NCBI RefSeq assembly: GCF_001571405.1
Contig: NZ_BCNX01000010.1
Span: forward strand, 1 to 64,000
DNA from: Methanoculleus thermophilus
GTDB taxonomy: Archaea > Halobacteriota > Methanomicrobia > Methanomicrobiales > Methanoculleaceae
Direction of reading: 5' to 3'
Length of the DNA stretch: 64,000 bases
Shown: positions 1-64,000 of the stretch, in pieces
How positions within the stretch are numbered: the first letter of the stretch is position 1
How the letters are laid out: the number at the start of each line of letters is the position of its first letter
Made by a program: the position numbers and the translations under genes
Notes under the pieces: model-generated
The model's database searches: none
What the model saw: only the letters and a program-made list of their open reading frames with translations
Told to the model about the DNA's origin: nothing

Positions 1-125
1 GAACTAAAGGCACGAAAATACTGGTACCAGGTCAAAGAGATCAAGATCAAAGTGATCCTCCATAACCTAACGAAGGCAGTACAAACAGTCGTGATTGTCG
101 TTGTCTGGAAGGAATTCAACAGAGC
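1..125 (+). mobile_element. C-terminal tail of a probable IS transposase (partial)
   Basis: Frame 1 is open from the window edge to a stop at 190-192. Its first 40 codons read like the basic, amphipathic C-terminus of methanogen IS transposases (a KYWYQVKEIKIKVILHNL stretch followed by WKEFNRA), while the later codons are the out-of-frame start of the next gene. I infer that an insertion sequence ends near 115-140 and has replaced the 5' end of the following gene. No terminal inverted repeat can be confirmed because the element lies mostly outside the window. Recognition is by eye only and moderately uncertain. Confidence 0.4.
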
Positions 126-1019
126 CGATCATTCACCAAAACGAGCCCGTCCTCCGAATCTCCGGGCGCTACCGGGACTTCGCGGTCTATGAGACCGCCA
201 TCCTCGGGTTCCTCTGCCATGCTTCGGGCGTGGCGTCGGCGGCGGCCCATATCCGGCTCGCAGCTCAGGATCGCCCGGTCTACTCCTTTGGTTCGCGCCG
301 CCAGCACCCGGCGATTGCCGCGATGGTCGAGCGGGCGGCCTGGATCGGCGGGGTGGACGGGGTGAGCAATACCTGTGCGCCTGAGGGGATCCCGCTCGCG
401 GGGACGATGCCGCATGCCTTCGTGATGTGCTACCCGGGGACGGAGGAGGCCTGGTCTGCGTTTGCCCGGGGAGCGGGGCCGGAGGTGCCGCGGATCATGC
501 TCGCCGATACGTTCGCCGACGAAAAGATGGAGGCGGTGAGGGCGGCGGCGTGCGGGGCGAAGGCGGTCCGGCTGGACACCCCGCGGTCGCGGCGGGGGAA
601 CATGCGGGCGATCATCGAGGAGGTGCGCTGGGAGCTCGATATCCACGGCTATCCGGACGTCAAGATCTTCCTCTCCGGGGGGCTCACCCGCGCCGACGTC
701 GCAGCCTACCGCGATATCGTGGATGCCTTCGGGGTCGGGGGGGGCGATCGCGAACGCGCCGGTGATCGACTTTGCAATGGACATCGTCGAGGTCGAGGGG
801 AAGCCCATCGCAAAGCGCGGGAAACGAAGCGGCGTAAAGCAGGTCTACGAGATGCCGGACGGCCGGCGGGTCACGCTGCCCCTCGCCGCCCCGGCGCCGG
901 AGGACACAGTGCCGCTCCTCGTCCCCTTCATCAGGAACGGCACCGTCGTCGCGCGCCCGGAGATGGATGATGCGCGGGAGCGGGTGCTCTCCCGGCTATC
1001 AGGCCTCGCGGACGCGTGA
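95..1019 (+). pseudogene. nicotinate phosphoribosyltransferase, 5'-truncated and frameshifted
   Basis: The reading frame from about 140 has the archaeal nicotinate phosphoribosyltransferase core: NEPVLRISGRYRDF, then YETAILGFLCHASGVAS, then KIFLSGGLT. The enzyme makes nicotinate mononucleotide in NAD salvage. Two lesions are visible. The first 100 or more residues expected of a family member of about 380-400 residues are absent and replaced by the transposase-like tail. A run of eight G at 737-744 also shifts the frame. With seven G the protein continues as GGAIANAPVIDFAMDIVEVEG and ends at 1019; without the correction it runs to a meaningless stop near 970. The 5' loss makes it a pseudogene even if the G run is a sequencing error. 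Confidence 0.8.
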
Positions 1020-1080
1020 TATGGAGGTGAGGGGCCGGAATCCTTTTTATCTGATGACGATCAACATAGTAGGGTAACAG

Positions 1081-1152
1081 GGGCCGATAGATCAGGGGGA
1101 GATCGCTACCTTGGCATGGTAGAGGCCGCGGGTTCAATTCCCGCTCGGTCCA
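1081..1152 (+). tRNA. tRNA-Ala (anticodon GGC)
   Basis: A complete cloverleaf can be drawn. The acceptor is 1081-1087 with 1145-1151 (one G-U pair), discriminator A1152. The D stem is GATC/GATC (1090-1093, 1101-1104). The anticodon stem is CTACC/GGTAG with loop TTGGCAT, giving GGC. The T stem is GCGGG/CCCGC with loop TTCAATT. No CCA is encoded. A T/A-rich promoter-like stretch lies about 35 bases upstream. Its 3' half is duplicated at 11339-11399, so the gene served as an integration target. Confidence 0.95.
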
Positions 1153-1162
1153 TGTTGTTCTT
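1102..1162 (+). repeat. attachment-site copy inside the intact tRNA-Ala (left end of island)
   Basis: Bases 1102-1162 (from the end of the D stem through the tRNA 3' end plus 10 flanking bases) match 11339-11399 with two mismatches, at 1138/11375 (T loop) and 1154/11391. A duplicated tRNA 3' part with the whole gene at only one end is the usual scar of tyrosine-recombinase integration into a tRNA gene (established knowledge). Confidence 0.85.
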
Positions 1163-1632
1163 CTGGAATGTTGTTTTCGCGGGTTGATTCTCGAGATTGT
1201 ATCTTTTGTTAGTGCGTTGAGGAATTGGCTGATACTGCCGGCGCGGTTTTTCGGGTAGTCGTAGACTTCTGGGAGATGGCGATGTGCAGTCGACGTCGGA
1301 TACGGTTTCCGTGCGGTTCGTTTGGCATTTTTTCTTTCTCTTGCCGTTTGTTTGCGGTGTACATACACGTGCGCATTTGTGCGGACACTCCGGTGATCCT
1401 GCGTAGGTAGCCAGAGACCTCAGCGGGATAGTAGCATACGGCTCCAGATAGAAGGCAGATGCCTCGAAGGTAGGAGAGAGCAAACATTGAGACTATCACA
1501 TGTGTATTCTAGGGCATGCAAGGCAACTTTTCGTCATAAATGCTCAATAGATGTGAGTTATTGGAAAAAAGAATCTCCGAGAGATCTTGAAATGACCAAA
1601 TAGTTATATTACTCCTCTCTTAAATCCATTGT
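1153..1632. other. 480 bases without a recognisable gene
   Basis: This stretch lies between the tRNA-Ala and the first island gene. The open frames here on both strands have no ribosome-binding site and no protein-like composition. Those crossing the tRNA give the familiar artefact of translating a tRNA backwards. The last 100 bases are AT-rich and probably hold the promoter of the 1633 gene. Confidence 0.6.
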
Positions 1633-1929
1633 ATGGATTCTACCCTGGCCAAACTTGCAGCTTTTGCGATTACTTTTTTGGGGTCGGTTGTTGCATACAA
1701 GCAGCTCAATTTACCGGGATGGGAAACATCGGCTTGTATTGGGGGTATTTTACTATACGTCGTAATTGCTTTTTTAATTGGGCAAGTATTCAAGACAGAT
1801 ATTTTAGATTCTTTTTGGGCATCGTTACTTATCACTGGCGTTGTGATGTTCTTTTTCCATCCAGGCTTTGGGTTTGTAATGATTATGATATTTTTCCTGA
1901 TTTTACTAATCGCAATGGGAAATAGGTAA
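1633..1929 (+). CDS. small membrane protein of unknown function
   Basis: 98 residues with no recognised family. Three hydrophobic segments span nearly the whole chain, at about residues 6-22, 33-50 and 58-95, with only short polar links containing KQLN and KTDIL. Codon use is AT-rich compared with the chromosome outside the island. The upstream sequence has a T/A-rich promoter-like stretch (TTATATTACTCC) about 25 bases before the start and no clear Shine-Dalgarno, so a leaderless transcript is possible. It is the first gene of the island and stands alone, facing the opposite-strand restriction operon. A membrane partner of a defence system is possible, but nothing in the sequence shows function. 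Confidence 0.6.
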   Translation: MDSTLAKLAAFAITFLGSVVAYKQLNLPGWETSACIGGILLYVVIAFLIGQVFKTDILDSFWASLLITGVVMFFFHPGFGFVMIMIFFLILLIAMGNR

Positions 1930-2214
1930 TGCCAAGGTTGAAAGATGCAGTCAGTACATACCTCCTATTTAGAGCATCAATGATTATCTTCGCTAAAGAG
2001 TCGATAGAAAACCGTTATTCCCCCCAGCCATAACATTGAAAATCAGGGCGTCGAGTGAAAAAAAGTCTCATCCAGAAAAAAGCCGATTGTGACTATTAGT
2101 ACTATTAATAATACTCAGTACATTACGTAGTAGTAGGAGGGGGCTTAGTCCCGAAGTTTTCCGGGAATTCCCCGATGAAATGCAGTTTTTACTGAAGATA
2201 GAGAGATTATATCC

Positions 2215-3725
2215 CTATCCTTTCCGCAACAATGCCTTTAAGTCGCTTAAATTGGTCTGGATTTCCCTCTCAAGCGCCTGGATCTTATCGATGATCACTT
2301 CCGGAGGCTCATACTCGACCTCTTCGTATTCTATCTCCTTGTAGCGAGAGATCGAGAGGTCATAGTTATTCGCCTGGATCTCCTCGATCGGCACATGGAA
2401 GCACCTCGCCTTCCGGTCGGTCGGGTCTGTGTCTCTCCGCTCCCTGAACCGCTTGATGATATCGGGGATATCTCCTTTGCCGTCGATGAATGTCCGCTTG
2501 TCGTCGAGCGAGTAACCGTCTGCCTCCATGTCGTAGAACCAGACCTTCCCGGTCTTTCCGCCCTTCACGAAGATCAGTACGGCGGTCGACACTCCCGCAT
2601 AGGGTTTGAAGATCCCGGAGGGCATGGAGACGATACCCTCCAGTTGATTCTCCTCAAGGAGCTTCTGTCGAAGCTCCTTATGCGCCCTGGAGCTCCCAAA
2701 GAGCACACCGTCAGGTACGATGACGCCACACTTCCCGCCTATCGTCAGAAGCTGCATCATCCGCTCGACAAAGAGCAACCAGTCTTTGTCGTGTTAAGCG
2801 AGAGACTGTCGTTAATATCGCTCTTATCGATGCTCCCCTTGAAGGGTGGATTGGCGAGCACGACGGTATAGCGCTCTTCTTCGGTGTATCGCTTGGAGAG
2901 GGTATCTTTGAGCTCGATGTGAGGCGCTTTGATGCCGTGCAGCATCAGATTCATGAGCGATATGCGGGTCATCGTCGAATCGAAGTCAAACCCGTAGAAG
3001 GTATCGCTCCAGAGCTTCTCCCAATGCTTCTGATCGTAAATGTAGTGACCTTGAAGGTTGTGATACTCACCTTCTTGATCAATTTCAAGCTCGTCTTGCT
3101 TGGAGTATTTTCGTAAGATATACTCGTAGGAGTTGATGAGAAAGCCAGCCGTACCGCACGCCGGATCGCAGATACGGTCGGTGATATCAGGATCGACCAG
3201 CTCCACGATCATCCGGATGATGTGGCGAGGAGTGCGGAACTGTCCGTTCTTTCCGGCGGTGGAGAGTTGGGAGAGGAGGTATTCGTAGATGTCGCCTTGG
3301 GTATCGCGGTTCTGCGCGGTGATATTCATCTCATCGATGATCGCGACTGCTTCCTGAAGGAGGGAGGGCTTCGGGATGATGAAGACGGCATCCCGCATCT
3401 GGCGGGCGAAGAGCGTCTTCTCGCCGTTATGAAGGGACTTGATGAACGGAAAGACCTTATCGCGGACATGCTCCAGCATCTGTTCGGCAGGGTAGTGCTT
3501 CCAGCTCGACCACCGACACTCCTCATGCCCCTCGAAGACCGACGTATACGCCCCTCCCCGCGCTCGCGCCCGATTCTGCTCGCCGACATCCATATCTTCG
3601 AGGCGCTTCATGAAGATGAGGTAGGACATCTGCTCAATGGACTGGAGCGGGTTGGACATCCCGCCGCTCCAGAAGCGATCCCATAGGGTGTCGATCTTTG
3701 ATTTGAGTTCGGGGGCGAGTTTCAT
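2215..3725 (-). pseudogene. hsdM: type I restriction-modification methyltransferase subunit HsdM, frameshifted
   Basis: HsdM transfers a methyl group from S-adenosylmethionine to adenine within the HsdM2S complex. The first frame (3725 to about 2787) has the N-terminal helical domain, the SAM motif DPACGTAGF (residues 187-195) and the catalytic NPPF (292-295). The second frame (to 2215) carries the rest, from LLFVERMMQLL to the C-terminus. The two join near 2785-2787, where an A run on the coding strand seems one base short: with four A the text reads K-D-W-L-L-F-V-E-R. Joined, the protein is about 503 residues, normal for the family. The start ATG overlaps the hsdS stop as ATGA. This is either a real inactivation or a homopolymer sequencing error. 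Confidence 0.85.
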
Positions 3726-4930
3726 GCGACTAGTTCTCCTGTAAAGGCTCTTATCATTAGTCCACTAAACAGTGTATTTACCTCATTTTTCGATTTTTGC
3801 TGTCCTTCTTGGATCTTTTCGACCCACTCTACAATTGACGAAAAACTTTCCTGAATTGAGATGGGTGGCAAAACAATTTTCAAGAGACCAATTTTACCTA
3901 CACCAATGTATTTCATCGTAGACATGTTTGCGTATGACTGGATTTGTTTCTGTAATGAGTTCGTTAAGAGGGCATACTTTAAAAAATTCGAGTTTATCAA
4001 TTTTTTATTCGGCTTAATAAGAGCCAATTGCACAAAAATGCTAAGATTGTCGTTATCGACTTTCGCCACCATCCCTAGGGTACCTACCTTGCTTAATAGA
4101 ATATCGCCATTTTCGGGGTTACAACGTCTTGCTAATAATTCATGCTCTTCAGTAGAAATTTTTTTACATCGTGTAAAGTCGATTTGATTATTTTTTATAT
4201 TATTTGCCGATATGAAAGGCACTCCATCCTCACAGTATTTTGGTGTTTTGTGGACTCCGTCAGTAATCTTTTCTCGGACAATGTCTCTTAACTCGACAAT
4301 CTCCCATCCATATGGGTTTTCGTCAAAGTCTCCAAAGAAGCCATTAAATGCATTATATATTAATTTATGCCCTTGAAAATCCGCCTCTGCCCGCAGGCGC
4401 TGCGTTGCCTCTACCTTCTCAAGAATGGCGACGATTTTGCGCTGGGTATCAAGCGGTGGGACAGGTACGACCAAGTTCTGGATGAAGCTTGTAGGGACTC
4501 TTTTCTGCCCAGCCGAGCCGGTCATATTCTTCTCTGCTTGCTTACGGATCTTCTCTTGAAGTAAATAATAACGATAGAAATTTGGGATCATATTCCTTCC
4601 AAAGCGGATAACGTGGAATTCAGTGGAGGCAAATCCCAACCCATTCTCAAGATTATCTGCAACTACAATCTTACCATTCTCCATGCAAGGAGTGATTTTT
4701 GCAAAAAGTAAATCCCCATCCTGCAACGGGGTATAACCCTTAATCACTTCATTTAATGGCCTTATTTGTGATCGGTCAATCTTTCCGGTCATCTCCTCTA
4801 TGCAACTCATCGGTAGAAAAGAGACATTAGTATCTGCACTCACAGTATCTTTATTGAATTTTGGGTTTATTTCTGCAATATCTCTTAATTTCCGCCATTC
4901 CCACCCTTCAGGCAGCTTCTTTTCAGTCAA
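3722..4930 (-). CDS. hsdS: type I restriction system specificity subunit HsdS
   Basis: 402 residues with the standard HsdS plan. A target-recognition domain (about 1-165) begins LPEGWEWRKLRDIAEI. A conserved helical spacer with PLDTQRKIVAILEKVEATQ follows. A second recognition domain (about 205-370) begins YGWEIVELRDIV, and a C-terminal helix ends the chain. HsdS reads the bipartite DNA target and docks HsdM and HsdR. Recognition domain 2 is markedly AT-rich and unlike domain 1, consistent with domain exchange between systems. Six bases separate it from hsdR upstream, and its stop overlaps the hsdM start. The gene looks intact. Confidence 0.93.
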   Translation of the reverse strand: MTEKKLPEGWEWRKLRDIAEINPKFNKDTVSADTNVSFLPMSCIEEMTGKIDRSQIRPLNEVIKGYTPLQDGDLLFAKITPCMENGKIVVADNLENGLGFASTEFHVIRFGRNMIPNFYRYYLLQEKIRKQAEKNMTGSAGQKRVPTSFIQNLVVPVPPLDTQRKIVAILEKVEATQRLRAEADFQGHKLIYNAFNGFFGDFDENPYGWEIVELRDIVREKITDGVHKTPKYCEDGVPFISANNIKNNQIDFTRCKKISTEEHELLARRCNPENGDILLSKVGTLGMVAKVDNDNLSIFVQLALIKPNKKLINSNFLKYALLTNSLQKQIQSYANMSTMKYIGVGKIGLLKIVLPPISIQESFSSIVEWVEKIQEGQQKSKNEVNTLFSGLMIRAFTGELVA

Positions 4931-4936
4931 AGATAC

Positions 4937-7774
4937 TCACGCCTCCGCCGCAAACAATTCCCGCTCCAGCCCCTGACAGATGCCGATAAATGCCTTCAGA
5001 TCGCCCTCGTCAAACATCGGCATCGGTGCAGTACTCCCAAAATTCGTGAATGGAGCAAGGAAGAGATCGTCCATTTCTATACGCCTCTTACGCATAAAAA
5101 CGGTCTGAATTGTCCGGATGAAGTGGAGCTGATCGGCGCTGTAATGCTTATTACTCTCGATCATGTAGGTCTGAAACGCCTCTGCTATCTTCTCCTTCGG
5201 GTCAGGAGCTTGATAGAGACCGAAGAGCGAGCGGATGAACTCCACGAGCGAGCCATACGGATGCCTCGGTGACGTCTGCAACATCTCTTCGGTGACGTTC
5301 ACCCCGGCCTCCGCCAGCGCCTCTTCAAGATCGTGCAGGTCTTCTTCGGTGATCGGGTCATCGCGGAGGATCTTCTGGATGACGAGATTATGGTCTGCCA
5401 GCTCCGTGACGCGCTTCTCGACCTTCTCCCGGAATGCCACCACATATTCAGGTGCTTCCTCGTTAAACATCCAGAGTGTGCGCTGCTCAATGATATCCCC
5501 CATGTCGATGACGATCGGCTCATGCGCCTCCTTCGACATGTACTTCATGAGCGGGGTGATGTCCTCCACCAGTCCGATCGCATCCTCGAATGACAGACCC
5601 TTCCAGAAGGCATGGGTGAGTACCTCGTCCAGCCGCTCCTCCTTCTCCTTCACGATGTTAAGGGTCCGGGGGAGGTGATCGACCATCTCCCCGATCTCCG
5701 GCTTCAGCCGCTCGATCTCTTTCTCATTGCCTTCCAGCACCGCCAACCCCAGCCGCTCCGCCTTGACGGTGAAGGATGCCTCTTTGAGATTCACGCCGGT
5801 CTGGAAGCGCATGAGAGGCATGATTGTGCTCTTCAGATACTCCAAAGGGTCGAGCCCGACATTATCCCAGAGTTTCGGGGAGAGCGCTTTGGCGATCTCC
5901 CGCTCGTGCTCCCGGACGCTCACCGAGTCCATCGGAAGCGACCGGATCTCCTCTTCGATCCTCTGCCGGACGACCGCCGCCCGCTCCGCATCGCCCTGCT
6001 CCAGGAGGCGCTCAAGCTGCTTCAGCCGGAGGAAGAAGATCCGGCTCGTGATGGCTTCGGTCGGCTCATTCTTCACCCCTTCGGGATTCATATTCCAGTA
6101 CTCGAAGTTATTCCAGAAGTCGAAGACCTTGAAATACTCCTTATGCCCGTCCGGCAGCCATTCCCGGTGTTTGCACGCGCCATCCGACCGCGTCCCGCGC
6201 CCGAGCATCTGCCAGAACTTGATCTTTGAGAAGACGGGTTTGGCGAAGACGAGATTGCAGACCTCCGGCACATCGATACCGGTATCGAGCATATCGACCG
6301 AGATCGCCACGCGGGGGAAGGACTCGTGTTCGAAGTCGTGGATGAGGGCATCGGCGCGGGGGTCATCCGAGACGATGATCCGCGCCAGCCGTCCTTTATA
6401 TTCGGGATACAGGTCGTCGAATGCCTCATGCAGCCGTCGGGCATGCTTTTTCGAGATCGCGAAGAAGATCGACTTTGCCGGAAGTGTCCCGGCCTGATCC
6501 ATCTGGCAGCCCTCCATGAATTCCCGGACGATCGCTTCGGATGTCCCTTTGACGGCGACCTTCTTCTCCAGCTCAGTCCCTTCGAAGTTGATCTCGTCCG
6601 GGTCGATCCCCTGCTCGATCAGCCGGTTGCGCTCGCTCTCCGTCAGGTCGGACGGGCGAACCCCCTCGATCTGGAAGTGTGTCTGCGCTCCGATGATGCT
6701 TTTGCGGAAGTCGACCAGCACGCCATCCTTCACCGCCTCGTCATACGAGTAGAGCGCGGTCGGCATGTGGTCGTCGCAGTGGAAGAACCGGAAAGTGTCC
6801 CGGTCGACCAGCTCGGCGGGGGTCGCCGTCAGCCCGATCTGCATGGCGTCAAGGTAGGTGAAGACATCCCGCCACTTGTTGTAGATGCTCCGGTGCGCCT
6901 CATCAGAGAAGATCAGGTCGAACTCGCCGGGGGAGATGCGGTATTGCCCGCGCTCATCCTTCTGGGTATAGATCTCCTGAAATGTCTGAATGGTCGAGAC
7001 GTACAGCCGTTTTTCCTTATTGTATATGCCGTGCAGGATCTTGTCCTTGGCCTCGTGGGGGAAGAACTCCAGGAAGCCCTTATTCCACGCCTGATCGCGG
7101 AGCGCCTTGCGGTCGGCGAGGAAGAGCACTTTCTGCGCACGGTTCTCCCGGAGGAGGGCATCGATGATCGCCATCGCCACGCGGGTCTTGCCGGTCCCGG
7201 TCGCCATGACGATCAGCCCTTTGCGGTGACCTTTACGGATGTGCTCCAGCACGCGCTTGACATTCTCGATGCTCTTTGAGCGGTCGACAATGCGGGTATT
7301 GATCTCGATCGATCGGGTGGGATCGATCTTCTGAATCTGGAAACGGAGCCGCTCCAGGTCTTTCTGTGCGTAGAAGCCCTTCAGCAGCCGGAGCGGGTAG
7401 CGCTCCCGATCCCAGAACCAGATCTCATAGCCGTTGGAGAGGAAGATGAAGACGTCTCGCCCGGTCTGCCGCTTGATGTCGTCGGCGTACTGCTCTGCCT
7501 GCTTCTGTCCGATAAGGGGATCTTTTGAGGTGCGTTTGGCTTCGATGATGGCGAGCGGAGCGCCGAGGCTATCGAGCAGGAGGTAGTCGACGTACTTGCT
7601 CTCCAGATCATTCTTCAGTGTCTCAGAGACGGTCTTATAGGAGCGTGCGAGAAAGTCGGATTGTTTCGTATCGACTTCGGCAATGACAGAGGCGCGGTTG
7701 GTGACATCCCAGCCCTGCTCGGCAAGGTAGACGTCGATCTTGCTCTTCCGCGTCTGTAATTCGTTTAAGTCCAT
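4937..7774 (-). CDS. hsdR: type I restriction enzyme HsdR, EcoEI-like
   Basis: 945 residues. The N-terminal PD-(D/E)xK nuclease shows D63 (YVDYLL) and E78-A-K80. The SF2 translocase shows Walker A ATGTGKT (191-197), DEAH (291-294), LTATP (315-319) and a late LGRGTRSDG motif VI. The C-terminal third resembles the EcoEI-type domain that docks to the methylase. HsdR translocates DNA using ATP and cuts unmodified DNA. The start at 7774 is preferred over an upstream in-frame start at 7822 because GGAG lies seven bases before it. First gene of an R-S-M operon. It is intact although hsdM is broken. Confidence 0.93.
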   Translation of the reverse strand: MDLNELQTRKSKIDVYLAEQGWDVTNRASVIAEVDTKQSDFLARSYKTVSETLKNDLESKYVDYLLLDSLGAPLAIIEAKRTSKDPLIGQKQAEQYADDIKRQTGRDVFIFLSNGYEIWFWDRERYPLRLLKGFYAQKDLERLRFQIQKIDPTRSIEINTRIVDRSKSIENVKRVLEHIRKGHRKGLIVMATGTGKTRVAMAIIDALLRENRAQKVLFLADRKALRDQAWNKGFLEFFPHEAKDKILHGIYNKEKRLYVSTIQTFQEIYTQKDERGQYRISPGEFDLIFSDEAHRSIYNKWRDVFTYLDAMQIGLTATPAELVDRDTFRFFHCDDHMPTALYSYDEAVKDGVLVDFRKSIIGAQTHFQIEGVRPSDLTESERNRLIEQGIDPDEINFEGTELEKKVAVKGTSEAIVREFMEGCQMDQAGTLPAKSIFFAISKKHARRLHEAFDDLYPEYKGRLARIIVSDDPRADALIHDFEHESFPRVAISVDMLDTGIDVPEVCNLVFAKPVFSKIKFWQMLGRGTRSDGACKHREWLPDGHKEYFKVFDFWNNFEYWNMNPEGVKNEPTEAITSRIFFLRLKQLERLLEQGDAERAAVVRQRIEEEIRSLPMDSVSVREHEREIAKALSPKLWDNVGLDPLEYLKSTIMPLMRFQTGVNLKEASFTVKAERLGLAVLEGNEKEIERLKPEIGEMVDHLPRTLNIVKEKEERLDEVLTHAFWKGLSFEDAIGLVEDITPLMKYMSKEAHEPIVIDMGDIIEQRTLWMFNEEAPEYVVAFREKVEKRVTELADHNLVIQKILRDDPITEEDLHDLEEALAEAGVNVTEEMLQTSPRHPYGSLVEFIRSLFGLYQAPDPKEKIAEAFQTYMIESNKHYSADQLHFIRTIQTVFMRKRRIEMDDLFLAPFTNFGSTAPMPMFDEGDLKAFIGICQGLERELFAAEA

Positions 7775-7794
7775 ACGATTTCTCCACACCCAGA

Positions 7795-7820
7795 GAATAG
7801 GAGAATAGCAATCCCTATTC
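7795..7820. promoter_or_regulatory. inverted repeat upstream of hsdR
   Basis: GAATAGG (7795-7801) and CCTATTC (7814-7820) form a perfect 7-bp inverted repeat with a 12-base gap, 20 bases before the hsdR start on the minus strand. It sits where an operator or a leader hairpin would act. The nearby winged-helix regulator at 10579 is one candidate ligand, which is pure inference. Confidence 0.35.
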
Positions 7821-7987
7821 ATTAGTTAGTCAAAACAGAAGGGTAAATAAGGCTTTTGAAATAAGTAGGAGAATTCTCTTCTGTCTATTATGACAGAGGA
7901 GAATTATTTTCAAGAGTTATCTCACCAAGAGATCCACGTAAATTTGAGTAAAAATGAAAGGAGAGTATTAATAGTCTTCAAAGGGGC

Positions 7988-8974
7988 TCACCTCCACTTT
8001 AGATTCGCCCTATTAGGAATGAGTAAATACCAGTTAACGAACTTTAATGTATCAACTATCATGAAGTCGTAATTTTTTGACGTTAAATATATCTTTGAAA
8101 GTCTTTTCGCGGCCTCCTCATCATATTCGTTATTAATAATCATACCGTTAATTAATCCGATAAGATCTGCATAATTTGTTAGAGCATTCGTTAATTCTTT
8201 TTTTACAAACACGGAGCTGAAATAGCTAGTAAGAATCGCAATCGTAATAATTTGCAAGAATAGCACAAATACTAAATAAATGTTAAGCTTTGAGCCGACC
8301 GTAATAAAAAATGCGCATAAGGGGAGGACGCCCAATAAAGGGAGGTAGAGACACGTCAATACAAGAGAGGTGACCGAAGAAATCCCTGTACTCCATTCAT
8401 GTGATTCCTGATCCCTATCAGCATGGTGGGCTAAAAACCTGAAGGCAAACAATGTCATTTGCTCGAAGTTTTTCATCAGGGAATCAAACGAGAGTGCAGG
8501 GATAATAAAAATTAGAGCGGCAATTACAGGAATCGCAATAGAATATGGATTTGCCGTTATGATTAGCCCGGTTTCGACCAGAAACAGTAGGGCAATGGTA
8601 ATAACGTATATGACACAGACGGAGAGTACAATAGGCTTCAGATTATCTAAAAGCATCCTCAAATAGAAGGAAAAATCTTTCTCAGTCACTCTTTTAACTT
8701 TCTCCACTGCCTGCTCGACATTATCGGATTTTATCGTCTTTCTTGTTGTTATCAGCGACCATATCCCCCATAAATACATCAAAAGAAACGAAGCTGGGAT
8801 CCAGTAGGCAATTATGGTCAGTTGCCAGCTCACACTTAATGCAATAAAGATCGATACAAATGACCCAAAGAGAAGATTTTTATCGATATTCTGAAGTTGC
8901 CTCGATGTATGATCAAAACTCTCGTTTATCATGAATTTAAGGTCGCTTAACGGAAGGGGTGGGGCCGACTCCAT
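7988..8974 (-). CDS. multi-pass membrane protein of unknown function
   Basis: 328 residues, no family recognised. An N-terminal soluble stretch (about 1-32, rich in polar residues) precedes two adjacent transmembrane helices (about 36-75). A cytoplasmic charged loop (about 76-110) follows, then two helices (about 113-160), a loop with HHADRDQESHEW, and two more helices (about 195-250). The soluble C-terminal tail (about 255-328) is hydrophilic and ends with an aromatic stretch. Composition is AT-rich, like the rest of the island's foreign stretches. It lies between hsdR and mrr on the same strand with its own upstream gap of about 160 bases. Its place in a defence island suggests an accessory or effector role, but this is not shown. 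Confidence 0.6.
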   Translation of the reverse strand: MESAPPLPLSDLKFMINESFDHTSRQLQNIDKNLLFGSFVSIFIALSVSWQLTIIAYWIPASFLLMYLWGIWSLITTRKTIKSDNVEQAVEKVKRVTEKDFSFYLRMLLDNLKPIVLSVCVIYVITIALLFLVETGLIITANPYSIAIPVIAALIFIIPALSFDSLMKNFEQMTLFAFRFLAHHADRDQESHEWSTGISSVTSLVLTCLYLPLLGVLPLCAFFITVGSKLNIYLVFVLFLQIITIAILTSYFSSVFVKKELTNALTNYADLIGLINGMIINNEYDEEAAKRLSKIYLTSKNYDFMIVDTLKFVNWYLLIPNRANLKWR

Positions 8975-9136
8975 ATATTTAAAAGTAGCAATAGGGCATA
9001 TTTAAATCTATTTTACGAAAAAAGTTATAGGATATCCGGAAGCGGGGAGATTAATGATTTTAAATCGACGTTGCAGGTTTAAGGGGAAATAAATTCTAGT
9101 TTTGGTCAGCGGAAATTTATCGCACACGGATATAGA

Positions 9137-10045
9137 TTATTCACTATCCCCAAAATAATCCGAGTCGACTTTTTTAATCACATAACTCGCCGTTTCGGTC
9201 ACGCCGACATTATAATCGATCATGAATTGCGCTAACTGCTCACCATCGATTAAGACGATCTTCTTCTCGATGATCTTCACGTACTCCTTTGCATCCTGGC
9301 TAAACTGCGACGTCGTGATGAAGATGCCTTTCTTCGCCCTCTGCCCTTCCAGACTTCCCGCAAACGCCTGTACGACCGGCCTCCCTACCGATCCCTCCCA
9401 TCGCTTCGCCTGGATGTAGATGGCGTCCAGCCCCAGCCGATCCTCTTTGATCCTGCCGTCAATACCTCCATCGCCACTACCGCCGATGGCTTCACCAGCA
9501 TCTTTGCGAGAGCCGCCATATCCCATTTTGACAAGCAAATCGACGACCAGCTGCTCGAAAAAGGACGGGTCGGATGCCTTCATGCGCTCCAAAATATCTT
9601 GCGCTAGTTGTTGCCTCAACTCAGTGTATGCCGCCTCTAAAACTTCCTCCGGAGTCTGAGGAGGGACTTTTGCGATCTTCTCCCCGCCGTCCTGGCGAGA
9701 ACTCTTCTTAAACTCCTCAAATTCGGAAAATTGCATTAAGAAGTCATTATCGATCACAAGAGGGCTCTTCCTGATAACGTCGAGCCCTCTCTGTGTAATC
9801 TTGTATCGCCCTCGCCCTGTAACCTCGACCAGTCCCGCCTTCGTAAGATACGTCCTCGCCCAGCCAAACCGATTGTCATACGTTTTCGATCTCCCGCTCG
9901 GTAGGAGCACCCGTCGCTCATCATCCGTTAAATGAAAAACCGTGTTTGCGAGTATATCACGGTCTTCTGCCATCAGATGCTCTTTGCCATCTGCCGTAAG
10001 CTTAAGAAGAGGGAGCATAATCGATTCATAATCTGGGATAGGCAT
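9137..10045 (-). CDS. mrr: Mrr-type restriction endonuclease
   Basis: 302 residues. The N-terminal Mrr_N winged-helix domain (about 1-95) contains FGWARTYLTKAGLVE. The C-terminal Mrr catalytic domain has the PD-(D/E)xK signature: E near 164 (FFEQLV), GDGGIDG (191-197) and QAKRWEG (212-218). Mrr enzymes cut DNA, usually when it carries foreign methylation. The ATG at 10045 is chosen because GGTG precedes it closely; two in-frame GTG codons lie 6 and 9 bases upstream. It is a single gene on the same strand as the type I system. A type IV-like nuclease beside a type I system is a common defence-island pairing. Confidence 0.88.
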   Translation of the reverse strand: MPIPDYESIMLPLLKLTADGKEHLMAEDRDILANTVFHLTDDERRVLLPSGRSKTYDNRFGWARTYLTKAGLVEVTGRGRYKITQRGLDVIRKSPLVIDNDFLMQFSEFEEFKKSSRQDGGEKIAKVPPQTPEEVLEAAYTELRQQLAQDILERMKASDPSFFEQLVVDLLVKMGYGGSRKDAGEAIGGSGDGGIDGRIKEDRLGLDAIYIQAKRWEGSVGRPVVQAFAGSLEGQRAKKGIFITTSQFSQDAKEYVKIIEKKIVLIDGEQLAQFMIDYNVGVTETASYVIKKVDSDYFGDSE

Positions 10046-10268
10046 AGTCACCACTCAAAAACCAGCTTTAGTTTGTACATATATAAAAGGGGATAATCTG
10101 CATCCCCCATTGGAGGATCAGAAGCATCAAAATGAAAAAGGAAGTTTCTCGTATGTTTTGAAGAGAATCACGCTCTCCCGATATCCTAGTATAACCGTGA
10201 CTATTTATAACGAGGTAGATACATTCCCCCAGTGATAAGGTCCTTTTGGTAAACCTTTCTTCGAGTAG

Positions 10269-10445
10269 TCAATCTTTAAGCCTAATACAACCGAGTAACG
10301 TAATGGTTAACACAAGTGAAACGGGTAAATTTTGAGTAGCATAGCCTAAGTATAGAATAAAAATTGCTGAAACTATGAAAAGTAGAAAGAGCCCTGCGAT
10401 AACTACTGCATCATTTTCCTGATCGCCAATATATAGGAAGACCAT
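10269..10445 (-). CDS. 58-residue two-helix membrane protein
   Basis: A short open frame with strong local support: AGAGGT five bases before the ATG, an AT-rich promoter-like region behind it, and a protein dominated by two hydrophobic helices. It starts MVFLYIGDQENDAV, with helices at about residues 15-35 and 42-55, and ends RLKD. No family is recognised. It lies in the AT-rich gap between mrr and the winged-helix regulator, on the same strand. Small membrane proteins of this kind occur as toxins and as accessory defence proteins, but there is no direct evidence here. Confidence 0.5.
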   Translation of the reverse strand: MVFLYIGDQENDAVVIAGLFLLFIVSAIFILYLGYATQNLPVSLVLTITLLGCIRLKD

Positions 10446-10578
10446 ACTAAACCTCTTAAATAGTGATTATTTTGCAAAATAGTATTTTAAATCTTTATCA
10501 TTTGATTTTTTAGATTGAGTAATGTGTATAGAATACCGCGAGGACCGTTTATTCTTAAGAAAATGTCATAAATGAGGA

Positions 10579-10908
10579 CTACTCATAGGTTGTGAGGACC
10601 TCGATAATATTTGCCCGATACCCTTTGTACCCCCTTCGACCTTTCTCGGTGAGGTGGACCGCCGTGTTTGGCCTGCTCTCGTAAAACCCCTTCTCGACCG
10701 TGACATAGCCGGCTTTGTACAGCTTCCGTAAATGCGCCGAGAGGTTACCCGATGTCAGGCCGGTCTGCTCCTGGAGAAACGCATAGTCAGCACTCCCGAC
10801 AACATACAGGAGCGCCATGATCGCAAGCCGCGCGGGGATGTGAATCACCCGATCGATCGCGATAATCGCAGTGAGGCTGTCATGCCCCGTCTGTCGCTGC
10901 TGTGTCAC
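10579..10908 (-). CDS. ArsR-like winged-helix transcriptional regulator
   Basis: 109 residues forming one winged-helix domain of the HTH_34 type. IHIPARLAIMALLYVVGSADYAFLQEQTGL gives the first helices, SGNLSAHLRKLYKAGYVTVEKG the recognition helix and wing, and a C-terminal dimerisation helix follows. No metal-binding cysteine cluster is seen. It probably binds DNA as a dimer and controls genes nearby. Island genes and the 7795-7820 inverted repeat are possible targets (inference). It is the last island gene before the partial tRNA repeat. Confidence 0.8.
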   Translation of the reverse strand: MTQQRQTGHDSLTAIIAIDRVIHIPARLAIMALLYVVGSADYAFLQEQTGLTSGNLSAHLRKLYKAGYVTVEKGFYESRPNTAVHLTEKGRRGYKGYRANIIEVLTTYE

Positions 10909-11338
10909 TACTCACACCCTTGCCTTCGTGGAGATACGCTTGCTTGCGCGGCACGCTACCTTGCGCCGCACATGTGCTTGTGCTGCAAACTTGCGTGTAT
11001 TGTAAAGTTACGTGCGTCGCACGCAGGAGCGGTATACCTTCCGCATGCTCGCCGTATTCTCACAATATTTAGGAGTTATGGCCTAAAATACGTTTCTTTT
11101 TGCATTTTGCAGGACCCGATCACGTCTGAAAAACCACGGTTTTGAGCATGAAACGCCCATCCGGAAAACGCGATGTGCTACCCCAAAATAACTTCCCCAG
11201 ATTATACGTCGCTTTTCCGGATTCGGTGGTTTTAAGGTCTTTATCTGATGGGAAGGGGTGATATCTCGCCCACATTTCGTTGTTTGAATCGGAGCGCCTG
11301 GAGTCCATTCCTTCTCGATCTGAGGCTAAGGCGGGCGT
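10909..11338. other. 430 bases without a recognisable gene at the island's right end
   Basis: The stretch has short GC-rich reiterations near 10925-11030 (variants of TTGCG, CGCAC and GCACG). The segment near 11240-11265 resembles the region ahead of the real tRNA-Ala (CTTTATCTGATG). No open frame has a start signal. The antisense frame across the tRNA copy is an artefact. An integrase gene would be expected about here and is absent. Confidence 0.6.
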
Positions 11339-11399
11339 ATCGCTACCTTGGCATGGTAGAGGCCGCGGGTTCAAATCCCGCTCGGTCCATCTTGTTCTT
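11339..11399 (+). repeat. partial tRNA-Ala copy, right attachment site of the island
   Basis: 61 bases match 1102-1162 with two mismatches and cover the anticodon arm, T arm and acceptor 3' strand plus 10 bases. The acceptor 5' strand and D arm are missing, so no tRNA can form. The T loop reads TTCAAAT here against TTCAATT in the whole gene. Confidence 0.85.
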
Positions 11400-11802
11400 T
11401 TAAGCATATTTTTTCTGTAAGATCCACCGTATCACCTATCGTTTCTACCAGATAAACCAGCACCTCTCCTGCTCAAGGATCTCTTTCCGGAAGCGAAGAT
11501 ACTGTAGTCTGTTGTCGTTCCTCCTGCCCAAGCGCCGCTACGCATAGACTGGAATTGAGATAGTGCCGATCCTTCTGCTCCCCTGGAAGCAGACCTATCT
11601 GATGAATAACAGATTTGTTATGTAACAGGTTTGTCATACACTCATCCAGGAGGGGGTGTCTGCGGGGTTGAGCGTTGGCAGCAACTGCTGCAAACATGCT
11701 GCAATCTGCTGCCAATGTCAGGAGTATGAAGAGACTGAGTTCAATACTGGGGGACACCTCGGCAGGCCACGCTGAACCTATCCCGTATAACTGGATAATG
11801 TT
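11400..11802. other. 403 bases without a convincing gene; contains an inverted repeat
   Basis: TTGGCAGCA (11675-11683) and TGCTGCCAA (11707-11715) are perfect 9-bp inverted repeats around a segment that repeats CTGC. They could form a hairpin downstream of the island. A minus-strand open frame (11473-11757) covers the region but has no start signal and an unlikely composition. Confidence 0.5.
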
Positions 11803-12027
11803 TTACAAAAGATCCTCAATCTCTTCCCGCTCAACCCCGGCTTGCTTGGGGATCTCAAGAAGCGTGCCGATCGGAAGGTCCCGGCCATGCACCGGGACGG
11901 TGACCCGGCGTTTTGTCTCCGAATGGTAGAAAATGTGATGGCTTCCCTTCACCCGGTCCAGAACAAACCCTTTCTTCTCAAGAATCTTGATGACCTTCTG
12001 GGCCGTGAGTGCCGGAAGTTCAGGCAT
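11803..12027 (-). CDS. hicA: HicA-family mRNA interferase toxin
   Basis: 74 residues with the HicA double-stranded-RNA-binding-like fold. LTAQKVIKILEKKGF forms the first helix, then GSHHIF (29-33) carries the catalytic histidine, followed by the basic strand KRRVTVPVHG and the closing helix. HicA cleaves mRNA and is neutralised by HicB. The Met at 12027 is chosen because it gives the normal family length and overlaps the end of hicB by eight bases; an upstream in-frame extension has no homology. Order is antitoxin first, then toxin. Confidence 0.88.
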   Translation of the reverse strand: MPELPALTAQKVIKILEKKGFVLDRVKGSHHIFYHSETKRRVTVPVHGRDLPIGTLLEIPKQAGVEREEIEDLL

Positions 12028-12253
12028 GGGCTTCGACGGTGAGGGTGTATTCCAGGAGTCCTTCTTCTGTAGGTATCTCCTCGCCCTTCTCCTGGAGATG
12101 CTCAATGTAGAGTTCGATAGCCTCCCGTGCCATCTCTATCGCCTCGTCAATGGTCTCCCCATAGGTGACGCAGCCAGGAAGGGTCGGTACGGTGACGGTG
12201 TACTCGCCTTCTGGCTCTTTCCTGAGGAAGATACAGTAACTGACTAGTCTCAT
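12020..12253 (-). CDS. hicB: HicB-family antitoxin
   Basis: 77 residues. The partial RNase H-like HicB fold is clear: YTVTVPTLPGCVTYGET (19-35), then the helix IDEAIEMAREAIELYIEHL, then EEIPTEE. HicB binds and blocks HicA and usually represses its own operon. There is no C-terminal DNA-binding domain at this length, so autoregulation may need another protein. Translation is coupled to hicA by overlap. The pair lies just outside the tRNA-bounded island. Confidence 0.88.
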   Translation of the reverse strand: MRLVSYCIFLRKEPEGEYTVTVPTLPGCVTYGETIDEAIEMAREAIELYIEHLQEKGEEIPTEEGLLEYTLTVEAHA

Positions 12254-12324
12254 CGTATCGCACCCTGCTTGCAGCCATAACCCAACGATGTAAGAGGGTC
12301 CATGCGGACGCTGCCTCGCCCTAC

Positions 12325-12714
12325 TTACTCGTCGCGGAATGGATTTACGACCTCAAGTGCGCAGATCCCAGAAAAATCACTCTCGTTTCGGGTGACAAGC
12401 GCACAGTCGTGGGTGAGAGCAGTGGCTGCGATGACCGCATCGGGGAGTTTCATTCCACACGTTCGGCGCAGGTGGATGGCACGGTCGGCAATCATATCAG
12501 TCAGGGGATACACTTTGGCAGAGCGGATGAAGTCCTGAGCCAGTGCATACCCTTTCGGAGTATGCTTCTTCCAGCCGAGAAACTCGATCTTCGTGACGAT
12601 CGAGACCCGAAACGAAGAGGTGAGCATATCTTCTCTCTCGCCCACCCGCTCTGGCGGAATGGCATCTGCTAGGTAATAGATGAGAATATTCGTATCGAGC
12701 AGGTACCGTTTCAT
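12325..12714 (-). CDS. vapC: VapC-like PIN-domain toxin
   Basis: 129 residues. The PIN acidic residues are visible as D7 (YLLDTNILIYY), E44 (TKIEFLG), D92 (KLPDAVIAATAL) and N110/D113 (VTRNESDF). VapC toxins are ribonucleases, often cutting tRNA or rRNA. The start at 12714 fits the family N-terminus and overlaps the antitoxin stop by four bases (ATGA), so the two are co-translated. The gene looks complete. Confidence 0.9.
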   Translation of the reverse strand: MKRYLLDTNILIYYLADAIPPERVGEREDMLTSSFRVSIVTKIEFLGWKKHTPKGYALAQDFIRSAKVYPLTDMIADRAIHLRRTCGMKLPDAVIAATALTHDCALVTRNESDFSGICALEVVNPFRDE

Positions 12715-12920
12715 ACCCGGTCCCACTCATCCCGCAGGATCTTGGCCTCGGCCTCCAGGTCGAGATCCAGGTCCCGGTACATGCCCCGGTATCTCGCTGG
12801 CTCGGCAACCCCGACAGGTCCGTCAGCAGGTTTTCCGGCGGTCAGGCTCTCCCAGAGGTCAATGGGCACGATAACATCGGTCTTTCTGCCTTCTGCATCA
12901 CAGATGTAATGCACTCCCAT
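12711..12920 (-). CDS. antitoxin paired with the PIN toxin
   Basis: 69 residues. The motif HYICDAEGRKTDVIVPIDLWE near the N-terminus resembles the small archaeal and bacterial antitoxins found before PIN toxins. The C-terminal half is acidic (DLDLDLEAEAKILRDEWDRV) and probably wraps the toxin. The start at 12920 has GGAG eight bases upstream and a TATA-like ATATACGCATAT behind that. An upstream in-frame extension to 13052 is unlikely. It is not clearly VapB, Phd or RelB, so no symbol is given. Confidence 0.7.
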   Translation of the reverse strand: MGVHYICDAEGRKTDVIVPIDLWESLTAGKPADGPVGVAEPARYRGMYRDLDLDLEAEAKILRDEWDRV

Positions 12921-13150
12921 GCCGCACACTCCAAGATATGCGTATATGGGTGCTTCAGACGGATTATAGTTGCCTTTTCCGAACCATTTCATTGAGGGGC
13001 TACCACTGAGCAGCCGCAAGGCCTTTGAGGGGACCCGGATTTTCAGCGTCAAATGCCTGCAGACCCCATATCTCTTGGATATTCACAGCACTCTATCTCA
13101 TCCGTGAACAAGAACGAGATAACTTCCAGATATGGAAAGAGATCGCAGAC

Positions 13151-13324
13151 TCAATCCTCACCTGCTCCATCCTGTTCCCCCTCCTCACACTCCAGGACAA
13201 ACGCCCCCTGGTACCCGCACTGCTTGCAGTGATACAGCGTCGCATACAGGCCGCGGGCTTCCCAGTAGATCTCGGTGCTCCGACATACCGGGCAGCGGAT
13301 AACTCTCCTGGCTATCCCGCTCAT
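13151..13324 (-). CDS. small zinc-ribbon protein
   Basis: 57 residues. Two cysteine pairs, CPVC and CKQC, separated by about 20 residues with an intervening beta-hairpin-like stretch, form a zinc ribbon. The tail is acidic (ECEEGEQDGAGED). GGAG lies six bases before the ATG at 13324, which decides the start against a longer form from 13384. The role is unknown; such ribbons often bind RNA or protein. It is monocistronic. Confidence 0.65.
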   Translation of the reverse strand: MSGIARRVIRCPVCRSTEIYWEARGLYATLYHCKQCGYQGAFVLECEEGEQDGAGED

Positions 13325-13486
13325 ACGGATCTCCCTGGTCGTCCGGGATTTTGAGAGTTTTGTATCACCTCCATTCGACGCCAATCATATTGGCCGGCAT
13401 CCGGCACAGCACCCGGACGATCATGGCATGGGGCAATGTGTACAACTATAAGTATCCCGCAGACCCAGATACAGGTGTAAGAAGAA

Positions 13487-14143
13487 TTGGCCATGAAGAT
13501 TCACAAGGAGATTCTCGAGACCTTCCCCGGCCTCTCTGTCGCAGAAGGCAATGTTGGACCGCTCTCGATTCAGGAGAAGATCCCGAGTCTGGAAGCTCTG
13601 AGGGACGAAGTCATCCGCTCGGTAAGAGAGCAGTTCACGCTTGAGCGGGTAAAAGACGAACCGATCTTTAGAGCCTACAGAGACTTCTTCTGGAGGGTGG
13701 GTGTCGACCCGACAAAGACCCGGCCTGCCTCGGAGGCCCTGGTCCGGAGGATCCTGGCCGGGAAGATGCTCCCAACGATCAACACCGCGGTGGGTGCCTA
13801 CAATCTGGCCTCGATTCGCACGGGCATACCCATCGCCGCGTTTGACGCCGATACTCTTGCCGGAGACCTCGCTATGCGGTTTGCAGAGGAGGGTGAAGAG
13901 TTCCTCGGGATCGGGATGGCGGCGCCCGTTCTTCTTCATAAGAACCAGGTCGTTCTGGAAGACGGGAACGCGATCGTCGCCGTCTATCCCTACCGCGACT
14001 CGGATGCAACAAAGATCACTCTCGCTACGAAGGTCGTGCATATTGTGGCCTGCGGCGTGCCGGGGGTCGAGAGCGGGAAGGTGCAGGCGGCGTACGAACT
14101 GGCTGCCGAATATCTGCAGAGATACGCTCCAGGCATCCTGTGA
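13487..14143 (+). CDS. B3/B4 domain protein (phenylalanyl-tRNA-synthetase beta-type editing fold)
   Basis: 218 residues related to the free-standing B3/B4 domain proteins. Features include FRAYRDFFWRVGVDPTKTRPASEALVRR, LPTINTAVGAYNLASIRTGIPI and FLGIGMAAP. In PheRS the B3/B4 domain hydrolyses mischarged Tyr-tRNA; stand-alone versions may deacylate tRNA or bind amino acids, which is not established. The start may be the TTG at 13487, ten bases after AGGTG, or the ATG at 13493. It is followed 30 bases later by nudC in the same direction, possibly one transcript. Confidence 0.8.
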   Translation: MAMKIHKEILETFPGLSVAEGNVGPLSIQEKIPSLEALRDEVIRSVREQFTLERVKDEPIFRAYRDFFWRVGVDPTKTRPASEALVRRILAGKMLPTINTAVGAYNLASIRTGIPIAAFDADTLAGDLAMRFAEEGEEFLGIGMAAPVLLHKNQVVLEDGNAIVAVYPYRDSDATKITLATKVVHIVACGVPGVESGKVQAAYELAAEYLQRYAPGIL

Positions 14144-14173
14144 TGCGATGGATGCCAGAATCACGGGAGAATC

Positions 14174-15028
14174 ATGGATCATAAAGCAAGGTTTGCAGCT
14201 CGTTCCCTGCATAAGCACTACCCTGAGCCGGAACGACTCCCGGTAGATGCATCCCTGGTCTTTGTCCGCGGCGAGGGGGTCTGCGTCAGAAGAGGCAGCA
14301 CACCAACCATCTACAATGCGCAACCCCCGGACCTTCCAGAATGTCTGCAAAAGAGCGCCCAGTACCTCGGCCACCGGGGAAGCACACCCTGCTACGCCGT
14401 CGAGGTTCCCGGCGACCAGCCCCTGCCCGAAGGACTGGCATACTTCGGCGTACGCGAACTTGCCGCCCTCATCCCGGACGAGGAGCTTGCCGTTGCCGGG
14501 CTTGCAGTCCAGATAATCGATTACGACCGAAACACCCGATTCTGCGGGAGGTGCGGTACGCCGACGAAGCCCGCACGCATCGAGCGTGCCAAAGTCTGTC
14601 CGTCCTGCCACCGGGCTATCTATCCCCGACTCTCCCCGGCGATTATAGTACTCGTGAGGAAGAACGACTCCATCCTCATGGTCCGGGGGGTGAGGGCGCC
14701 GCCCGGCAGGTACAGCCTCGTCGCCGGATTTGTCGAGCCCGGCGAGACGATCGAAGATGCCGTACACCGCGAGGTCCGTGAGGAGACGGGAATCTCGATC
14801 AAGAATCTCCGGTACCTTGCAAGTGAACCGTGGCCGTTCCCCGACTCACTCATGCTCGCGTTCGTTGCCGATTACGAGAGCGGAGAAGTCACCCCGGACG
14901 GCGTCGAGATCGAGAGTGCCGCATGGTTCGACCGGGACCACCTCCCGGACCTGCCTCCAAGACTCAGCATAACCCGGGCGCTCATCGATGACTGGGCGGG
15001 GTCGGTCTCCAGGGGCCAGGAACCGTAA
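14174..15028 (+). CDS. nudC: NADH pyrophosphatase / NAD-cap hydrolase NudC
   Basis: 284 residues. The N-terminal domain (1-115) is followed by a zinc ribbon with C124, C127, C142 and C145, then the Nudix domain. The Nudix box spans 185-207 with the expected G, E, REVREE and G-I pattern. The diagnostic SQPWPFP motif of NudC appears as SEPWPFP (217-223), a Q-to-E change. NudC splits NAD(H) to NMN(H) and AMP and can remove NAD caps from RNA. The upstream neighbour is the B3/B4 protein. Confidence 0.88.
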   Translation: MDHKARFAARSLHKHYPEPERLPVDASLVFVRGEGVCVRRGSTPTIYNAQPPDLPECLQKSAQYLGHRGSTPCYAVEVPGDQPLPEGLAYFGVRELAALIPDEELAVAGLAVQIIDYDRNTRFCGRCGTPTKPARIERAKVCPSCHRAIYPRLSPAIIVLVRKNDSILMVRGVRAPPGRYSLVAGFVEPGETIEDAVHREVREETGISIKNLRYLASEPWPFPDSLMLAFVADYESGEVTPDGVEIESAAWFDRDHLPDLPPRLSITRALIDDWAGSVSRGQEP

Positions 15029-15108
15029 TAAACTAAAAGAGATGGTTTGAGCCTGGCGTTCAGGGACAACCAGCTGCCGAAACAGACATATGGCTCCCTG
15101 GATATGTG

Positions 15109-15507
15109 ATGGCTATGAAGATCATACTAACCAGTATATTTGTGGACGACCAGGAGAAGGCTCTGAAATTCTACACTGAAAAATTGGGCTTTGTAAAGAA
15201 GAGCGATCTTTCTGCCGGAGAATACAGATGGCTTACCGTCGTCTCTCCCGAGGATCCAGGTGGCACTGAGCTTCTGCTTGAGCCGAACGAGAATCCAGTG
15301 GCACAGGCATACCAGAGAGGAATATTCGAACAGGGCATCCCCGCCGCGTCCTTTGGTGTCGAAGACACCCATGCGGAGTATGAGAGGCTCAAAAGCCTGG
15401 GCGTGAAGTTCACGATGGAGCCGACAAAGGTCATCGGTCAGGTGACAATAGCAGTCTTCGAAGACACCTGCGGCAACCTCATCCAGATTCAGACAATGCA
15501 AAAATGA
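15109..15507 (+). CDS. VOC (glyoxalase-fold) family protein
   Basis: 132 residues with two beta-alpha-beta-beta-beta modules of the vicinal-oxygen-chelate fold. Module 1 is ILTSIFVDDQEKALKFYTEKLGF and module 2 is ASFGVEDTHAEYERLKSLGVKF, ending FEDTCGNLIQIQ. A metal ligand can be proposed at the C-terminal E/Q position, but the first-module histidine typical of glyoxalase I is absent (IFVDDQ). Substrate is therefore unknown. It may also act in antibiotic or aldehyde resistance, as relatives do. Start codon candidates are ATG 15109 and 15115. Confidence 0.8.
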   Translation: MAMKIILTSIFVDDQEKALKFYTEKLGFVKKSDLSAGEYRWLTVVSPEDPGGTELLLEPNENPVAQAYQRGIFEQGIPAASFGVEDTHAEYERLKSLGVKFTMEPTKVIGQVTIAVFEDTCGNLIQIQTMQK

Positions 15508-15627
15508 ACTAATTCACCCGATTTATGAAAAAATCAGGCAGAAGGCCCTTCACTTCAGTGGAGGGGTGAATACCGTCTACCGATTACAATATTTAAGTCA
15601 AATCATTCAAAATCCAGTACAGGAGAT

Positions 15628-16212
15628 ATGGATATCTTTGATACAGTCTACCAAGGCACGCCGCCCTGGGACATCGGCCGGCCCCAGCAGGCATTCATCG
15701 ACCTCGCGGCGGCAGGGGAGGTTACGGGCTCCGTCCTGGATGTCGGGTGCGGGACGGGGGAGAACGCCCTCTTCTTTGCAGAGCAAGGCCACGACGTCCT
15801 CGGGATAGACACCGCCGCTCTCGCGATCCAGAAGGCCGAGGAGAAGGCCGCCCAGAGGGGGATTGGGGCGCAGTTCCGGGTCTGGAACGCGTTCGACCTT
15901 GCCGGGCTTGGGCGGACGTTTGATTCCGTCATCGACTCCGGATTCTTCCATGTCCTCTCCGACGAGGACCGGTCCCGCTTTGCAGAGAGCCTTGCGGCCG
16001 CTCTTGCGCCCGGCGGGAAGTACTTCATGCTCTGCTTCAGCGAGCAGAACCCCGGCGAGTACCCCCTGCCAAGGAGGATTGCGCAGGAGGAGATCCGGGA
16101 GACCTTCCGGGAGGGCTGGTCCATCGACTACATCAGGCCGGCGGTCTTCGAGAACGCCATCCAGGCCGAAGGGCACCATGCCTGGTTTGCGTCGATAACG
16201 AGGAGAGTGTAG
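15628..16212 (+). CDS. class I SAM-dependent methyltransferase (thiopurine-methyltransferase-like)
   Basis: 194 residues. The SAM-binding motif I is VLDVGCGTGENALFFAEQGH, followed by GIDTAALAIQKAEEKA (motif II) and FDSVIDSGFFHVL. The N-terminus MDIFDTVYQGTPPWDIGRPQ is typical of the TPMT/TehB-like group that methylates small thiols, chalcogens or halides. No cysteine-rich or DNA-binding part is seen. A TATA-like AATATTTAAG lies about 34 bases upstream, with GGAG just before the ATG, so the leader is very short. It is monocistronic. Confidence 0.85.
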   Translation: MDIFDTVYQGTPPWDIGRPQQAFIDLAAAGEVTGSVLDVGCGTGENALFFAEQGHDVLGIDTAALAIQKAEEKAAQRGIGAQFRVWNAFDLAGLGRTFDSVIDSGFFHVLSDEDRSRFAESLAAALAPGGKYFMLCFSEQNPGEYPLPRRIAQEEIRETFREGWSIDYIRPAVFENAIQAEGHHAWFASITRRV

Positions 16213-16339
16213 GGCTGCCGGTAAACGTCCCTGTTGCCCAGGAGCCACCAGACCTCCGGCCGGTCTCACTCCCGCCTCCAGGCCCCTCAAATTTCAGGAA
16301 AACATAATACAAAGCCATAAATCAATTTATAACACATAA

Positions 16340-17146
16340 ATGCCTATGAGGGCATGGCACTCTATTATCTGCCTCGCAATTGCGCTTACGGTGCTCTTCT
16401 GTGGCTGTCTCACGGTTGAAGTCCATTCTAAGGTCGATGTAGACGCCACGGTGAGCTCGTACTCGTTCAATCTTACAACGAACCAGTTCGTGTATGATGC
16501 ACTGAAGGAGAGCGCAAAAGAGCAGGGATATGCTACGTTACGGGAATCACTCCTATCGCAGACCGAACCTGGGACTATCGAATACAGCGAGGTCTGGGAT
16601 GGCGATACGGTTACGATCCGCATGGATAGCCTGCGACCCACACAGTTGCTCGATCCAGGAAACTGGACGGTGCAAAAGGTCGACGGGTATATGATTTACC
16701 GGGATGCCAGGTTCGTATCAAATGAGTCTACCGATGATTCGGAAGAACTCGTCGATGAATCAGATGAGTTTGTTGATGATTCTGACTGGCTCGACAATGG
16801 GTCGGATGAGTTCATTGATGATTCTGACTGGCTCGGCAATGAGTCGGATGAGTTCGTTGATGATTCAGATTGGCTCGGCAATGAAGCAGACGACCTCGGC
16901 GATGCGTTGTTAAGCGGTGTCAGCCTGCACTACTACCTTGAGATGCCCGGGAAGATCGTTGATACCAACGCAAACACGGTGAACGGGAATAAGGCGGAGT
17001 GGCACCTGACCGGTACGGACGTCTTCACGACTGAGATCTATGCTAAAAGCGAGGTCCCGGCCCTTGCATTGCCCGGATTCAGCGCGCTGGCCGCACTTGC
17101 CGGGCTGGCTTGTGCGCTGGTATGCCTGTACCGGAAGAACAGGTAA
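16340..17146 (+). CDS. secreted lipoprotein with acidic tandem repeats and PGF-CTERM-like anchor
   Basis: 268 residues. The N-terminal signal ends in a lipobox-like LFCGC (about residues 19-23). The extracellular part carries a highly acidic tandem repeat of 14 residues, three copies (about 141-182), rich in D, S and W. The C-terminus has LPGFSALAALAGLACALVCL followed by YRKNR, which matches the PGF-CTERM pattern recognised by archaeosortase A (PGF motif, transmembrane helix, basic end). It is probably displayed on the cell surface and processed at both ends. Function is unknown; the acidic repeats may bind cations. Confidence 0.7.
   Translation: MPMRAWHSIICLAIALTVLFCGCLTVEVHSKVDVDATVSSYSFNLTTNQFVYDALKESAKEQGYATLRESLLSQTEPGTIEYSEVWDGDTVTIRMDSLRPTQLLDPGNWTVQKVDGYMIYRDARFVSNESTDDSEELVDESDEFVDDSDWLDNGSDEFIDDSDWLGNESDEFVDDSDWLGNEADDLGDALLSGVSLHYYLEMPGKIVDTNANTVNGNKAEWHLTGTDVFTTEIYAKSEVPALALPGFSALAALAGLACALVCLYRKNR
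16760..16885 (+). repeat. three 42-bp tandem repeats inside the lipoprotein gene
   Basis: Units 16760-16801, 16802-16843 and 16844-16885 encode SDEFVDDSDWL-type 14-mers. Units 2 and 3 are almost identical at the DNA level, implying recent slippage or unequal exchange. The copy number is likely to vary between strains (inference). Confidence 0.9.
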
Positions 17147-17316
17147 TGGAGAGACGGCCCTGCAGGTGTATGGATTCCATCTCCATTTCTTAACCAACTC
17201 CTTTTCTTAAGTGGATATTTCGAGGCGCCTCCAGTATCCTCGCACCACTCCAGAAGTCTCATCTAAGACAGCCAAAGTTGCCGTACAGCCGTCTACGACC
17301 GATAAACATTTACAAA

Positions 17317-17339
17317 TCTTTAAGTTACTTTTTCTGCAA
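17317..17339 (+). promoter_or_regulatory. conserved upstream element of the three-repeat Cache lipoprotein
   Basis: These 23 bases match 20066-20088 at 20 of 23 positions (TCTTTAAGTT then TTCTGCAA), at a similar distance from the chosen start codons of the two paralogues (25 and 22 bases). It contains a TTTAA core that may act as the TATA box. The similarity suggests shared control or ancestry by duplication of gene plus promoter. Confidence 0.5.
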
Positions 17340-17364
17340 AAATCTGAAAGCAGGAGTGTGCAGT

Positions 17365-18756
17365 ATGGCACGTAAAAGAATCCCATTGATCAGTATAGTT
17401 GCCCTAATTATTGCCCTAGTCACCGTTGCTGCATGTGTTGGAACTAATGAGGCAGAGAAGGTGCCCGGGAAAGTAGTTACGCCCCCCGCAGTGACCGAAC
17501 CAGCAACAAAGACGCCCACGCTGGATGATATGAAGGCTCTTGCCGTGGAGATCGCGAGTGCGATCGACGGCGACACTATGGCGGCGCTCAAGCCAGGGGA
17601 TGAGACCACCCCGGAGTACGCTGCCATCCACGACCAGCTCGTGGCCTTCCGCGAGGCAAACCCGTGGGTCACCTACGTCTATACCATGCGCAAGACCGAG
17701 AATGTCACAGAGTTCGTCGTGGATGCAGACTACGGCACTGGTGATGCAGATGCATGCGCAATAGGCGAGATCTACTCTCCCACGGAAGAAGACACCGTGT
17801 TCCTTGCCGGGTTTGAGGAGCCTGCGGCCGAAATTGACGTTACCGTCTATGGCTACGCACCAATCAAGGACGCAAGTGGCGCCAGCGTTGGGCTTGTCTG
17901 CCTGGTACCCGGAGTCCCGATTGCACAGAGCGACCTGGAGGCTCTCGCGGCGGAGATCGCAAGTGCGATTGACGGCGACGCTCACGCCGCACTCAAACCC
18001 GGCGACGAGGACACCCCGGAGTACACTGCCATCCGCGATCAGCTCGTGGCCTTCCGGGAGGAAAACCCTGAGATCAGTGGAATCTACACCATGCGCAATG
18101 CAGGGGACATCACCGAGTACGTCGTGGATGCAGACTACGGCACCGGTGATGGATGGGCAATAGGCGACATATACACCCCAACGGCTCTGGACACTGCCCT
18201 CCTTGCCGGATTTGAGGAGCCCTCGGCTGAGATTTACGCTTATGTCTATGGCTATGCTCCAATCAAGAACGCGAGTGGCGCCGGTGTCGGGGCAGTGATT
18301 CTCGAAGCAAGAATCCCGATCACGCAGGAGAGGGTGAAAGCGCTCGCGGTGGAGATTGCAGGTGAGATCGACGGCGATGCCATGGCGGCGCTCAAACCCG
18401 GCGATGAGGGCACTCCGGAGTACATCGCCATCAGCGATCGGCTCGAGGCCTTCCGGAAGGAAAACCTCGGGGTCATCTATGTTTATACCATGCGTAAAGC
18501 AGGGGACGTAGCCGAGTACGTCGTGGATGCAGACTACGGTCGCGCGGAATCTGCCAAGATCGGCGACGTTTACGTGCCGAACGAGAGTGACGTCGCGCTC
18601 CTTGCTGGATTTACGGAACCATCCGTAGAACCCGGGTTTTACCTCGACGATTGGGGTAACAGGACCGCCACCGTCATCTCCGGATATGCTCCGGTCAAGA
18701 GCTCAGACGGTACCATCGTCGGACTCGTTGGTGTCGATCTGGGAATTCTCCACTGA
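17365..18756 (+). CDS. secreted lipoprotein with three Cache/PDC-like repeats
   Basis: 463 residues. The signal peptide ends at a lipobox (VTVAAC). Three homologous units of about 133 residues follow (period about 400 bases), each with GDGD-type MAALKPGDE, TPEY, AFRxxNP, VYTMRK, VVDADYG, LLAGFEEPS and GYAPIK. The final unit ends SGYAPVKSSDGTIVGLVGVDL. This pattern is that of extracellular PDC/Cache sensor domains of methanogen histidine kinases and chemoreceptors, yet here there is no kinase or transmitter. It probably binds a small ligand at the surface. The start is set by GGAG eight bases before the ATG. A two-repeat paralogue is at 20111. Confidence 0.75.
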   Translation: MARKRIPLISIVALIIALVTVAACVGTNEAEKVPGKVVTPPAVTEPATKTPTLDDMKALAVEIASAIDGDTMAALKPGDETTPEYAAIHDQLVAFREANPWVTYVYTMRKTENVTEFVVDADYGTGDADACAIGEIYSPTEEDTVFLAGFEEPAAEIDVTVYGYAPIKDASGASVGLVCLVPGVPIAQSDLEALAAEIASAIDGDAHAALKPGDEDTPEYTAIRDQLVAFREENPEISGIYTMRNAGDITEYVVDADYGTGDGWAIGDIYTPTALDTALLAGFEEPSAEIYAYVYGYAPIKNASGAGVGAVILEARIPITQERVKALAVEIAGEIDGDAMAALKPGDEGTPEYIAISDRLEAFRKENLGVIYVYTMRKAGDVAEYVVDADYGRAESAKIGDVYVPNESDVALLAGFTEPSVEPGFYLDDWGNRTATVISGYAPVKSSDGTIVGLVGVDLGILH

Positions 18757-18829
18757 TCACTCTCCATTCCCGGTCGGAGGAATGTATCATCCCCTCCGGG
18801 GATCTTTTTTCCGGAAAAGATAACTCTCC

Positions 18830-19156
18830 ATGCGGCAAGAGCGTATTATGAAAGATACAGTCTCAAGGACGGGCCAGTGTGCTGCAGGACCATCCGCGCC
18901 GAAGGCGGACCGCATGGCTCTCCTCAAAGAGATCGCCGCATTCACCCGCGAGTACGCCGATGTCCTTGCCCGGTACCACACCTACACGATGGACGACCTC
19001 AACCGCATCGAGCAGGAGTGCTGGAGGCTGCACGACGAGGCGTGCAGCAGGGGAGCCTGCGGGAGCGCCGGGGAACTTGCGGAACTCGAGTACCTCATCG
19101 GCCGGGCGAAGGAGATGATGGCGAAGATGATGGAGAGCGAGAGAGGGCCGGGATAA
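18830..19156 (+). CDS. hypothetical helical protein
   Basis: 108 residues, or 102 from the second Met at 18848; the start is unresolved. Largely alpha-helical, with an ALLKEIAAFTREYADVLARYH stretch followed by a second helix rich in E and M at the C-terminus (EMMAKMMESE). Three cysteines (QC, EC, AC) are present without a clear motif. No family is recognised. Codon use matches the host and the frame is uninterrupted. The next gene begins about 100 bases later. Confidence 0.5.
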   Translation: MRQERIMKDTVSRTGQCAAGPSAPKADRMALLKEIAAFTREYADVLARYHTYTMDDLNRIEQECWRLHDEACSRGACGSAGELAELEYLIGRAKEMMAKMMESERGPG

Positions 19157-19260
19157 GCCGGCGCCCTCCAGCCGGTCATCGGGGCGGGTTGCCCGGGGAG
19201 AATCCTCCACCACCATCCCGATGCGGCATTCATGCGCATACAACTCCGGGAAGTGCCAGG

Positions 19261-20034
19261 ATGGATTGTGTGAAGTTCTTTCTGGATGAGGGCGTCGACG
19301 TCTTCGCCCGGGTCGGGATCGAGGAACTCCCCGATGCGGATAGAGAATCGGTGCTGCGGTTCCTCCCGGCCGCCCGATCCGTGATCGTTTTTGGAAGAGA
19401 GGTCCCCGCTGCGGTATACCGGATGCCGCCGAACGAGGAGACTCGGGAGATGCTCCGGATCGCCGGGAGCCTGGACGACACCGCCCTGCGGCTCGCCGGC
19501 CTCCTGGGTGCGGAGGGTATCGCTGCCCGCCCCGTCCCGCTCTACCTGCCCGTGCGGGTCGTCGACGGGAGGGTGCAGGGCGTCGTCCGCTTGAAACAGG
19601 TCGCCGCGGCCGCGGGGCTCGGGGAGATCGGCACGAGCACTCTCCTCCTCAACCGGCGCTTCGGCCCGCGGCTGCTGCTCTCCGGCGTCGTGACCGGCCC
19701 GGGTGCCCCGGAATTCGGGAGAAAGGATGGGGCGGGCGGCAACGGTGCGCCGCTCTGCACCGGGTGCAGGGCCTGCATCCGGGCATGCCCGGAGGGAGCG
19801 CTGGGGCCGGAGGGTGTCGATGCGTTCCGGTGTCGGACGGTGCGTGCATGGGTTCCGCCCCCGGTCGTCCCGGCCGTGAAGTGGCTGCTCCGGCGGCGGC
19901 TCCTTCTCGGAGTTCTTGCCCCGCTTGCGCCGCTCGTTGCCAGGACGGCGACGATCCGGTGCAGCCTCTGCGTCACCGGGTGCCCGGCGCTTCCGGGAGC
20001 GGCTGAAGAGAGTTATCCGCGAAAATTTTCGTGA
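19261..20034 (+). CDS. 4Fe-4S protein related to epoxyqueuosine reductase
   Basis: 257 residues. The N-terminal half has the QueG-like layout (ARSVIVFGREVP, GLGEIGTSTLLLNRRFGPR), then a [4Fe-4S] site CTGCRACIRACP, then a linker with a basic hydrophobic stretch (about 205-235), then a second cluster CSLCVTGCP. QueG proper also has a cobalamin-binding N-terminus; it is not convincingly visible at this length, so the protein is more likely a relative of unknown substrate. The start at 19261 is preferred over a much longer frame from 18877, whose extra N-terminus is an out-of-frame copy of the preceding gene. Confidence 0.7.
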   Translation: MDCVKFFLDEGVDVFARVGIEELPDADRESVLRFLPAARSVIVFGREVPAAVYRMPPNEETREMLRIAGSLDDTALRLAGLLGAEGIAARPVPLYLPVRVVDGRVQGVVRLKQVAAAAGLGEIGTSTLLLNRRFGPRLLLSGVVTGPGAPEFGRKDGAGGNGAPLCTGCRACIRACPEGALGPEGVDAFRCRTVRAWVPPPVVPAVKWLLRRRLLLGVLAPLAPLVARTATIRCSLCVTGCPALPGAAEESYPRKFS

Positions 20035-20065
20035 AAATCGTAATCAGCCGCTGTAAATTTGCGAG

Positions 20066-20088
20066 TCTTTAAGTTCCTGCTTCTGCAA
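20066..20088 (+). promoter_or_regulatory. conserved upstream element of the two-repeat Cache protein
   Basis: It matches 17317-17339 at 20 of 23 bases and sits 22 bases before ATG 20111, which helps choose that start over the GTG at 20096. Confidence 0.45.
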
Positions 20089-20110
20089 TAGATCCGTGAA
20101 GGCATATCGG

Positions 20111-21049
20111 ATGACAGGCCAGAAAGTTCTGATAGCCGCAGTTATTGCGCTGATTATTGTTGCAGCAGGGATTATGCTTGCATTTGGGCCCGGCGCGACC
20201 GGGCCGGCTCCCGCCGAGAGCGTGCCGGTGAAGAAGGTGCCCACGCAGGATGAGATGAGGGCTCTCGTGGCGGAGATTGCGGGGCAGATCGACGGAGACG
20301 CCTTCGCCGCGCTCAGGCCCGGCGACGAGAATACCACGGCATATATCGCCATCCATGACCGGCTCAATGCTTTCCGGTCCGCAAATCCCGAGATCGTCTA
20401 CATCTCGACGATGCGCAGGGTGGGGGACGCCATCGAGCAGGTCGTTGATGCGGACTACGGCAGCAGCGACGGATACGCAATCGGCGACGGATACTACGTT
20501 GCGGAACCGGACGAGCCTTTCCTTGCCGGATTTACGGAGCCCTACACTGAGGTCTACTCCAGGGTCTACGGGTATGCTCCGGTGAGGGATGCAAGCGGCG
20601 TCGCCGTTGGCGTAGTCTGCCTCGAACCGGATGGCCCGATCGAGCAGGAGCGGATCGAAGCCCTTGCAGCGGAGATTGCAGGGCAGATCGACGGAGACGC
20701 CTTCGCCGCACTCAAGCCCGGCGATGAGAATACCACGGCATTCATCACCATTCGCGACCAGCTCGAAGCCTTCCGGACCGCGAACCCCGAGATCAGCTAC
20801 ATCTACACGATGCGTAAGGTCGATGATACCGTCGAGTATGTCGTGGACGCAGACTACGGCAGCGAAGACGGAGTTGCGATAGGCAACGGCTACGCCCTGA
20901 CGGATCTCGACGCCGGACTCCTCGCCGGCTATGAGGGACCCACCGCCGAGATCTACTCCATCATCTACGCGTATGCCCCGATCATGAACGCGAGCGGCTC
21001 CAGCGTCGGGATCGTCGGCGTCGATATGGGGTTCGTTCACCGGCCATAA
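20111..21049 (+). CDS. membrane-anchored protein with two Cache/PDC-like repeats
   Basis: 312 residues. An N-terminal transmembrane segment (about 5-25, VLIAAVIALIIVAAGIMLAF) lacks a lipobox cysteine, unlike the paralogue at 17365. Two units of 133 residues (period 399 bases) carry RPGDENTTAY, AFRxANPEI, VVDADYG, LLAGY/F and YAPI. Their first 75 bases are almost identical in DNA, suggesting recent duplication or gene conversion. It probably displays sensor-like ligand-binding domains outside the cell without a cytoplasmic output domain. It ends VGIVGVDMGFVHRP. Confidence 0.72.
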   Translation: MTGQKVLIAAVIALIIVAAGIMLAFGPGATGPAPAESVPVKKVPTQDEMRALVAEIAGQIDGDAFAALRPGDENTTAYIAIHDRLNAFRSANPEIVYISTMRRVGDAIEQVVDADYGSSDGYAIGDGYYVAEPDEPFLAGFTEPYTEVYSRVYGYAPVRDASGVAVGVVCLEPDGPIEQERIEALAAEIAGQIDGDAFAALKPGDENTTAFITIRDQLEAFRTANPEISYIYTMRKVDDTVEYVVDADYGSEDGVAIGNGYALTDLDAGLLAGYEGPTAEIYSIIYAYAPIMNASGSSVGIVGVDMGFVHRP

Positions 21050-21166
21050 GCGCTGATCGGGAAGCGGGGGCGCCAGCCCCTCCTCCCGAATGCTATGAAG
21101 GTCCCGGTCTATGGGCGATCTCGGGTGCACTGACGGGAGTTCGGCGGGGTTGCCCGCCTCCCCTCC

Positions 21167-21355
21167 TCACCAGACCTCTTGGCCGCCGGCAAAATGGGCG
21201 GTGAAGATCCTGCCTGGATCGTCCGTCTCTTCTACGTTGGGGATCTTCGCACCCGCGAGACTCCCGAACCCCGCGGGCACATAGAGGGTGAAGTCCAAGG
21301 GAGCCGCACCGTTCGAGGCGGCCCTTGAGATATGCAGCGACGGCATGGGGGTCAC
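21167..21355 (-). CDS. possible small gene or gene remnant
   Basis: An open frame of 62 codons with host-like GC-rich third positions and a protein-like text (APLDFTLYVPAGFGSLAG, then DPGRIFTAHFAGGQEVW). No family is recognised and no Shine-Dalgarno precedes either Met. It may be the 3' end of a decayed gene. The rest of the 21050-21451 gap holds no other candidate. Confidence 0.25.
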   Translation of the reverse strand: MTPMPSLHISRAASNGAAPLDFTLYVPAGFGSLAGAKIPNVEETDDPGRIFTAHFAGGQEVW

Positions 21356-21400
21356 AGTGCAGCCAGTATCACAATATGCTTCGTAGTCACACCCCGCCGG

Positions 21401-21414
21401 GTACTTTTAAGTAC
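21401..21414. promoter_or_regulatory. palindrome with TATA-like core upstream of the sugar-dehydrogenase-like gene
   Basis: GTACTT, TT, AAGTAC is a perfect 6-bp inverted repeat about 40 bases before ATG 21452. Its TTTTAAG centre could be the TATA box, in which case a dimeric regulator binding the palindrome would block transcription (inference). Confidence 0.35.
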
Positions 21415-21451
21415 TTCCACCTGATCCATCCTAACCGGGAGCGAGAGCGCT

Positions 21452-22690
21452 ATGCCGGAACAAGCAGCCCCGGACCGGGTGAGCCTCGAACTCGTCGCAG
21501 AGGGGTTCACCATGCCCGTTGCGCTTGCATCCCCCGCAGACGGGACCGGGCGACTCTTCGTTGCGGACCTTCCCGGCGTCATCCGGGTCATCGACGCCGA
21601 GGGCCGTCTTTTGGATGAGCCGTTCCTCGAGATCACCGACCGGGTCGTCGGGCTCCGCACCGGGTACGATGAACGTGGGCTCCTCGGCCTCGCGTTTCAC
21701 CCGCAGTTCGTCGAGAGCGGGAGATTCTTCGTATACTACAGTGCTCCTCTCCGGGACGGTGCGCCCGAAGGCTGGGACCACACGAGCCGGGTATCGGAGT
21801 TTCGGGTCGCGGCAGATGATCCAGACCGGGCAGATCCGGACTCAGAGCGGGTGATTCTCGAGGTCGATCAGCCGCAGGCGAACCACAACGGCGGCTCGAT
21901 CGCCTTCGGCCCCGACGGCTACCTCTACATCCCGCTCGGCGACGGTGGGGGTGCGAACGACGTCGGGAGAGGCCACCTGCCGGGAGGGAACGGGCAGAAT
22001 CTCGGGACGCTGCTGGGGAAGATTCTCCGGATCGATATAGACGGCGGGAAGCCCTACGGCATCCCGGCGGACAACCCGTTCGTGGGGAGAGAGGGGCGGG
22101 ACGAGATCTACGCCTACGGCCTGCGCAACCCATGGAGGATGACGTTCGACGCCGGGGGCGAGCACCGGCTCTTTGCCGCCGATGCCGGGCAGTACCTCTG
22201 GGAGTCGGTCAAGATCATCGTCCCTGGCGGGAACCACGGCTGGAGCCTTCGGGAGGGCAACCACGCCTTCGACCCCGAAAACCCCTACGAGTCGCCGGCA
22301 GACGTGCCCCGGACCGGCCGCCGCGGCGAGCCCCTGGTCGACGCGATCATCGAGTACCCGAACGCCAACCAGCCCGGCGGGATCGGGGCGGTCGTCATCG
22401 GCGGCTACGTCTACCGGGGGCAGGCACTCCCCGGGCTCTTCGGGCGCTACGTATTCGGCGAGTGGAACCGGGCGGGGACCGACGGCGATGGGATCATCTT
22501 CGTCGCGACGGAGAAACCCGGAAGTCCGTGGGAGTTTCATGAGATCGAGGTTGCCGGGAGCCGGACCGTGGGGGCGTATGTCCTCGCGTTCGGGGAGGAT
22601 GCAGAGCGCGAACTCTATATTCTGACCTCAAAGAGCCGGGGACCGGCCGGGAAGACCGGCAGGGTTTATCGGCTCGTCCCGCCGCCCTGA
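21452..22690 (+). CDS. PQQ-dependent sugar dehydrogenase-like beta-propeller protein
   Basis: 412 residues of the glucose/sorbosone dehydrogenase family. Motifs in order: GFTMPVALASPADGTGRLFV, ERGLLGLAFHPQF, NHNGGSIAFGPDGYLYIPLGDGG, LGKILRIDIDG, YAYGLRNPWRMTFD, PGGNHGWSLREG, GGYVYRG. These are the six-bladed propeller repeats and the histidine/arginine positions that bind PQQ in soluble glucose dehydrogenase. No signal peptide is visible, which is odd for a family usually exported. Methanogens are not known to make PQQ, so the cofactor and reaction are uncertain. GGAG precedes the ATG by about ten bases. Confidence 0.83.
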   Translation: MPEQAAPDRVSLELVAEGFTMPVALASPADGTGRLFVADLPGVIRVIDAEGRLLDEPFLEITDRVVGLRTGYDERGLLGLAFHPQFVESGRFFVYYSAPLRDGAPEGWDHTSRVSEFRVAADDPDRADPDSERVILEVDQPQANHNGGSIAFGPDGYLYIPLGDGGGANDVGRGHLPGGNGQNLGTLLGKILRIDIDGGKPYGIPADNPFVGREGRDEIYAYGLRNPWRMTFDAGGEHRLFAADAGQYLWESVKIIVPGGNHGWSLREGNHAFDPENPYESPADVPRTGRRGEPLVDAIIEYPNANQPGGIGAVVIGGYVYRGQALPGLFGRYVFGEWNRAGTDGDGIIFVATEKPGSPWEFHEIEVAGSRTVGAYVLAFGEDAERELYILTSKSRGPAGKTGRVYRLVPPP

Positions 22691-22696
22691 CCTCCG

Positions 22697-23380
22697 CTAC
22701 TCCGCGAGGTCTCGCCGGACATCCCGCATCGTCTCATCGAAGTCCTGCATCAGGGTGTCGGATCGATCCTGCACCGCATCGTACACCATGGTCAGGACGG
22801 TGAGGGCACGATACGGCACCCACGCCCTGTGAGTGGAGACGGTGTGAAACCCCGCCCTCTCATACAGCCGCACCGCAGGCGGGTTGGGGGCGATGACGGA
22901 GAGAACGATCCTCCCGCCCCCGCGGGACCGGACCCGCCTGACAGCGTCCTCGAGCAGCGCCGCGCCGATTCCCCGGCCCCGCTCTGCAGGAGCGACCGAG
23001 AGGCTGGAGATCTCGTATGCGGGCTCCGGTTCTCGCTTCAGGTAGTGCGGCGCAAAGATTAGCAGTTCGACAAGGAAGAACCGTACGGCGGTGATGGGGC
23101 CGGCCGCACGGGCGACAGCGAGAGCCCCCTTCACGAGCCCGGGGGCGTCCGGTGCCTGCATGACCAAGATCCCGGCGACCCTGCCCTCCCTGACGGCGCA
23201 GGTGATCATCTCGCGCCCAAAGGCATTGCCGCCCGCCCTGACCAGACGCTCGATCGTTGAAAGAGCCCTCGTCCGATCCCTGCCAAAGACGAGCGGGAAA
23301 TACGCCGGCTCGGTCTCGTAAATTAGACCCGCAACCTCCTCGGTGCAGTGCCGGTCCGGGCTGAACGGTTCGATAAACAT
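22697..23380 (-). CDS. GNAT-family N-acetyltransferase
   Basis: 227 residues. The C-terminal GNAT core shows ISSLSVAPAERGRGIGAALLEDA (motif A with the R/G-x-x-G-x-G/A acetyl-CoA loop) and NPPAVRLYERAGFH (motif B). The N-terminal 100 residues (FSPDRHCTEEVAGLIYETEPAYF) are family-specific. A protein or small-molecule substrate cannot be predicted. GGAG lies nine bases before ATG 23380, so this start is preferred to one at 23464. It converges with the propeller gene, whose stop is six bases away. Confidence 0.82.
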   Translation of the reverse strand: MFIEPFSPDRHCTEEVAGLIYETEPAYFPLVFGRDRTRALSTIERLVRAGGNAFGREMITCAVREGRVAGILVMQAPDAPGLVKGALAVARAAGPITAVRFFLVELLIFAPHYLKREPEPAYEISSLSVAPAERGRGIGAALLEDAVRRVRSRGGGRIVLSVIAPNPPAVRLYERAGFHTVSTHRAWVPYRALTVLTMVYDAVQDRSDTLMQDFDETMRDVRRDLAE

Positions 23381-23501
23381 CGGGGACGACTCCGGGGCGT
23401 CTCGGCGCTCAAAGCCCCCCGTCGGGGAGAAGGACGGGTTTTGGGGACGGATTCCTATGGGCATCCCGATGAGAGGGGAGGTCGCCGCTCTTTTGAGGGA
23501 T

Positions 23502-23927
23502 TTAAGTGCGCTCCGGCCTTCCCTTCCACTCCCAGAGCCTTGATCGGCTGTTGCCCTCGGCGTCGACGGTGTACTCGATTATGACGGCGGTTCCGTTGAG
23601 GCGGCTCCATTGCGGGGTGGACGAGCGGAAGAAGAGCAGCCCATGAAAGAGCGTTTCAGGGTCTGATGCGCTTCCTTTTCCCATACCCATCCCGGTGTAC
23701 ATGGCCATCTCGCCGTCCTTTGACGTGACCACGCCGGAACCCTCGGCGTGGAAGGTGTCCGGACTGCGCCACACACTCCAGGCGGTCGATAGGTCCTGGG
23801 ACTCGATGCCCAGCAGCCTTCCGGTCGACAGGTCCGTCGTCTCGATCTTCGGGCTGGTCTCGAGCAGCTCAACGACCCTTGTTCCGATGATCTTCCCTCG
23901 CGACTCGCCGATCAGTTCACCCGACAT
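23502..23927 (-). CDS. conserved-looking hypothetical protein, probable beta-barrel
   Basis: 141 residues, mostly predicted strands: GKIIGTRVVELL, IETTDLSTGRLLG, HAEGSGVVTSKDGEMAMYTGMGMG, LFFRSSTPQWSRLNGTAVIIEY. The pattern of a central GSGV-x-x-SKDGE turn suggests a small calycin-like or SRPBCC-like barrel. No catalytic motif is seen. The start is firm: GGAGGAG six bases before ATG 23927. It is monocistronic and lies between a GNAT and a regulator. Confidence 0.65.
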   Translation of the reverse strand: MSGELIGESRGKIIGTRVVELLETSPKIETTDLSTGRLLGIESQDLSTAWSVWRSPDTFHAEGSGVVTSKDGEMAMYTGMGMGKGSASDPETLFHGLLFFRSSTPQWSRLNGTAVIIEYTVDAEGNSRSRLWEWKGRPERT

Positions 23928-24086
23928 CTTCAACTCCTCCTGATGCTGTATTCGCTGCACCCCTCATCGCGATTCCAGAAGACCGTCTCGCGGGGTGCAC
24001 CGGTCAACCCTAACCATTGCGGGATAAAAAAAGTATGCGGATCTCCGGCGGTACGTCGATCGTATCGAGGGAATAGGGCCGGGGCG

Positions 24087-24872
24087 CTACGGTCCCAGGG
24101 CGGCGTAGAGGGTGCCGATGCCCGTGAGGGCCTTATAGCCCTTATCGGTGATGATATAGTCCCCCCGCTCATGCCGTTGCAGGATCAGTCCCGCGTCCTG
24201 GAGTTTCTTGAGATGGAAGAGCAGGTTCCCTCCCCGGAGATCGGTCAGGTTCGAGAGGGACGAGAACGTCTGCGACTCTGCGGCAAGCGCCTGCACGATC
24301 CGGAACCGGTGCCGGTTTGCGAGCGGCTCGAGGATCTCCCGAACCAGGACCTCGCCCGGAAGGTCCGCGATGGACGAAGAAGTCTCCTTGTTCTCCCGGT
24401 AGACCCCGAGCGATCGCATCAGATCGAGCTGTTTCTCAAAGAGTCGGTTCGTCTCGGCAAAGCAGGTAGCGCAGGACTCCAGTTTCCCGGCTTTACGCAT
24501 CGTCGCGAGCCGGTCACGGTAGGACCGGACGACCTCCTCGCTCACCTCACCGTCCCGGATATGCTCCGCGGAGGCCTTGAGGAACTCATAGAATACGGCG
24601 TAGCACCGCTCCCTCATCGGGCAGTCCCGGATCATCCGCTCCTGGAGCCTCTGGCCGGCATCGGAGAGGTTCTGCCCGATGAAGAGATCCGCGTACTCCC
24701 TGCGGAGTCCGCTGAGGGCCGCATCAACGTTCTGCCGGCTCGCATGCTCGATAAACCGCCTGATTTCGCTCCTGAGGCCGGCAAGTTCGGATCGAACCTC
24801 CTGGATCTCCTTCCCATAGAACTGCTCATCCTCGTCGGACCCCTTATGGTCATGGGACTGTAGCGTGGGCAT
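24087..24872 (-). CDS. ArsR-like regulator with N-terminal coiled coil
   Basis: 261 residues. An N-terminal acidic tail and coiled coil (about 15-60) are followed by a helical domain with three cysteines (CPMRERC and CATC), perhaps a metal or redox site. A C-terminal winged helix (about 175-255) has ANRHRFRIVQALAAESQTFSSLSNLTDLRGGNLLFHLKKLQDAGLI. The TATA-like TATAATATATA lies directly upstream of an in-frame Met at 24896, so transcription probably begins downstream of that codon and translation at 24872, almost leaderless. The same intergenic region serves the divergent gene at 25030. Confidence 0.75.
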   Translation of the reverse strand: MPTLQSHDHKGSDEDEQFYGKEIQEVRSELAGLRSEIRRFIEHASRQNVDAALSGLRREYADLFIGQNLSDAGQRLQERMIRDCPMRERCYAVFYEFLKASAEHIRDGEVSEEVVRSYRDRLATMRKAGKLESCATCFAETNRLFEKQLDLMRSLGVYRENKETSSSIADLPGEVLVREILEPLANRHRFRIVQALAAESQTFSSLSNLTDLRGGNLLFHLKKLQDAGLILQRHERGDYIITDKGYKALTGIGTLYAALGP

Positions 24873-25029
24873 CAGGTATAGTTTAGTGACGGGCATATAT
24901 ATTATACTAACTGTCTAACAGGATGAACGGTGAGACGATACCTGCGCGGCTCGGCTGCAAAGTGTATAGCAACGACTGCTCGCCGGCAAAGGCCGCCCGG
25001 GATACCACCAGGATGACGGAGGAAAAAGT

Positions 25030-25269
25030 ATGAGTGTTAAGGAAGAGATCCATGCGCAGATCGTCGGCGCCCTCGCCGGCGCGAAGTTCCCGATTAAGAC
25101 ACCCGAGGATCTCCTTGCCGCGTTCCCCGCAGGAGCGGCGACCAGATGCAAGGCCGGCGACGTGGAGATGACCGCCGGGGAAGCGGGCACCCTCTTAAAG
25201 CCGGAGGACTTCCCCTTCCTGACCCCCGAAGAGGTGGCCGAGACCATCCTCTCCCGGGCAGGGATGTAA
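25030..25269 (+). CDS. MTH865-family small protein
   Basis: 79 residues matching the MTH865-like family of methanogens: [30 protein letters not shown], then [13 protein letters not shown], then LLKPEDFPF. The fold is a small EF-hand-like helical bundle in the structure known for this family; function is unknown. GGAGG seven bases before the ATG is an excellent ribosome-binding site. It is divergent from the 24872 regulator, which may control it (inference). Confidence 0.85.
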
Positions 25270-25352
25270 CCCTCTTTTTGCAGATCTCGGACCGGGCGGT
25301 TCGGACCGCCTGGCTTCCGGGGCTCTCAAACCGCTCCGGGCGGCACGCACTT

Positions 25353-25871
25353 TCAGGCGCCGGTCTTTCGCATCGAGAGTTCCTTCAGGACTACTCCGAG
25401 TTTGTCAAGGGACTCGTTCCACCCGGCCTCGGCAGCATCGAGCGTCTCGCTAGCCGGAATCCCGGCCATCCGAAGGGTCACCGTCGTTTCGCCTCCATGC
25501 TCCTCGAACGTCACCGTCACGAGCACCTCACGCGGCCAGTCCCCGCTCATCCCGTATGTCGAGGCCGGGACCACGTTGCCTTCGGCGTCCGCAAACGAGT
25601 CGGTGAAGACGAGCCGCTCCATCGGAACAATCTTTCGATACTCACCGGTGCTCCAGAAGTCCTGGCCTTCGGGTGAGCGCATGTTGAAGAGATACCTCCC
25701 TCCTTCACGAAGATCGACCTTGATGACGGGTGCCGTAAAGCCCGCCGGCCCCCACCAGCGCATGAGATACCCAGGTTTTGTCCACGCCCGCCAGACATCC
25801 TGTAGCGGCGCAGCAAAGACACGCCGGATGAGCAGCCTTCCTCTCTTTTCCGCTAGAACAGCCTCGGCCAT
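25353..25871 (-). CDS. SRPBCC/AHSA1-domain protein, copy 1
   Basis: 172 residues forming one AHSA1-type START-like barrel: LIRRVFAAPLQDVWRAWTKP, RWWGPAGFTAPVIKVDLREGGRYLF, FWSTGEYRKIVPMERLVFTDSFADAEGN, and the C-terminal helix GWNESLDKLGVVLKELS. Such proteins bind hydrophobic ligands or assist Hsp90-like proteins; here the role is unknown. It is clearly paralogous to 26459-26971, with long identical blocks such as FTDSFADAEGNVVPAS. The two copies flank an alpha/beta-hydrolase remnant. Confidence 0.83.
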   Translation of the reverse strand: MAEAVLAEKRGRLLIRRVFAAPLQDVWRAWTKPGYLMRWWGPAGFTAPVIKVDLREGGRYLFNMRSPEGQDFWSTGEYRKIVPMERLVFTDSFADAEGNVVPASTYGMSGDWPREVLVTVTFEEHGGETTVTLRMAGIPASETLDAAEAGWNESLDKLGVVLKELSMRKTGA

Positions 25872-26000
25872 CGTTTTGAACCTCCTTTTTTCGGGCTACC
25901 TACCTGCTGCATGAAAAAACCTTTCCCAACCGCGGATGCACCGATGAGGTGAAGTCCGACGGCGGTGGATCAAGGCGCTACATCATGAACGAGGGTGCTT

Positions 26001-26414
26001 TCACCGTATCCCCCGGATGCGGGTTCCGGCTCCTCTTGAGATGGGATACACGGGCCGCGAGGTGCAGCTCGCCCACATGAAGAACGCGAGGGCGTCGAGC
26101 AGACAGGCGTAGGCATCCGCCTGCATGGCGACGCTCGCCCGCGAAGGCATGGGCGAGCCGAGGTAGCCAAACCTCAAGGGCGCGATGACCTGGAGCCCCG
26201 GGTCGAACCCGCCTGCGTTGCCGTGGACGGCCAGTACCGGGTAGCCGCCCCCCACCCGGGCGTATTCGACGCTTCCATAGTCCGTCCGGACCGCCCGCCT
26301 TTCCGGGTTCTCGATACGTTCCCGGGCGGCACGAATATCACGCCGGTGGCTCATCACGACCGCCGCCCCCGAGACGGCGACACCAAGCAGGAGGAGGACT
26401 CGGAGGTCAGCCAT
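26001..26414 (-). pseudogene. alpha/beta hydrolase remnant
   Basis: The frame from ATG 26414 begins with a membrane-anchor-like stretch (LRVLLLLGVAVSGAAVVM). It continues as an alpha/beta hydrolase: GSVEYARVGGGYPVLAVHGNAGGFD and RFGYLGSPMPSRASVAMQADAYACLLDAL. Between GLQ and VIAPLRFGY about a dozen residues normal for the family are missing. After LLDAL homology stops before the nucleophile elbow GxSxG, so neither the catalytic serine nor the His/Asp is present. It lies between two AHSA1 paralogues, so the duplication may have involved it. Confidence 0.7.
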
Positions 26415-26458
26415 GGGGGTGCACGCTCCACTCCAGCCGTAAGGCTTCCCGGTCCCGG

Positions 26459-26971
26459 CTACCCTTGCTGCAGTTCGTTCAGGAGCGCGGCAAGGCGGTC
26501 CAGGGACTCGTTCCACCCGGCCTCGGTCATATCGAGCGACTCGCCCGCCGGGATGCCTTCATGCCGCAGGGTCATCTTCGTCCCGCCGTCGTGCTCCTCA
26601 AACATCACCGTCACAAGCAGTTCCAGCGGCCAGTCGCCGCTCATCCCGTAGGCAGAGGCCGGGACGACGTTGCCTTCCGCGTCCGCAAACGAGTCGGTGA
26701 AGACGAGCCGTTCACCCGCGACAATCTCGCGGTAGACGCCCGTGCTCCAGAAGTCCCGGCCGTCGGGCAAGCGCATACCAAACAGGTACCTGCCCCCCTC
26801 GCGGAGGTCGACCCTGAAGACCAGCGCCGTAAAGCTCGCCGGCCCCCACCACCGCGCTATCAATTCCGGATCCGTCCAAGCCCGGAAAACGAGGTCGCGC
26901 GGCGCGTCGAACTCCCGCGTGGTGATGATCTCCTGCTTTCCGGGTTCAGTGATAATACTCGTCTCGGCCAT
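26459..26971 (-). CDS. SRPBCC/AHSA1-domain protein, copy 2
   Basis: 170 residues. The order of motifs equals copy 1: REFDAPRDLVFRAWTDPE, RWWGPASFTALVFRVDLREG, FWSTGVYREIVAGERLVFTD and GWNESLDRLAALLNEL. The start is firm, with GGAGGTG five bases before ATG 26971. A much longer in-frame extension to 27337 has no recognisable domain and is not needed. Same strand and orientation as copy 1. Confidence 0.85.
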   Translation of the reverse strand: MAETSIITEPGKQEIITTREFDAPRDLVFRAWTDPELIARWWGPASFTALVFRVDLREGGRYLFGMRLPDGRDFWSTGVYREIVAGERLVFTDSFADAEGNVVPASAYGMSGDWPLELLVTVMFEEHDGGTKMTLRHEGIPAGESLDMTEAGWNESLDRLAALLNELQQG

Positions 26972-27624
26972 AACAACACCTCCGGCTGAGGGCTCTGTGG
27001 ATTTGGTGGAGCCCGGTTTGGACGGCACCGACCTTGCAGCCCTCCTACCGATCCCGGAGGTTCCTCGCTGGGCAACCATCCGGATCAGGACCTCCCCAAT
27101 ATGTCCACTGTACTTAAATGTCACGCCGTCCCGCTCGCGGCCCGTGCATGATGAGTATTTCCAGCGGTTCTGAACGTGCCTGTCCTCCACATACCGACCG
27201 TATCTTTTGATTCCCCGGATGGTCTCCCCCATTTCCACGAATACATGCTCCTCGCCGAGCGCAATCTCCAATGGGCGACAGTTACGGGGAAGTTGTGACA
27301 GGGCATACAAGTACGCCGGTGATTTGCCCCTTTGCACCCCTGTTGACTGCCATCTGCCTCACCGGGAGAGCATATCCTCGGCCATCACCGGCGGGGTTTT
27401 GGCATCGCCACTAGCCTTGGAGGGAAATCCTACCACCAAGGTGGGCCGTGGCATCCAAGGGTTATCTCATCTGCCGCCTCCGATGATTTTGGTGAGGCAG
27501 TATCAACTCCGGATCCGCGCATGCCAAAAAGACAAAGGAGTCAACCAAGATCTACGGGTCGCTCCATCCAGCTCCAGACCGGTATCGCGATCGAGGATAT
27601 GGGTCGTCCATACCACAGGACCGC
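26972..27624. other. 653 bases with no convincing gene
   Basis: The minus-strand frame that extends copy 2 upstream contains a protein-like patch (about 27040-27230, with RYGRYVEDRHVQNRWKYSS) that might be a decayed gene. Nothing else on either strand has a start signal or familiar motif. Confidence 0.45.
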
Positions 27625-28584
27625 TCACCAGAACCAGGCCAGCAGGAAGATGGCAACCAGCAGGAGGCCGTCCTGGAGCGCGACCGAAAGAAGCATGATC
27701 TCGGTGCCCCGCCGGGGTCCAAAGATTGCAATATAAAAGGACCCGAGCCACCGCAGGTAGGTGACGACGCTGGTCAACAGGTTCGCCACGAGCAGCGTGA
27801 TGACTATATCCCTGCCGGTCATATCGCCCGCCGCGAGCAGCCCGGACGCAAGGCTTGCCGCGGCGACGTACGACCCGAACTTTGCCGCGATGATCGCGAT
27901 GCCTTCGGGCGGAATGGGAAAGAGTCTGCTCGCACCCTCGAGGTACGCGGCAACGGTCTCGAAGACGCCCGCTTCAATGAGAAACGCCACGATGACGAGC
28001 GTCGGGATCATGATTCCGAGGATACGACGGAGGGTCTTTGCGGTCGGTCCGGCTGCGGCCGAGAGCGCCTCGCGCAGGGACAACGTCTTACCAGAGGGTT
28101 TCTCCGGCGGCGCGGATGCCGGAACCCCGGGAAGGAGCATTCGCCCGGCAACCATGACAATCCCGGTCTTGAGGAACCCGATCCCCATCAGGATGCCGAA
28201 GTAGATCAACCCGAAGACCCCGAGCAGCGGCACGTAGACCGGGATGAGGTAGCGCCAGTGCATCACGACGGCCGGAAAAGAGTTGATGAGCGCCGCGACG
28301 ATGAGCTCGCCCCTCCCGATCACCCCCTTATGATGGTAATCGACGAGCATCGCGTCCGCCGCCTGCGACGAGACGAACGCCAGGAGAAAACTCGCCCCGC
28401 ACTCGCGGGGGAGGTGGGAGAAGGTCGTGACCGGGTAGGCGATCTTTGCAATCCTATCGGTGACCCGCAGGGCAATCAGGACTTCGGCGATCAGGACGCC
28501 GATGGCGACGATCGGGACCGTCCGGAGCAGGAGATCGAATGAGAGGGCCAGTGCCGCCGAAACAATCTCTGTCGTGCCGTCCAT
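27625..28584 (-). CDS. nucleoside-recognition (Gate) domain membrane protein
   Basis: 319 residues with about eight transmembrane segments and two Gate-like halves. The first half has SFDLLLRTVPIVAIGVLIAEVL and ECGASFLLAFVSSQAADAMLVDY; the second has LRRILGIMIPTLVIVAFLIEAG and AAKFGSYVAAASLASGLLAAGD. The central loop (about 155-180) is polar. Family members include SpmA/B and ferrous-iron-transporter cores, so the substrate cannot be named. It is a single minus-strand gene with no partner. Confidence 0.75.
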   Translation of the reverse strand: MDGTTEIVSAALALSFDLLLRTVPIVAIGVLIAEVLIALRVTDRIAKIAYPVTTFSHLPRECGASFLLAFVSSQAADAMLVDYHHKGVIGRGELIVAALINSFPAVVMHWRYLIPVYVPLLGVFGLIYFGILMGIGFLKTGIVMVAGRMLLPGVPASAPPEKPSGKTLSLREALSAAAGPTAKTLRRILGIMIPTLVIVAFLIEAGVFETVAAYLEGASRLFPIPPEGIAIIAAKFGSYVAAASLASGLLAAGDMTGRDIVITLLVANLLTSVVTYLRWLGSFYIAIFGPRRGTEIMLLSVALQDGLLLVAIFLLAWFW

Positions 28585-28766
28585 GATTCACCGCTCTGAA
28601 GGCTTCGCGTCCCGTAAGACAACATCTGATACGCCGTATCTGAATATCACCATTCTGGATTGCCAGCGCCACGGTATGCCGTTCCAGCGCTGCACGGGCT
28701 TTGCTGTGGAAGGAATAAGGCTGTGATGCGGTCTATCTTCACCCTGGCGTCAACAAAATCGCAGAA

Positions 28767-28774
28767 TTTAAATA
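28767..28774 (+). promoter_or_regulatory. TATA box of the symporter operon
   Basis: TTTAAATA centred near 28771, preceded by A-rich sequence. Archaeal start sites usually lie about 25 bases downstream, which puts the transcript start near 28795, just ahead of the mini-ORF. Confidence 0.55.
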
Positions 28775-28804
28775 CAATAGATCTGGATGATTTTTAGGTA
28801 CTCG

Positions 28805-28921
28805 ATGATTGAAGATCATTTAGAGACCTACGACAGCACTCTTGTGCAGAACTGCACATCAGTGCAGAACTGTGTGACCGTGCACTGCACGTTTACGCAG
28901 AACGCATTCTCCTTTAGTTAG
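28805..28921 (+). CDS. 38-residue leader-like mini-ORF with repeated VQNC codons
   Basis: ATG 28805 follows AGGT by five bases and lies 34 bases after the TATA centre, so it would be the first translated frame of the symporter transcript. The peptide starts MIEDHLETYDSTL and then repeats the same idea: VQNCTS, VQNCVT, VHCTFTQNA. Three Cys, three Gln and three Asn codons are packed into some 20 codons. Its stop codon touches a strong hairpin (28921-28947). It may be a regulatory leader peptide or a true small protein. No homologue is known to me. Confidence 0.4.
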   Translation: MIEDHLETYDSTLVQNCTSVQNCVTVHCTFTQNAFSFS

Positions 28922-28978
28922 GGAACCAGCTCTTTTGCTGCGTTCCCGTGTAATGTAACGGTTTTTCAGTTACCGTTA
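28921..28978 (+). promoter_or_regulatory. two consecutive hairpins between the leader ORF and the symporter genes
   Basis: Hairpin 1: GGGAAC CAGC (28921-28930) pairs with GCTG-C-GTTCCC (28937-28947) around TCTTTT, with one bulged C. Hairpin 2: TAACGG (28956-28961) pairs with CCGTTA (28973-28978); GTAAC/GTTAC offers an alternative fold. Hairpin 2 reaches the AGGTGA ribosome-binding site of the small protein at 28988. No U-tract follows hairpin 1, so it is not a simple terminator. Translation of the leader would melt hairpin 1 (inference). Confidence 0.5.
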
Positions 28979-28987
28979 GGTGATTTG

Positions 28988-29116
28988 ATGTTCGGTATTA
29001 CTGATCCTGCAATCTGGTCTGGATATCTGCTTGCGCTCGGACTTACGCTCGCATGCATAGTGTACGGCCTGCTGAACTGGAATAAAGGAACGGAGGCGGA
29101 ACGGGGTGGCAGTTGA
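28988..29116 (+). CDS. symporter small accessory protein
   Basis: 42 residues with one transmembrane helix: MFGITDPAIWSGYLLALGLT, then IVYGLLNWNKG and a charged tail. This matches the tiny accessory proteins encoded directly before sodium:solute symporters. AGGTGA precedes the ATG by six bases. Its end overlaps the symporter start by 11 bases, so the two are translationally coupled. It probably stabilises or regulates the transporter in the membrane. Confidence 0.8.
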   Translation: MFGITDPAIWSGYLLALGLTLACIVYGLLNWNKGTEAERGGS

Positions 29117-30683
29117 CACTGGACTCTTCATCGCGGTGACGCTGGTTTACCTCGCCATCATCATCTGTCTCGGTTATCTCGGCTACCGCCAGACGAAAGG
29201 CGACGATGACTATATGGTCGCCGGCAGAAAGGCCAATTCTGTCGTTCTTGCCCTCTCCTACGGTGCGACCTTCATCAGCACATCCGCAATCATCGGTTTC
29301 GGCGGGGTTGCCGCCCAACTCGGCATGGGGATGATCTGGCTGACCGTCCTCAATATTGGGCTAGGGATCCTCGTCGCGTTCATAGTCTTCGGGAAACAGA
29401 CCCGCCGTATCGGGAGCAAACTCCGTGCCGTGACCTTCCCCGACCTGATGGGGAAGTGCTATCAGTCGCCGTTCATGCGCTACGCAGCAGGGCTCGTCAT
29501 CGTCATCGCCATGCCGCTGTATACGGCGGCGATCCTGATCGGAGGAGCACAGTTCATCACGAGCACGTTGCAGATCCCGTACGACACTGCACTCATCGCG
29601 TTTGCCGCAGTCGTCGCCCTCTACGTGGTGTTCGGTGGGCTCATTGCCGTCATGTACACCGACGCACTGCAGGGCGGGATCATGCTCGTCGGCATGACCG
29701 TCCTCCTCGTGCTCACCTACGTCCACCTCGGGGGCGTCGTCGAGGCGCATACCGCCCTTGCCGCGATGTCGGACCTCGTCCCGGAGGCGCTTGCCGCCGG
29801 AGGGATGACCGGGTGGACCTCCATGCCGGTATTCGGGTCGCCGATATGGCTTACCATGGTGACGACGCTCGTTCTCGGCGTGGGCATCGGGGTGCTCGCG
29901 CAGCCTCAGCTGGTCGTCCGGTTCATGACCGTCAAAGACGACCGTGCACTGAATCGTGCGGTCCTCGTCGGTGGGCCGTTCATCCTGATGATGACCGGCG
30001 TCGCCTTCACGGTCGGTGCGCTGACAAACGTCTACTTCTACCAGACGGAGGGTTTGATCGCTCTCGCGGCGGCACCCAACGGCAACGTCGATACAATCAT
30101 ACCGAACTTCATCAACGCATCGATGCCGGACCTCTTCGTCGTCATCTTCATGCTGGCGCTCCTTGCAGCAGCGATGTCCACGCTCAGCGCCCTCTTCCAC
30201 GTCATGGGAACATCGCTCGGGTTTGATCTCGCACGGCGCACCGATTCCGGTAGAGCGGCGATGCGACCGATCCAGATTGCGACCGTCGTCATGATCGTCG
30301 TGAGCGTCGTCCTTGCCTTCATCCTTCCCGGCAGCATCATCGCCCGGGCGACAGCGATGTTCATGGGCCTCTGTGCATCCGCGTTCCTGCCGGCCTACGC
30401 TCACGCTATGTACTGCAGCAGGCCGTCGATCCGTGCAGCAAAGATCAGTCTCGTCGTCGGAACGGTTGCCTGGTTTGTCTGGACCGCCTTCGTCCACGTC
30501 AAGGAGTCGGCAGCGCTCGGGATCTCGAATCTCCTCTTCGGGGTTCCGGCAATCCTTTCCGCGCCGTGGCAGGATGTGGACCCGCTCGTCGTCGCCCTTC
30601 CCCTCTCGACGGCCGCGCTGCTGGTCGGGTGGGCACTCGACCGCCACGAGGTGACCGCAGAGGAAGCGGCCAAGGCTGCCTGA
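29106..30683 (+). CDS. sodium:solute symporter family transporter
   Basis: 525 residues, about 13 transmembrane helices, of the SSS (PutP/PanF-like) family. The family patterns are visible: GYLGYRQTKGDDDYMVAGRK, LSYGATFISTSAIIGFGG (substrate and sodium site in TM1), FGGLIAVMYTDALQGGIM, and the AAMSTLSALFHVMGTSLGFDL region with the TM8 serine/threonine sodium ligands. Substrate is unknown; amino acids, acetate and other organic acids are typical. The start is a GTG overlapping the accessory protein. The C-terminal tail is LDRHEVTAEEAAKAA. A decayed copy of that tail is found at 32371. Confidence 0.9.
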   Translation: MAVDTGLFIAVTLVYLAIIICLGYLGYRQTKGDDDYMVAGRKANSVVLALSYGATFISTSAIIGFGGVAAQLGMGMIWLTVLNIGLGILVAFIVFGKQTRRIGSKLRAVTFPDLMGKCYQSPFMRYAAGLVIVIAMPLYTAAILIGGAQFITSTLQIPYDTALIAFAAVVALYVVFGGLIAVMYTDALQGGIMLVGMTVLLVLTYVHLGGVVEAHTALAAMSDLVPEALAAGGMTGWTSMPVFGSPIWLTMVTTLVLGVGIGVLAQPQLVVRFMTVKDDRALNRAVLVGGPFILMMTGVAFTVGALTNVYFYQTEGLIALAAAPNGNVDTIIPNFINASMPDLFVVIFMLALLAAAMSTLSALFHVMGTSLGFDLARRTDSGRAAMRPIQIATVVMIVVSVVLAFILPGSIIARATAMFMGLCASAFLPAYAHAMYCSRPSIRAAKISLVVGTVAWFVWTAFVHVKESAALGISNLLFGVPAILSAPWQDVDPLVVALPLSTAALLVGWALDRHEVTAEEAAKAA

Positions 30684-31190
30684 CGGCTCCTAACTCCATT
30701 TTTATGGCGCCCGGCTGCAGTTTGCCCCCAGAGTTCCTTTGAGCGGATGTGAGCGGCGGAAGCATGCTTCCACCTCCGGTGTGGTCGTGCATGCCGCGTA
30801 TGAGCCCCACCTGTCACAGTGCGGCTTCGCATCTGTCCATCCACCGGTTCTTGAGCCGGTTCAGATCCAACACTCAAAACCCGGGGCAAACGCAAAAGGG
30901 CGCATTTCTGGTCACCACGAATGTCATACGGCTGAATACAATCCTGTATCTTCAAAACCTGGACGCCAGCACGGTAAAGAAATGAGAAGGTTTGTGCAGT
31001 ATGTTTATTTTACCCTCTTGTAGTGTGAGGAGACAACAGAGGCTGGCCGATTGGAACCATTCGGGAAAACTCCTGCCTTTTCATGACATATTTCATGAAT
31101 CGGCGCACGACGCACCGGGTTTTCCCGCACCTTACCGGGTATCCATCACGACGGTTTCAGACAATGGCGGGCCCGGGAGACGTGTGTACT
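30684..31190. other. 507 bases with no convincing gene
   Basis: This is the gap between the symporter and the CDF gene. A T-rich stretch just after the symporter stop (about 30696-30702) may end transcription. Open frames here lack start signals and family motifs. The last 100 bases hold several in-frame Met codons that could extend the CDF gene, but their translation is not protein-like. Confidence 0.5.
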
Positions 31191-32180
31191 ATGCTTGAGG
31201 ATACAAAGAAAGATCAAACATGTAAGATGCCAGCAGAGGCCCCGACGATGCCGGAAGAACGGATCCGGCGTGTCACATTTGCACTGGTGGTCTCCATGCT
31301 CGTCAGCACGCTTCTGGGTGCCGTCGAGGTCGGCCTCTTTGTGGTCACGGGCAACCGTGCACTCCTGACCGACGGGTTTGTCAACATCGTCGGCCTTGTT
31401 CCAGGAGTACTCTCCCTGATAAGTGTCCGCCTCGGTCAGCGGCAGGCCGACTGGAAGATGCACTATGGCTACCGGCGCGTGGAGACGCTGATGCTTTTCC
31501 TCGTTGCGCTGGCAGTCTGCGGTTTTGCGATCAAACAGGCTGCGGATACGATCCTGTACCCGGCCGAGAACCTCATTCCCGAAATAGGCGCCCTCATCGC
31601 CGGGTACGCGATTGCCGCGATCGCCGTTGGACTCCTCCTCGTGCGGTATCTCTGGCGCGTGGGAAAGGAGGTGAACAGCCGTCTCCTGCTCCTGAATGCT
31701 GTGCTGCTTCAGGGCGATCTCGCCATATCCGCGATAATCTTCATCGGGGGAGTGCTGCTCATCGTCTCTCCGACCATGACGCTTCTCCAGACCGCCATTA
31801 CCCTTGTTGTGGTGCTGATCATCTTCGCGTACGGGGCGAAAGAGGCCATCGACGCAGCACAGGAACTGGTCGACGCAAACCCCTCGCTCCAGGCAACCGC
31901 GCTCGTCGAGCGGATCGTCGAGGAGAATCCGGACGTTTACTTCATCGCAGAGCAGCGGATCCGGGGGTTCGGGGGCGCCCTCTCGGTCGAGCTGACCATC
32001 GAGGTGGACCCCAATGCGACCGTGCAGGAAGCGTATACACTCGCAAAGGAGCTCGAGAACCGGATACGGTCGGAGATGGACAACATCATCGATCTCCGGA
32101 TCAGGACGCATCCTTCCGGGGCGTTCGTTGAAGCGGAACTGAGCGGCGATACGCCCTTTATGAGCGATATCCGGTCGTGA
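31191..32180 (+). CDS. divergent cation diffusion facilitator (CDF) transporter
   Basis: 329 residues from ATG 31191; the start is uncertain and 31227 is possible. Six transmembrane helices and a C-terminal CDF-like ferredoxin-fold domain (AQELVDANPSLQATALVERIVEE, then LSVELTIEVDPNATVQEAYTLAKELENRIR) are clear. The metal site is abnormal. Where CDF TM2 normally has H/D-xxx-D, this protein has TDGFVNIVG, and TM5 reads NAVLLQGDLAIS where H-xxx-D is usual. Three of the four canonical ligands thus appear to be replaced. It may carry another substrate or have lost transport. Confidence 0.8.
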   Translation: MLEDTKKDQTCKMPAEAPTMPEERIRRVTFALVVSMLVSTLLGAVEVGLFVVTGNRALLTDGFVNIVGLVPGVLSLISVRLGQRQADWKMHYGYRRVETLMLFLVALAVCGFAIKQAADTILYPAENLIPEIGALIAGYAIAAIAVGLLLVRYLWRVGKEVNSRLLLLNAVLLQGDLAISAIIFIGGVLLIVSPTMTLLQTAITLVVVLIIFAYGAKEAIDAAQELVDANPSLQATALVERIVEENPDVYFIAEQRIRGFGGALSVELTIEVDPNATVQEAYTLAKELENRIRSEMDNIIDLRIRTHPSGAFVEAELSGDTPFMSDIRS

Positions 32181-32370
32181 ATGTTCCCGGCGCCGTAACA
32201 CCGCCCTCTCTCGCGGAGATCCTTCAACCCCCCGATGCCGCAGAGAACCCCGGGCGGTTGTTTATTCGTTATTCTCCGAACAGAAGCAGATCCTTCGTCC
32301 TCCCGAGGATCGGCTCCGGCGACCGGCAGCGCAAATGGATGTTTTGCCGGCCCCGTCCCCGATCTGTTCG

Positions 32371-32430
32371 GTCGGGCGGGTGCTCGACCGCCACGAATTG
32401 ATCGTAGAGGAACCGGCATCTGCCGCCTGA
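32371..32430 (+). pseudogene. remnant of a second sodium:solute symporter 3' end
   Basis: Twenty codons (VGRVLDRHELIVEEPASAA then stop) match the end of the 29106 symporter (VGWALDRHEVTAEEAAKAA then stop) at 12 of 19 residues, with stretches of identical DNA such as CTCGACCGCCACGA. No upstream homology remains. The rest of 32181-32496 holds no gene. Confidence 0.65.
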
Positions 32431-32496
32431 ACGGCCGCTCCCTGCTTTGTTGCAAAAAAGGTTACCGCGAGGGAACCCGCGGTTGCTCTCCCCGCA

Positions 32497-33231
32497 TCAC
32501 CCTTCGGGCCGGAATGCAGCGGAGATGAATCCTCGCAGCTCCCCCGCATCCGAATCGACGGTGTCCATCGCCAAGAAGAGATCCTCCGTCGAGATCCAGG
32601 CAGGAGGATACTTGTACCGGGAGACGTCAAGGACCAGGAACCGGTCCGACTCTCTGTCGTACGCGGCTATCGGTGAGAAATGGCCCCCGCCCACCTGCCC
32701 GACAGCCGTCCGGAGGTAATTTACGATGATGAAATCGCCCTTCCGGGCCAGGTTCTCCGAAGCCAGTCTCCTGAACTCATCGACGCTGATCTCGTCGGCG
32801 TGGTGGACTGTCACGTTCACGCCGTACTGCTCAAGGACCGCCCCGACCTCACGCAGGAACATGCCGTTCTTTGAGACGGCCTCCGGGTCCGCAACCTCCC
32901 TGACGTCAGCCCGTTCAAAGAGATTGTCCTGGGTGAAGTAGCGGTACTCCCCAAACTCCGGCGTCTCGGGTGCGGGGACCCCAAGACCGTTGAGCACCAT
33001 CACCATGCTCGCCGGACCGCAGTAAGTGAGGTGCTCCTGGGTTACAAAGTGCTCGGCAAGAAGGAAGTAATCCGCGTTTGCCGTGCTCCGAAAGAGCAGG
33101 GCCCGGCCCTCCGGAGAATCGAAGGCGATCGGGCCCTGTGGAAGGGGGCTGGGGGTAGCGGCAAGTCCCGCAAGCCAGACGACAATGACGACGCCGAGTA
33201 TGATCCCGGCGGTCAACCACAACTTCTTCAT
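32497..33231 (-). CDS. membrane-anchored phytochelatin-synthase-like cysteine protease
   Basis: 244 residues. A signal anchor (about 4-25) precedes a papain-fold phytochelatin synthase domain with all three catalytic residues: C71 (LTYCGPASMVMVLNGLG), H184 (GGGHFSPIAAYD) and D202 (LDVSRYKYPPAW). Plant enzymes join glutathione units to make metal-binding phytochelatins; prokaryotic half-length forms mainly hydrolyse glutathione or related gamma-Glu-Cys peptides. Methanogens generally lack glutathione, so the thiol peptide here is unknown. The ATG overlaps the stop of the reductase gene (ATGA) and has GGGAG six bases upstream. The anchor would place catalysis outside the membrane. Confidence 0.85.
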   Translation of the reverse strand: MKKLWLTAGIILGVVIVVWLAGLAATPSPLPQGPIAFDSPEGRALLFRSTANADYFLLAEHFVTQEHLTYCGPASMVMVLNGLGVPAPETPEFGEYRYFTQDNLFERADVREVADPEAVSKNGMFLREVGAVLEQYGVNVTVHHADEISVDEFRRLASENLARKGDFIIVNYLRTAVGQVGGGHFSPIAAYDRESDRFLVLDVSRYKYPPAWISTEDLFLAMDTVDSDAGELRGFISAAFRPEG

Positions 33232-34010
33232 GTACGTCTCCCCTCCTCCCGAACTTGAGCGCTGACGTTCATCTCCCCGGACGACCCCAGTTTCTTTGCC
33301 AGCACGTCCCCAAAACAGGTGCAATCGAGATAGCCGGCTCGCGTCCAGTACTCGAGATCCCCTGCAAGGACGCTGCCGCCGCCGATCGCGATCTTCTGCT
33401 TCATGATCTTAAAGACCTCTTCAAGGTACTCGTCGGTGGTGACGACGCGCTCCCCCGTCACGTAGGGGTAGACTTCATCGGCCAGCGCATGGGCGTCCCT
33501 CCGTGCTCCGTCGGGATCGTAGAGATGGCCGGGGAGCGACCCGTGAGCCCCGAGCGTTCCGACGGTCTTGACACCAAGCGACGTCATCATCATCCCGAGG
33601 TAGTTCTGCACTTCGGGAAGGCCGTTTCCCGCCGTGGTCGCAACGGTCACGCCGGCTTTCCCGGCGAGCCGCATCGTATGGAGCCAGGCCGGGAGGCGGT
33701 CGAAGAACGTCTTCATCTGCGCGGAGACATTGATCGTGTATACCGGGGAGCCGAGGACGATGAACGAGGCGTCCTCCATCCGCTCCTTGAGCATCGCCAT
33801 GTCGTCGTGCTGATCCTGGGGACAGAGTCCTTTGCTCATGCACGTCCAGCAGCCCTTGCAGTATCGGATGGTCGTCTCGGCCGGAGTAAATATCTCGTAC
33901 CGAATCGCATTGTCCTTCTCTGCCAGGCGATCGAGCATCATCTTTGTCAGGGCATAGGTATTGGAACGGTTGCCGTGGGGGCTGCCGACGTATGCAAACA
34001 CTGTTGGCAT
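33228..34010 (-). CDS. flavodoxin-like NAD(P)H-dependent FMN reductase (iron-sulfur flavoprotein type)
   Basis: 260 residues. FMN-binding loop 1 is GSPHGNRSNTYA (9-20) and loop 3 is GSPVYTINVSAQMKTFFDR. Between them is a cysteine-rich insert, CKGCWTCMSKGLC, typical of the iron-sulfur flavoproteins of methanogens. The C-terminus has a further Cys pair (DCTC). It probably shuttles electrons to a small acceptor. GGAG lies nine bases before ATG 34010. It is translationally coupled to the phytochelatin-synthase-like gene, which suggests a joint thiol or redox task. Confidence 0.83.
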   Translation of the reverse strand: MPTVFAYVGSPHGNRSNTYALTKMMLDRLAEKDNAIRYEIFTPAETTIRYCKGCWTCMSKGLCPQDQHDDMAMLKERMEDASFIVLGSPVYTINVSAQMKTFFDRLPAWLHTMRLAGKAGVTVATTAGNGLPEVQNYLGMMMTSLGVKTVGTLGAHGSLPGHLYDPDGARRDAHALADEVYPYVTGERVVTTDEYLEEVFKIMKQKIAIGGGSVLAGDLEYWTRAGYLDCTCFGDVLAKKLGSSGEMNVSAQVREEGRRT

Positions 34011-34312
34011 GCAGAAAAACTCCAATTGATGAAATTTAATCCATGCGATTCGATCCGGCAGAGATCGGCAGCCGGAGTGATCCGGCTGCCCGGGGGCATC
34101 TCCTGTAGAGAGGATATACTCCCCGCCGATCCGCACCTGCCCCCGCCCGCCGAACATGAGTCGCCCGTCTTCGGGGCGGAGCAAGAGGACGATCTTCAGG
34201 TTCACCCGGTCCGGCCCCTGCCCGATGACGAGCGTCCGGTACGTCTACGGGGCGGCAGCCTCATCGTTCTTGCGGGAGTGCCTTCGGGCAACCGTCAAAA
34301 ATGGTAAAGGGG
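34011..34312. other. 302 bases with no gene seen
   Basis: GC-rich intergenic region between the reductase promoter side and the 3' end of the PEGA-like gene. I see the likely promoter of the reductase but no open frame with a start signal. Confidence 0.4.
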
Positions 34313-34999
34313 TCAGTTCTTCCTGTTTCCCGAAATCAGCAGCAATCCTGCAATCAGCAACGCACCGCCGGCCAGGACCGGGGAGAGCGGCGACTTCTGG
34401 GTGGGGATCGGTGTCGGCGCGGGGTTCAGCGTCGCATACAGATCGACCGTCTCCCCTGCACCGGGGTACCGGTCGATCACGCCGGTATAGGCCGCGTACC
34501 CGTCCTTTGTCAGGGTGTATGTCCGGTAGGGGGTCCCGGTTGTGTAGACCTGCACCGAGAGGACACCCTGGCTGATGGTGCCCTTGACCTCGTTGTCGAA
34601 CATCACCGTTGCGCCGTCGACGTTGGCGTGGACGGTGTACCAGCCGACATCGCCGCCGATCGGGGCAGGGGTCTGGACCGGGTTTAAGGTTGCGTAGAGG
34701 TCAAAGACCTCGCCCTTGCCGGGAACTCTGTTGATGTCTCCGTAGTACGTAGCGTATCCATCCATCTCAACGCGGAACTTGCTGTAGGGGGTCCCGGTGG
34801 TGTAAACCGGGACGTACAGCACGCCGCCCTGGATCTCGCCCTTGTACTGGTTGTCAAAGTAAACCTGTGCTCCATCGATGTTGCAGTAGACCGCGTACCA
34901 CCCGTTGTCTCCGCCTAAAGACGGCTGAGCGCTCACGGGAAGAACAAAACAGCAGGCAACAAGTAAAACCATGAAGGTGTGGCGTAGAACGCTCTGCAT
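34313..34999 (-). CDS. secreted PEGA-like surface protein with two repeats
   Basis: 228 residues. Signal peptide (1-24, ending VSAQP), two homologous domains of about 80 residues (GGDNGWYAVYCNIDGAQVYFD and GGDVGWYTVHANVDGATVMFD), a Pro/Thr linker (PAPTPIPTQ), and a C-terminal transmembrane anchor with NRKN. The domain also opens the 40353 protein. Such domains are common on methanogen surfaces and probably mediate cell-envelope contacts. GGAGG four bases before the ATG, with a TATA-like ATTTATAAG at 35036-35044 on the minus strand, supports the start. Confidence 0.78.
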   Translation of the reverse strand: MQSVLRHTFMVLLVACCFVLPVSAQPSLGGDNGWYAVYCNIDGAQVYFDNQYKGEIQGGVLYVPVYTTGTPYSKFRVEMDGYATYYGDINRVPGKGEVFDLYATLNPVQTPAPIGGDVGWYTVHANVDGATVMFDNEVKGTISQGVLSVQVYTTGTPYRTYTLTKDGYAAYTGVIDRYPGAGETVDLYATLNPAPTPIPTQKSPLSPVLAGGALLIAGLLLISGNRKN

Positions 35000-35497
35000 A
35001 AAGCCTCCGCTTCAGTTAAAAGAACACACTGTTTACTTATAAATGCATCTATAATCCATAAGGCCAAACAGGCCTTAAAACATGATTTTATGGAATAAAA
35101 AGGAGTTTTATAGTGTTATACTTCCCACGTGCCGGAAGGCCGTAACCCAGCATATATGAGGCCATGCGCTGCAGTCCAGCGTTCCCGGAGATCACGGTAT
35201 TTATTGGACGTCCGATGGACCAGGGCCTTGGTGGACTGAAATACAGGAAACCCTGAATAGTTCCCGGGAAACCGGCGATCAAAAAGGAAAAGGTCACCCA
35301 CAACCTGCCCCTCTCTGGGTTGTCAGACGACACACCCTACCTCGAATGCAGGACAAACAGAGGTCGCGAAAGGATGGTGTTCGACGCAAATTGGTTTACA
35401 GTCCCATTGTTCAGACCGCTTCCGGACGTTTCAACCAAAATCAGATCAGATAGCCTTATGGTGTCATACCCCCTTCAGGCACATGTGGTGATAGACC
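35000..35497. other. 498 bases with no convincing gene
   Basis: The left end holds the promoter of the minus-strand PEGA-like gene. Two overlapping minus-strand frames (about 35088-35333) are open but lack start signals, and neither resembles a known family. The right end holds the promoter of the zinc-ribbon mini-gene. Confidence 0.45.
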
Positions 35498-35626
35498 ATG
35501 TCAAAATGTTACAGTTGCGGTGCAGAGATCAATCCTAAGAAGACCCGCTGTCCGAAGTGTGGAGCAAAAGTTGAAGCAGGGAGCGGGAGACCGCAGGAAG
35601 CAGCACCTGCCAGGGGGCGGCGGTAA
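35498..35626 (+). CDS. 42-residue zinc-ribbon protein
   Basis: A short frame starting MSKCYSCGAEINPKKTRCPK: two CxxC pairs 12 residues apart form a rubredoxin-like zinc ribbon, followed by a flexible basic tail rich in Ala, Gly and Arg. GGTG lies upstream of the ATG. Such mini-ribbons are frequent in archaea; they may bind nucleic acid or regulate a partner, but the partner is unknown. Confidence 0.65.
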   Translation: MSKCYSCGAEINPKKTRCPKCGAKVEAGSGRPQEAAPARGRR

Positions 35627-35656
35627 AGACCCCAGCACCCTTTCCCTGGATCTCTT

Positions 35657-36277
35657 CTATTCAATCTTCTCTTTTTGCGCCCGCGGGGAAGTGCGCCACC
35701 AGAAGTACACCTCATATATCAGCAGCGCGAGCAGCACCACGCAGGCCCCGAGGAAGAAGCCCATCACCAGGTCGTGGACCGACGACGCTCCGGCAGCAGC
35801 ATCAAAAGTTGGTGCCCGGAGTACCGAGAGTTCCTCGCCGCTTCCACTGGCAGCCTTTACATCAGGCGGCACGTCTTGGAACCCCGGCATGATGACCGGG
35901 AGAAACGTCGCAAGGCTGAGGCTCGCGAAGATGGCTATCGCAAAGAGCGTCGCGTATTTCTTAAACACCGACCGCAGATCGCTCACCGGCGGGGCGATGA
36001 TGAGCACCTGGTTTGCAAGGCCATAAACCTTCACCTCGCGCCCTTTCTCGCTCCACCGGGTCTCGGTAACTTCCAGAAGCCCGGCTTCAAGGAGGTTTTC
36101 TATGTGGTAGGTAGCGGTGGTGATGGGGATATTCATCCGGCGCGCAACCTCCGACGACGTCAACGGTCCGGCTCCGAAGGCCTGAATGATCGCGTTTGCC
36201 GTCTGACTCGCCATTGCCCGGGCGATCTTCTGTGCCCGCTCATCACCCGGCTGGATAATCACAACATCATTGTCCAT
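35657..36277 (-). CDS. membrane-bound winged-helix regulator
   Basis: 206 residues. The N-terminal ArsR-like winged helix (about 20-95) has SQTANAIIQAFGAGPLTSSEVARRMNIPITTATYHIENLLEAGLLEV. One transmembrane helix (about 107-128), an extracytoplasmic loop of about 35 residues, and a second helix (about 168-190) follow. This layout suggests a one-component sensor that signals across the membrane directly to DNA. It overlaps the end of alaS by 11 bases and is downstream on the same strand, so both may be co-transcribed. Confidence 0.78.
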   Translation of the reverse strand: MDNDVVIIQPGDERAQKIARAMASQTANAIIQAFGAGPLTSSEVARRMNIPITTATYHIENLLEAGLLEVTETRWSEKGREVKVYGLANQVLIIAPPVSDLRSVFKKYATLFAIAIFASLSLATFLPVIMPGFQDVPPDVKAASGSGEELSVLRAPTFDAAAGASSVHDLVMGFFLGACVVLLALLIYEVYFWWRTSPRAQKEKIE

Positions 36278-39014
36278 GGAGTGCTTCTAGAATCTTGGCA
36301 CGCCCGCGCTCGAGCGCCTCACCGATCCGTGAGACGTCCGATCCGGCACCCTGTGCAAGGGTCGGCTTACCCCCACCCTTTCCGCCGAGGATGCTACAGA
36401 CCTCCCGAACAAGATCGGCAGCGTTCACAGCCGGTGTGCCCGAGGTCGCAACCACCCTCGCGTTTCCGTCTGCCGATACCAGGAGCGCCACGCCGCCTTC
36501 ATCGGCGATGGTGGTGGCAAGCGCGACGAGTTCCTTCTGGGCCGCATCCACCTGCTTGATGACGACCCGGACACCGTCCACCGTCTCACCGGCGAGATTC
36601 TGCTTCTCAAGGTCCACCACTTTCTTTTGGAGGCGCTCGATCTCCTTCTTCTGCTCTTTCCATTCCCCAAAGAACCGAGCTACCGTCGCCGGCAGGTTCT
36701 CGGGCTGGACGCTCACCACATCGGCTGATGCCCAGAGAAGTTCTTCCATGTGCTGCACTGCCTGGACGGCAGCAATACCGGCCGCAAAGACCAGCCGCTC
36801 CACACCGTCCTGGATATGCTCAACACCGATGATGCGTATCAGGCCAATCTCGCCGGTTGTCCGGACATGGGTTCCCGCGCACGCCTGCACGTCACTTCCC
36901 ACCTGCACCGTCCTGATCTCCCGGCCCGGCGGGACACCGCCCTGGTAGAGGCCGAACCCATACTTCTGCTCTGCTTTCGTCCTCTCCTCGATACGGATGT
37001 AGACCGGTATATTGGCCATGACCAGGCGGTTTGCCTCTATCTCGATCTTCCTGAGCTCATCAAGCGTGATGTGCTTGAAGTGCCGGATATCCAGGCGTGA
37101 GGTCTCGATTCCTTTCTGGGCGCCTGCCTGGTGGACATGAGCCCCGAGCACCTTCTTTGCGGCATAGAGCAGGACATGGGTCGCCGTGTGGTGGCGCATC
37201 AGCGACCAGCGGCGTTCCTCGTCCAGCACGCCTTTCACCCGATCACCCCGCTTCAAAGTGCCTCCGGTGACCCGGTGGAGTATCACCTCCCCAATCTTCG
37301 TCACCTCTTCCACCCGCACCATCGTCTCGGATGTCACCAGGGTTCCGGTATCGGACGGCTGACCGCCTCCCTCTGGGTAGAAGAGCGTCTGGTCCAGCAC
37401 CGCCATCCCGTCGAAGAAGTCGAGCACCATTGCCTCGAACTCAATCTCAGTCGGGAGTTCGTAGTAGAGTTTCTTCGTCGGGGGCAGGGCTGCTGCCCGC
37501 TCCCGGTAGGGAGCGAGCGGGTCTTCCTCTTCACCCTCCTTCTGCGCCTCCGAGTGCATGTCGGCGATCTTCGAGTAAAAGTCGTCGGGGATCTCCACGA
37601 CCACGTCCTCGGCGGCAGCGACATCCTTCACCATCTCGGGTGGGATGCCATGCGAGTCGTACAGGGTGATCACCTCTGAGAGGGGAACCGGAGAACTCTT
37701 TGCCTTGTAGTTCCGGGCGATCTTCTGGACGATCCGGGTCCCGCGCTCAAGGGTGTTTGCATACCGGGCTTCTTCGTTCTCCACAATCTCGCGGACCACG
37801 TCAACGTCCTGACCGAAGTTCTCGACCCCCACGACCTGCATCTGTGCTTCCACGAGGTCAGCAAGTTCTTCCTCCATCGAGAGGTCATTCATCATCCGGA
37901 GCGTCCGGCGCAGTACGAGCCGGGCGAGATACCCTTCCCGGACGTTCGAGGGGACGATGCAGTCGCCGAGCATGTAGGCGAGACAGCGTGTGTGGTCGGC
38001 GATGGAATAGACCTTCTCAATCGGGGCGACAATCCGCTCCAGCTGCTTCACCGGCACGTTGATCGCCTCAGCAACCTTCTTTCGAAGGTTGTAGAGGTTC
38101 GACCCGGAGATATCCATCACGCCGGCAAACCTGGCGCTGAGACCCATGATCTTCGTGAACTCGGGGCTATCAAGGAGGTCTTCAAGGTGAGCCGACCGCA
38201 TCAAGCGGCTCACCATCTCCGGGAAGACCGCATCGTAGATCGTCGGCGAGCCCTTCGATGCCCAGACAAACCTCTCCAGGCCATATCCGGTATCCACAAT
38301 CTTGAGCCGCATCGGGTAGTAGGGAACCCCGGCCACCATGACGGGCGGTTGATCGGTCTTCTGCCGTCCGAGGTTCATGAAGACCAGCGTCGCAACCTCG
38401 AGACCGCCGATGAGCACCTCAACGGATGCCCCGGCGTTTCCGCCTCCGTACCACGGATGCTCCTTATAACTGACCCGGGCGGGATCGCCGCCGATGGACT
38501 TGATGAACTCATCACAGAGGGCAACAGTCTCGTCCTTCCAGTATATCTGCTCTTCCGGGGTATTGAAGGCGTGATGCGCCATCATCTCAAAGAGCGTCAG
38601 GTGCCGCCCCGATCTGCCGACAGAGTCAAGGTCGTTTAAGCGGATGCAGGGCTGGGATATGGTCAGCGGGTTTGCCGGCGGGGGGACGACCCCGCTTGTG
38701 ACAAATGGCTGGAAGTCTGCGATGGACGCGATGGTCAGATAGATGTCATCTCTCCACCGAGCGGCTACGGGATATCGGTCAAGGCGTGTATGGCCGTGCC
38801 GCTCAAAGAACGAGAGGAACGCCTCCCGCATCTCATCGACAGTATGGGGTTTGAAGACCGGGTTGCCGATGAAGTTGTACGTCACGCACGGAGCGTCGCC
38901 GCAAAACTCCTGTTCAGGGTCCCGGGTCCAGAAGGCCGCCCCGCAGCTCTTGCAGACCTTCCGCTCAAACCCTTGAGATCGGAAATAATCAAGCGTATAT
39001 TCTTCTTCGAGCAT
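36267..39014 (-). CDS. alaS: alanyl-tRNA synthetase (archaeal type)
   Basis: 915 residues, normal for archaeal AlaRS. In order: an N-terminal cysteine cluster (C21, C24, C38, C43), the class II catalytic core (TSGVVPPPANPLTISQPCIR, then FEMMAHHAF), the tRNA-recognition helical domain, and the editing domain. The editing zinc motif is visible as HHTATH (about 606) and CAGTH (about 709). The C-terminal oligomerisation/DHHA1 domain ends GGKGGGKPTLAQGAG. It charges tRNA-Ala and clears mischarged Ser and Gly. Confidence 0.97.
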   Translation of the reverse strand: MLEEEYTLDYFRSQGFERKVCKSCGAAFWTRDPEQEFCGDAPCVTYNFIGNPVFKPHTVDEMREAFLSFFERHGHTRLDRYPVAARWRDDIYLTIASIADFQPFVTSGVVPPPANPLTISQPCIRLNDLDSVGRSGRHLTLFEMMAHHAFNTPEEQIYWKDETVALCDEFIKSIGGDPARVSYKEHPWYGGGNAGASVEVLIGGLEVATLVFMNLGRQKTDQPPVMVAGVPYYPMRLKIVDTGYGLERFVWASKGSPTIYDAVFPEMVSRLMRSAHLEDLLDSPEFTKIMGLSARFAGVMDISGSNLYNLRKKVAEAINVPVKQLERIVAPIEKVYSIADHTRCLAYMLGDCIVPSNVREGYLARLVLRRTLRMMNDLSMEEELADLVEAQMQVVGVENFGQDVDVVREIVENEEARYANTLERGTRIVQKIARNYKAKSSPVPLSEVITLYDSHGIPPEMVKDVAAAEDVVVEIPDDFYSKIADMHSEAQKEGEEEDPLAPYRERAAALPPTKKLYYELPTEIEFEAMVLDFFDGMAVLDQTLFYPEGGGQPSDTGTLVTSETMVRVEEVTKIGEVILHRVTGGTLKRGDRVKGVLDEERRWSLMRHHTATHVLLYAAKKVLGAHVHQAGAQKGIETSRLDIRHFKHITLDELRKIEIEANRLVMANIPVYIRIEERTKAEQKYGFGLYQGGVPPGREIRTVQVGSDVQACAGTHVRTTGEIGLIRIIGVEHIQDGVERLVFAAGIAAVQAVQHMEELLWASADVVSVQPENLPATVARFFGEWKEQKKEIERLQKKVVDLEKQNLAGETVDGVRVVIKQVDAAQKELVALATTIADEGGVALLVSADGNARVVATSGTPAVNAADLVREVCSILGGKGGGKPTLAQGAGSDVSRIGEALERGRAKILEALHGQ

Positions 39015-39075
39015 TGAAAATCACGCAGCATAATTTGGTATGATTGAGAGCGATATAGTTGTTTGTGCGAAATCT

Positions 39076-39393
39076 TCAAACATTCCACGTGTCCTGATAC
39101 CAGAGATCGTAGAATTCATATAGACCCGTCCGCTCAGCGAGGCGTACCGCAAGGATGTGCCAGCACTCGCGTCCCCGGAAGAGAAAATCGCTGCACGTAC
39201 AGAAGTCGCCTTCAACAATATACTCATCACCTCTCCCAACTACGACGAAGAAATCGCGATAACGCTTCACTCGACCTTCGTCAACGGCCCCAAGCGCCTT
39301 CCTTCCCCGCTCGCCATAGACACGCTCGATGCAGGCACGAAATTCCGGCGTCAGCACCCGGTCCTGCTCGATCTTTTGCCAGATCCCCCTCAT
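39076..39393 (-). CDS. SWIM zinc-finger protein
   Basis: 105 residues. The SWIM motif CxCxnCxH is C65, C67, C77, H79 (DFCTCSDFLFRGRECWHILAV). The N-terminal part (ERGRKALGAVDEGRVKRYRDFFVVVGRGDEYIV) is typical of small archaeal SWIM proteins. SWIM domains bind DNA or protein; archaeal stand-alone versions are linked to recombination or repair only by analogy. The start overlaps the nif3 stop (ATGA), so the two are coupled. Confidence 0.82.
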   Translation of the reverse strand: MRGIWQKIEQDRVLTPEFRACIERVYGERGRKALGAVDEGRVKRYRDFFVVVGRGDEYIVEGDFCTCSDFLFRGRECWHILAVRLAERTGLYEFYDLWYQDTWNV

Positions 39394-40112
39394 GGAACTA
39401 CCACAACATGGGGCGGATCAGGGATATAATGCCACCCCATGCGGGATGCAAGTGCCTCCATGGCAGGTGCTTCGAGCGCATAGTGAGTGGCCTCAAGACA
39501 GGGTATGGGAGACGCACGGGCTACGCTGTGCTTCAGTTCCGCCGAGAGGAAGGCCTCTGCGCCGAGGTCGACGGCCTCCCGGATCAGATCGGGATCAAAC
39601 CCGCTGCCGCCCACGATCGCCAGGCGGCGGATTCTGTCGATCTCACCGTAAACCCGGATTCCCCCTCCCGGAAGGCGACGGGCGATCTCTTCCGTATCAA
39701 GAGAGCAGTCGCCGACAAGCCCGACCGTCATCCGCTCTGTCGCGGAGAGACCGAGTCTTGATGCCAGAACGTCGTTGACGCCGCCTTCGGCACGGTCGAA
39801 GTTTGTGTGCATCACATAGAGGTTCATCCGGGAGGCAAGGATGGTCCGGAGCAGGTGCGAGACCGGCCCCCTGACCACCGTGATCGGGTGCCAGAGAGGC
39901 GTATGATGGACGACCAGCATATCGGCGCCGGCGCGAGCGGCAACCTCCACCACACGCTGTGTGGCGTCGAGCGCACAGCAGACGGTCCCGATCTCATCCT
40001 TCCCCTCGACGACGAGACCAATCTTTCCGGCATCATACTCTTCAGCCAGTTCGGGCGGAGCAACCTGCTCCATCGTGGCGACAAAACTCCGGATATCCAT
40101 GCAGTACTTCAT
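39390..40112 (-). CDS. Nif3-like dinuclear metal-centre protein
   Basis: 240 residues. The metal-binding motifs of the Nif3/YbgI family are present: VCCALDATQRVV, ADMLVVHHTPLWHP (HH metal ligands), MHTNFDRAEGGVNDVLA (His and Asp ligands) and, near the C-terminus, SAELKHSVAR with ALEAPAMEAL. Family members are toroidal hexamers with two metal ions; relatives act as GTP cyclohydrolase-like or phosphatase-like enzymes, so the exact reaction is open. GGTGA lies seven bases before ATG 40112. First gene of a pair with the SWIM protein. Confidence 0.88.
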   Translation of the reverse strand: MKYCMDIRSFVATMEQVAPPELAEEYDAGKIGLVVEGKDEIGTVCCALDATQRVVEVAARAGADMLVVHHTPLWHPITVVRGPVSHLLRTILASRMNLYVMHTNFDRAEGGVNDVLASRLGLSATERMTVGLVGDCSLDTEEIARRLPGGGIRVYGEIDRIRRLAIVGGSGFDPDLIREAVDLGAEAFLSAELKHSVARASPIPCLEATHYALEAPAMEALASRMGWHYIPDPPHVVVVP

Positions 40113-40296
40113 GTGAATCTCACCTGATAAAAAGGTGGACGAGGGGTGCCGAAGAATGGGGGCTCGATCATGTTTCTGCCCGGAAGGTTTTTCAACGATG
40201 GGGATCTTGCACATCCGATAACCTCAGGTGATTTTTAAAGATAAGAATAGCCAATATCGGTGAAAAACAAACCAGATTCCATATGCAAAATAGGAA

Positions 40297-40306
40297 TTTT
40301 TATAAG
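40297..40306 (+). promoter_or_regulatory. TATA box of the PEGA-repeat gene
   Basis: TTTTTATAAG lies 47-56 bases before ATG 40353, leaving room for a leader of about 25 bases with AAAGGAG ahead of the start codon. Confidence 0.55.
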
Positions 40307-40352
40307 CAAAACTGCCGATAATCGACTATATTTTTGTTAAAGGAGATGGATT

Positions 40353-41651
40353 ATGCTGAGATCCTTTATCATCGGAATGACACTCCTCGTTCTCTGCGCC
40401 GGCGTCCCGGCCGTCTCTGCAGGCTTAGGAGGAGATCAAGGATGGTACCGTGTCCACTGCAACATCGACGGTGCCGATGTCTACTTTGACGGACAGTACA
40501 AAGGTACCACGTATGGAGGATGGGTCGACATACCGGTCTATACCACCGCATCACCTTACCACACCATCCGGGTCGAGAAGAGCGATTACCAGACCTACTC
40601 CGGCAACCTGCCTTCGGGACCCACGGCTGGCGAGACCGTGAATGTCTATGTGACGCTGCAGCCGGCCCAGACCGTCGGTTCGATCTCTGTCTCATCGAAC
40701 CCCTCCGGTGCGGCCATCTACTTAAACGGGAACTACCGCGGGGTGACTCCGCTCACGATCAAGGACCTCGCTCCCGGGACCTACTCCCTTGAAGCCGAGC
40801 GTTCGGGCTACAACTCCGACCACGCCACCGTCACGGTCAGGTCCGGGCAGCAGTCGGAGATACGATTCACCCTGACACCGATCCAGCAGTACGGATCGAT
40901 CGAGATCACATCCGTCCCCTCCGGTGCCTACGTCTATATGGACGGTGTCTACAAGGGTCGGACACCCCTGACGCTCACGAGTGTCTCGGCAAAGAGCCAT
41001 ATTATCGAACTTGATCGTGCAGGCTACTACGACTGGAAATCGACGGTCACCGTGACCCCCGGGGTCACCCGCTACGTCGACGCCCGACTGACGCCCCTCC
41101 CCTCAGAGTCTACCGGGGCTATCGACGTGGTCTCCTACCCGGCAGGGGCGGACGTCTTCCTTGACGATAAGTACCAGGGGAAGACCCCCTCGGCAGGGGT
41201 ATACACGATCTCGAATGTCGCGGTCGGGTCCCATACCCTGAGAGTCGCTCTCTCCGGATACCAGGACTACATAACAACGGTCTCCGTCAGTGCAGCAACC
41301 ACGAGCCATGTCACCGCGGCCCTCCAGCCCGGCCAGCCAGGCACGACCGGTTCCATCGCGGTCACCTCATCCCCCTCAGGCGCTGATGTCTACATCGACA
41401 ACGTGTATAAGGGCATCACCCCTCTGACCGTCGATGGTATTAGCCCCGGCAACCATGCAGTCAGGGTGGCGCTTGCCGGCTACAGCGACTGGTCGACCAA
41501 CGTCCAGGTTGGCGTCGGAAGCATCGCCTCTGCCTCGGCATCGCTCTCCACCGTCCCGACCCAAACACCCAGTGCAGGCATAGCGCCATTTGCTGTTATC
41601 GGGGCACTTGGAATTCTCGGACTCTTTACTGCCCTGCGCAGGCGCAATTAA
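40353..41651 (+). CDS. secreted PEGA-domain repeat protein
   Basis: 432 residues. The signal peptide ends near residue 24 (VSAG). Domain 1 (about 25-107) is homologous to the two repeats of the 34313 protein. Four PEGA domains follow, each with SIxVxSxPSGAxVYxxxxYKGxTPLT and a GxHxxRVxxxGY strand (about 109-180, 185-250, 258-330, 338-405). A Thr/Pro linker and a C-terminal transmembrane anchor ending LRRRN close the chain. PEGA repeats are extracellular beta-domains that probably build surface adhesion or S-layer-associated structures. AAAGGAG precedes the ATG. Confidence 0.87.
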   Translation: MLRSFIIGMTLLVLCAGVPAVSAGLGGDQGWYRVHCNIDGADVYFDGQYKGTTYGGWVDIPVYTTASPYHTIRVEKSDYQTYSGNLPSGPTAGETVNVYVTLQPAQTVGSISVSSNPSGAAIYLNGNYRGVTPLTIKDLAPGTYSLEAERSGYNSDHATVTVRSGQQSEIRFTLTPIQQYGSIEITSVPSGAYVYMDGVYKGRTPLTLTSVSAKSHIIELDRAGYYDWKSTVTVTPGVTRYVDARLTPLPSESTGAIDVVSYPAGADVFLDDKYQGKTPSAGVYTISNVAVGSHTLRVALSGYQDYITTVSVSAATTSHVTAALQPGQPGTTGSIAVTSSPSGADVYIDNVYKGITPLTVDGISPGNHAVRVALAGYSDWSTNVQVGVGSIASASASLSTVPTQTPSAGIAPFAVIGALGILGLFTALRRRN

Positions 41652-41753
41652 ACCCAACTCTTTTTTCTGAAATACTCGTGGTGTGTTCCGTTCGATCTCT
41701 GCTGTAGTATCTGTATACCTGACCGGATATTACCTAAAGTAATAATCAACACC

Positions 41754-41760
41754 TATAAAT
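41754..41760 (+). promoter_or_regulatory. TATA box of the homocysteine operon, implying a leaderless transcript
   Basis: TATAAAT is centred 27 bases before ATG 41784, which places the transcript start at or next to the start codon. No Shine-Dalgarno precedes the ATG, consistent with leaderless translation. Confidence 0.55.
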
Positions 41761-41783
41761 ATTCTAAAATTGAATATACGTCC

Positions 41784-43292
41784 ATGGAAAAGTCCCTGGA
41801 CCTCATCAATGCCCGGATACGCGACGGTAGTGCACGGGTCGTTACCGCCGACGAGATGCCGGGTATCGTCGACGAATTGGGAGAGGAAGGAGCACTGGCG
41901 GAGGTCGATGTCGTCACGACCGGGACGTTCGGGGCAATGTGCTCCTCCGGCGCCTTCTTCAACTTTGGACACGCCGACCCCCCTATTCGGATGGAACGTA
42001 TATGGCTCAACGACGTTGAGGCATACGCAGGAATCGCTGCGGTCGACGCCTACCTGGGCGCAACTCAGGAGGCCGAGTCCAAGGACCAGCCGTACGGCGG
42101 CGCCCATGTCCTCGAAGAACTCGTTGCCGGGGGTACCGTCGAACTGCGAGCGACCGCCCACGGGACAGACTGTTACCCGCGCCGGAGCATCACGACAGAG
42201 TTGCTGCTTGAGGATATGAACCAGGCAATCATGGTCAACCCGCGAAATGCCTACCAGTGCTATAACGCAGCGACGAACACGACGGATCGGACGCTCCACA
42301 CCTACATGGGAACTCTCCTTCCGCGGTGCGGCAACGTCTCCTACTCCGGTGCAGGAACCCTCTCACCGCTCGCAAACGACCCCACCTTCCGGGTCATCGG
42401 GAGCGGCGTCCCGATCTTCCTTGGCGGGGGAGAGGGCATGATCATCGGAGAAGGCACCCAGCACTCGGCGGGCACCGGGTTTGGAACCCTGATGGTGGCC
42501 GGGGATATGAAGCAGATGCGCCAGGAGTTCCTGCGTGCAGCGGTGATGAACGGCTACGGAGTAACGATGTATATCGGCGTCGGCGTCCCGATCCCAGTGC
42601 TCGATACCGAGATCGTCCGGAGGACAGCGGTACGCGACGAGGATCTCATGACCAGTATCGTCGATTACGGCACGCCCCGGCGAGATCGGCCGGTGCTGGC
42701 AAGGGTCAGTTATGCCGACTTAAAGAGCGGATCCGTCGAGATCGGCGGCGAGACGGTCAGGACGTCGTCGCTCTCCAGTTACAGGAAGGCCCTGGAGGTA
42801 GCACGGGAACTGAAGGCCTGGATCGAGGCGGGAAAGATGGAGCTTGCTCTTCCCACCCGGCGGATCGACCCGGCGAAACGTGTTAGACCCATGCGGGAGA
42901 CCGCCGTGACCCCCCGCGTCCGCGACATCATGAACCGGCAGGTGATCAGCGTCACCGAGGATGAGGAGATCCAGGTTGCGGCAAAGCGGCTGCTGAGAGG
43001 CGAGACGAACCATCTCCCGGTCCTTGACGGCAACGGCACGCTTGTAGGAATCATCACCACCTACGACATCTCAAAGGCGGTGGTGAGCGACGGGCGGCTG
43101 CGACTGGTGAAAGATATCATGACCAGAGAGGTGATCAAGACGAGCCCCGACGAGTCGGTGGATATCGCCGCTCAGAAACTGGAACATAACAACATCAGCG
43201 CCCTCCCGGTGGTGGACGCGACGAACCGGGTGGTCGGCATCCTCTCGGCGATCGATCTCGGGAAGCTCTTCGGCGGGAGGCGGCGACGATGA
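41784..43292 (+). CDS. L-aspartate semialdehyde sulfurtransferase (DUF39) with CBS pair
   Basis: 502 residues. The DUF39 domain (about 1-375) has a conserved-looking cysteine C53 in AMCSSGAFFNFGH and C130 in HGTDCYPRRS, candidates for the persulfide-carrying residue. Two CBS domains follow (about 380-500; VRDIMNRQVISV and VKDIMTREVIKT), a probable regulatory adenosyl-ligand site. The family, known from the Methanosarcina acetivorans protein MA1821, makes homocysteine from aspartate semialdehyde. It is coupled by a 4-base overlap to the ferredoxin partner, forming a three-gene operon. Confidence 0.9.
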   Translation: MEKSLDLINARIRDGSARVVTADEMPGIVDELGEEGALAEVDVVTTGTFGAMCSSGAFFNFGHADPPIRMERIWLNDVEAYAGIAAVDAYLGATQEAESKDQPYGGAHVLEELVAGGTVELRATAHGTDCYPRRSITTELLLEDMNQAIMVNPRNAYQCYNAATNTTDRTLHTYMGTLLPRCGNVSYSGAGTLSPLANDPTFRVIGSGVPIFLGGGEGMIIGEGTQHSAGTGFGTLMVAGDMKQMRQEFLRAAVMNGYGVTMYIGVGVPIPVLDTEIVRRTAVRDEDLMTSIVDYGTPRRDRPVLARVSYADLKSGSVEIGGETVRTSSLSSYRKALEVARELKAWIEAGKMELALPTRRIDPAKRVRPMRETAVTPRVRDIMNRQVISVTEDEEIQVAAKRLLRGETNHLPVLDGNGTLVGIITTYDISKAVVSDGRLRLVKDIMTREVIKTSPDESVDIAAQKLEHNNISALPVVDATNRVVGILSAIDLGKLFGGRRRR

Positions 43293-43687
43293 AACTCCTG
43301 CTGACGTTCTCCCGAAAGGGAAGAGGCGACCCGGGAAGAGAGCCGGTGATTGCCCGGGTGGTGAAGGAGACCGGGGTCCTCATCAACGTCGAGAAGGCCA
43401 ACATCGACTCGATGGCAGGCGAGGTGCTGATCGACGTCCCGGATGGCGATGCGGAGAGGGTCCAGCGGCGTCTCGAGGAGCTCGGCGTCTCGGTCCGCGT
43501 GATGGAGAATGCCATCGTCCGCGACGAGGAGGAGTGCGTCGACTGTGGGGCATGCATCAGCATCTGCCCTCAGGAAGTCTTCTCATTCGACGAAGAGTGG
43601 AAACTCCGCGTGCGTTCTGAACGGTGCGTTCTCTGCGGCAAGTGTATCCAGGCATGCCCGCACGGAGCCCTCTCGCAACAAGGATGA
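43289..43687 (+). CDS. NIL-domain ferredoxin partner of the homocysteine enzyme
   Basis: 132 residues. An N-terminal NIL domain (1-75, ending GVSVRVMENAIVRD) is followed by two [4Fe-4S] sites, C83/C86/C89/C93 and C113/C116/C119/C123. The homologue MA1822 works with DUF39 proteins in sulfur insertion during homocysteine synthesis. Its ATG overlaps the stop of the upstream gene and its stop overlaps the next start, so all three are translationally coupled. Confidence 0.9.
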   Translation: MKLLLTFSRKGRGDPGREPVIARVVKETGVLINVEKANIDSMAGEVLIDVPDGDAERVQRRLEELGVSVRVMENAIVRDEEECVDCGACISICPQEVFSFDEEWKLRVRSERCVLCGKCIQACPHGALSQQG

Positions 43688-44400
43688 TCCGGGAACATTT
43701 TGAGTTTCGGCAGACGATCACGACGATCCTTGCGGACGATCCCCGGCATGTTGAGACGGCAAAGGCCGGGATGATGGCCGCCAGACAGGAGATCGAGCGG
43801 CAGATCTCCCAGGATCCTTATTTTGCGACAACATTTGAGCCCTACGCCCCGAAGAACCCGGGAAAGACCGTCGGGCGTATGGTCCGGGCCGCAGAGGAGG
43901 CCTCTGTCGGGCCGATGGCGGCGGTGGCAGGGGCCATTGCCTGGGCGGGGGTAGAAGCGATGATTGCGGATGACGCGATGTTTGCCCTCATCGACAACGG
44001 GGGGGATATCGCCCTCGTAAGCGATCGCGAGGTGAAGGTTGGGATTTATGCAGGGGCATCACCGCTGAGCGGGCAGATTGCGTTCCAGATACCACCCCGG
44101 AAAGAGATCCTCGGCATCTGCACCTCGTCGGCGACGGTAGGGCCGTCGATCAGTCTAGGCATCGCCGATGCCGTGACGGTCTTTTCCGACGACGTCGCTG
44201 CCGCAGATGCCTGGGCGACGGCGATCTGCAATCAGATTAGACCCGACGATACCTCCATCCTCGATAACCTCTCTACGACCAGTATCACGGGTGTGCTCGC
44301 CATCATCGGGGATGCGGTCATCCGCTGGGGAGACCTCCCCCGGATTGTGCGGGCGAGGGTGGACGAACGGCTGATCACCGCCGGTCGATCACCCGTCTAG
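43684..44400 (+). CDS. UPF0280/COG2122 protein (ApbE-like fold)
   Basis: 238 residues of the UPF0280 family: HFEFRQTITTILADDP, then VGPMAAVAGAIAWAGVEAMI, then ALIDNGGDIAL, then ICTSSATVGPSISLGIADAVTVFS. The fold resembles the flavin transferase ApbE, but the ApbE FMN-transfer residues cannot be assigned. COG2122 proteins have been tied genetically to sulfur assimilation into homocysteine in methanogens (established for MA1715). Third gene of the operon, overlapping the ferredoxin gene by four bases. It also overlaps the convergent gene 44389-44787 by 12 bases. Confidence 0.87.
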   Translation: MIREHFEFRQTITTILADDPRHVETAKAGMMAARQEIERQISQDPYFATTFEPYAPKNPGKTVGRMVRAAEEASVGPMAAVAGAIAWAGVEAMIADDAMFALIDNGGDIALVSDREVKVGIYAGASPLSGQIAFQIPPRKEILGICTSSATVGPSISLGIADAVTVFSDDVAAADAWATAICNQIRPDDTSILDNLSTTSITGVLAIIGDAVIRWGDLPRIVRARVDERLITAGRSPV

Positions 44401-44787
44401 AGGATCTTCGAGATACCTGACCATCTCGGCGTATGCACCCTTTCCTTCGAACCGTGCGAGCGTCCTCTCACCGTCGGTGATGGCAAGAACCGGGCTCCCA
44501 TCCACCACGCCGAAGATGACCTCGTAGATATCGATCTCGTCGATGACCAGCCCCCGGAGAAGGTCCGAGGCCGCGTGGAGCTGCAGTCGCTCCATGATCA
44601 GGTCGTCCGGCGTCTCCCGGAAGAAGTAGTAGAAGACCTGGTAGGCGTTGAGGAGATTCGAGGATAACAACGCCCCTCGGGTCTCTTCATCAAGCGTATC
44701 GAGGTTCTCTGCAAGGAGTTCATCGTCGTCGTCGCTCGCCTCAAAGAGTTTCTCGGCAAGGTCCGCCAGTTCCGCGTAATTGACCAT
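44389..44787 (-). CDS. acidic hypothetical protein of methanogens
   Basis: 132 residues, strongly acidic N-terminal half (FEASDDDDELLAENLDTLDEETR) followed by a more hydrophobic part (LLNAYQVFYYFFRETPDDLIMERLQL) and a beta-rich end (IYEVIFGVVDGSPVLAITDGERTLARFEG). No family motif is recognised. Its 3' end overlaps the convergent COG2122 gene by 12 bases. The frame is uninterrupted and codon use matches the host. Confidence 0.6.
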   Translation of the reverse strand: MVNYAELADLAEKLFEASDDDDELLAENLDTLDEETRGALLSSNLLNAYQVFYYFFRETPDDLIMERLQLHAASDLLRGLVIDEIDIYEVIFGVVDGSPVLAITDGERTLARFEGKGAYAEMVRYLEDPLDG

Positions 44788-44868
44788 ACTCAGTTCTCCC
44801 CAGATCGTATGCCGCCCGCCAGATAGGACTGGAATGGCGCGGGCGTCTCATGAGTAACTATATCGGTT

Positions 44869-45171
44869 TTGCCGGAAAAAAGAATAGGTGTGCGTGAGGA
44901 AGATCTGGATTGGGCCGTATATCATGGGATTCCACAATCCGGCAGCATTACGGTCGAAGATCTGGTAGCAACAACTGGTTTTGAACCCGGTGCAGTCCGG
45001 GCATCGCTTGAGCGCCTGGAGCACTACCTCCTTATTCGGCGATCCGGAGAGGCGGTAAGGCTTCTCTCCATCGAGGAGTCACTGATCGAGTGCCAGTGCC
45101 GGCATACGAAAGAGGATCTGCCGTTCGTCATCGAGAACGGTGTCATCAGGGCAAAGAGAGGAGATGAGTAA
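44869..45171 (+). CDS. small winged-helix-like protein upstream of trm56
   Basis: 100 residues from TTG 44869, or 93 from GTG 44890; a TATA-like AACTATATC upstream favours the shorter, nearly leaderless form. The sequence [41 protein letters not shown] reads as a winged helix. The C-terminus has a CQC pair followed by [22 protein letters not shown]. It is probably the first gene of the trm56 and ATP-grasp operon. Function is unknown; DNA or RNA binding is plausible. Confidence 0.65.
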
Positions 45172-45175
45172 GACT

Positions 45176-45700
45176 ATGCCTGAAGTAGCCGTGCTCCGGA
45201 TAGGCCATCGGCCCGAACGCGACCAGCGGGTGACGACCCACGTCGGGCTCGCGGCGCGGGCGCTCGGGGCCCGGGGGATGTATCTTGCCGCAAACGACCC
45301 GGGTGTGGCCGCGAGCATCGAAGATGTGGTCTCCCGGTGGGGTGGGGAATTCTTTGTTGAGAACGACGTGAAGTGGCGGCGGTGCATCCAGGACTGGAAA
45401 GCCGCCGGCGGCAAGGTCGCACACCTCACGATGTACGGGCTCCGGATGACCGACGTCATCGACGAGATCCGCCGTGAGGATCGGGTGCTCGTCGTTGTGG
45501 GGGCGGAGAAGGTCCCGGGAGAGATCTACGGGCTTGCCGATTACAACGTCTCGGTGACGACCCAGCCTCACTCGGAGATCTCAAGCCTCGCCCTCTTCCT
45601 CGACCACCTCTTCGAGGGCAAAGAACTCAACCGGGAGTACCCGGACGCGAAGATCCGGATCGAGCCGACGAAAGCGGGCAAAAAGACGGTGGAGCGGTGA
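45176..45700 (+). CDS. trm56: tRNA (cytidine(56)-2'-O)-methyltransferase Trm56
   Basis: 174 residues of the archaeal SPOUT enzyme that methylates C56 in the tRNA T loop. Recognisable parts: [27 protein letters not shown] at the N-terminus, the knotted SAM site [22 protein letters not shown], and the C-terminal [23 protein letters not shown]. An in-frame ATG 12 bases earlier (45164) is possible but the family N-terminus fits 45176. The stop overlaps the next start (GTGA). It acts in tRNA maturation. Confidence 0.93.
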
Positions 45701-46773
45701 GAGGGCGGATACTGGTTGCCGGGTTTGCCACACGACACGTGGCGCAGTCAGCCCATCGGGCCGGTTATACAGTCTACGCCGTCGACCATTTCTGTGACCA
45801 GGACCTTGCCTGGTACACGGAGGATTGCCTCGCATTCGACGAACTTGACGAACTCCCGGAGAAGATTGCCGAACTTGCCGCCCGCCGTCCCGTCGATGCT
45901 CTGGTCGTCACCTCGGGCGCCGAGACCATCGGGACGACGATCCCGCTCTGCGGCACGCCGCCGAAGAAAGTGGAGCGGTTCCTCGACAAACTGGAGATTC
46001 AGCGATTCTTTGAGGGACTGGACATCCCGGTCCCGCCGCTTGCAGGGGTTGAAGAGTTTCCCGCGATGGTCAAGCCACGCCAGGGGGCCGGAGGATGGAG
46101 GAACGCGATCGTAAAGACCAGGGAAGAACTCCGGCAGTGGGAAGAGGCCTGGCCTGACACCCCCTACATTGCACAACACCTCGTCAGCGGGATCCCGTCA
46201 AGCGTCTCCTGCGTCGCAGACGGTCGGCGTGCGCGGGCCATCGCGGTCAACCGGCAGATCCTCCGGGGAGACGGTGAATCCGCGCATGGGTTTGCCGGAT
46301 CGATCACCCCGTTCGCCCATCCGCTTGTCGGGGAGATGGTCGCGGCAGCCGAGCGCATCTGTGCCGCAAGCGGGTGCATAGGCTCGATCGGTGTCGACTT
46401 CATGGCGGGAGATAAACCCTGGGCGATCGAGATAAACCCCCGGTTCCAGGCGACCGTGGATACGGTTGAGATGGCGACAGGAGAGAGTGTCTTTTCACTG
46501 CATATGGATGCCTGCCGCGGTGTGATCCCTGCAGCGATGCCGAAGACAAAAAGGGTCGCGATCCGGCGGATCCTCTTCGCAGAAAGGGATATGCGGCTTG
46601 ATGCCGATCTTTCGGCGCTTGCACCCCGGATTGCCGACATACCCTGGCCCGGTACCGAGTTTGAGGAAGGGAACGCAGTCGTGAGCGTCTACGGATGCGC
46701 GGAGACAGAAACGGCGGCACTCCAGGATCTTGAGAGAAATACCGAAGCCGTCCGGAGGCTGATCCGGGGTTGA
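45697..46773 (+). CDS. ATP-grasp ligase (COG2232-like)
   Basis: 358 residues, start GTG overlapping the trm56 stop. An N-terminal preATP-grasp domain ([26 protein letters not shown]), then ATP-grasp core with [15 protein letters not shown], then [17 protein letters not shown] and the metal/phosphate site [13 protein letters not shown]. It joins a carboxylate to an amine or similar nucleophile using ATP. The substrate is not evident. The C-terminal 70 residues are specific to this group. Confidence 0.82.
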
Positions 46774-46898
46774 GCCCCGGACGCGCCTCCGTCAGCCTCT
46801 TCAAACCGGAAAGGAAATTAAATATTGAGAACCCAAGTACGGGGCACCGATGTGGGAGAGATCTATTATACAATATTGCGTATAGGGGAGAATTGAGC

Positions 46899-47420
46899 AT
46901 GGTATCCGTCAATGAGCTGTTGAATGATCCAGCAATCCACGCCTACATTCAGCGCATGATCGGGGATGAAGGGGTCGAGCTTCTCAGGCGCTTCCCAGAA
47001 GTTGGGGAGCACAGCGACGAGGAACTTGCCGAGAAGACCGGGGTCAACCTCAATACTGTCCGTCACACGCTGTATACTCTGTATGAAAAACGCCTTGCCG
47101 AGTATCGGCGGCTGAAGAACACCGAGACCGGTTGGCTTACATATCTCTGGCATCTCCGCATGGATCGCCTCAACGAGGTGATCGAGGAGGAGATCAAGAA
47201 TGCACTTGAACATCTCGACGCGCGGCTCGCCTACGAAGAGAAGAACGACTTCTATATCTGCAAGGGCTGCGGCGCAATCTACACCTTCGCCGATGCCGCG
47301 AACTGGAACTTCGAGTGCCCGAACTGCGAAGAGATGCTTGAGCACTTCGATAACGAACTCCTCGCCAACGCACTCAGGAGAAGGGTCAACAAGATCAAGG
47401 AGAGCCTCGGAAGTGCGTGA
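46899..47420 (+). CDS. tfe: transcription factor E (TFE alpha)
   Basis: 173 residues. The N-terminal winged helix (about 1-90) has [34 protein letters not shown]. The linker helix and C-terminal zinc ribbon with C121, C124, C140, C143 follow. TFE stimulates promoter opening by archaeal RNA polymerase. GGAG lies eight bases before the ATG, and a TATA-like AATTAAATATT is found about 80 bases upstream. It overlaps the next start by 8 bases. Confidence 0.95.
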
Positions 47421-47898
47421 GCAGGATTGTATCGACCTCCTCAGGCGTGCCGGGTGCTCGGAGGGGGTCATCGCACACTGCCGGGCGGTGCGTGACCTTG
47501 CACTCACGTATGCTACCGATCCCCTCGTCGACCGCGACCTGGTCGAGGCTGGCGCCCTCCTCCACGACATCGGCCGGGGTGTGACGCATGATATTCATCA
47601 CGCAGAGGTGGGTGCAGAGATGTGTCGGTCGTTCGGGCTCGATGAAGCGATCGTCGCTATCGTCGAGCGGCACATCGGCGCCGGGCTGACGGCCGACGAA
47701 TGCTCGCTCCTCAACCTGACCCCACGCGACTGCATGCCCCGGAGACTCGAAGAGAAGATTGTCGCCCACGCAGACAACCTGGTGAAGGGGACCCGTGTCA
47801 TTACCATGGAAGGGCGTATGCTGCATGCAGTCGCTCTTCCGAGAAGACAGAGGAAGCGGATCTGCCGGCTCGGGCAGGAGATGGAACTTTTTAGATAA
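47413..47898 (+). CDS. HD-domain hydrolase (TIGR00295-like)
   Basis: 161 residues from GTG 47413, overlapping the tfe stop. The HD metal site is visible: H in [15 protein letters not shown] in [21 protein letters not shown], and a later D in [12 protein letters not shown]. Such proteins are metal-dependent phosphohydrolases of nucleotides or related phosphoesters. The extra HDIHH cluster is normal for the group. Substrate is unknown. It is co-transcribed with tfe and meets the convergent ACT-domain gene with an 8-base overlap. Confidence 0.85.
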
Positions 47899-48394
47899 CC
47901 AGCCGGTCAACCTGGGGGAGCGCGCGCAGTTCCTCGTAAACCGATGCCGGAACCCGCGCTTCATCCACGATCATCACAAGTTTTGGCTCCTCTGCAAGGT
48001 AAGGATCGGTGACGAATATCTGGCGGATGGAGAGATCGTGATCGACGAGGACTTTGACCGCTGCGCCGACAATCCCCTTCTGTTGCGCATCCTTTGGATA
48101 AAGTGTGATAACCGAGAGGCCGAGGGCCTCCGCGACCCGGGAGAGATCGGGCGCGGCGCGCATCCGAAGAAAGACCTCCCGGAGCTCCGGATTTTCGAGG
48201 ATGCGACGGGCTGTGGCGTCAACGACCCGACGGTCAGTATCGATAGCCCTGCCGATGTGCGTAGCGGGGATCTCGATGCCGTTGCAGGCAATCCGTCCTT
48301 CCTCGTTGATGCCGAATCCGTTCTCAAGCAGGAACCGGACGACGCGGCTCTGGGAGGGTGAGTCGGCAAACTCCCGTGAGATGTCAGCCCACAT
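47891..48394 (-). CDS. ACT-domain regulator of amino-acid metabolism (COG2150-like)
   Basis: 167 residues. The N-terminal 90 residues hold a helical DNA-binding-like region (SPSQSRVVRFLLENGFGIN, then IPATHIGRAIDTDRRVVDATARRI). The C-terminal ACT domain (about 95-165) has GIVGAAVKVLVDHDLSIRQIFVTDPYLAEEPKLVMIVD. It probably senses an amino acid. TATTTATG on the minus strand about 28 bases before the ATG implies a leaderless transcript. Confidence 0.83.
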   Translation of the reverse strand: MWADISREFADSPSQSRVVRFLLENGFGINEEGRIACNGIEIPATHIGRAIDTDRRVVDATARRILENPELREVFLRMRAAPDLSRVAEALGLSVITLYPKDAQQKGIVGAAVKVLVDHDLSIRQIFVTDPYLAEEPKLVMIVDEARVPASVYEELRALPQVDRLVI

Positions 48395-48575
48395 AAGGGA
48401 ATATTCGCGTGAGGCGCATAAATATACACCGAAGTAGGTCGCAGGAGACCGGCATGTGGCTGTAAAGCATGGCAGATGCCACCAAGGTAGACCTCAAGCC
48501 CGGGACCAGAGAGAACTCCCCCTCCCGGGAGAGCAAGGTATTTCTTGTTGCAGTGCGTTGTATATAGGGAACAGA

Positions 48576-48660
48576 GCGAGGGTTGCCGAGACAGGTCAAA
48601 GGCGCAAGGTTGAGGGCCTTGTCACGTAGGTGTTCGGGCGTTCAAATCGCCTCCCTCGCA
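48576..48660 (+). tRNA. tRNA-Leu (anticodon GAG)
   Basis: Acceptor GCGAGGG (48576-48582) pairs with CCCTCGC (48653-48659), discriminator A48660. The anticodon stem is CAAGG/CCTTG around loop TTGAGGG, giving GAG. A long variable arm (class II, 13 bases, CACGTAGGTGTTC) identifies tRNA-Leu. The T loop is TTCAAAT. No CCA is encoded. TATATAG lies about 10-15 bases upstream. Confidence 0.95.
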
Positions 48661-48821
48661 CTCAATCTATCCTGAGATTCTAATCAGATGAGCGGACGCT
48701 CTCTATTATCCCATAATTCTCGACTTGATGGCGGATTTGCCGCATAAGTTATCCACAGGAACCAAAATTCAATTTGAGAAGAGTTAACCGCCGAAAGCTC
48801 AATATCAATACCTGGATACAC

Positions 48822-50105
48822 ATGGAACTGCAGACCGAGAGAAAAGATGGCATTTTAACATTTTGTCTGCGCGGAAGGCTTGATGGTTACGGCGCGGGAC
48901 AACTCGCCGATGCCATTTCGGCATCGCTGCAGGACGATGACCGGTCGGTCGTCTTTGACCTTGCCGAACTGAGTTACCTGAGCAGTGCGGGCATCCGGGT
49001 CCTCGTCGCCACGAAGAAGCAGTTGAAGGAACGCGGCGGCATCCTGGCCCTCGCTGGAATTCAGGATTACCCAAAGAGCGTTCTCGATATGGCCGGAGTA
49101 ACACCGATATTCTCCATCTATGCAGGGGTCGAGGAGGCCATCGCCGCCTGCAAGAGACCGCTCGACAGTCTCTCGGTCATCAACGAGATCACACGGGCTC
49201 CGGTCGTCAGAAACGGCGTTACGTATACCATAGAGCGGGCCTCTACGCAGAGCTCGTCGCTCCGGGTCGTCGGCAGACTGGATAAGATGCTGCGCGCCCG
49301 CCTGACGGAGGAAGATATCCGTGCAATACCATTCTCAGCCCTCCAGTACTCGCTCGGCATCGGCGCGCTCGGCAAGGGTGTGACAGATGCGCTCCCGCTC
49401 CTAGGAGAGATGATCACGCTGCACGGCTCGGTGGTATGGCTCCCGACCGATGGAAACGCCACACCGGACTTCTTCACGCCGGTGAAGGATACCGGGGAAC
49501 TCTACATCTATACCGGATATAACGTAGCGCTCAACGGGCCGTTTCACGAGATCGTCACCATCGATGCGGGAGATGGGGGGAGCATCGCGCTCTCCGACGT
49601 ATACCGCACACTCTTTGAGCTTGCCAGGGAGCAGAAGCGCGACTTTGCCGGCATCATCGCACTTGCCATGTGGGCCGTCGTCGATGGGGTCCGGAGCCTC
49701 GGAGTGAAGAAGTCGCCCATTGCCGCATTTGCCCCGGAAAACGGTCTTCCCATCAATTCTGAAGCGAATGTAAAAGAATGGCTCGATGATGACGATGAGC
49801 CAAAGTACCACGGCGACACGATGGTCAGCTTCGGGTTCGGAGTAGACTACTCGGCCTGCAACGACGAATGCCTTTCAGCCCTCACCGATCTGAATCGGCC
49901 AAGGACACAGCAACTGCAGCTCCACAATCACGGGGTCATCTTCCGGGGGGTGCCATGGGATGCAGGGCTCGATCTCACGAGACAGATCGAAAAGATCTTG
50001 AGCGAGGCTCCGTTCATCGATATGCGGCATCTCAAAGACAGCACCCGGATCCGGCGGGCGAAGGTGGGCGTGGCTTATATCTCAAGGATCGACGTGGATG
50101 CCTAA
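48822..50105 (+). CDS. STAS-domain protein with a large C-terminal domain of unknown function
   Basis: 427 residues. The N-terminal STAS domain (about 1-110) has GILTFCLRGRLDGYGAGQLADAI, VVFDLAELSYLSSAGIRVLVATKK and LALAGIQDYPKSVLDMAGV; the serine after LSS fits the phosphorylation site of SpoIIAA. The remaining 300 residues form a second domain with many beta strands and a GFGVDYSACNDECL segment, not recognised. The pattern suggests a regulatory switch governed by a kinase or phosphatase of the PP2C/RsbW type, though no such partner is adjacent. A longer in-frame start at 48774 is less likely. Confidence 0.72.
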   Translation: MELQTERKDGILTFCLRGRLDGYGAGQLADAISASLQDDDRSVVFDLAELSYLSSAGIRVLVATKKQLKERGGILALAGIQDYPKSVLDMAGVTPIFSIYAGVEEAIAACKRPLDSLSVINEITRAPVVRNGVTYTIERASTQSSSLRVVGRLDKMLRARLTEEDIRAIPFSALQYSLGIGALGKGVTDALPLLGEMITLHGSVVWLPTDGNATPDFFTPVKDTGELYIYTGYNVALNGPFHEIVTIDAGDGGSIALSDVYRTLFELAREQKRDFAGIIALAMWAVVDGVRSLGVKKSPIAAFAPENGLPINSEANVKEWLDDDDEPKYHGDTMVSFGFGVDYSACNDECLSALTDLNRPRTQQLQLHNHGVIFRGVPWDAGLDLTRQIEKILSEAPFIDMRHLKDSTRIRRAKVGVAYISRIDVDA

Positions 50106-50302
50106 GGCCGGAATTGCAGTCGGCCAACTTTCATCATTTTTAAAAATCCTAGATGCGCTCAATATTGGGTCTGATATAGATCCCGGTTCTATTCTAGAGG
50201 TTATCTCAAATGCCCCTGCCAGGGGTGATCCGGGGTGCTCTGCTTCACCCGCAGGCACCCCAATGCAGTCTCGACTCCCGACAACAAAAGACCAGTCGGG
50301 GC

Positions 50303-53300
50303 TTATCCTTCGTCCGCCCGATGCGTGATCTGCTCAATCGCATCCTCTGCAGCCCTCTGGACGTACCAATCCGGGTCATTGAGGAGACTTCGGAGAGGAT
50401 CGACCGCCCGTGCATCCCCGATCTCCGCCAGGACGTCCGCCGCGCGTTTCCGAACATCGTCGTCCGGATCAACGAGCGCGGATACGACCGCATCCATAGC
50501 CGGGGCCCCGATACTGACGAGTGCCGCCGCTGCCTCCCGCCGGACGCTGTAGTACTCGTCGTGAAGAAGAGATATGAGCGCCGGGACCGCAGACGGATCA
50601 CGGATCTCGCCGAGGACCTTGGCCGCCCGCCGCCGGATGCTGTCATCGCAGTCCAGGAGCACCGCGACCAGCGGCCCGACCGCGACCGTGCCAAGCGGGA
50701 TCAGATCGCTCCATCGTTCCTTTGCGATGAGATAGACCGCCGTCTCTTCTCCCGGGGCCGGCACCCAGCCCAGGCGGTCGAGAGCGTCCGCAGCCCCGGC
50801 GCGAACGCGGAAATGCCCGTCCTTGAGTGCGGCAGGCAGCAGCCGACGCGCCGGATCGCCGATGAGCACCAGGGCCATCACCGCACCCATTCTGGCGGTA
50901 TCATTCCCTTCCCGGAGGACGCGGAGGAGCGGTTCGACCGCCTCCTCGCCCATCATGCCTAGAGCCCGGACAACAACGCGACCCACGTGCCAGTCCTCAT
51001 GCAGGAGCGTATCTATAAGAGAATCGATTGCACCCGGGTTCCCGATCTTGCCGAGCGTTGCAGCTGCCCCCATCTGGACAACCGGAGAGCCGTTGCGGAG
51101 AGCCTGAACCAGCGGCTCGACAGCCGGGTCTCCTATGGTGACAAGCGCCCGCGCTGCCCCAAGGCGGATATGCCAGTCGCGGTCACAGAGAGCATCGATG
51201 AGCGGGACGACCGCAGGCTCTCCGATCGTCTTGAGCGCCTCGATTGCTCTTCTCTGTCCGCCCTCCTGCTCGGTGCGAAGTTCATCTATCAGTCTCCTGA
51301 CCGCGGGTGTTCCAATCATGCCAAGAGCCCGCGCCGCGCCCATCTGGACCGCACTGTCAGGGTCATCAAGCGCCTTCACGAGCGGCTCAACTGCTATGGG
51401 GCCAAGCTCTGCAACGGATGCCCACTGCTCCTTCGCGATCAGGTAGTGGACGGTCTCGCTCTCGGTCTCCGGCACCCAGCCAATCCGCCCGAGGACCTCC
51501 GCCGCTCCCAGACGCACAGCGTAATGCACGTCTAGAAGGGCCGTCGTAAGATCGTCGATGGCTGGTTTCCCGATCCGGGTGAGGGTATTGGCCGCCTCCA
51601 GCCGGAGAGTGTCGTTCGAGTGCCCCAACGCCTCAATGAGCGAGCCAACGGCCATATCCCCAAAGCTGACAAGGATATCCCCAGATCTCTGCCGGGTCAG
51701 GGGGTCAGCGCTCCCGAGCGCAAGAACCAGCGCATTGACGGACGCAGCACCGATTGTCGTCAGGATATCCGCCGCAATCGGCCCGATATTCGGGTGCCCG
51801 AGAACGGAGGCGAGGGGACCGGCAGCAGGAGCCCCGATCCTGACCAGGACACCGACAGCCATCTGACGGAGTTCATCCTCACTTAAGACCCCGATAAGCG
51901 GCTCGACGGCCGCCTCCCCGATCCGCACCAGCGTATCGGCTGCGGGGTCCAGGCGAGCCTCATCGCCGAGCAGGCGAATCAGGTGAGGGATTGCAGGGGT
52001 CCCAATCCTGGCAAGCGACTTGATCGCACCGGCCTTGACACCCGTATCCGGGTCGGCAAGCCGCACCAAAAGGGGTTCGACAGCCGGGGCCCCAAGGCTC
52101 ACGACATCCTGCCACTGCTGCAGAGCGATGAGATACACAGCCTGTTCATCCACACCTCCTGGTCTCCAGCCCAACCGGTTTAAGACCGTAGCCGCGCCCA
52201 GGCGAGTCATGGCGTTCTCATCGGTGAGCAGATCGGTAAGCGGCTCCACCGCAGCCTCACCAATACCGGTGAGCGCAGTCACCGCACCATCGTGCCCGTC
52301 GCCAGCCTCTCCTAGAAGAGGTATGAGGGGTGTTACAGCAGGGGCACCGATGTTGATCAGAGCGTCAACGGCCCTCCGGTGGAGGCGATCACCGCCGTCC
52401 CTGAGCAGTTCAACGATGGCCGGAGCGGCCTCGGGTGCTCTGAGCTTGCCGAGGATCTCGACGGCATTCTCCCGGACGGCATCAGATCCTCCGTCAAGCA
52501 GCGCAAGGACCGGAGTTACAGCAGGTTGACCGATAGCGACGAGGGCGTCTGCCGCGGCCGGGGCAACAACGTCATCTCTGAGAGCATTGACAAGCGGTTC
52601 TACCGCCTCAGGAAGGCCAATCTCCCCGAGCGTTACCGCAGCCTCACAGCGAACGCGATCGTCGCTGCCGTTGAGCGTTCGGATAAGGGGCTCAACAGCC
52701 GGCGCACCCATCAGGGCAAGCTCCATCCACTCTTCCCGGGCAATCAGATACCATGCTCGTTCGGTACTGTCCCAGGGTTCCCAGCCCATCCTCTCCAGAA
52801 TGGCAGCAGCATGGCGACGTGACCGGTCGGAGGTCAGCGCCTGAATCAGGGGCGGGACCGCAGCCTCCCCAAGAGCATAGAGGACTTCGCAGAGTGCCTC
52901 GATGACATCAGAATCCGCATCGTCCAGAGCGCGGACACACGCTTCAGCTGACGGCTCCCCAACCTTGATCAGGGCTGCGGCCGCCATTTCCCGGATGTCG
53001 GGATCGGAAAGCAATCGGATGAGCGGGTTGACCGCAGGGAGGCCAATCTCCCCAAGCGCCATCACCACAAGCGATCGGAGTTCCTGATCCGCATCGCGCA
53101 ACAGTTCGATCAGGGGGCCAACTGAGGCCTCTCCAATCTCACCAAGAGTCCTGGCCGCATGCCACCACCTCTCCCTATCCGGAGACCGGAGGATGCTGAT
53201 AAGAGGTTCTATAGCGGCCTCACCGTAATCCGCCACATCAGGCCATGCCTCGCTGGCGATGAGGTGCCGGATCGTCCCGATCTCATCAGGCGGTCTCCAG

Positions 53301-54637
53301 TCGAGTTCCCGCAGGATCTCTGCAGCAGATCTCCGGATCTCCCCATCAGGTGCACCTAGGGCCTCAACGAGGGAGGGCACCGCAACTTCTCCAATCTCAC
53401 GGAGCGCATAGTGGGCGCCGAACTGCACTTCGTCGTCACCGGAGCCGAGCGCGGCAATGAGCGAGGGCACAGCGGGCTTGCCGATACGCACGAGAGTTGC
53501 AGCTGCCCTGGTCTGCGTCGCAGTCTCACCGAGGGCGGCGATCAGCGCCGGGATTGCATCTTCACCAATCAAAGCGAGCGTTTCGGCGACGCACCACCGT
53601 CTCTCCTCATCCACAAGAGCGAGGGCCCGGACAAGGTGAGCCACGGCATCGGCTCCCAGCTTCACGAGGGTCTCTTGAGCCCGTTCACGAAGCATGGCGT
53701 CATCGCTACCGAGATCACCGATGAGCGACTCTATCGAACGGCCTTCATCAAGAAGGGGGGTAGTAACTGCCTCTTGTTCGCCAGAGCCTGGAGCATCGTC
53801 AGGCAGATCAGGAATATCTTCTGATATTTCGAGCCAATCCTCAGAGAGATCAGGCAGAACATCCTCAGACAGACGGGCTTTGCGTTCAGCAAGATCCGGG
53901 ACTGATTCGTCATTCCGATCATTGAGTCCCGGTGTTATCGCGAGATCTTTATCACCGCGGGACCCAAATTGCGGGATGCTCAGGCCGACTGCGGGAAGCT
54001 CCTGAGGCTCGTCTGGCTTACCGGGCACGTCATCAGCCGGATTGCACCCGGATGGGAAGTTAAGAGATCTTCCTGCCTTGCCCTGTCCGTCGGGGGGGTG
54101 CGTGGCACCTCTCCCCTCCCCGTAAACAAGATCGTCATACTGCCGAAGGGCGTCGGGGATCAGGTCAAGTTTCTCAAAGACCTTCGTATCACCGTCAAGC
54201 CAGGCATGTCCCCCTGAAGATACCTTTTCTGGCGTATCTACCTGAGATACTTCAGGATTCAACTGTGAGGCATCCTCCTTACCAGGGGCATGTTCACTTT
54301 TGTTCCCTTCAGCCCACTTCTTCGTCCAATAGGCAAGAAAAGAAGTCCCATTCGGCCCAAACAGCCCGGGAAGGCAGACAAGAGGACATGTGGTCTCAAG
54401 CGTTGAGAACGCCGGAATACCCGACACTCCTCCATCAGACAGCAGGAGGAAAAGGCATGTGGTTCCAAAGATCGCACATGCCGATGTATACGGCGTCCCA
54501 AAAAACACACGTTTGCCAGCCAACCAGGACACATACCCACCCGCACGATCTAACTGTTCTGTCGCCGAATCGTAGATCTTAACGCGGATATCGGCGAAAG
54601 CACCGCTCAGAATTTCTCGTGGGGTCTTAGTGCACAT
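50303..54637 (-). CDS. giant HEAT-repeat protein with five periodic W-YLIA-W modules
   Basis: 1,444 residues from ATG 54637. The N-terminal region (about 1-100) has a hydrophobic segment (SACAIFGTTCLFLLLSDGG), then an acidic disordered stretch (about 100-290), then about 30 HEAT/PBS-type repeats of 31 residues (AVEPLI-x-LG-xxD-xxVR-xxAA-x-ALG-x-IG). At about residues 445, 613, 820, 1051 and 1289 a distinct 27-residue module interrupts the repeats: GW-x-P, then E-x-x-x-YLIA-x-E-x-W, then LG. The solenoid probably scaffolds other proteins. No catalytic motif is seen. An upstream TTG at 54691 is less likely. Neighbours are the STAS protein and the queuosine-precursor transporter. Confidence 0.85.
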   Translation of the reverse strand: MCTKTPREILSGAFADIRVKIYDSATEQLDRAGGYVSWLAGKRVFFGTPYTSACAIFGTTCLFLLLSDGGVSGIPAFSTLETTCPLVCLPGLFGPNGTSFLAYWTKKWAEGNKSEHAPGKEDASQLNPEVSQVDTPEKVSSGGHAWLDGDTKVFEKLDLIPDALRQYDDLVYGEGRGATHPPDGQGKAGRSLNFPSGCNPADDVPGKPDEPQELPAVGLSIPQFGSRGDKDLAITPGLNDRNDESVPDLAERKARLSEDVLPDLSEDWLEISEDIPDLPDDAPGSGEQEAVTTPLLDEGRSIESLIGDLGSDDAMLRERAQETLVKLGADAVAHLVRALALVDEERRWCVAETLALIGEDAIPALIAALGETATQTRAAATLVRIGKPAVPSLIAALGSGDDEVQFGAHYALREIGEVAVPSLVEALGAPDGEIRRSAAEILRELDWRPPDEIGTIRHLIASEAWPDVADYGEAAIEPLISILRSPDRERWWHAARTLGEIGEASVGPLIELLRDADQELRSLVVMALGEIGLPAVNPLIRLLSDPDIREMAAAALIKVGEPSAEACVRALDDADSDVIEALCEVLYALGEAAVPPLIQALTSDRSRRHAAAILERMGWEPWDSTERAWYLIAREEWMELALMGAPAVEPLIRTLNGSDDRVRCEAAVTLGEIGLPEAVEPLVNALRDDVVAPAAADALVAIGQPAVTPVLALLDGGSDAVRENAVEILGKLRAPEAAPAIVELLRDGGDRLHRRAVDALINIGAPAVTPLIPLLGEAGDGHDGAVTALTGIGEAAVEPLTDLLTDENAMTRLGAATVLNRLGWRPGGVDEQAVYLIALQQWQDVVSLGAPAVEPLLVRLADPDTGVKAGAIKSLARIGTPAIPHLIRLLGDEARLDPAADTLVRIGEAAVEPLIGVLSEDELRQMAVGVLVRIGAPAAGPLASVLGHPNIGPIAADILTTIGAASVNALVLALGSADPLTRQRSGDILVSFGDMAVGSLIEALGHSNDTLRLEAANTLTRIGKPAIDDLTTALLDVHYAVRLGAAEVLGRIGWVPETESETVHYLIAKEQWASVAELGPIAVEPLVKALDDPDSAVQMGAARALGMIGTPAVRRLIDELRTEQEGGQRRAIEALKTIGEPAVVPLIDALCDRDWHIRLGAARALVTIGDPAVEPLVQALRNGSPVVQMGAAATLGKIGNPGAIDSLIDTLLHEDWHVGRVVVRALGMMGEEAVEPLLRVLREGNDTARMGAVMALVLIGDPARRLLPAALKDGHFRVRAGAADALDRLGWVPAPGEETAVYLIAKERWSDLIPLGTVAVGPLVAVLLDCDDSIRRRAAKVLGEIRDPSAVPALISLLHDEYYSVRREAAAALVSIGAPAMDAVVSALVDPDDDVRKRAADVLAEIGDARAVDPLRSLLNDPDWYVQRAAEDAIEQITHRADEG

Positions 54638-54758
54638 TATGAGAAGTATACGCCCAAAAATTAAAAATGTTTGTTTTCCATGCCCAATCAATATAGAATG
54701 TTTTAATTATAACCTATTTCAGGAAATTTTTTCTCCCGTACTCCCTGATTGCTGTGAA

Positions 54759-55454
54759 TCACCCGGTGCCAAGATAGCGTTTATACCAGACAAACCAGGG
54801 TGTGTCAAGGAGCCCAATGAGACCCTTGCTGACGACCTGCCCAATGATCAGGGGGAGGAGCGGGATGCCGGCAGTGAAGAAAGCAATGCTCACGAAGATG
54901 ATACTGTCGAGGGTCAGGTCGGCGACATCGGAGAAAGCGCTCCTTAGAACGATCCGATCAGGGTATGCACGTTTCAGCCGGTCGAAAACATATGAATCGA
55001 GAGTCTGACTGACCAGAAACGCAACCCAGGACGCGAGGATGATCCACAACCCTTGCGTGAAGATGCTCTGCCATGCCTCCTCGAACTGGAAGGCCGGAGC
55101 CGGAGAAAGGGAGTTTGTCATGACTATGAGGATGACAAGGAGGATCTGCGAGAGCAGTGCGATGAGGATGGCGACCTGAGTCATCGATCTCCCGTAGACC
55201 TCGTTGATCATGTCGATCGCCTGTGCTATAAACGGATAAATGAAGACAGAAGCAGGCGCAACCAGCGTGACGATGCCGAGATCGAACTCGATGATTCGGG
55301 CTGCAATGATCTGCGAGGCGCCGAGATAAATGATATACAGGCCGGTCAGGGTGGCAAACCCATACCCTGGGAACCGCCTGACGACGACGGCTGCCGCATA
55401 CGTCGCAATAGTGAGGCTGATCGCCCAGTATATCCAGACAAGCGGTATCAGCGT
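54759..55454 (-). CDS. queuosine-precursor transporter (YhhQ/VUT family) with a non-standard start codon
   Basis: About 231 residues, the usual family length, with six or seven transmembrane segments: LVWIYWAISLTIATYAAAVV, GFATLTGLYIIYLGASQIIA, FDLGIVTLVAPASVFIYPFI, then DMINEVYGRSMTQVAILIAL (signature), and SWVAFLVSQTLDSYVFDRLK. No ATG, GTG or TTG is available in frame before residue 81. AGGAGGAGGG lies six bases before ACG (55452-55454) and nine before CTG (55449-55451), so ACG (a one-base change from ATG) or CTG must start the protein. Starting at 55211 would delete the first two helices. Confidence 0.8.
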   Translation of the reverse strand, partial: TLIPLVWIYWAISLTIATYAAAVVVRRFPGYGFATLTGLYIIYLGASQIIAARIIEFDLGIVTLVAPASVFIYPFIAQAIDMINEVYGRSMTQVAILIALLSQILLVILIVMTNSLSPAPAFQFEEAWQSIFTQGLWIILASWVAFLVSQTLDSYVFDRLKRAYPDRIVLRSAFSDVADLTLDSIIFVSIAFFTAGIPLLPLIIGQVVSKGLIGLLDTPWFVWYKRYLGTG

Positions 55455-55545
55455 GGAATCCCTCCTCCTGAAAGGTAGAGAAGGTATTCCCGTTCACTGT
55501 ATTAACACCCGCCTGTTCGGCCTGCAACCATCACAAAACAGCCGG

Positions 55546-56154
55546 TTAGAAACCTTCGTTCATAATCCGCTCGAGTTCAGAACGCCTGATCCGCCAGGAT
55601 CCTCCACACTTGACGGCCGGGATCCGCTCTTCCCGAATGAACTCCCGGATTCGGCCGGGGGTGAAGTTCAGGGTTGAGGCGACGTCATCAACGGTGAGCA
55701 TCCGATCACTGTAGGCATGGTGGCGACAGCCGCCTCCAATCGTCTCCCAGTTCTCGTCCGGCAGCATGATGGTGATGACCGGCTCGCCGTCGTCTCCCGG
55801 GGAGACAGTGGCCTTGAACGTGAGGGTGGGAACGAGACCATTCAGGTAGATGCTCGCCTGAAACTCGAACTCCTCCTCGGTCGTCGTACTGGCTTTATCC
55901 CTGAACGCATGTAGGATGTCCCACAAATTCTCCGTAACAGTCTCCTGCGGGATGTTTGGGAATGGCACCATAATCTCTGCAGCCCGCGCCGAGACTGCAA
56001 GGGGATACATGATGCCTATATCTCTTCCCATTCGGGTGATCTCAATGAGATCACCGTCATCGATAGCATCCTGGCGGCCCTTCCTCTGCTGGTCGGGGTC
56101 CGCCAATCCCCAGATTTCAGCAGGTGCCCTCAATTGAGTTTTTCTCTTCTTCAT
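55546..56154 (-). CDS. DUF6573-like protein fused to an excisionase-type HTH
   Basis: 202 residues from ATG 56154, with GGAGAG nine bases upstream. The N-terminal 130 residues resemble the DUF6573 proteins of mobile elements (DGDLIEITRMGRDIGIMYPLAVSARA). The C-terminal 50 residues form a MerR/excisionase-type helix-turn-helix: MLTVDDVASTLNFTPGRIREFIREERIPAVKCGGSWRIRRSELERIM. Excisionases guide recombination; fused forms may repress or direct mobile elements. No integrase lies nearby. Minus strand, divergent from the CARF-like operon. Confidence 0.65.
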   Translation of the reverse strand: MKKRKTQLRAPAEIWGLADPDQQRKGRQDAIDDGDLIEITRMGRDIGIMYPLAVSARAAEIMVPFPNIPQETVTENLWDILHAFRDKASTTTEEEFEFQASIYLNGLVPTLTFKATVSPGDDGEPVITIMLPDENWETIGGGCRHHAYSDRMLTVDDVASTLNFTPGRIREFIREERIPAVKCGGSWRIRRSELERIMNEGF

Positions 56155-56431
56155 AAAACAGATCTCTCCAGGGATATACTCGCGCTTCTGTAGCACAGTG
56201 GGGGGGTTGATCATAAAAGAGTTGCCAAATATTTTGCGTTATTTTTCCAGTTTCTTTCGCTTTAAAGAGGTTTTTCAAGACTCTGGCAACAAAAAACTGC
56301 CAGAATCTGACATCTGATCGGATACAGTCTTCGGATACTCGCTCTGCAGCCAATTATCGCCAAAATAAGGAAGCAAATCGCTCGGGTTCTCGTCTCTGAG
56401 ATCTAATTCGAGGAGCGAACCTCCAACAAAG

Positions 56432-56440
56432 CCTATATAG
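56432..56440 (+). promoter_or_regulatory. TATA box of the CARF-like operon
   Basis: CTATATAG centred near 56436 puts the transcript start near 56463. The in-frame TTG at 56456 would then lie outside the transcript, so ATG 56474 is the likely start. Confidence 0.5.
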
Positions 56441-56473
56441 CGACAGGGTGAGTCATTGAGCAGTGATTTCTTC

Positions 56474-56974
56474 ATGATCACCGCCCAGGGCGATGCCTAC
56501 ATAGCACTTCTGGGACGCTCAACATGGGCTCTCGTCAACGCATATCATGCAGTCCTGCGGGAGAAGGGGTTGCGCCCCAAACAGGTCTCTATCGTAACCG
56601 AGGAACCCTATGCATCGAAGACATCGACCGTAGCCGAGGCCATCCGGATAATATCGGAGGGATATGGCTTCACTCCGGTAATCAGGGTGGAGGTTCTGCC
56701 TGAAGCAGACTTTGTGCAGGCCGGGCGGACGATCCGCTCTCTCGTCGCTGACCTCATCCAGCAGGGGTTTTACGTGGCGATCGATATCACCTCCGGGAGG
56801 AAGGTCATCGTCGCAGGAGCACTCATCGCGGTCTCACTCGCCGGACTCGATCTAAGACACATTTACTATCTTGCCATGAAGACGACAGACAACGTTGCAA
56901 AACCGTACATGATGATCCCTCATCAGATCCAGAAGATCCGGGATATCATGGAGGATGCGGGGGTAAGGCCATGA
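56474..56974 (+). CDS. CARF-like (CRISPR-associated Rossmann fold) sensor protein
   Basis: 166 residues forming a single Rossmann-like domain. It starts MITAQGDAYIALLGRSTWAL, then KQVSIVTEEPYASKTSTVAEAIRI, then the diagnostic CARF-like ligand loop DITSGRK (104-110) followed by VIVAGALIAVSLAGLDLRHIYYL. CARF domains bind cyclic oligoadenylates or related second messengers in type III CRISPR defence and in other systems. No effector domain is fused; the effector appears to be the next gene, with which it overlaps by four bases (ATGA). No CRISPR array or cas gene is in the window. The assignment rests on motif reading. Confidence 0.6.
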   Translation: MITAQGDAYIALLGRSTWALVNAYHAVLREKGLRPKQVSIVTEEPYASKTSTVAEAIRIISEGYGFTPVIRVEVLPEADFVQAGRTIRSLVADLIQQGFYVAIDITSGRKVIVAGALIAVSLAGLDLRHIYYLAMKTTDNVAKPYMMIPHQIQKIRDIMEDAGVRP

Positions 56975-57978
56975 ATGATGCAGTCATCAGGGAAGATGAG
57001 CTGCAGATCCTCTTAAACAGCCTAGATGAGATCAACGTCACATATCCGCTCTATGAGGGGGATATCCTCGTTGCACGCCCAGAAGGCATCGGCTACTCCC
57101 TGGATCTCCTTGCATCACGCGAGACCTTCCAGGGCTGGCTCGCGGAGTACGAGCCGATTGCCGCCGAACTTCCCAACTACGCAGACTTCCTGGAATGCAT
57201 GCTCGCAAGCGGGGTCGCCCGCTACGCAAACCAGGCCGCCTTCGATGCAATGCTCACATCGTATGGGCAACTCAAGAAAGCCGTCTTCTTTGGTCTGGAT
57301 ACAAATCTCTTCTACCATGGCTTTGCAACAAACAACCCGGAGATCGATCATGCCTCCTACCTGATCGTTGAGACCGTCCGCGACGAGATCGCATACGCAA
57401 TCAACCGTAAGTACCCGGCAAAAAAGATCGAGGAGATGGTGGCGCATGCACCGGGCTTGCGAGACTATATCAAGGAACTCGAGAACAAGCGGATGAAGAG
57501 ATCCCGAAAAGCGGCATACCTAGCTCTGAAAGAGTATCGCATCATCCGCGACCGGGCGACAGAGATCGCATCGCCAGGCCCTCATACGCACCTGACGGAA
57601 GAGAACGATCGCAATATTGTCAAAGCGCTCCGGAAGTTCGAAGAGGAACGGTATGCTCTCCCGGTGCTTCTGACAGCCGACGTCTACATGGCGGATCTCT
57701 GCATGGCTGAAGGGCTTGAGTACTTCTACTTTGACCGCCCATACAGGTTAGAGACAACAACCTGTACGGCCCAGGGATTCCGGCGGCTGCTCTTCAATCT
57801 TGCTGCCGTCTTTGGATTCGTGGGTTGCAACGGTTTTGCCGTCTTCGGGGAATACGGCGGGAAGGGCAACGATCTTGATGAGCTGAAGGTGCGATTTTTT
57901 GACGACGAAACATATCATGAATTCACCAGGGAACTGGAGATATGCAGACAACTCCAAAAACTCGGCATAGAACGGTAG
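56971..57978 (+). CDS. large PIN-like nuclease, predicted effector
   Basis: 335 residues. Four acidic PIN positions can be read: D110 (FFGLDTNLFYHGF), E134 (LIVETVRDEIAYA), D213 (TEENDRNIVKALRKF) and D237/D242 (PVLLTADVYMADLC). A basic segment (about 172-185, NKRMKRSRKAAY) may bind RNA. The N-terminal 100 residues and the C-terminal 75 (FRRLLFNLAAVFGFVGCNGFAVFGEY) are not assigned. PIN nucleases cut RNA. Translational coupling to the CARF-like protein suggests ligand-controlled RNA cleavage (inference). The gene overlaps the following HAD gene by 37 bases. Confidence 0.6.
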   Translation: MNDAVIREDELQILLNSLDEINVTYPLYEGDILVARPEGIGYSLDLLASRETFQGWLAEYEPIAAELPNYADFLECMLASGVARYANQAAFDAMLTSYGQLKKAVFFGLDTNLFYHGFATNNPEIDHASYLIVETVRDEIAYAINRKYPAKKIEEMVAHAPGLRDYIKELENKRMKRSRKAAYLALKEYRIIRDRATEIASPGPHTHLTEENDRNIVKALRKFEEERYALPVLLTADVYMADLCMAEGLEYFYFDRPYRLETTTCTAQGFRRLLFNLAAVFGFVGCNGFAVFGEYGGKGNDLDELKVRFFDDETYHEFTRELEICRQLQKLGIER

Positions 57979-58637
57979 AGGCGATCCTCTGCGATATGGA
58001 TAACACTCTCTTTGACCTTGTTGGAGCAAAGCGTGAGGCCTGCCGGTGCGTGGTCGATTATCTCGGTGTTGGAGACGCGGAGATGCTCTTTTCAGAGTTT
58101 CTCCGGGGAATCCATGGGTTTGAAGATCATGAAAACATACGTGACTACCTCGAGCGTCTCGGGGTCTACGAACCCAGGACGTTTGAGGTCTGCTGCCGCA
58201 CCTACGAAGACGTGAAACTCGACCTGGTCGAGGCGTACCCAGGTGTCGAAGAGACGCTCCAGTTCCTCAGAGACGCCGGGATTGGGCTCGCGGTCGTCAC
58301 CGACGCAGATTTGCTCCATGCACACCAGCGGCTCACAAAGACCGGGCTCATCGATTACTTCGAGGTCGTGGTGACACCGGAGGTCTCGGGGAGACGGAAA
58401 CCGGAACCGGACTCGCTCCTCTACGCCCTCCGGAAACTCGAGACCCCTCCTGCGCAGGCGATGATGGTCGGCGATAGCCTGGTTCGCGACATCGCTCCCG
58501 GGAGGCATCTAGGGATGGTGACCGCGTTTGCCGCCTACGGCGACTGGCGCGCAAGCCGGCCAAGTGACGTTGAGGCCGATATCATCCTTTCAGAATTCTC
58601 CGAACTCCCGGATCATATCGGCATATCAGACCAGTAA
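57942..58637 (+). CDS. HAD-family phosphatase
   Basis: 231 residues. HAD motif I is CDMDNTLFD (D18, D20), followed by a helical cap (LVGAKREACRCVVDYL onwards), motif II VVTDADLLHAH, motif III lysine in SGRRKPEPDS, and motif IV GDSLVRDI. The enzyme removes phosphate from a small metabolite, substrate unknown. Its ATG lies inside the PIN-like gene, so the three genes form one operon. A role in clearing or editing a phosphorylated signal is possible but unproven. The stop abuts the convergent marker 8 gene. Confidence 0.88.
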   Translation: MQTTPKTRHRTVEAILCDMDNTLFDLVGAKREACRCVVDYLGVGDAEMLFSEFLRGIHGFEDHENIRDYLERLGVYEPRTFEVCCRTYEDVKLDLVEAYPGVEETLQFLRDAGIGLAVVTDADLLHAHQRLTKTGLIDYFEVVVTPEVSGRRKPEPDSLLYALRKLETPPAQAMMVGDSLVRDIAPGRHLGMVTAFAAYGDWRASRPSDVEADIILSEFSELPDHIGISDQ

Positions 58638-59495
58638 TCAGCAGAGCGGCGAGGGAGACTGAGAGCCCGGAACCGGGAGGCGCGCTCCGTGGACGATGAC
58701 CGGCTGATCGGTCTCCGCGACTTTCCCGAGAATGATCGCCTTTCCCGCTTTGGTCATCGCAAAGACCGGGATTGATGTCCCTGCCTGCAGGAGCGCGGCC
58801 TTCGCCGCCTCATCGCGGATGTGCTGCGACGCGCAGGCAGTGAGGAGATCGGCAGATCTCGCCATCAGCGCCGCGTCCTCTCGCGAGATCCCGGTCGTGT
58901 GAACGGCAACGATGACGGTCTCGGGGAAGTGTTCCCGGATTACCGCAGCCTCGGCGGCAACGGCGGTGGTCACGGCGATCCGCCGGTGCCCGAGCGATCG
59001 CGCAAGGGCAACGCCGGCGGCCTGGTCGATCGTGGCGGTCTTCGGGTCAAGGACCACGCCCCCGTTCTCCCGAATTCGTGCGATCACCTCAGGGATAGGG
59101 GAAGTCTTTACGAGGCCCGACATCCGGCCGCCGATCCCCTGGATGAGGGCGGGATTCGCCGCGACAAGCGTCCCTGCCCCGTCGGATACGATCACCACAG
59201 CGTCGAGGTCTCCCCGGCGGACAGCGCTGCTCAAGAGTTCCGATGCCCCGAAGATGACGAAGTCCGGACCGGCAAGAACCTCCCGATCCGGAGTGCACAT
59301 CCCAAACGACCGGATTCTCCCTTCGATGTTTCTTCGGATCGCCTCAGGCGTCATCTCCTCGACCGGGCAGGCAAACCGTCGCGCCAGTGGGCAGTCCTCG
59401 ATCAGGGGCGTCCCGACCTCGACCACACGACCGTTCTGAATCACGACCCGGCACCTTCCGGCAGCCTCTATGATATGTTCGTCTCGGTTGTTCAT
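58638..59495 (-). CDS. methanogenesis marker protein 8 (DUF2099)
   Basis: 285 residues. Family hallmarks: the N-terminus MNNRDEHIIEAAGRCRVVIQ, then RFACPVEEMTPEAIRRNIEGRI, then RSFGMCTPDREVL, then DAVVIVSDGAGTLVAANPALIQGIGGRMSG and the C-terminal TACASQHIRDEAAKAALLQAG. The family occurs almost only in methanogens; its function is unknown. A Met at 59720 gives a longer frame, but ATG 59495 fits the family. It converges with the HAD gene. Confidence 0.9.
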   Translation of the reverse strand: MNNRDEHIIEAAGRCRVVIQNGRVVEVGTPLIEDCPLARRFACPVEEMTPEAIRRNIEGRIRSFGMCTPDREVLAGPDFVIFGASELLSSAVRRGDLDAVVIVSDGAGTLVAANPALIQGIGGRMSGLVKTSPIPEVIARIRENGGVVLDPKTATIDQAAGVALARSLGHRRIAVTTAVAAEAAVIREHFPETVIVAVHTTGISREDAALMARSADLLTACASQHIRDEAAKAALLQAGTSIPVFAMTKAGKAIILGKVAETDQPVIVHGARLPVPGSQSPSPLC

Positions 59496-59630
59496 AGGCC
59501 CGTTTCCATACTTGCTATGCGGTGACGTGAAATAATACTCCCTTCCCGACCCCGGGTAAATGCTTATCAGATTGCCGCTATGAGTGTACAGAGATGATAT
59601 ACCTGCATCAGGTAGACGGGGTGAAGGGTC

Positions 59631-59789
59631 ATGGGCCGGATCTGTAGTCCGTTCATCGTTCTCGAGTGCAGCCGGGAGTGCGGATTCACCCGGATCTATA
59701 ACGAACCTACCGAGGAGCAAGAGAAGGAGATCGCCGATATGAAGACCTGCCCTGACTGCGGGGCCCCGATCAGGCGAAGATTCTTCTGA
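59631..59789 (+). CDS. 52-residue cysteine-rich small protein
   Basis: Starts MGRICSPFIVLECSREC, then has KTCPDCGAPIRR at the end. The cysteines (C5, C13, C17 and the CPDC pair) suggest a zinc ribbon. GGTGAAG lies seven bases before the ATG. The stop is 11 bases before the next gene, so they may be co-transcribed. Function is unknown. Confidence 0.6.
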   Translation: MGRICSPFIVLECSRECGFTRIYNEPTEEQEKEIADMKTCPDCGAPIRRRFF

Positions 59790-59800
59790 CGGCGAAGACT

Positions 59801-60553
59801 ATGCCGGGAGAGCGCTACTGGGAGATCGATATCGTCCGGGGTATCGCCGTCGTGACGATGATCATCTTCCATGCCGCTTTCGACCTCAACTTCTTCGGAG
59901 TCCTGCCGCTCAACGTCTCGAGCGGCTTCCTTCGGATGCTCGCCTACCTGACCGCATCGACATTCATCTTCCTCGTCGGGCTCTCCTTCACCATCAGTTA
60001 TGCCCGGGCTTCGGAGCGGCTTGCCGGGCGGGACCTCACGCTCAAATACGTCCGGCGCGGCCTTACGATATTCGGCTACGGGCTCGTCATAACTGCTGTT
60101 ACCTGGTTCTTCCTGCCGAATGTCTATATCGTCTTTGGCATTCTCCATTTCATCGGGGTCGCCATCCTGATCGCGCCGCTCTTTGCGCGCTTTGGCGCGA
60201 CGAATCTCATCCTTGCAAGCATCGCCTGCCTGGTTGCGGGCTACGCCACAAACGCCATCCCGGGCCCGTGGCCCCTCCTCTGGCTCGGCATCCATCCGGA
60301 GTCGTTCGCGAGTCTCGACTACGTCCCGCTCCTCCCCTGGTTCGGCCTTGTCCTCGCCGGGATGGCGTTCGGGCACCTCTACTATCCGGACGGACGACGC
60401 GGATTTGTACTCACGACGAGAGAACCGAGGCTTGCGCATCCCCTCTCGTTCCTCGGCCGGCACTCGCTCCTCATCTACTTCCTGCACCAGCCCATCCTCC
60501 TCCTCCTGACCGCGTTCCTCGCGCCAGGAGCGATGATAACCGGGTTGTGGTGA
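59801..60553 (+). CDS. heparan-alpha-glucosaminide acetyltransferase-like membrane protein (DUF1624)
   Basis: 250 residues with about eight transmembrane helices. The family starts ERYWEIDIVRGIAVVTMIIFHAAFDLNFFG, with the characteristic D and R at residues 9 and 13 and the catalytic-type His at residue 24 in IFHAAFD. Later motifs are VFGILHFIGVAILIAPLF and HSLLIYFLHQPIL. The family transfers acyl groups to sugars across membranes. It probably modifies envelope glycans (inference). Eleven bases separate it from the cysteine-rich gene. Confidence 0.85.
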   Translation: MPGERYWEIDIVRGIAVVTMIIFHAAFDLNFFGVLPLNVSSGFLRMLAYLTASTFIFLVGLSFTISYARASERLAGRDLTLKYVRRGLTIFGYGLVITAVTWFFLPNVYIVFGILHFIGVAILIAPLFARFGATNLILASIACLVAGYATNAIPGPWPLLWLGIHPESFASLDYVPLLPWFGLVLAGMAFGHLYYPDGRRGFVLTTREPRLAHPLSFLGRHSLLIYFLHQPILLLLTAFLAPGAMITGLW

Positions 60554-60772
60554 GGGACGTGGCACGGAGACGGGGAAGAATGGCGTCCGCTCCCCCCAAG
60601 AGATCTGGATCTTTCGGGTAGAGGCGATACCGATACGCTTTAGGCACAAAATACCCACATGGAAGACATTGGTCTATAAGGTGGACTGTCTGTATCCCGC
60701 CATGGAAATGGAGGAGTGGTCCCGTCCGAACCTAAAAGACGCCCCAGATCATCATTCCAAGGGTGTGGCCGC

Positions 60773-63073
60773 ATGGATTACCTGGAGGAGTTCCCTATTC
60801 TCATCATCGACGATGAGTTGCATTCAGATACTGCTGAAGGCCGTGCATCTCGCGAGATCATCAAAGAATTGAAGGACGAAGGTTTCTCCATAATCGAGGC
60901 TCTGAATGCTCGCGACGGGGTTCACGCATTTCTGTCGCACCCGCATGCAAGCTGCATCGTCATCGACTGGGAACTCACCCCCGAGGCCGCGGACGGCATG
61001 CTCACCGCAGCCGACGTCATCACCCTCATCAGGGAGCGCAATCCGAAGGTTCCGATATTCTTAAACACCGAAAAACTGGCGATCTCCGCCATTCCTTTGA
61101 GCGTCATATCCCGGATTGACGGCTACATCTGGAAACTTGAGGATACCCCCAGCTTCATCGCCGGCCACATCAAACGGGCGGCGACAAGTTACCTCATTGA
61201 TATCCTTCCTCCATTTTTCCATGGGCTGATGGACTACGTTGAGGAGTACAAGTATTCCTGGCATACCCCGGGGCATATGGGGGGCGTCGCGTTTCTCAAA
61301 AGCGCCGCAGGCCGGATATTCTACAATTTCTTCGGCGAGAACGCTCTGCGGGCCGACCTCTCGGCCTCGGTGCCGGAACTTGGATCGCTCCTCGAGCACT
61401 CCGGCGTCGTCGGTGAGGCGGAACGGAAGGCCGCGGAGGTCTTCGGGGCCGATCGGACCTACTTTGTCACCGGAGGGACATCGGCCGCGAACAAGATCGT
61501 CTGGCTTGCGACCGTTACCCCCGGCGACGTTGTCCTTGTCGACCGGAACTGCCACAAATCCGTGATGCACGCAATCATCATGACCGGTGCCATCCCCATC
61601 TACCTCATACCAACCCGGAACGAGTATGGGATCATCGGTCCCATTCAGAGCCGCGAGTTCCACCCCGAGGTCATCGCAGAGAAGATCCGCAACTCCCCGC
61701 TCATCGACGACCCTGCGGCAGAGACGATCAAGATGGCCGTGATCACGAACTCCACCTACGACGGGATCTGCTACAGCACAGAGAGGATCGAGGAGCAGTT
61801 GCGGAATGTGGTTCCATACCTCCACTACGACGAGGCGTGGTTCGGCTACGCCCGGTTCCATCCCCTGTATGCGGGACGCTACGGGATGCACACCACAGAT
61901 ACGGTCGGGCCGACGGTCTTTGCCACCCAGTCGACCCACAAAGTCCTCGCCGCCTTCTCGCAGGGCTCGATGCTCCACGTCAGGCAGGGCCGGGGACCGG
62001 TCGACCACCCGCGGTTCAACGAGGCGTTCATGATGTTCACCTCCACCTCACCTCAGTACACCATCATAGCGTCCCTCGACGTCGCCACCAAGATGATGGC
62101 CGGTCACTCGGGGAGGTTCCTCGTCGAGGAGGCGATCGAGGAGGCGATCGTCTTTCGAAAGAAGATGGTGACAGTGGCCGAAGAGATCCGGCGAGGCCCC
62201 TTCACCGAGGAGGACTACTGGTGGTTCACCGTCTGGCAGCCCGATTGCATCATGGACCAGGAGGCGGAGCGGCCGCTCGGAGAAGTGGAGGACTGGATGC
62301 TCCGGGACCAGGCAGGCTGCTGGCTGTTACATCCCCACGATACCTGGCATGGGTTCGACGGCATTGAGGAGGGATACGCCATGCTCGATCCCATCAAGGT
62401 GACGATCCTCACCCCGGGGATCAGACCGGGCGGGAGCATGGAGGAACAGGGGATCCCGGCGAGCATCGTCACGAAGTACCTCCGGAAGAGAGGGATCGTC
62501 GTCGAGAAGACCGGACATTACTCGTTCCTGATCCTCTTCACGCTCGGGATCACCAAGGGCAAGTCCGGGACGCTGCTTGCGGAACTCTTCCGATTCAAGG
62601 CCCTCTACGACCGAAACAGCCCCCTCGAAGAGGTCTTCCCCGATCTCGTGCGCCAGTATCCCGCCCGGTATGCAGAACGGGGGCTCCGCGACCTCTGCCA
62701 GGAGATGCACGAACATCTGCGCGAGAAGTCGATCGCAGAGATGGTCCGAAACGTTTACTCGAGATTACCGGAACAGGTGATGACACCTGCGGAGGCCTAC
62801 CGCCGCCTGGTTCGAGGCGAGGTGACGCCGGTGCCCGCAAGCGATCTCGAGGGGAGGACGGTCGCGGTGATGGTCGTCCCCTATCCTCCCGGTATCCCGG
62901 TCATCATGCCGGGGGAGCGATGCGGTCCGGAGACGCGGGCGATCGTCGATTACCTACGATCATCAGAGGAGTTCAACGCGCTCTTCCCCGGGTTCGAGAA
63001 CGAGGTGCACGGGGTGGACATCGTGACGGAGGGCGACCGCCGGGTCTACTACGTTTACTGCGTTTCGGAGTGA
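60773..63073 (+). CDS. Orn/Lys/Arg decarboxylase (full-length, biodegradative type)
   Basis: 766 residues. The N-terminal receiver-like wing domain (about 1-135: PILIIDDELHSDTAEG, then SCIVIDWELTPEAADG) precedes the fold type I PLP core with HTPGHMGGVAFLKS, VTGGTSAANKIVWLA, HYDEAWFGYARFHPLY and the PLP-lysine K390 in ATQSTHKVL. The C-terminal domain ends VVPYPPGIPVIMPGE, then DIVTEGDRRVYYVY. Such enzymes decarboxylate arginine, lysine or ornithine. In methanogens the product could feed polyamine synthesis or help acid resistance. ATG 60773 fits the family; an upstream in-frame stretch to 60716 does not. Confidence 0.92.
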   Translation: MDYLEEFPILIIDDELHSDTAEGRASREIIKELKDEGFSIIEALNARDGVHAFLSHPHASCIVIDWELTPEAADGMLTAADVITLIRERNPKVPIFLNTEKLAISAIPLSVISRIDGYIWKLEDTPSFIAGHIKRAATSYLIDILPPFFHGLMDYVEEYKYSWHTPGHMGGVAFLKSAAGRIFYNFFGENALRADLSASVPELGSLLEHSGVVGEAERKAAEVFGADRTYFVTGGTSAANKIVWLATVTPGDVVLVDRNCHKSVMHAIIMTGAIPIYLIPTRNEYGIIGPIQSREFHPEVIAEKIRNSPLIDDPAAETIKMAVITNSTYDGICYSTERIEEQLRNVVPYLHYDEAWFGYARFHPLYAGRYGMHTTDTVGPTVFATQSTHKVLAAFSQGSMLHVRQGRGPVDHPRFNEAFMMFTSTSPQYTIIASLDVATKMMAGHSGRFLVEEAIEEAIVFRKKMVTVAEEIRRGPFTEEDYWWFTVWQPDCIMDQEAERPLGEVEDWMLRDQAGCWLLHPHDTWHGFDGIEEGYAMLDPIKVTILTPGIRPGGSMEEQGIPASIVTKYLRKRGIVVEKTGHYSFLILFTLGITKGKSGTLLAELFRFKALYDRNSPLEEVFPDLVRQYPARYAERGLRDLCQEMHEHLREKSIAEMVRNVYSRLPEQVMTPAEAYRRLVRGEVTPVPASDLEGRTVAVMVVPYPPGIPVIMPGERCGPETRAIVDYLRSSEEFNALFPGFENEVHGVDIVTEGDRRVYYVYCVSE

Positions 63074-63079
63074 CGCCGG

Positions 63080-63222
63080 TCAATCCCGCACGCCGACGAA
63101 GATCGCGGTCGCGAGGAAGTGGACGAGGCTACGAAACTGAGCGATACTGCGTCGGGAGCGAACTCAGCGGCGATGGACGGGAGCGCGATGTTCACCGCCG
63201 AACCCATGAACGGGGTGGCCAC
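63080..63222 (-). pseudogene. MFS drug-resistance transporter fragment
   Basis: The minus strand reads VATPFMGSAVNIALPSIAAE, then FAPDAVSLSFVAS. This is the first helix and loop of EmrB/QacA-type transporters. A frameshift after VASS leads to FLATAIFVGVRD in the next frame and then a stop. Everything after the second helix is absent. Confidence 0.7.
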
Positions 63223-63454
63223 GCGCTGAGTGTAGGGTGGTCGGGATGATGCCGGATCACCTGCCGGGGGGGTACGGTGCCGGGCAGGGACCTGCCCGGG
63301 AGAGAACAATGAAGAGGAGAGGAGCGGGTTAGCCGGCGGTACTCTTTACATTAACCGATAACGTATGCAAATTATTTACACGTCTGGGTTTTGTCGGAGA
63401 AAAAGTCCTGGTTTCGTCGTGAGTAATTTCTTGCTTCAACGGTCATTTTTCGGA

Positions 63455-63475
63455 AAACCCCTTGAGGTGGGGTTT
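63455..63475. terminator. perfect 7-bp hairpin
   Basis: AAACCCC (63455-63461) and GGGGTTT (63469-63475) surround a 7-base loop, followed by AATATT. The symmetrical A/T ends would form a bidirectional terminator-like structure. It lies about 380 bases after the decarboxylase stop, so which transcript it ends is uncertain. Confidence 0.4.
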
Positions 63476-63624
63476 AATATTCCGCGCAACACCTTTCCCG
63501 TATTGCGCTTGTCCTTCAGAAAGGTGCGGAATGGACGATTCTCGGCGGAATGCCCGTGATCCTGCGTGCTATTCCGGAGACGCTCGGGTGATCTCTCACG
63601 CGCCGAGATCGACGTACTGCTTGC

Positions 63625-63634
63625 GTATATAAAA
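63625..63634 (+). promoter_or_regulatory. TATA box of the secreted protein gene
   Basis: GTATATAAAA lies 44-53 bases before ATG 63678, so a leader of about 25 bases would contain GGAGG. A second T/A-rich stretch (ATTTTTATAC) at 63656-63665 is closer to the start. Confidence 0.55.
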
Positions 63635-63677
63635 CGTGTAAAGAAATTGGACAGAATTTTTATACGGAGGTCTTCCG

Positions 63678-64000
63678 ATGTCTCATCGGTGGATTCTGAT
63701 GAAGATCAGCCGCGTTATAGGACTTCTTGCCGTCGTCGCCTTCATCGTGCCGGTGGTTTCAGCTGCAGGTATCGGAAACGAAAATGACGGAGTCGCGGGA
63801 CTTCTCTCGCAGGCGGACGGGTACGGAACCCGTGAGTATTTTACGATTACACAGGGGGAGACTGATACTCATCTGCTCAATGTACCAGCTGGGATGTCCT
63901 TACTGAATGTTTACTTAAACTGGTTTACCCCGGACCACTCCCTGGAATTGGAGATCTACAGACCGGATGGGAGCCTGTATGGTTCGTACCATGACAACTA
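63678..64000 (+). CDS. secreted protein with pre-peptidase-like domain, 3' end outside window
   Basis: 107 codons to the edge. GGAGG seven bases before the ATG decides the start. The signal peptide spans about residues 8-30 (ISRVIGLLAVVAFIVPVVSA, cleavage after VSA). The mature part continues REYFTITQGETDTHLLNVPAG, then LLNVYLNWFTPDHSLELEIYRPDGSLYG. This beta-rich pattern resembles bacterial pre-peptidase C-terminal domains. Nothing can be said about the missing part. Confidence 0.65.
   Translation, partial: MSHRWILMKISRVIGLLAVVAFIVPVVSAAGIGNENDGVAGLLSQADGYGTREYFTITQGETDTHLLNVPAGMSLLNVYLNWFTPDHSLELEIYRPDGSLYGSYHDN

Follow-up and report, generated by a model that had tools for sequence, protein, structure and literature searches.

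Do archaea, too, adjust the expression of amino acid-related genes through the position of a ribosome on a leader peptide and, if so, which amino acid would be sensed? This question is raised by a locus of Methanoculleus thermophilus, in which a short open reading frame (ORF) followed by two hairpins precedes an operon for a sodium:solute symporter and its small accessory protein. Leader switches that sense amino acids are familiar from bacteria and hardly described in archaea, and a switch of this type would mean that archaea also read their amino acid supply in this way. According to a 2021 study, neither transcription attenuation nor antitermination was known from archaea (PMC8448881). The literature that we searched, which left most subscription papers outside its range, contained no archaeal leader-peptide attenuator, and hence priority cannot be claimed.

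The locus lies in a window of 64,000 nucleotides, by which we mean the whole stretch of DNA analyzed. The TATA box, AGGT, 38-codon ORF, two hairpins and AGGTGA named in the original prediction were all found in place (Table 1). The leader ORF has an additional in-frame ATG at 28787, and the leader region folds with an energy of -75.2 kcal/mol (z = -5.0), outdoing 200 out of 200 dinucleotide shuffles. Conserved neighbours of the symporter that would betray its substrate were sought in other families and none were found, while the solved structures related to it are distant SSF relatives only, such as the sodium/iodide and sodium/glucose cotransporters. The divergently transcribed neighbour (27625-28584, minus strand) contains Gate domains (PF07670, nucleoside recognition).

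Table 1. Features of the leader and symporter operon in the Methanoculleus thermophilus window
Feature	Position	Strand	Remarks
TATA box TTTAAATA	28767..28774	+	Promoter element 5' of the leader ORF
AGGT	28796..28799	+	Probably binds the ribosomes of the leader ORF; other groups have box A here
Leader ORF	28805..28921	+	ATG 28805, TAG 28919-28921; 38 codons plus UAG; peptide MIEDHLETYDSTLVQNCTSVQNCVTVHCTFTQNAFSFS
VQNC/VTVHC repeat stretch	28844..28888	+	Section of the leader ORF with varying copy number; not the conserved signal
Phe-biased C-terminal leader end	28889..28921	+	TFTQNAFSFS-stop; includes the near-invariant TTTAGNTAGGG
Hairpin 1	28921..28947	+	GGGAAC-CAGC, loop TCTTTT, GCTG-(C)-GTTCCC; first pair takes the G of UAG
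Hairpin 2	28956..28978	+	Local stem abutting the ribosome-binding site of the accessory gene
AGGTGA	28978..28983	+	Ribosome-binding site of the small accessory gene (ATG 28988)
Symporter small accessory protein gene	28988..29116	+	NF045580, E 7.8e-18, 64.3 bits, cut-off 35
Sodium:solute symporter (SSF) gene	29106..30683	+	PF00474, E 3e-51; start overlaps the end of the accessory gene

A search covering 41 genomes (the window's own and those of relatives) recovered matching DNA in 22. Within the genus, in the alignment of the region upstream of the accessory ATG, the TATA box, which keeps a constant distance to the leader start, the start itself, the ORF, its stop codon and both hairpins all align. 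The distance from the leader start to its stop takes eight different values between 63 and 117 nt, every one of them a multiple of three (20/20 genomes), and the distance from the stop to the main ATG keeps no frame; thus, the leader ORF is more than a chance reading frame. Its N-terminus is itself unconserved, since in the first eight codons the first and second codon positions vary like the third (minor-allele counts of 21, 13 and 16, respectively). The most variable stretch of the leader is the one with the Gln-Asn-Cys repeats, which the original prediction had taken for the signal. These repeats are reduced to a single copy in several relatives and are confined to the genus and its nearest relatives. 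As their copy number varies and other families lack them altogether, VQNC can be ruled out as the sensed codons.

Beyond the genus, NF045580 is present in 140 of the 216 genomes of the order Methanomicrobiales, and at 131 of the 133 NF045580 loci that we read in the order it is preceded by a leader ORF with a Phe-rich end and an immediately following hairpin. The device is thus conserved throughout the Methanomicrobiales. At one of the two exceptions, L157, no leader was found. The other, L067, comes from an incomplete genome and has apparently lost its stop codon, which reads TGG (TTTAGTTGGGGG), with the Phe run and hairpin intact; decay or a sequencing error is possible. A transcript start downstream of the short ORF, which would have told against the original prediction, is spoken against by the TATA-like boxes: of 119 leaders, 91% have one 5' of the leader ATG and 0% have one 5' of the main ATG. 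Readthrough of the UAG into the accessory gene, with which it is in frame in the window (66 nt), was considered and rejected, as across the order the distances fall into all three frames (36, 32 and 63 cases for 0, 1 and 2 modulo 3). Some genomes have two or three NF045580 copies: in G013 the second copy (L023) comes with a Phe-rich leader of its own, and G331 (G331:C41) has three copies in tandem. None of the 21 NF045580 loci from another family of the phylum (L028-L039, L042, L043, L045-L048, L053, L056 and L057) shows the leader pattern upstream; many of these share a motif near TTCGAAAnATTAAnGTATG plus TGTTAACA, perhaps a different promoter or operator.

The codon statistics of 119 non-redundant leaders bring out the feature that unites them, namely the C-terminus of the peptide, with the consensus F-x-F-[R/S/N]-stop. 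Phe occupies position -2 in 119/119 leaders, -4 in 113/119 and -6 in 82/119, as against 59 at -3 and 69 at -5. The peptides end in Arg (101 leaders), Ser (10), Asn (seven) or Tyr (one), and their stop codon is UAG in 110 cases and UAA in nine. Read in frame, the last 15 codons are 32% Phe; in the shifted frames, the figure is 9-10%. As a background figure, we counted frames with at least four Phe among their last 12 codons in 18 stretches of 16 kb, real leaders included: of 7544 frames that end in a stop, 45 qualify. Four leaders encode the terminal Arg by CGN rather than AGR, and the Phe residues at -4 and -6 are encoded by both TTC and TTT; both features indicate that selection acts on the peptide, beyond the RNA alone. 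Thus, reiterated codons for one amino acid do stand near the leader end, and the likeness to an amino acid-biased attenuator leader holds with Phe as the biased residue. The window's own peptide is among the weaker copies: three of its last 12 codons are for Phe, and most relatives have more.

The second conserved component is hairpin 1; in 94% of leaders, its stem takes up the last base of the stop codon in a pair. Its base pairs switch type on both sides, one position, for example, being A-U in 57, G-C in 53 and C-G in nine leaders. Our first covariation test used arms picked by folding, which biases it towards a positive result, and it was redone with fixed windows and a control. In the redone test on 28 groups, the 5' arm paired with its own downstream window with a mean of -16.3 kcal/mol, versus -11.8 kcal/mol with the windows of other families (p = 7.5e-9), and a control 10-mer from the ORF showed no gain in pairing with its own window. 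The check proposed with the original prediction, conservation of the ORF and the hairpin with compensatory changes, thus comes out in its favour. In many groups, a segment around the leader ribosome-binding site (box A) is also complementary to one immediately 5' of the main ribosome-binding site (box B), as in GGTAAAC/GTTTACC, GGTATTTTG/CAAAATACC and GGTATTCAG/CTGAATACC, with a longest complementarity of 6.1 nt for own versus 4.7 nt for other partners (p = 5.6e-5). The window's genus shows no such pairing, and box B is instead covered by the local hairpin 2; the segment pair matching hairpin 2 (M:B) covaries weakly across groups (p = 0.03). When the Phe tract or the hairpin arms were tested for pairing with the region of the main ribosome-binding site, own and other partners did not differ; the data thus give no support to a classical switch in which hairpin 1 alternates with a competing structure. 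No mutually exclusive structures were found: the arms of hairpin 1 covary only with each other, and the box A:B helix does not compete with it. The proposal that the ribosome's position picks one of two competing hairpins thus lacks a covarying alternative partner. Neither the window leader nor any of seven representative loci matched an Rfam covariance model.

To find other genes carrying the cassette, we built a covariance model from the leader end together with the hairpin and ran it against the 216 genomes of the order. Among 20 further places read, 18 have a Phe-rich ORF of their own; the remaining two have no leader and were judged to be chance matches. Ten of the 18, in two genera, precede a PheS-type protein; two representatives tested matched the phenylalanine--tRNA ligase alpha subunit (NF003210, E 2.8e-177 and 1.1e-185), and the others were assigned by the same N-terminal sequence. 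Another seven precede a branched-chain amino-acid ABC binding-type lipoprotein (one tested: NF011933, E 4.1e-26, below the cut-off) and one a 4a-hydroxytetrahydrobiopterin dehydratase-like protein (NF002019, E 6.8e-22, below the cut-off). When the search was extended to 391 genomes of the phylum, a single match lay outside the order; this partial match, in G360, comprises the hairpin only and was judged to be due to chance. A pattern scan of contigs likewise found the Phe-rich leader in Methanomicrobiales records of Methanoculleus, Methanolinea, Methanoregula and others, along with many chance matches in unrelated organisms. A Phe-rich leader before prephenate dehydratase and a Trp-rich leader before trpE were sought and not found, and most genera have no leader before pheS, the pheS of the window genome included; the set of Phe leaders therefore looks like a small regulon. 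A prephenate dehydratase domain is present in 46/46 genomes tested, so that the transporter need not mean auxotrophy.

We interpret the cassette as a cis-acting, phenylalanine-responsive leader-peptide attenuator that would sense the charging of Phe-tRNA in archaea, and put the probability of this reading at roughly 0.7. Comparative sequence data are strong evidence for a Phe-biased leader ORF, evidently conserved, with a hairpin at its stop. It has a likely ribosome-binding site of its own downstream of a promoter, and its anatomy together with bacterial precedent suggests that it is translated. The Phe codons and the association with pheS point to phenylalanine as the signal, because the cassette precedes not only the symporter operon but also pheS and an amino acid-type ABC binding protein; among these three targets, pheS does concern this amino acid. 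The original prediction thus stands in part, with an attenuator-like leader and a conserved ORF and hairpin, and fails with respect to the Gln-Asn-Cys signal and the competition between hairpins. In the proposed mechanism, the transcript would begin at the leader ORF, and ribosomes would read its short, mostly unconserved N-terminal part before reaching the run of Phe codons that leads to the stop. When charged Phe-tRNA is scarce, they would stall at these codons, and their position would decide whether the ribosome-binding site region of the next gene is open or closed. Given usual footprints, a ribosome at the stop would cover the 5' arm of hairpin 1, and one stalled several Phe codons earlier would leave it uncovered. 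We infer that Phe shortage would raise expression of the symporter operon, or of pheS or the ABC importer in some relatives.

Control at the level of translation is our preferred version of the last step and the least certain part of the scheme, to which we would give somewhat less than even odds. In most groups, ribosomes queued behind the stalled one could hold box A covered and so leave the main start site accessible; once termination has taken its normal course, hairpin 1 would refold and boxes A and B would pair. In the window's genus, the local hairpin 2 would take the place of the long-range pairing; the queue model does not yet explain this genus, as hairpin 2 would presumably need other means of opening. 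Several observations count against the attenuator as a whole: the alternating pattern at -2, -4 and -6 and the near-fixed TTT at -2 and Arg at -1 exceed what simple codon counting needs, hairpin 1 is without a competitor, box A:B pairing is absent from the window's genus, the window peptide has only three Phe, and prephenate dehydratase and most pheS genes are leaderless.

An alternative, which we consider unlikely though the strongest of the rivals, is premature termination of transcription, with the U-rich Phe tract as an entry site for FttA; leader ribosomes would shield the tract and so set how much transcript reaches the symporter. Published work makes this plausible, as the archaeal termination factor FttA binds U-rich RNA, from which ribosomes may exclude it (PMC11616081). 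TTT is more frequent in leaders than in symporter genes (0.36 versus 0.23), and some leaders of one family have at least five T after hairpin 1. However, TTC is still the commoner codon in the leaders, the Phe tract stays in frame and is interrupted by non-Phe codons, and a terminator-like site sought in the window's leader was not found. Slightly less probable is nascent-chain arrest, in which F-x-F-x-F-[R/S/N]-stop would block release at the stop codon in the presence of free phenylalanine or a related compound, thereby keeping hairpin 1 open. This would account for the preference for -2 and -4 over -3 and -5, the Arg, Ser or Asn at the end of 118/119 leaders and the stop codon at the hairpin base, and among residues near the peptidyl-transferase centre -1, -2 and -4 are strongly conserved and the others are not. 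The number and spacing of Phe differ widely between groups, however, and judging from bacterial precedent the association with pheS would better suit a sensor of tRNA charging. Finally, it is very improbable that the leader encodes a small membrane peptide acting in trans, such as a further symporter subunit: although its Phe-rich end is hydrophobic and the operon already has one small accessory protein, neither the sequence nor the length of the N-terminal part is conserved, the same type of ORF also precedes pheS and the ABC binding protein, and the hairpin covaries and takes in the stop codon.

The attenuator reading finds its closest parallels in the pheL-pheA and pheM-pheST attenuators of E. 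coli, where a short ORF with a Phe-rich C-terminus likewise lies between the promoter and the regulated gene, RNA structure follows the ORF and pheS is among the targets. In the archaeal leader, however, the hairpin is fused to the stop codon and the target is mainly a symporter. Moreover, pheL has a terminator-like hairpin with a T-run that the window leader lacks, and no structure competing with hairpin 1 was found; one group of leaders instead has a helix joining both translation start regions. Leaders of the TnaC type, whose arrest peptide responds to tryptophan, are similar in their conserved last residues and stop codon, and regulation could act at termination in both. They differ from the archaeal leader in that the latter has a variable number and spacing of Phe, an unconserved N-terminus and targets that include pheS, which suits tRNA charging. 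T-boxes and metabolite riboswitches also place structured RNA before amino acid-related genes; in contrast to these, the archaeal element has no Rfam match in the loci searched and is built on a conserved ORF. We give even odds to the idea that sensing by Phe leaders arose independently in this order of archaea and was carried as a cassette to several genes related to phenylalanine, where it would act in an archaeal mode, by pairing of start regions or by shielding from FttA, and not through a bacterial terminator/antiterminator.

At the loci that carry the cassette before other genes (L187-L193, L195-L201, L203, L204 and L206), a second short ORF of about 25-55 codons often lies between the leader and the main gene. 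It is located about 60-240 nt past the leader stop, and its end reaches or overlaps the beginning of the main gene, whether this encodes the ABC binding protein or PheS; there it takes the place that the small accessory gene holds before the symporter, and it is possibly a translational coupler.
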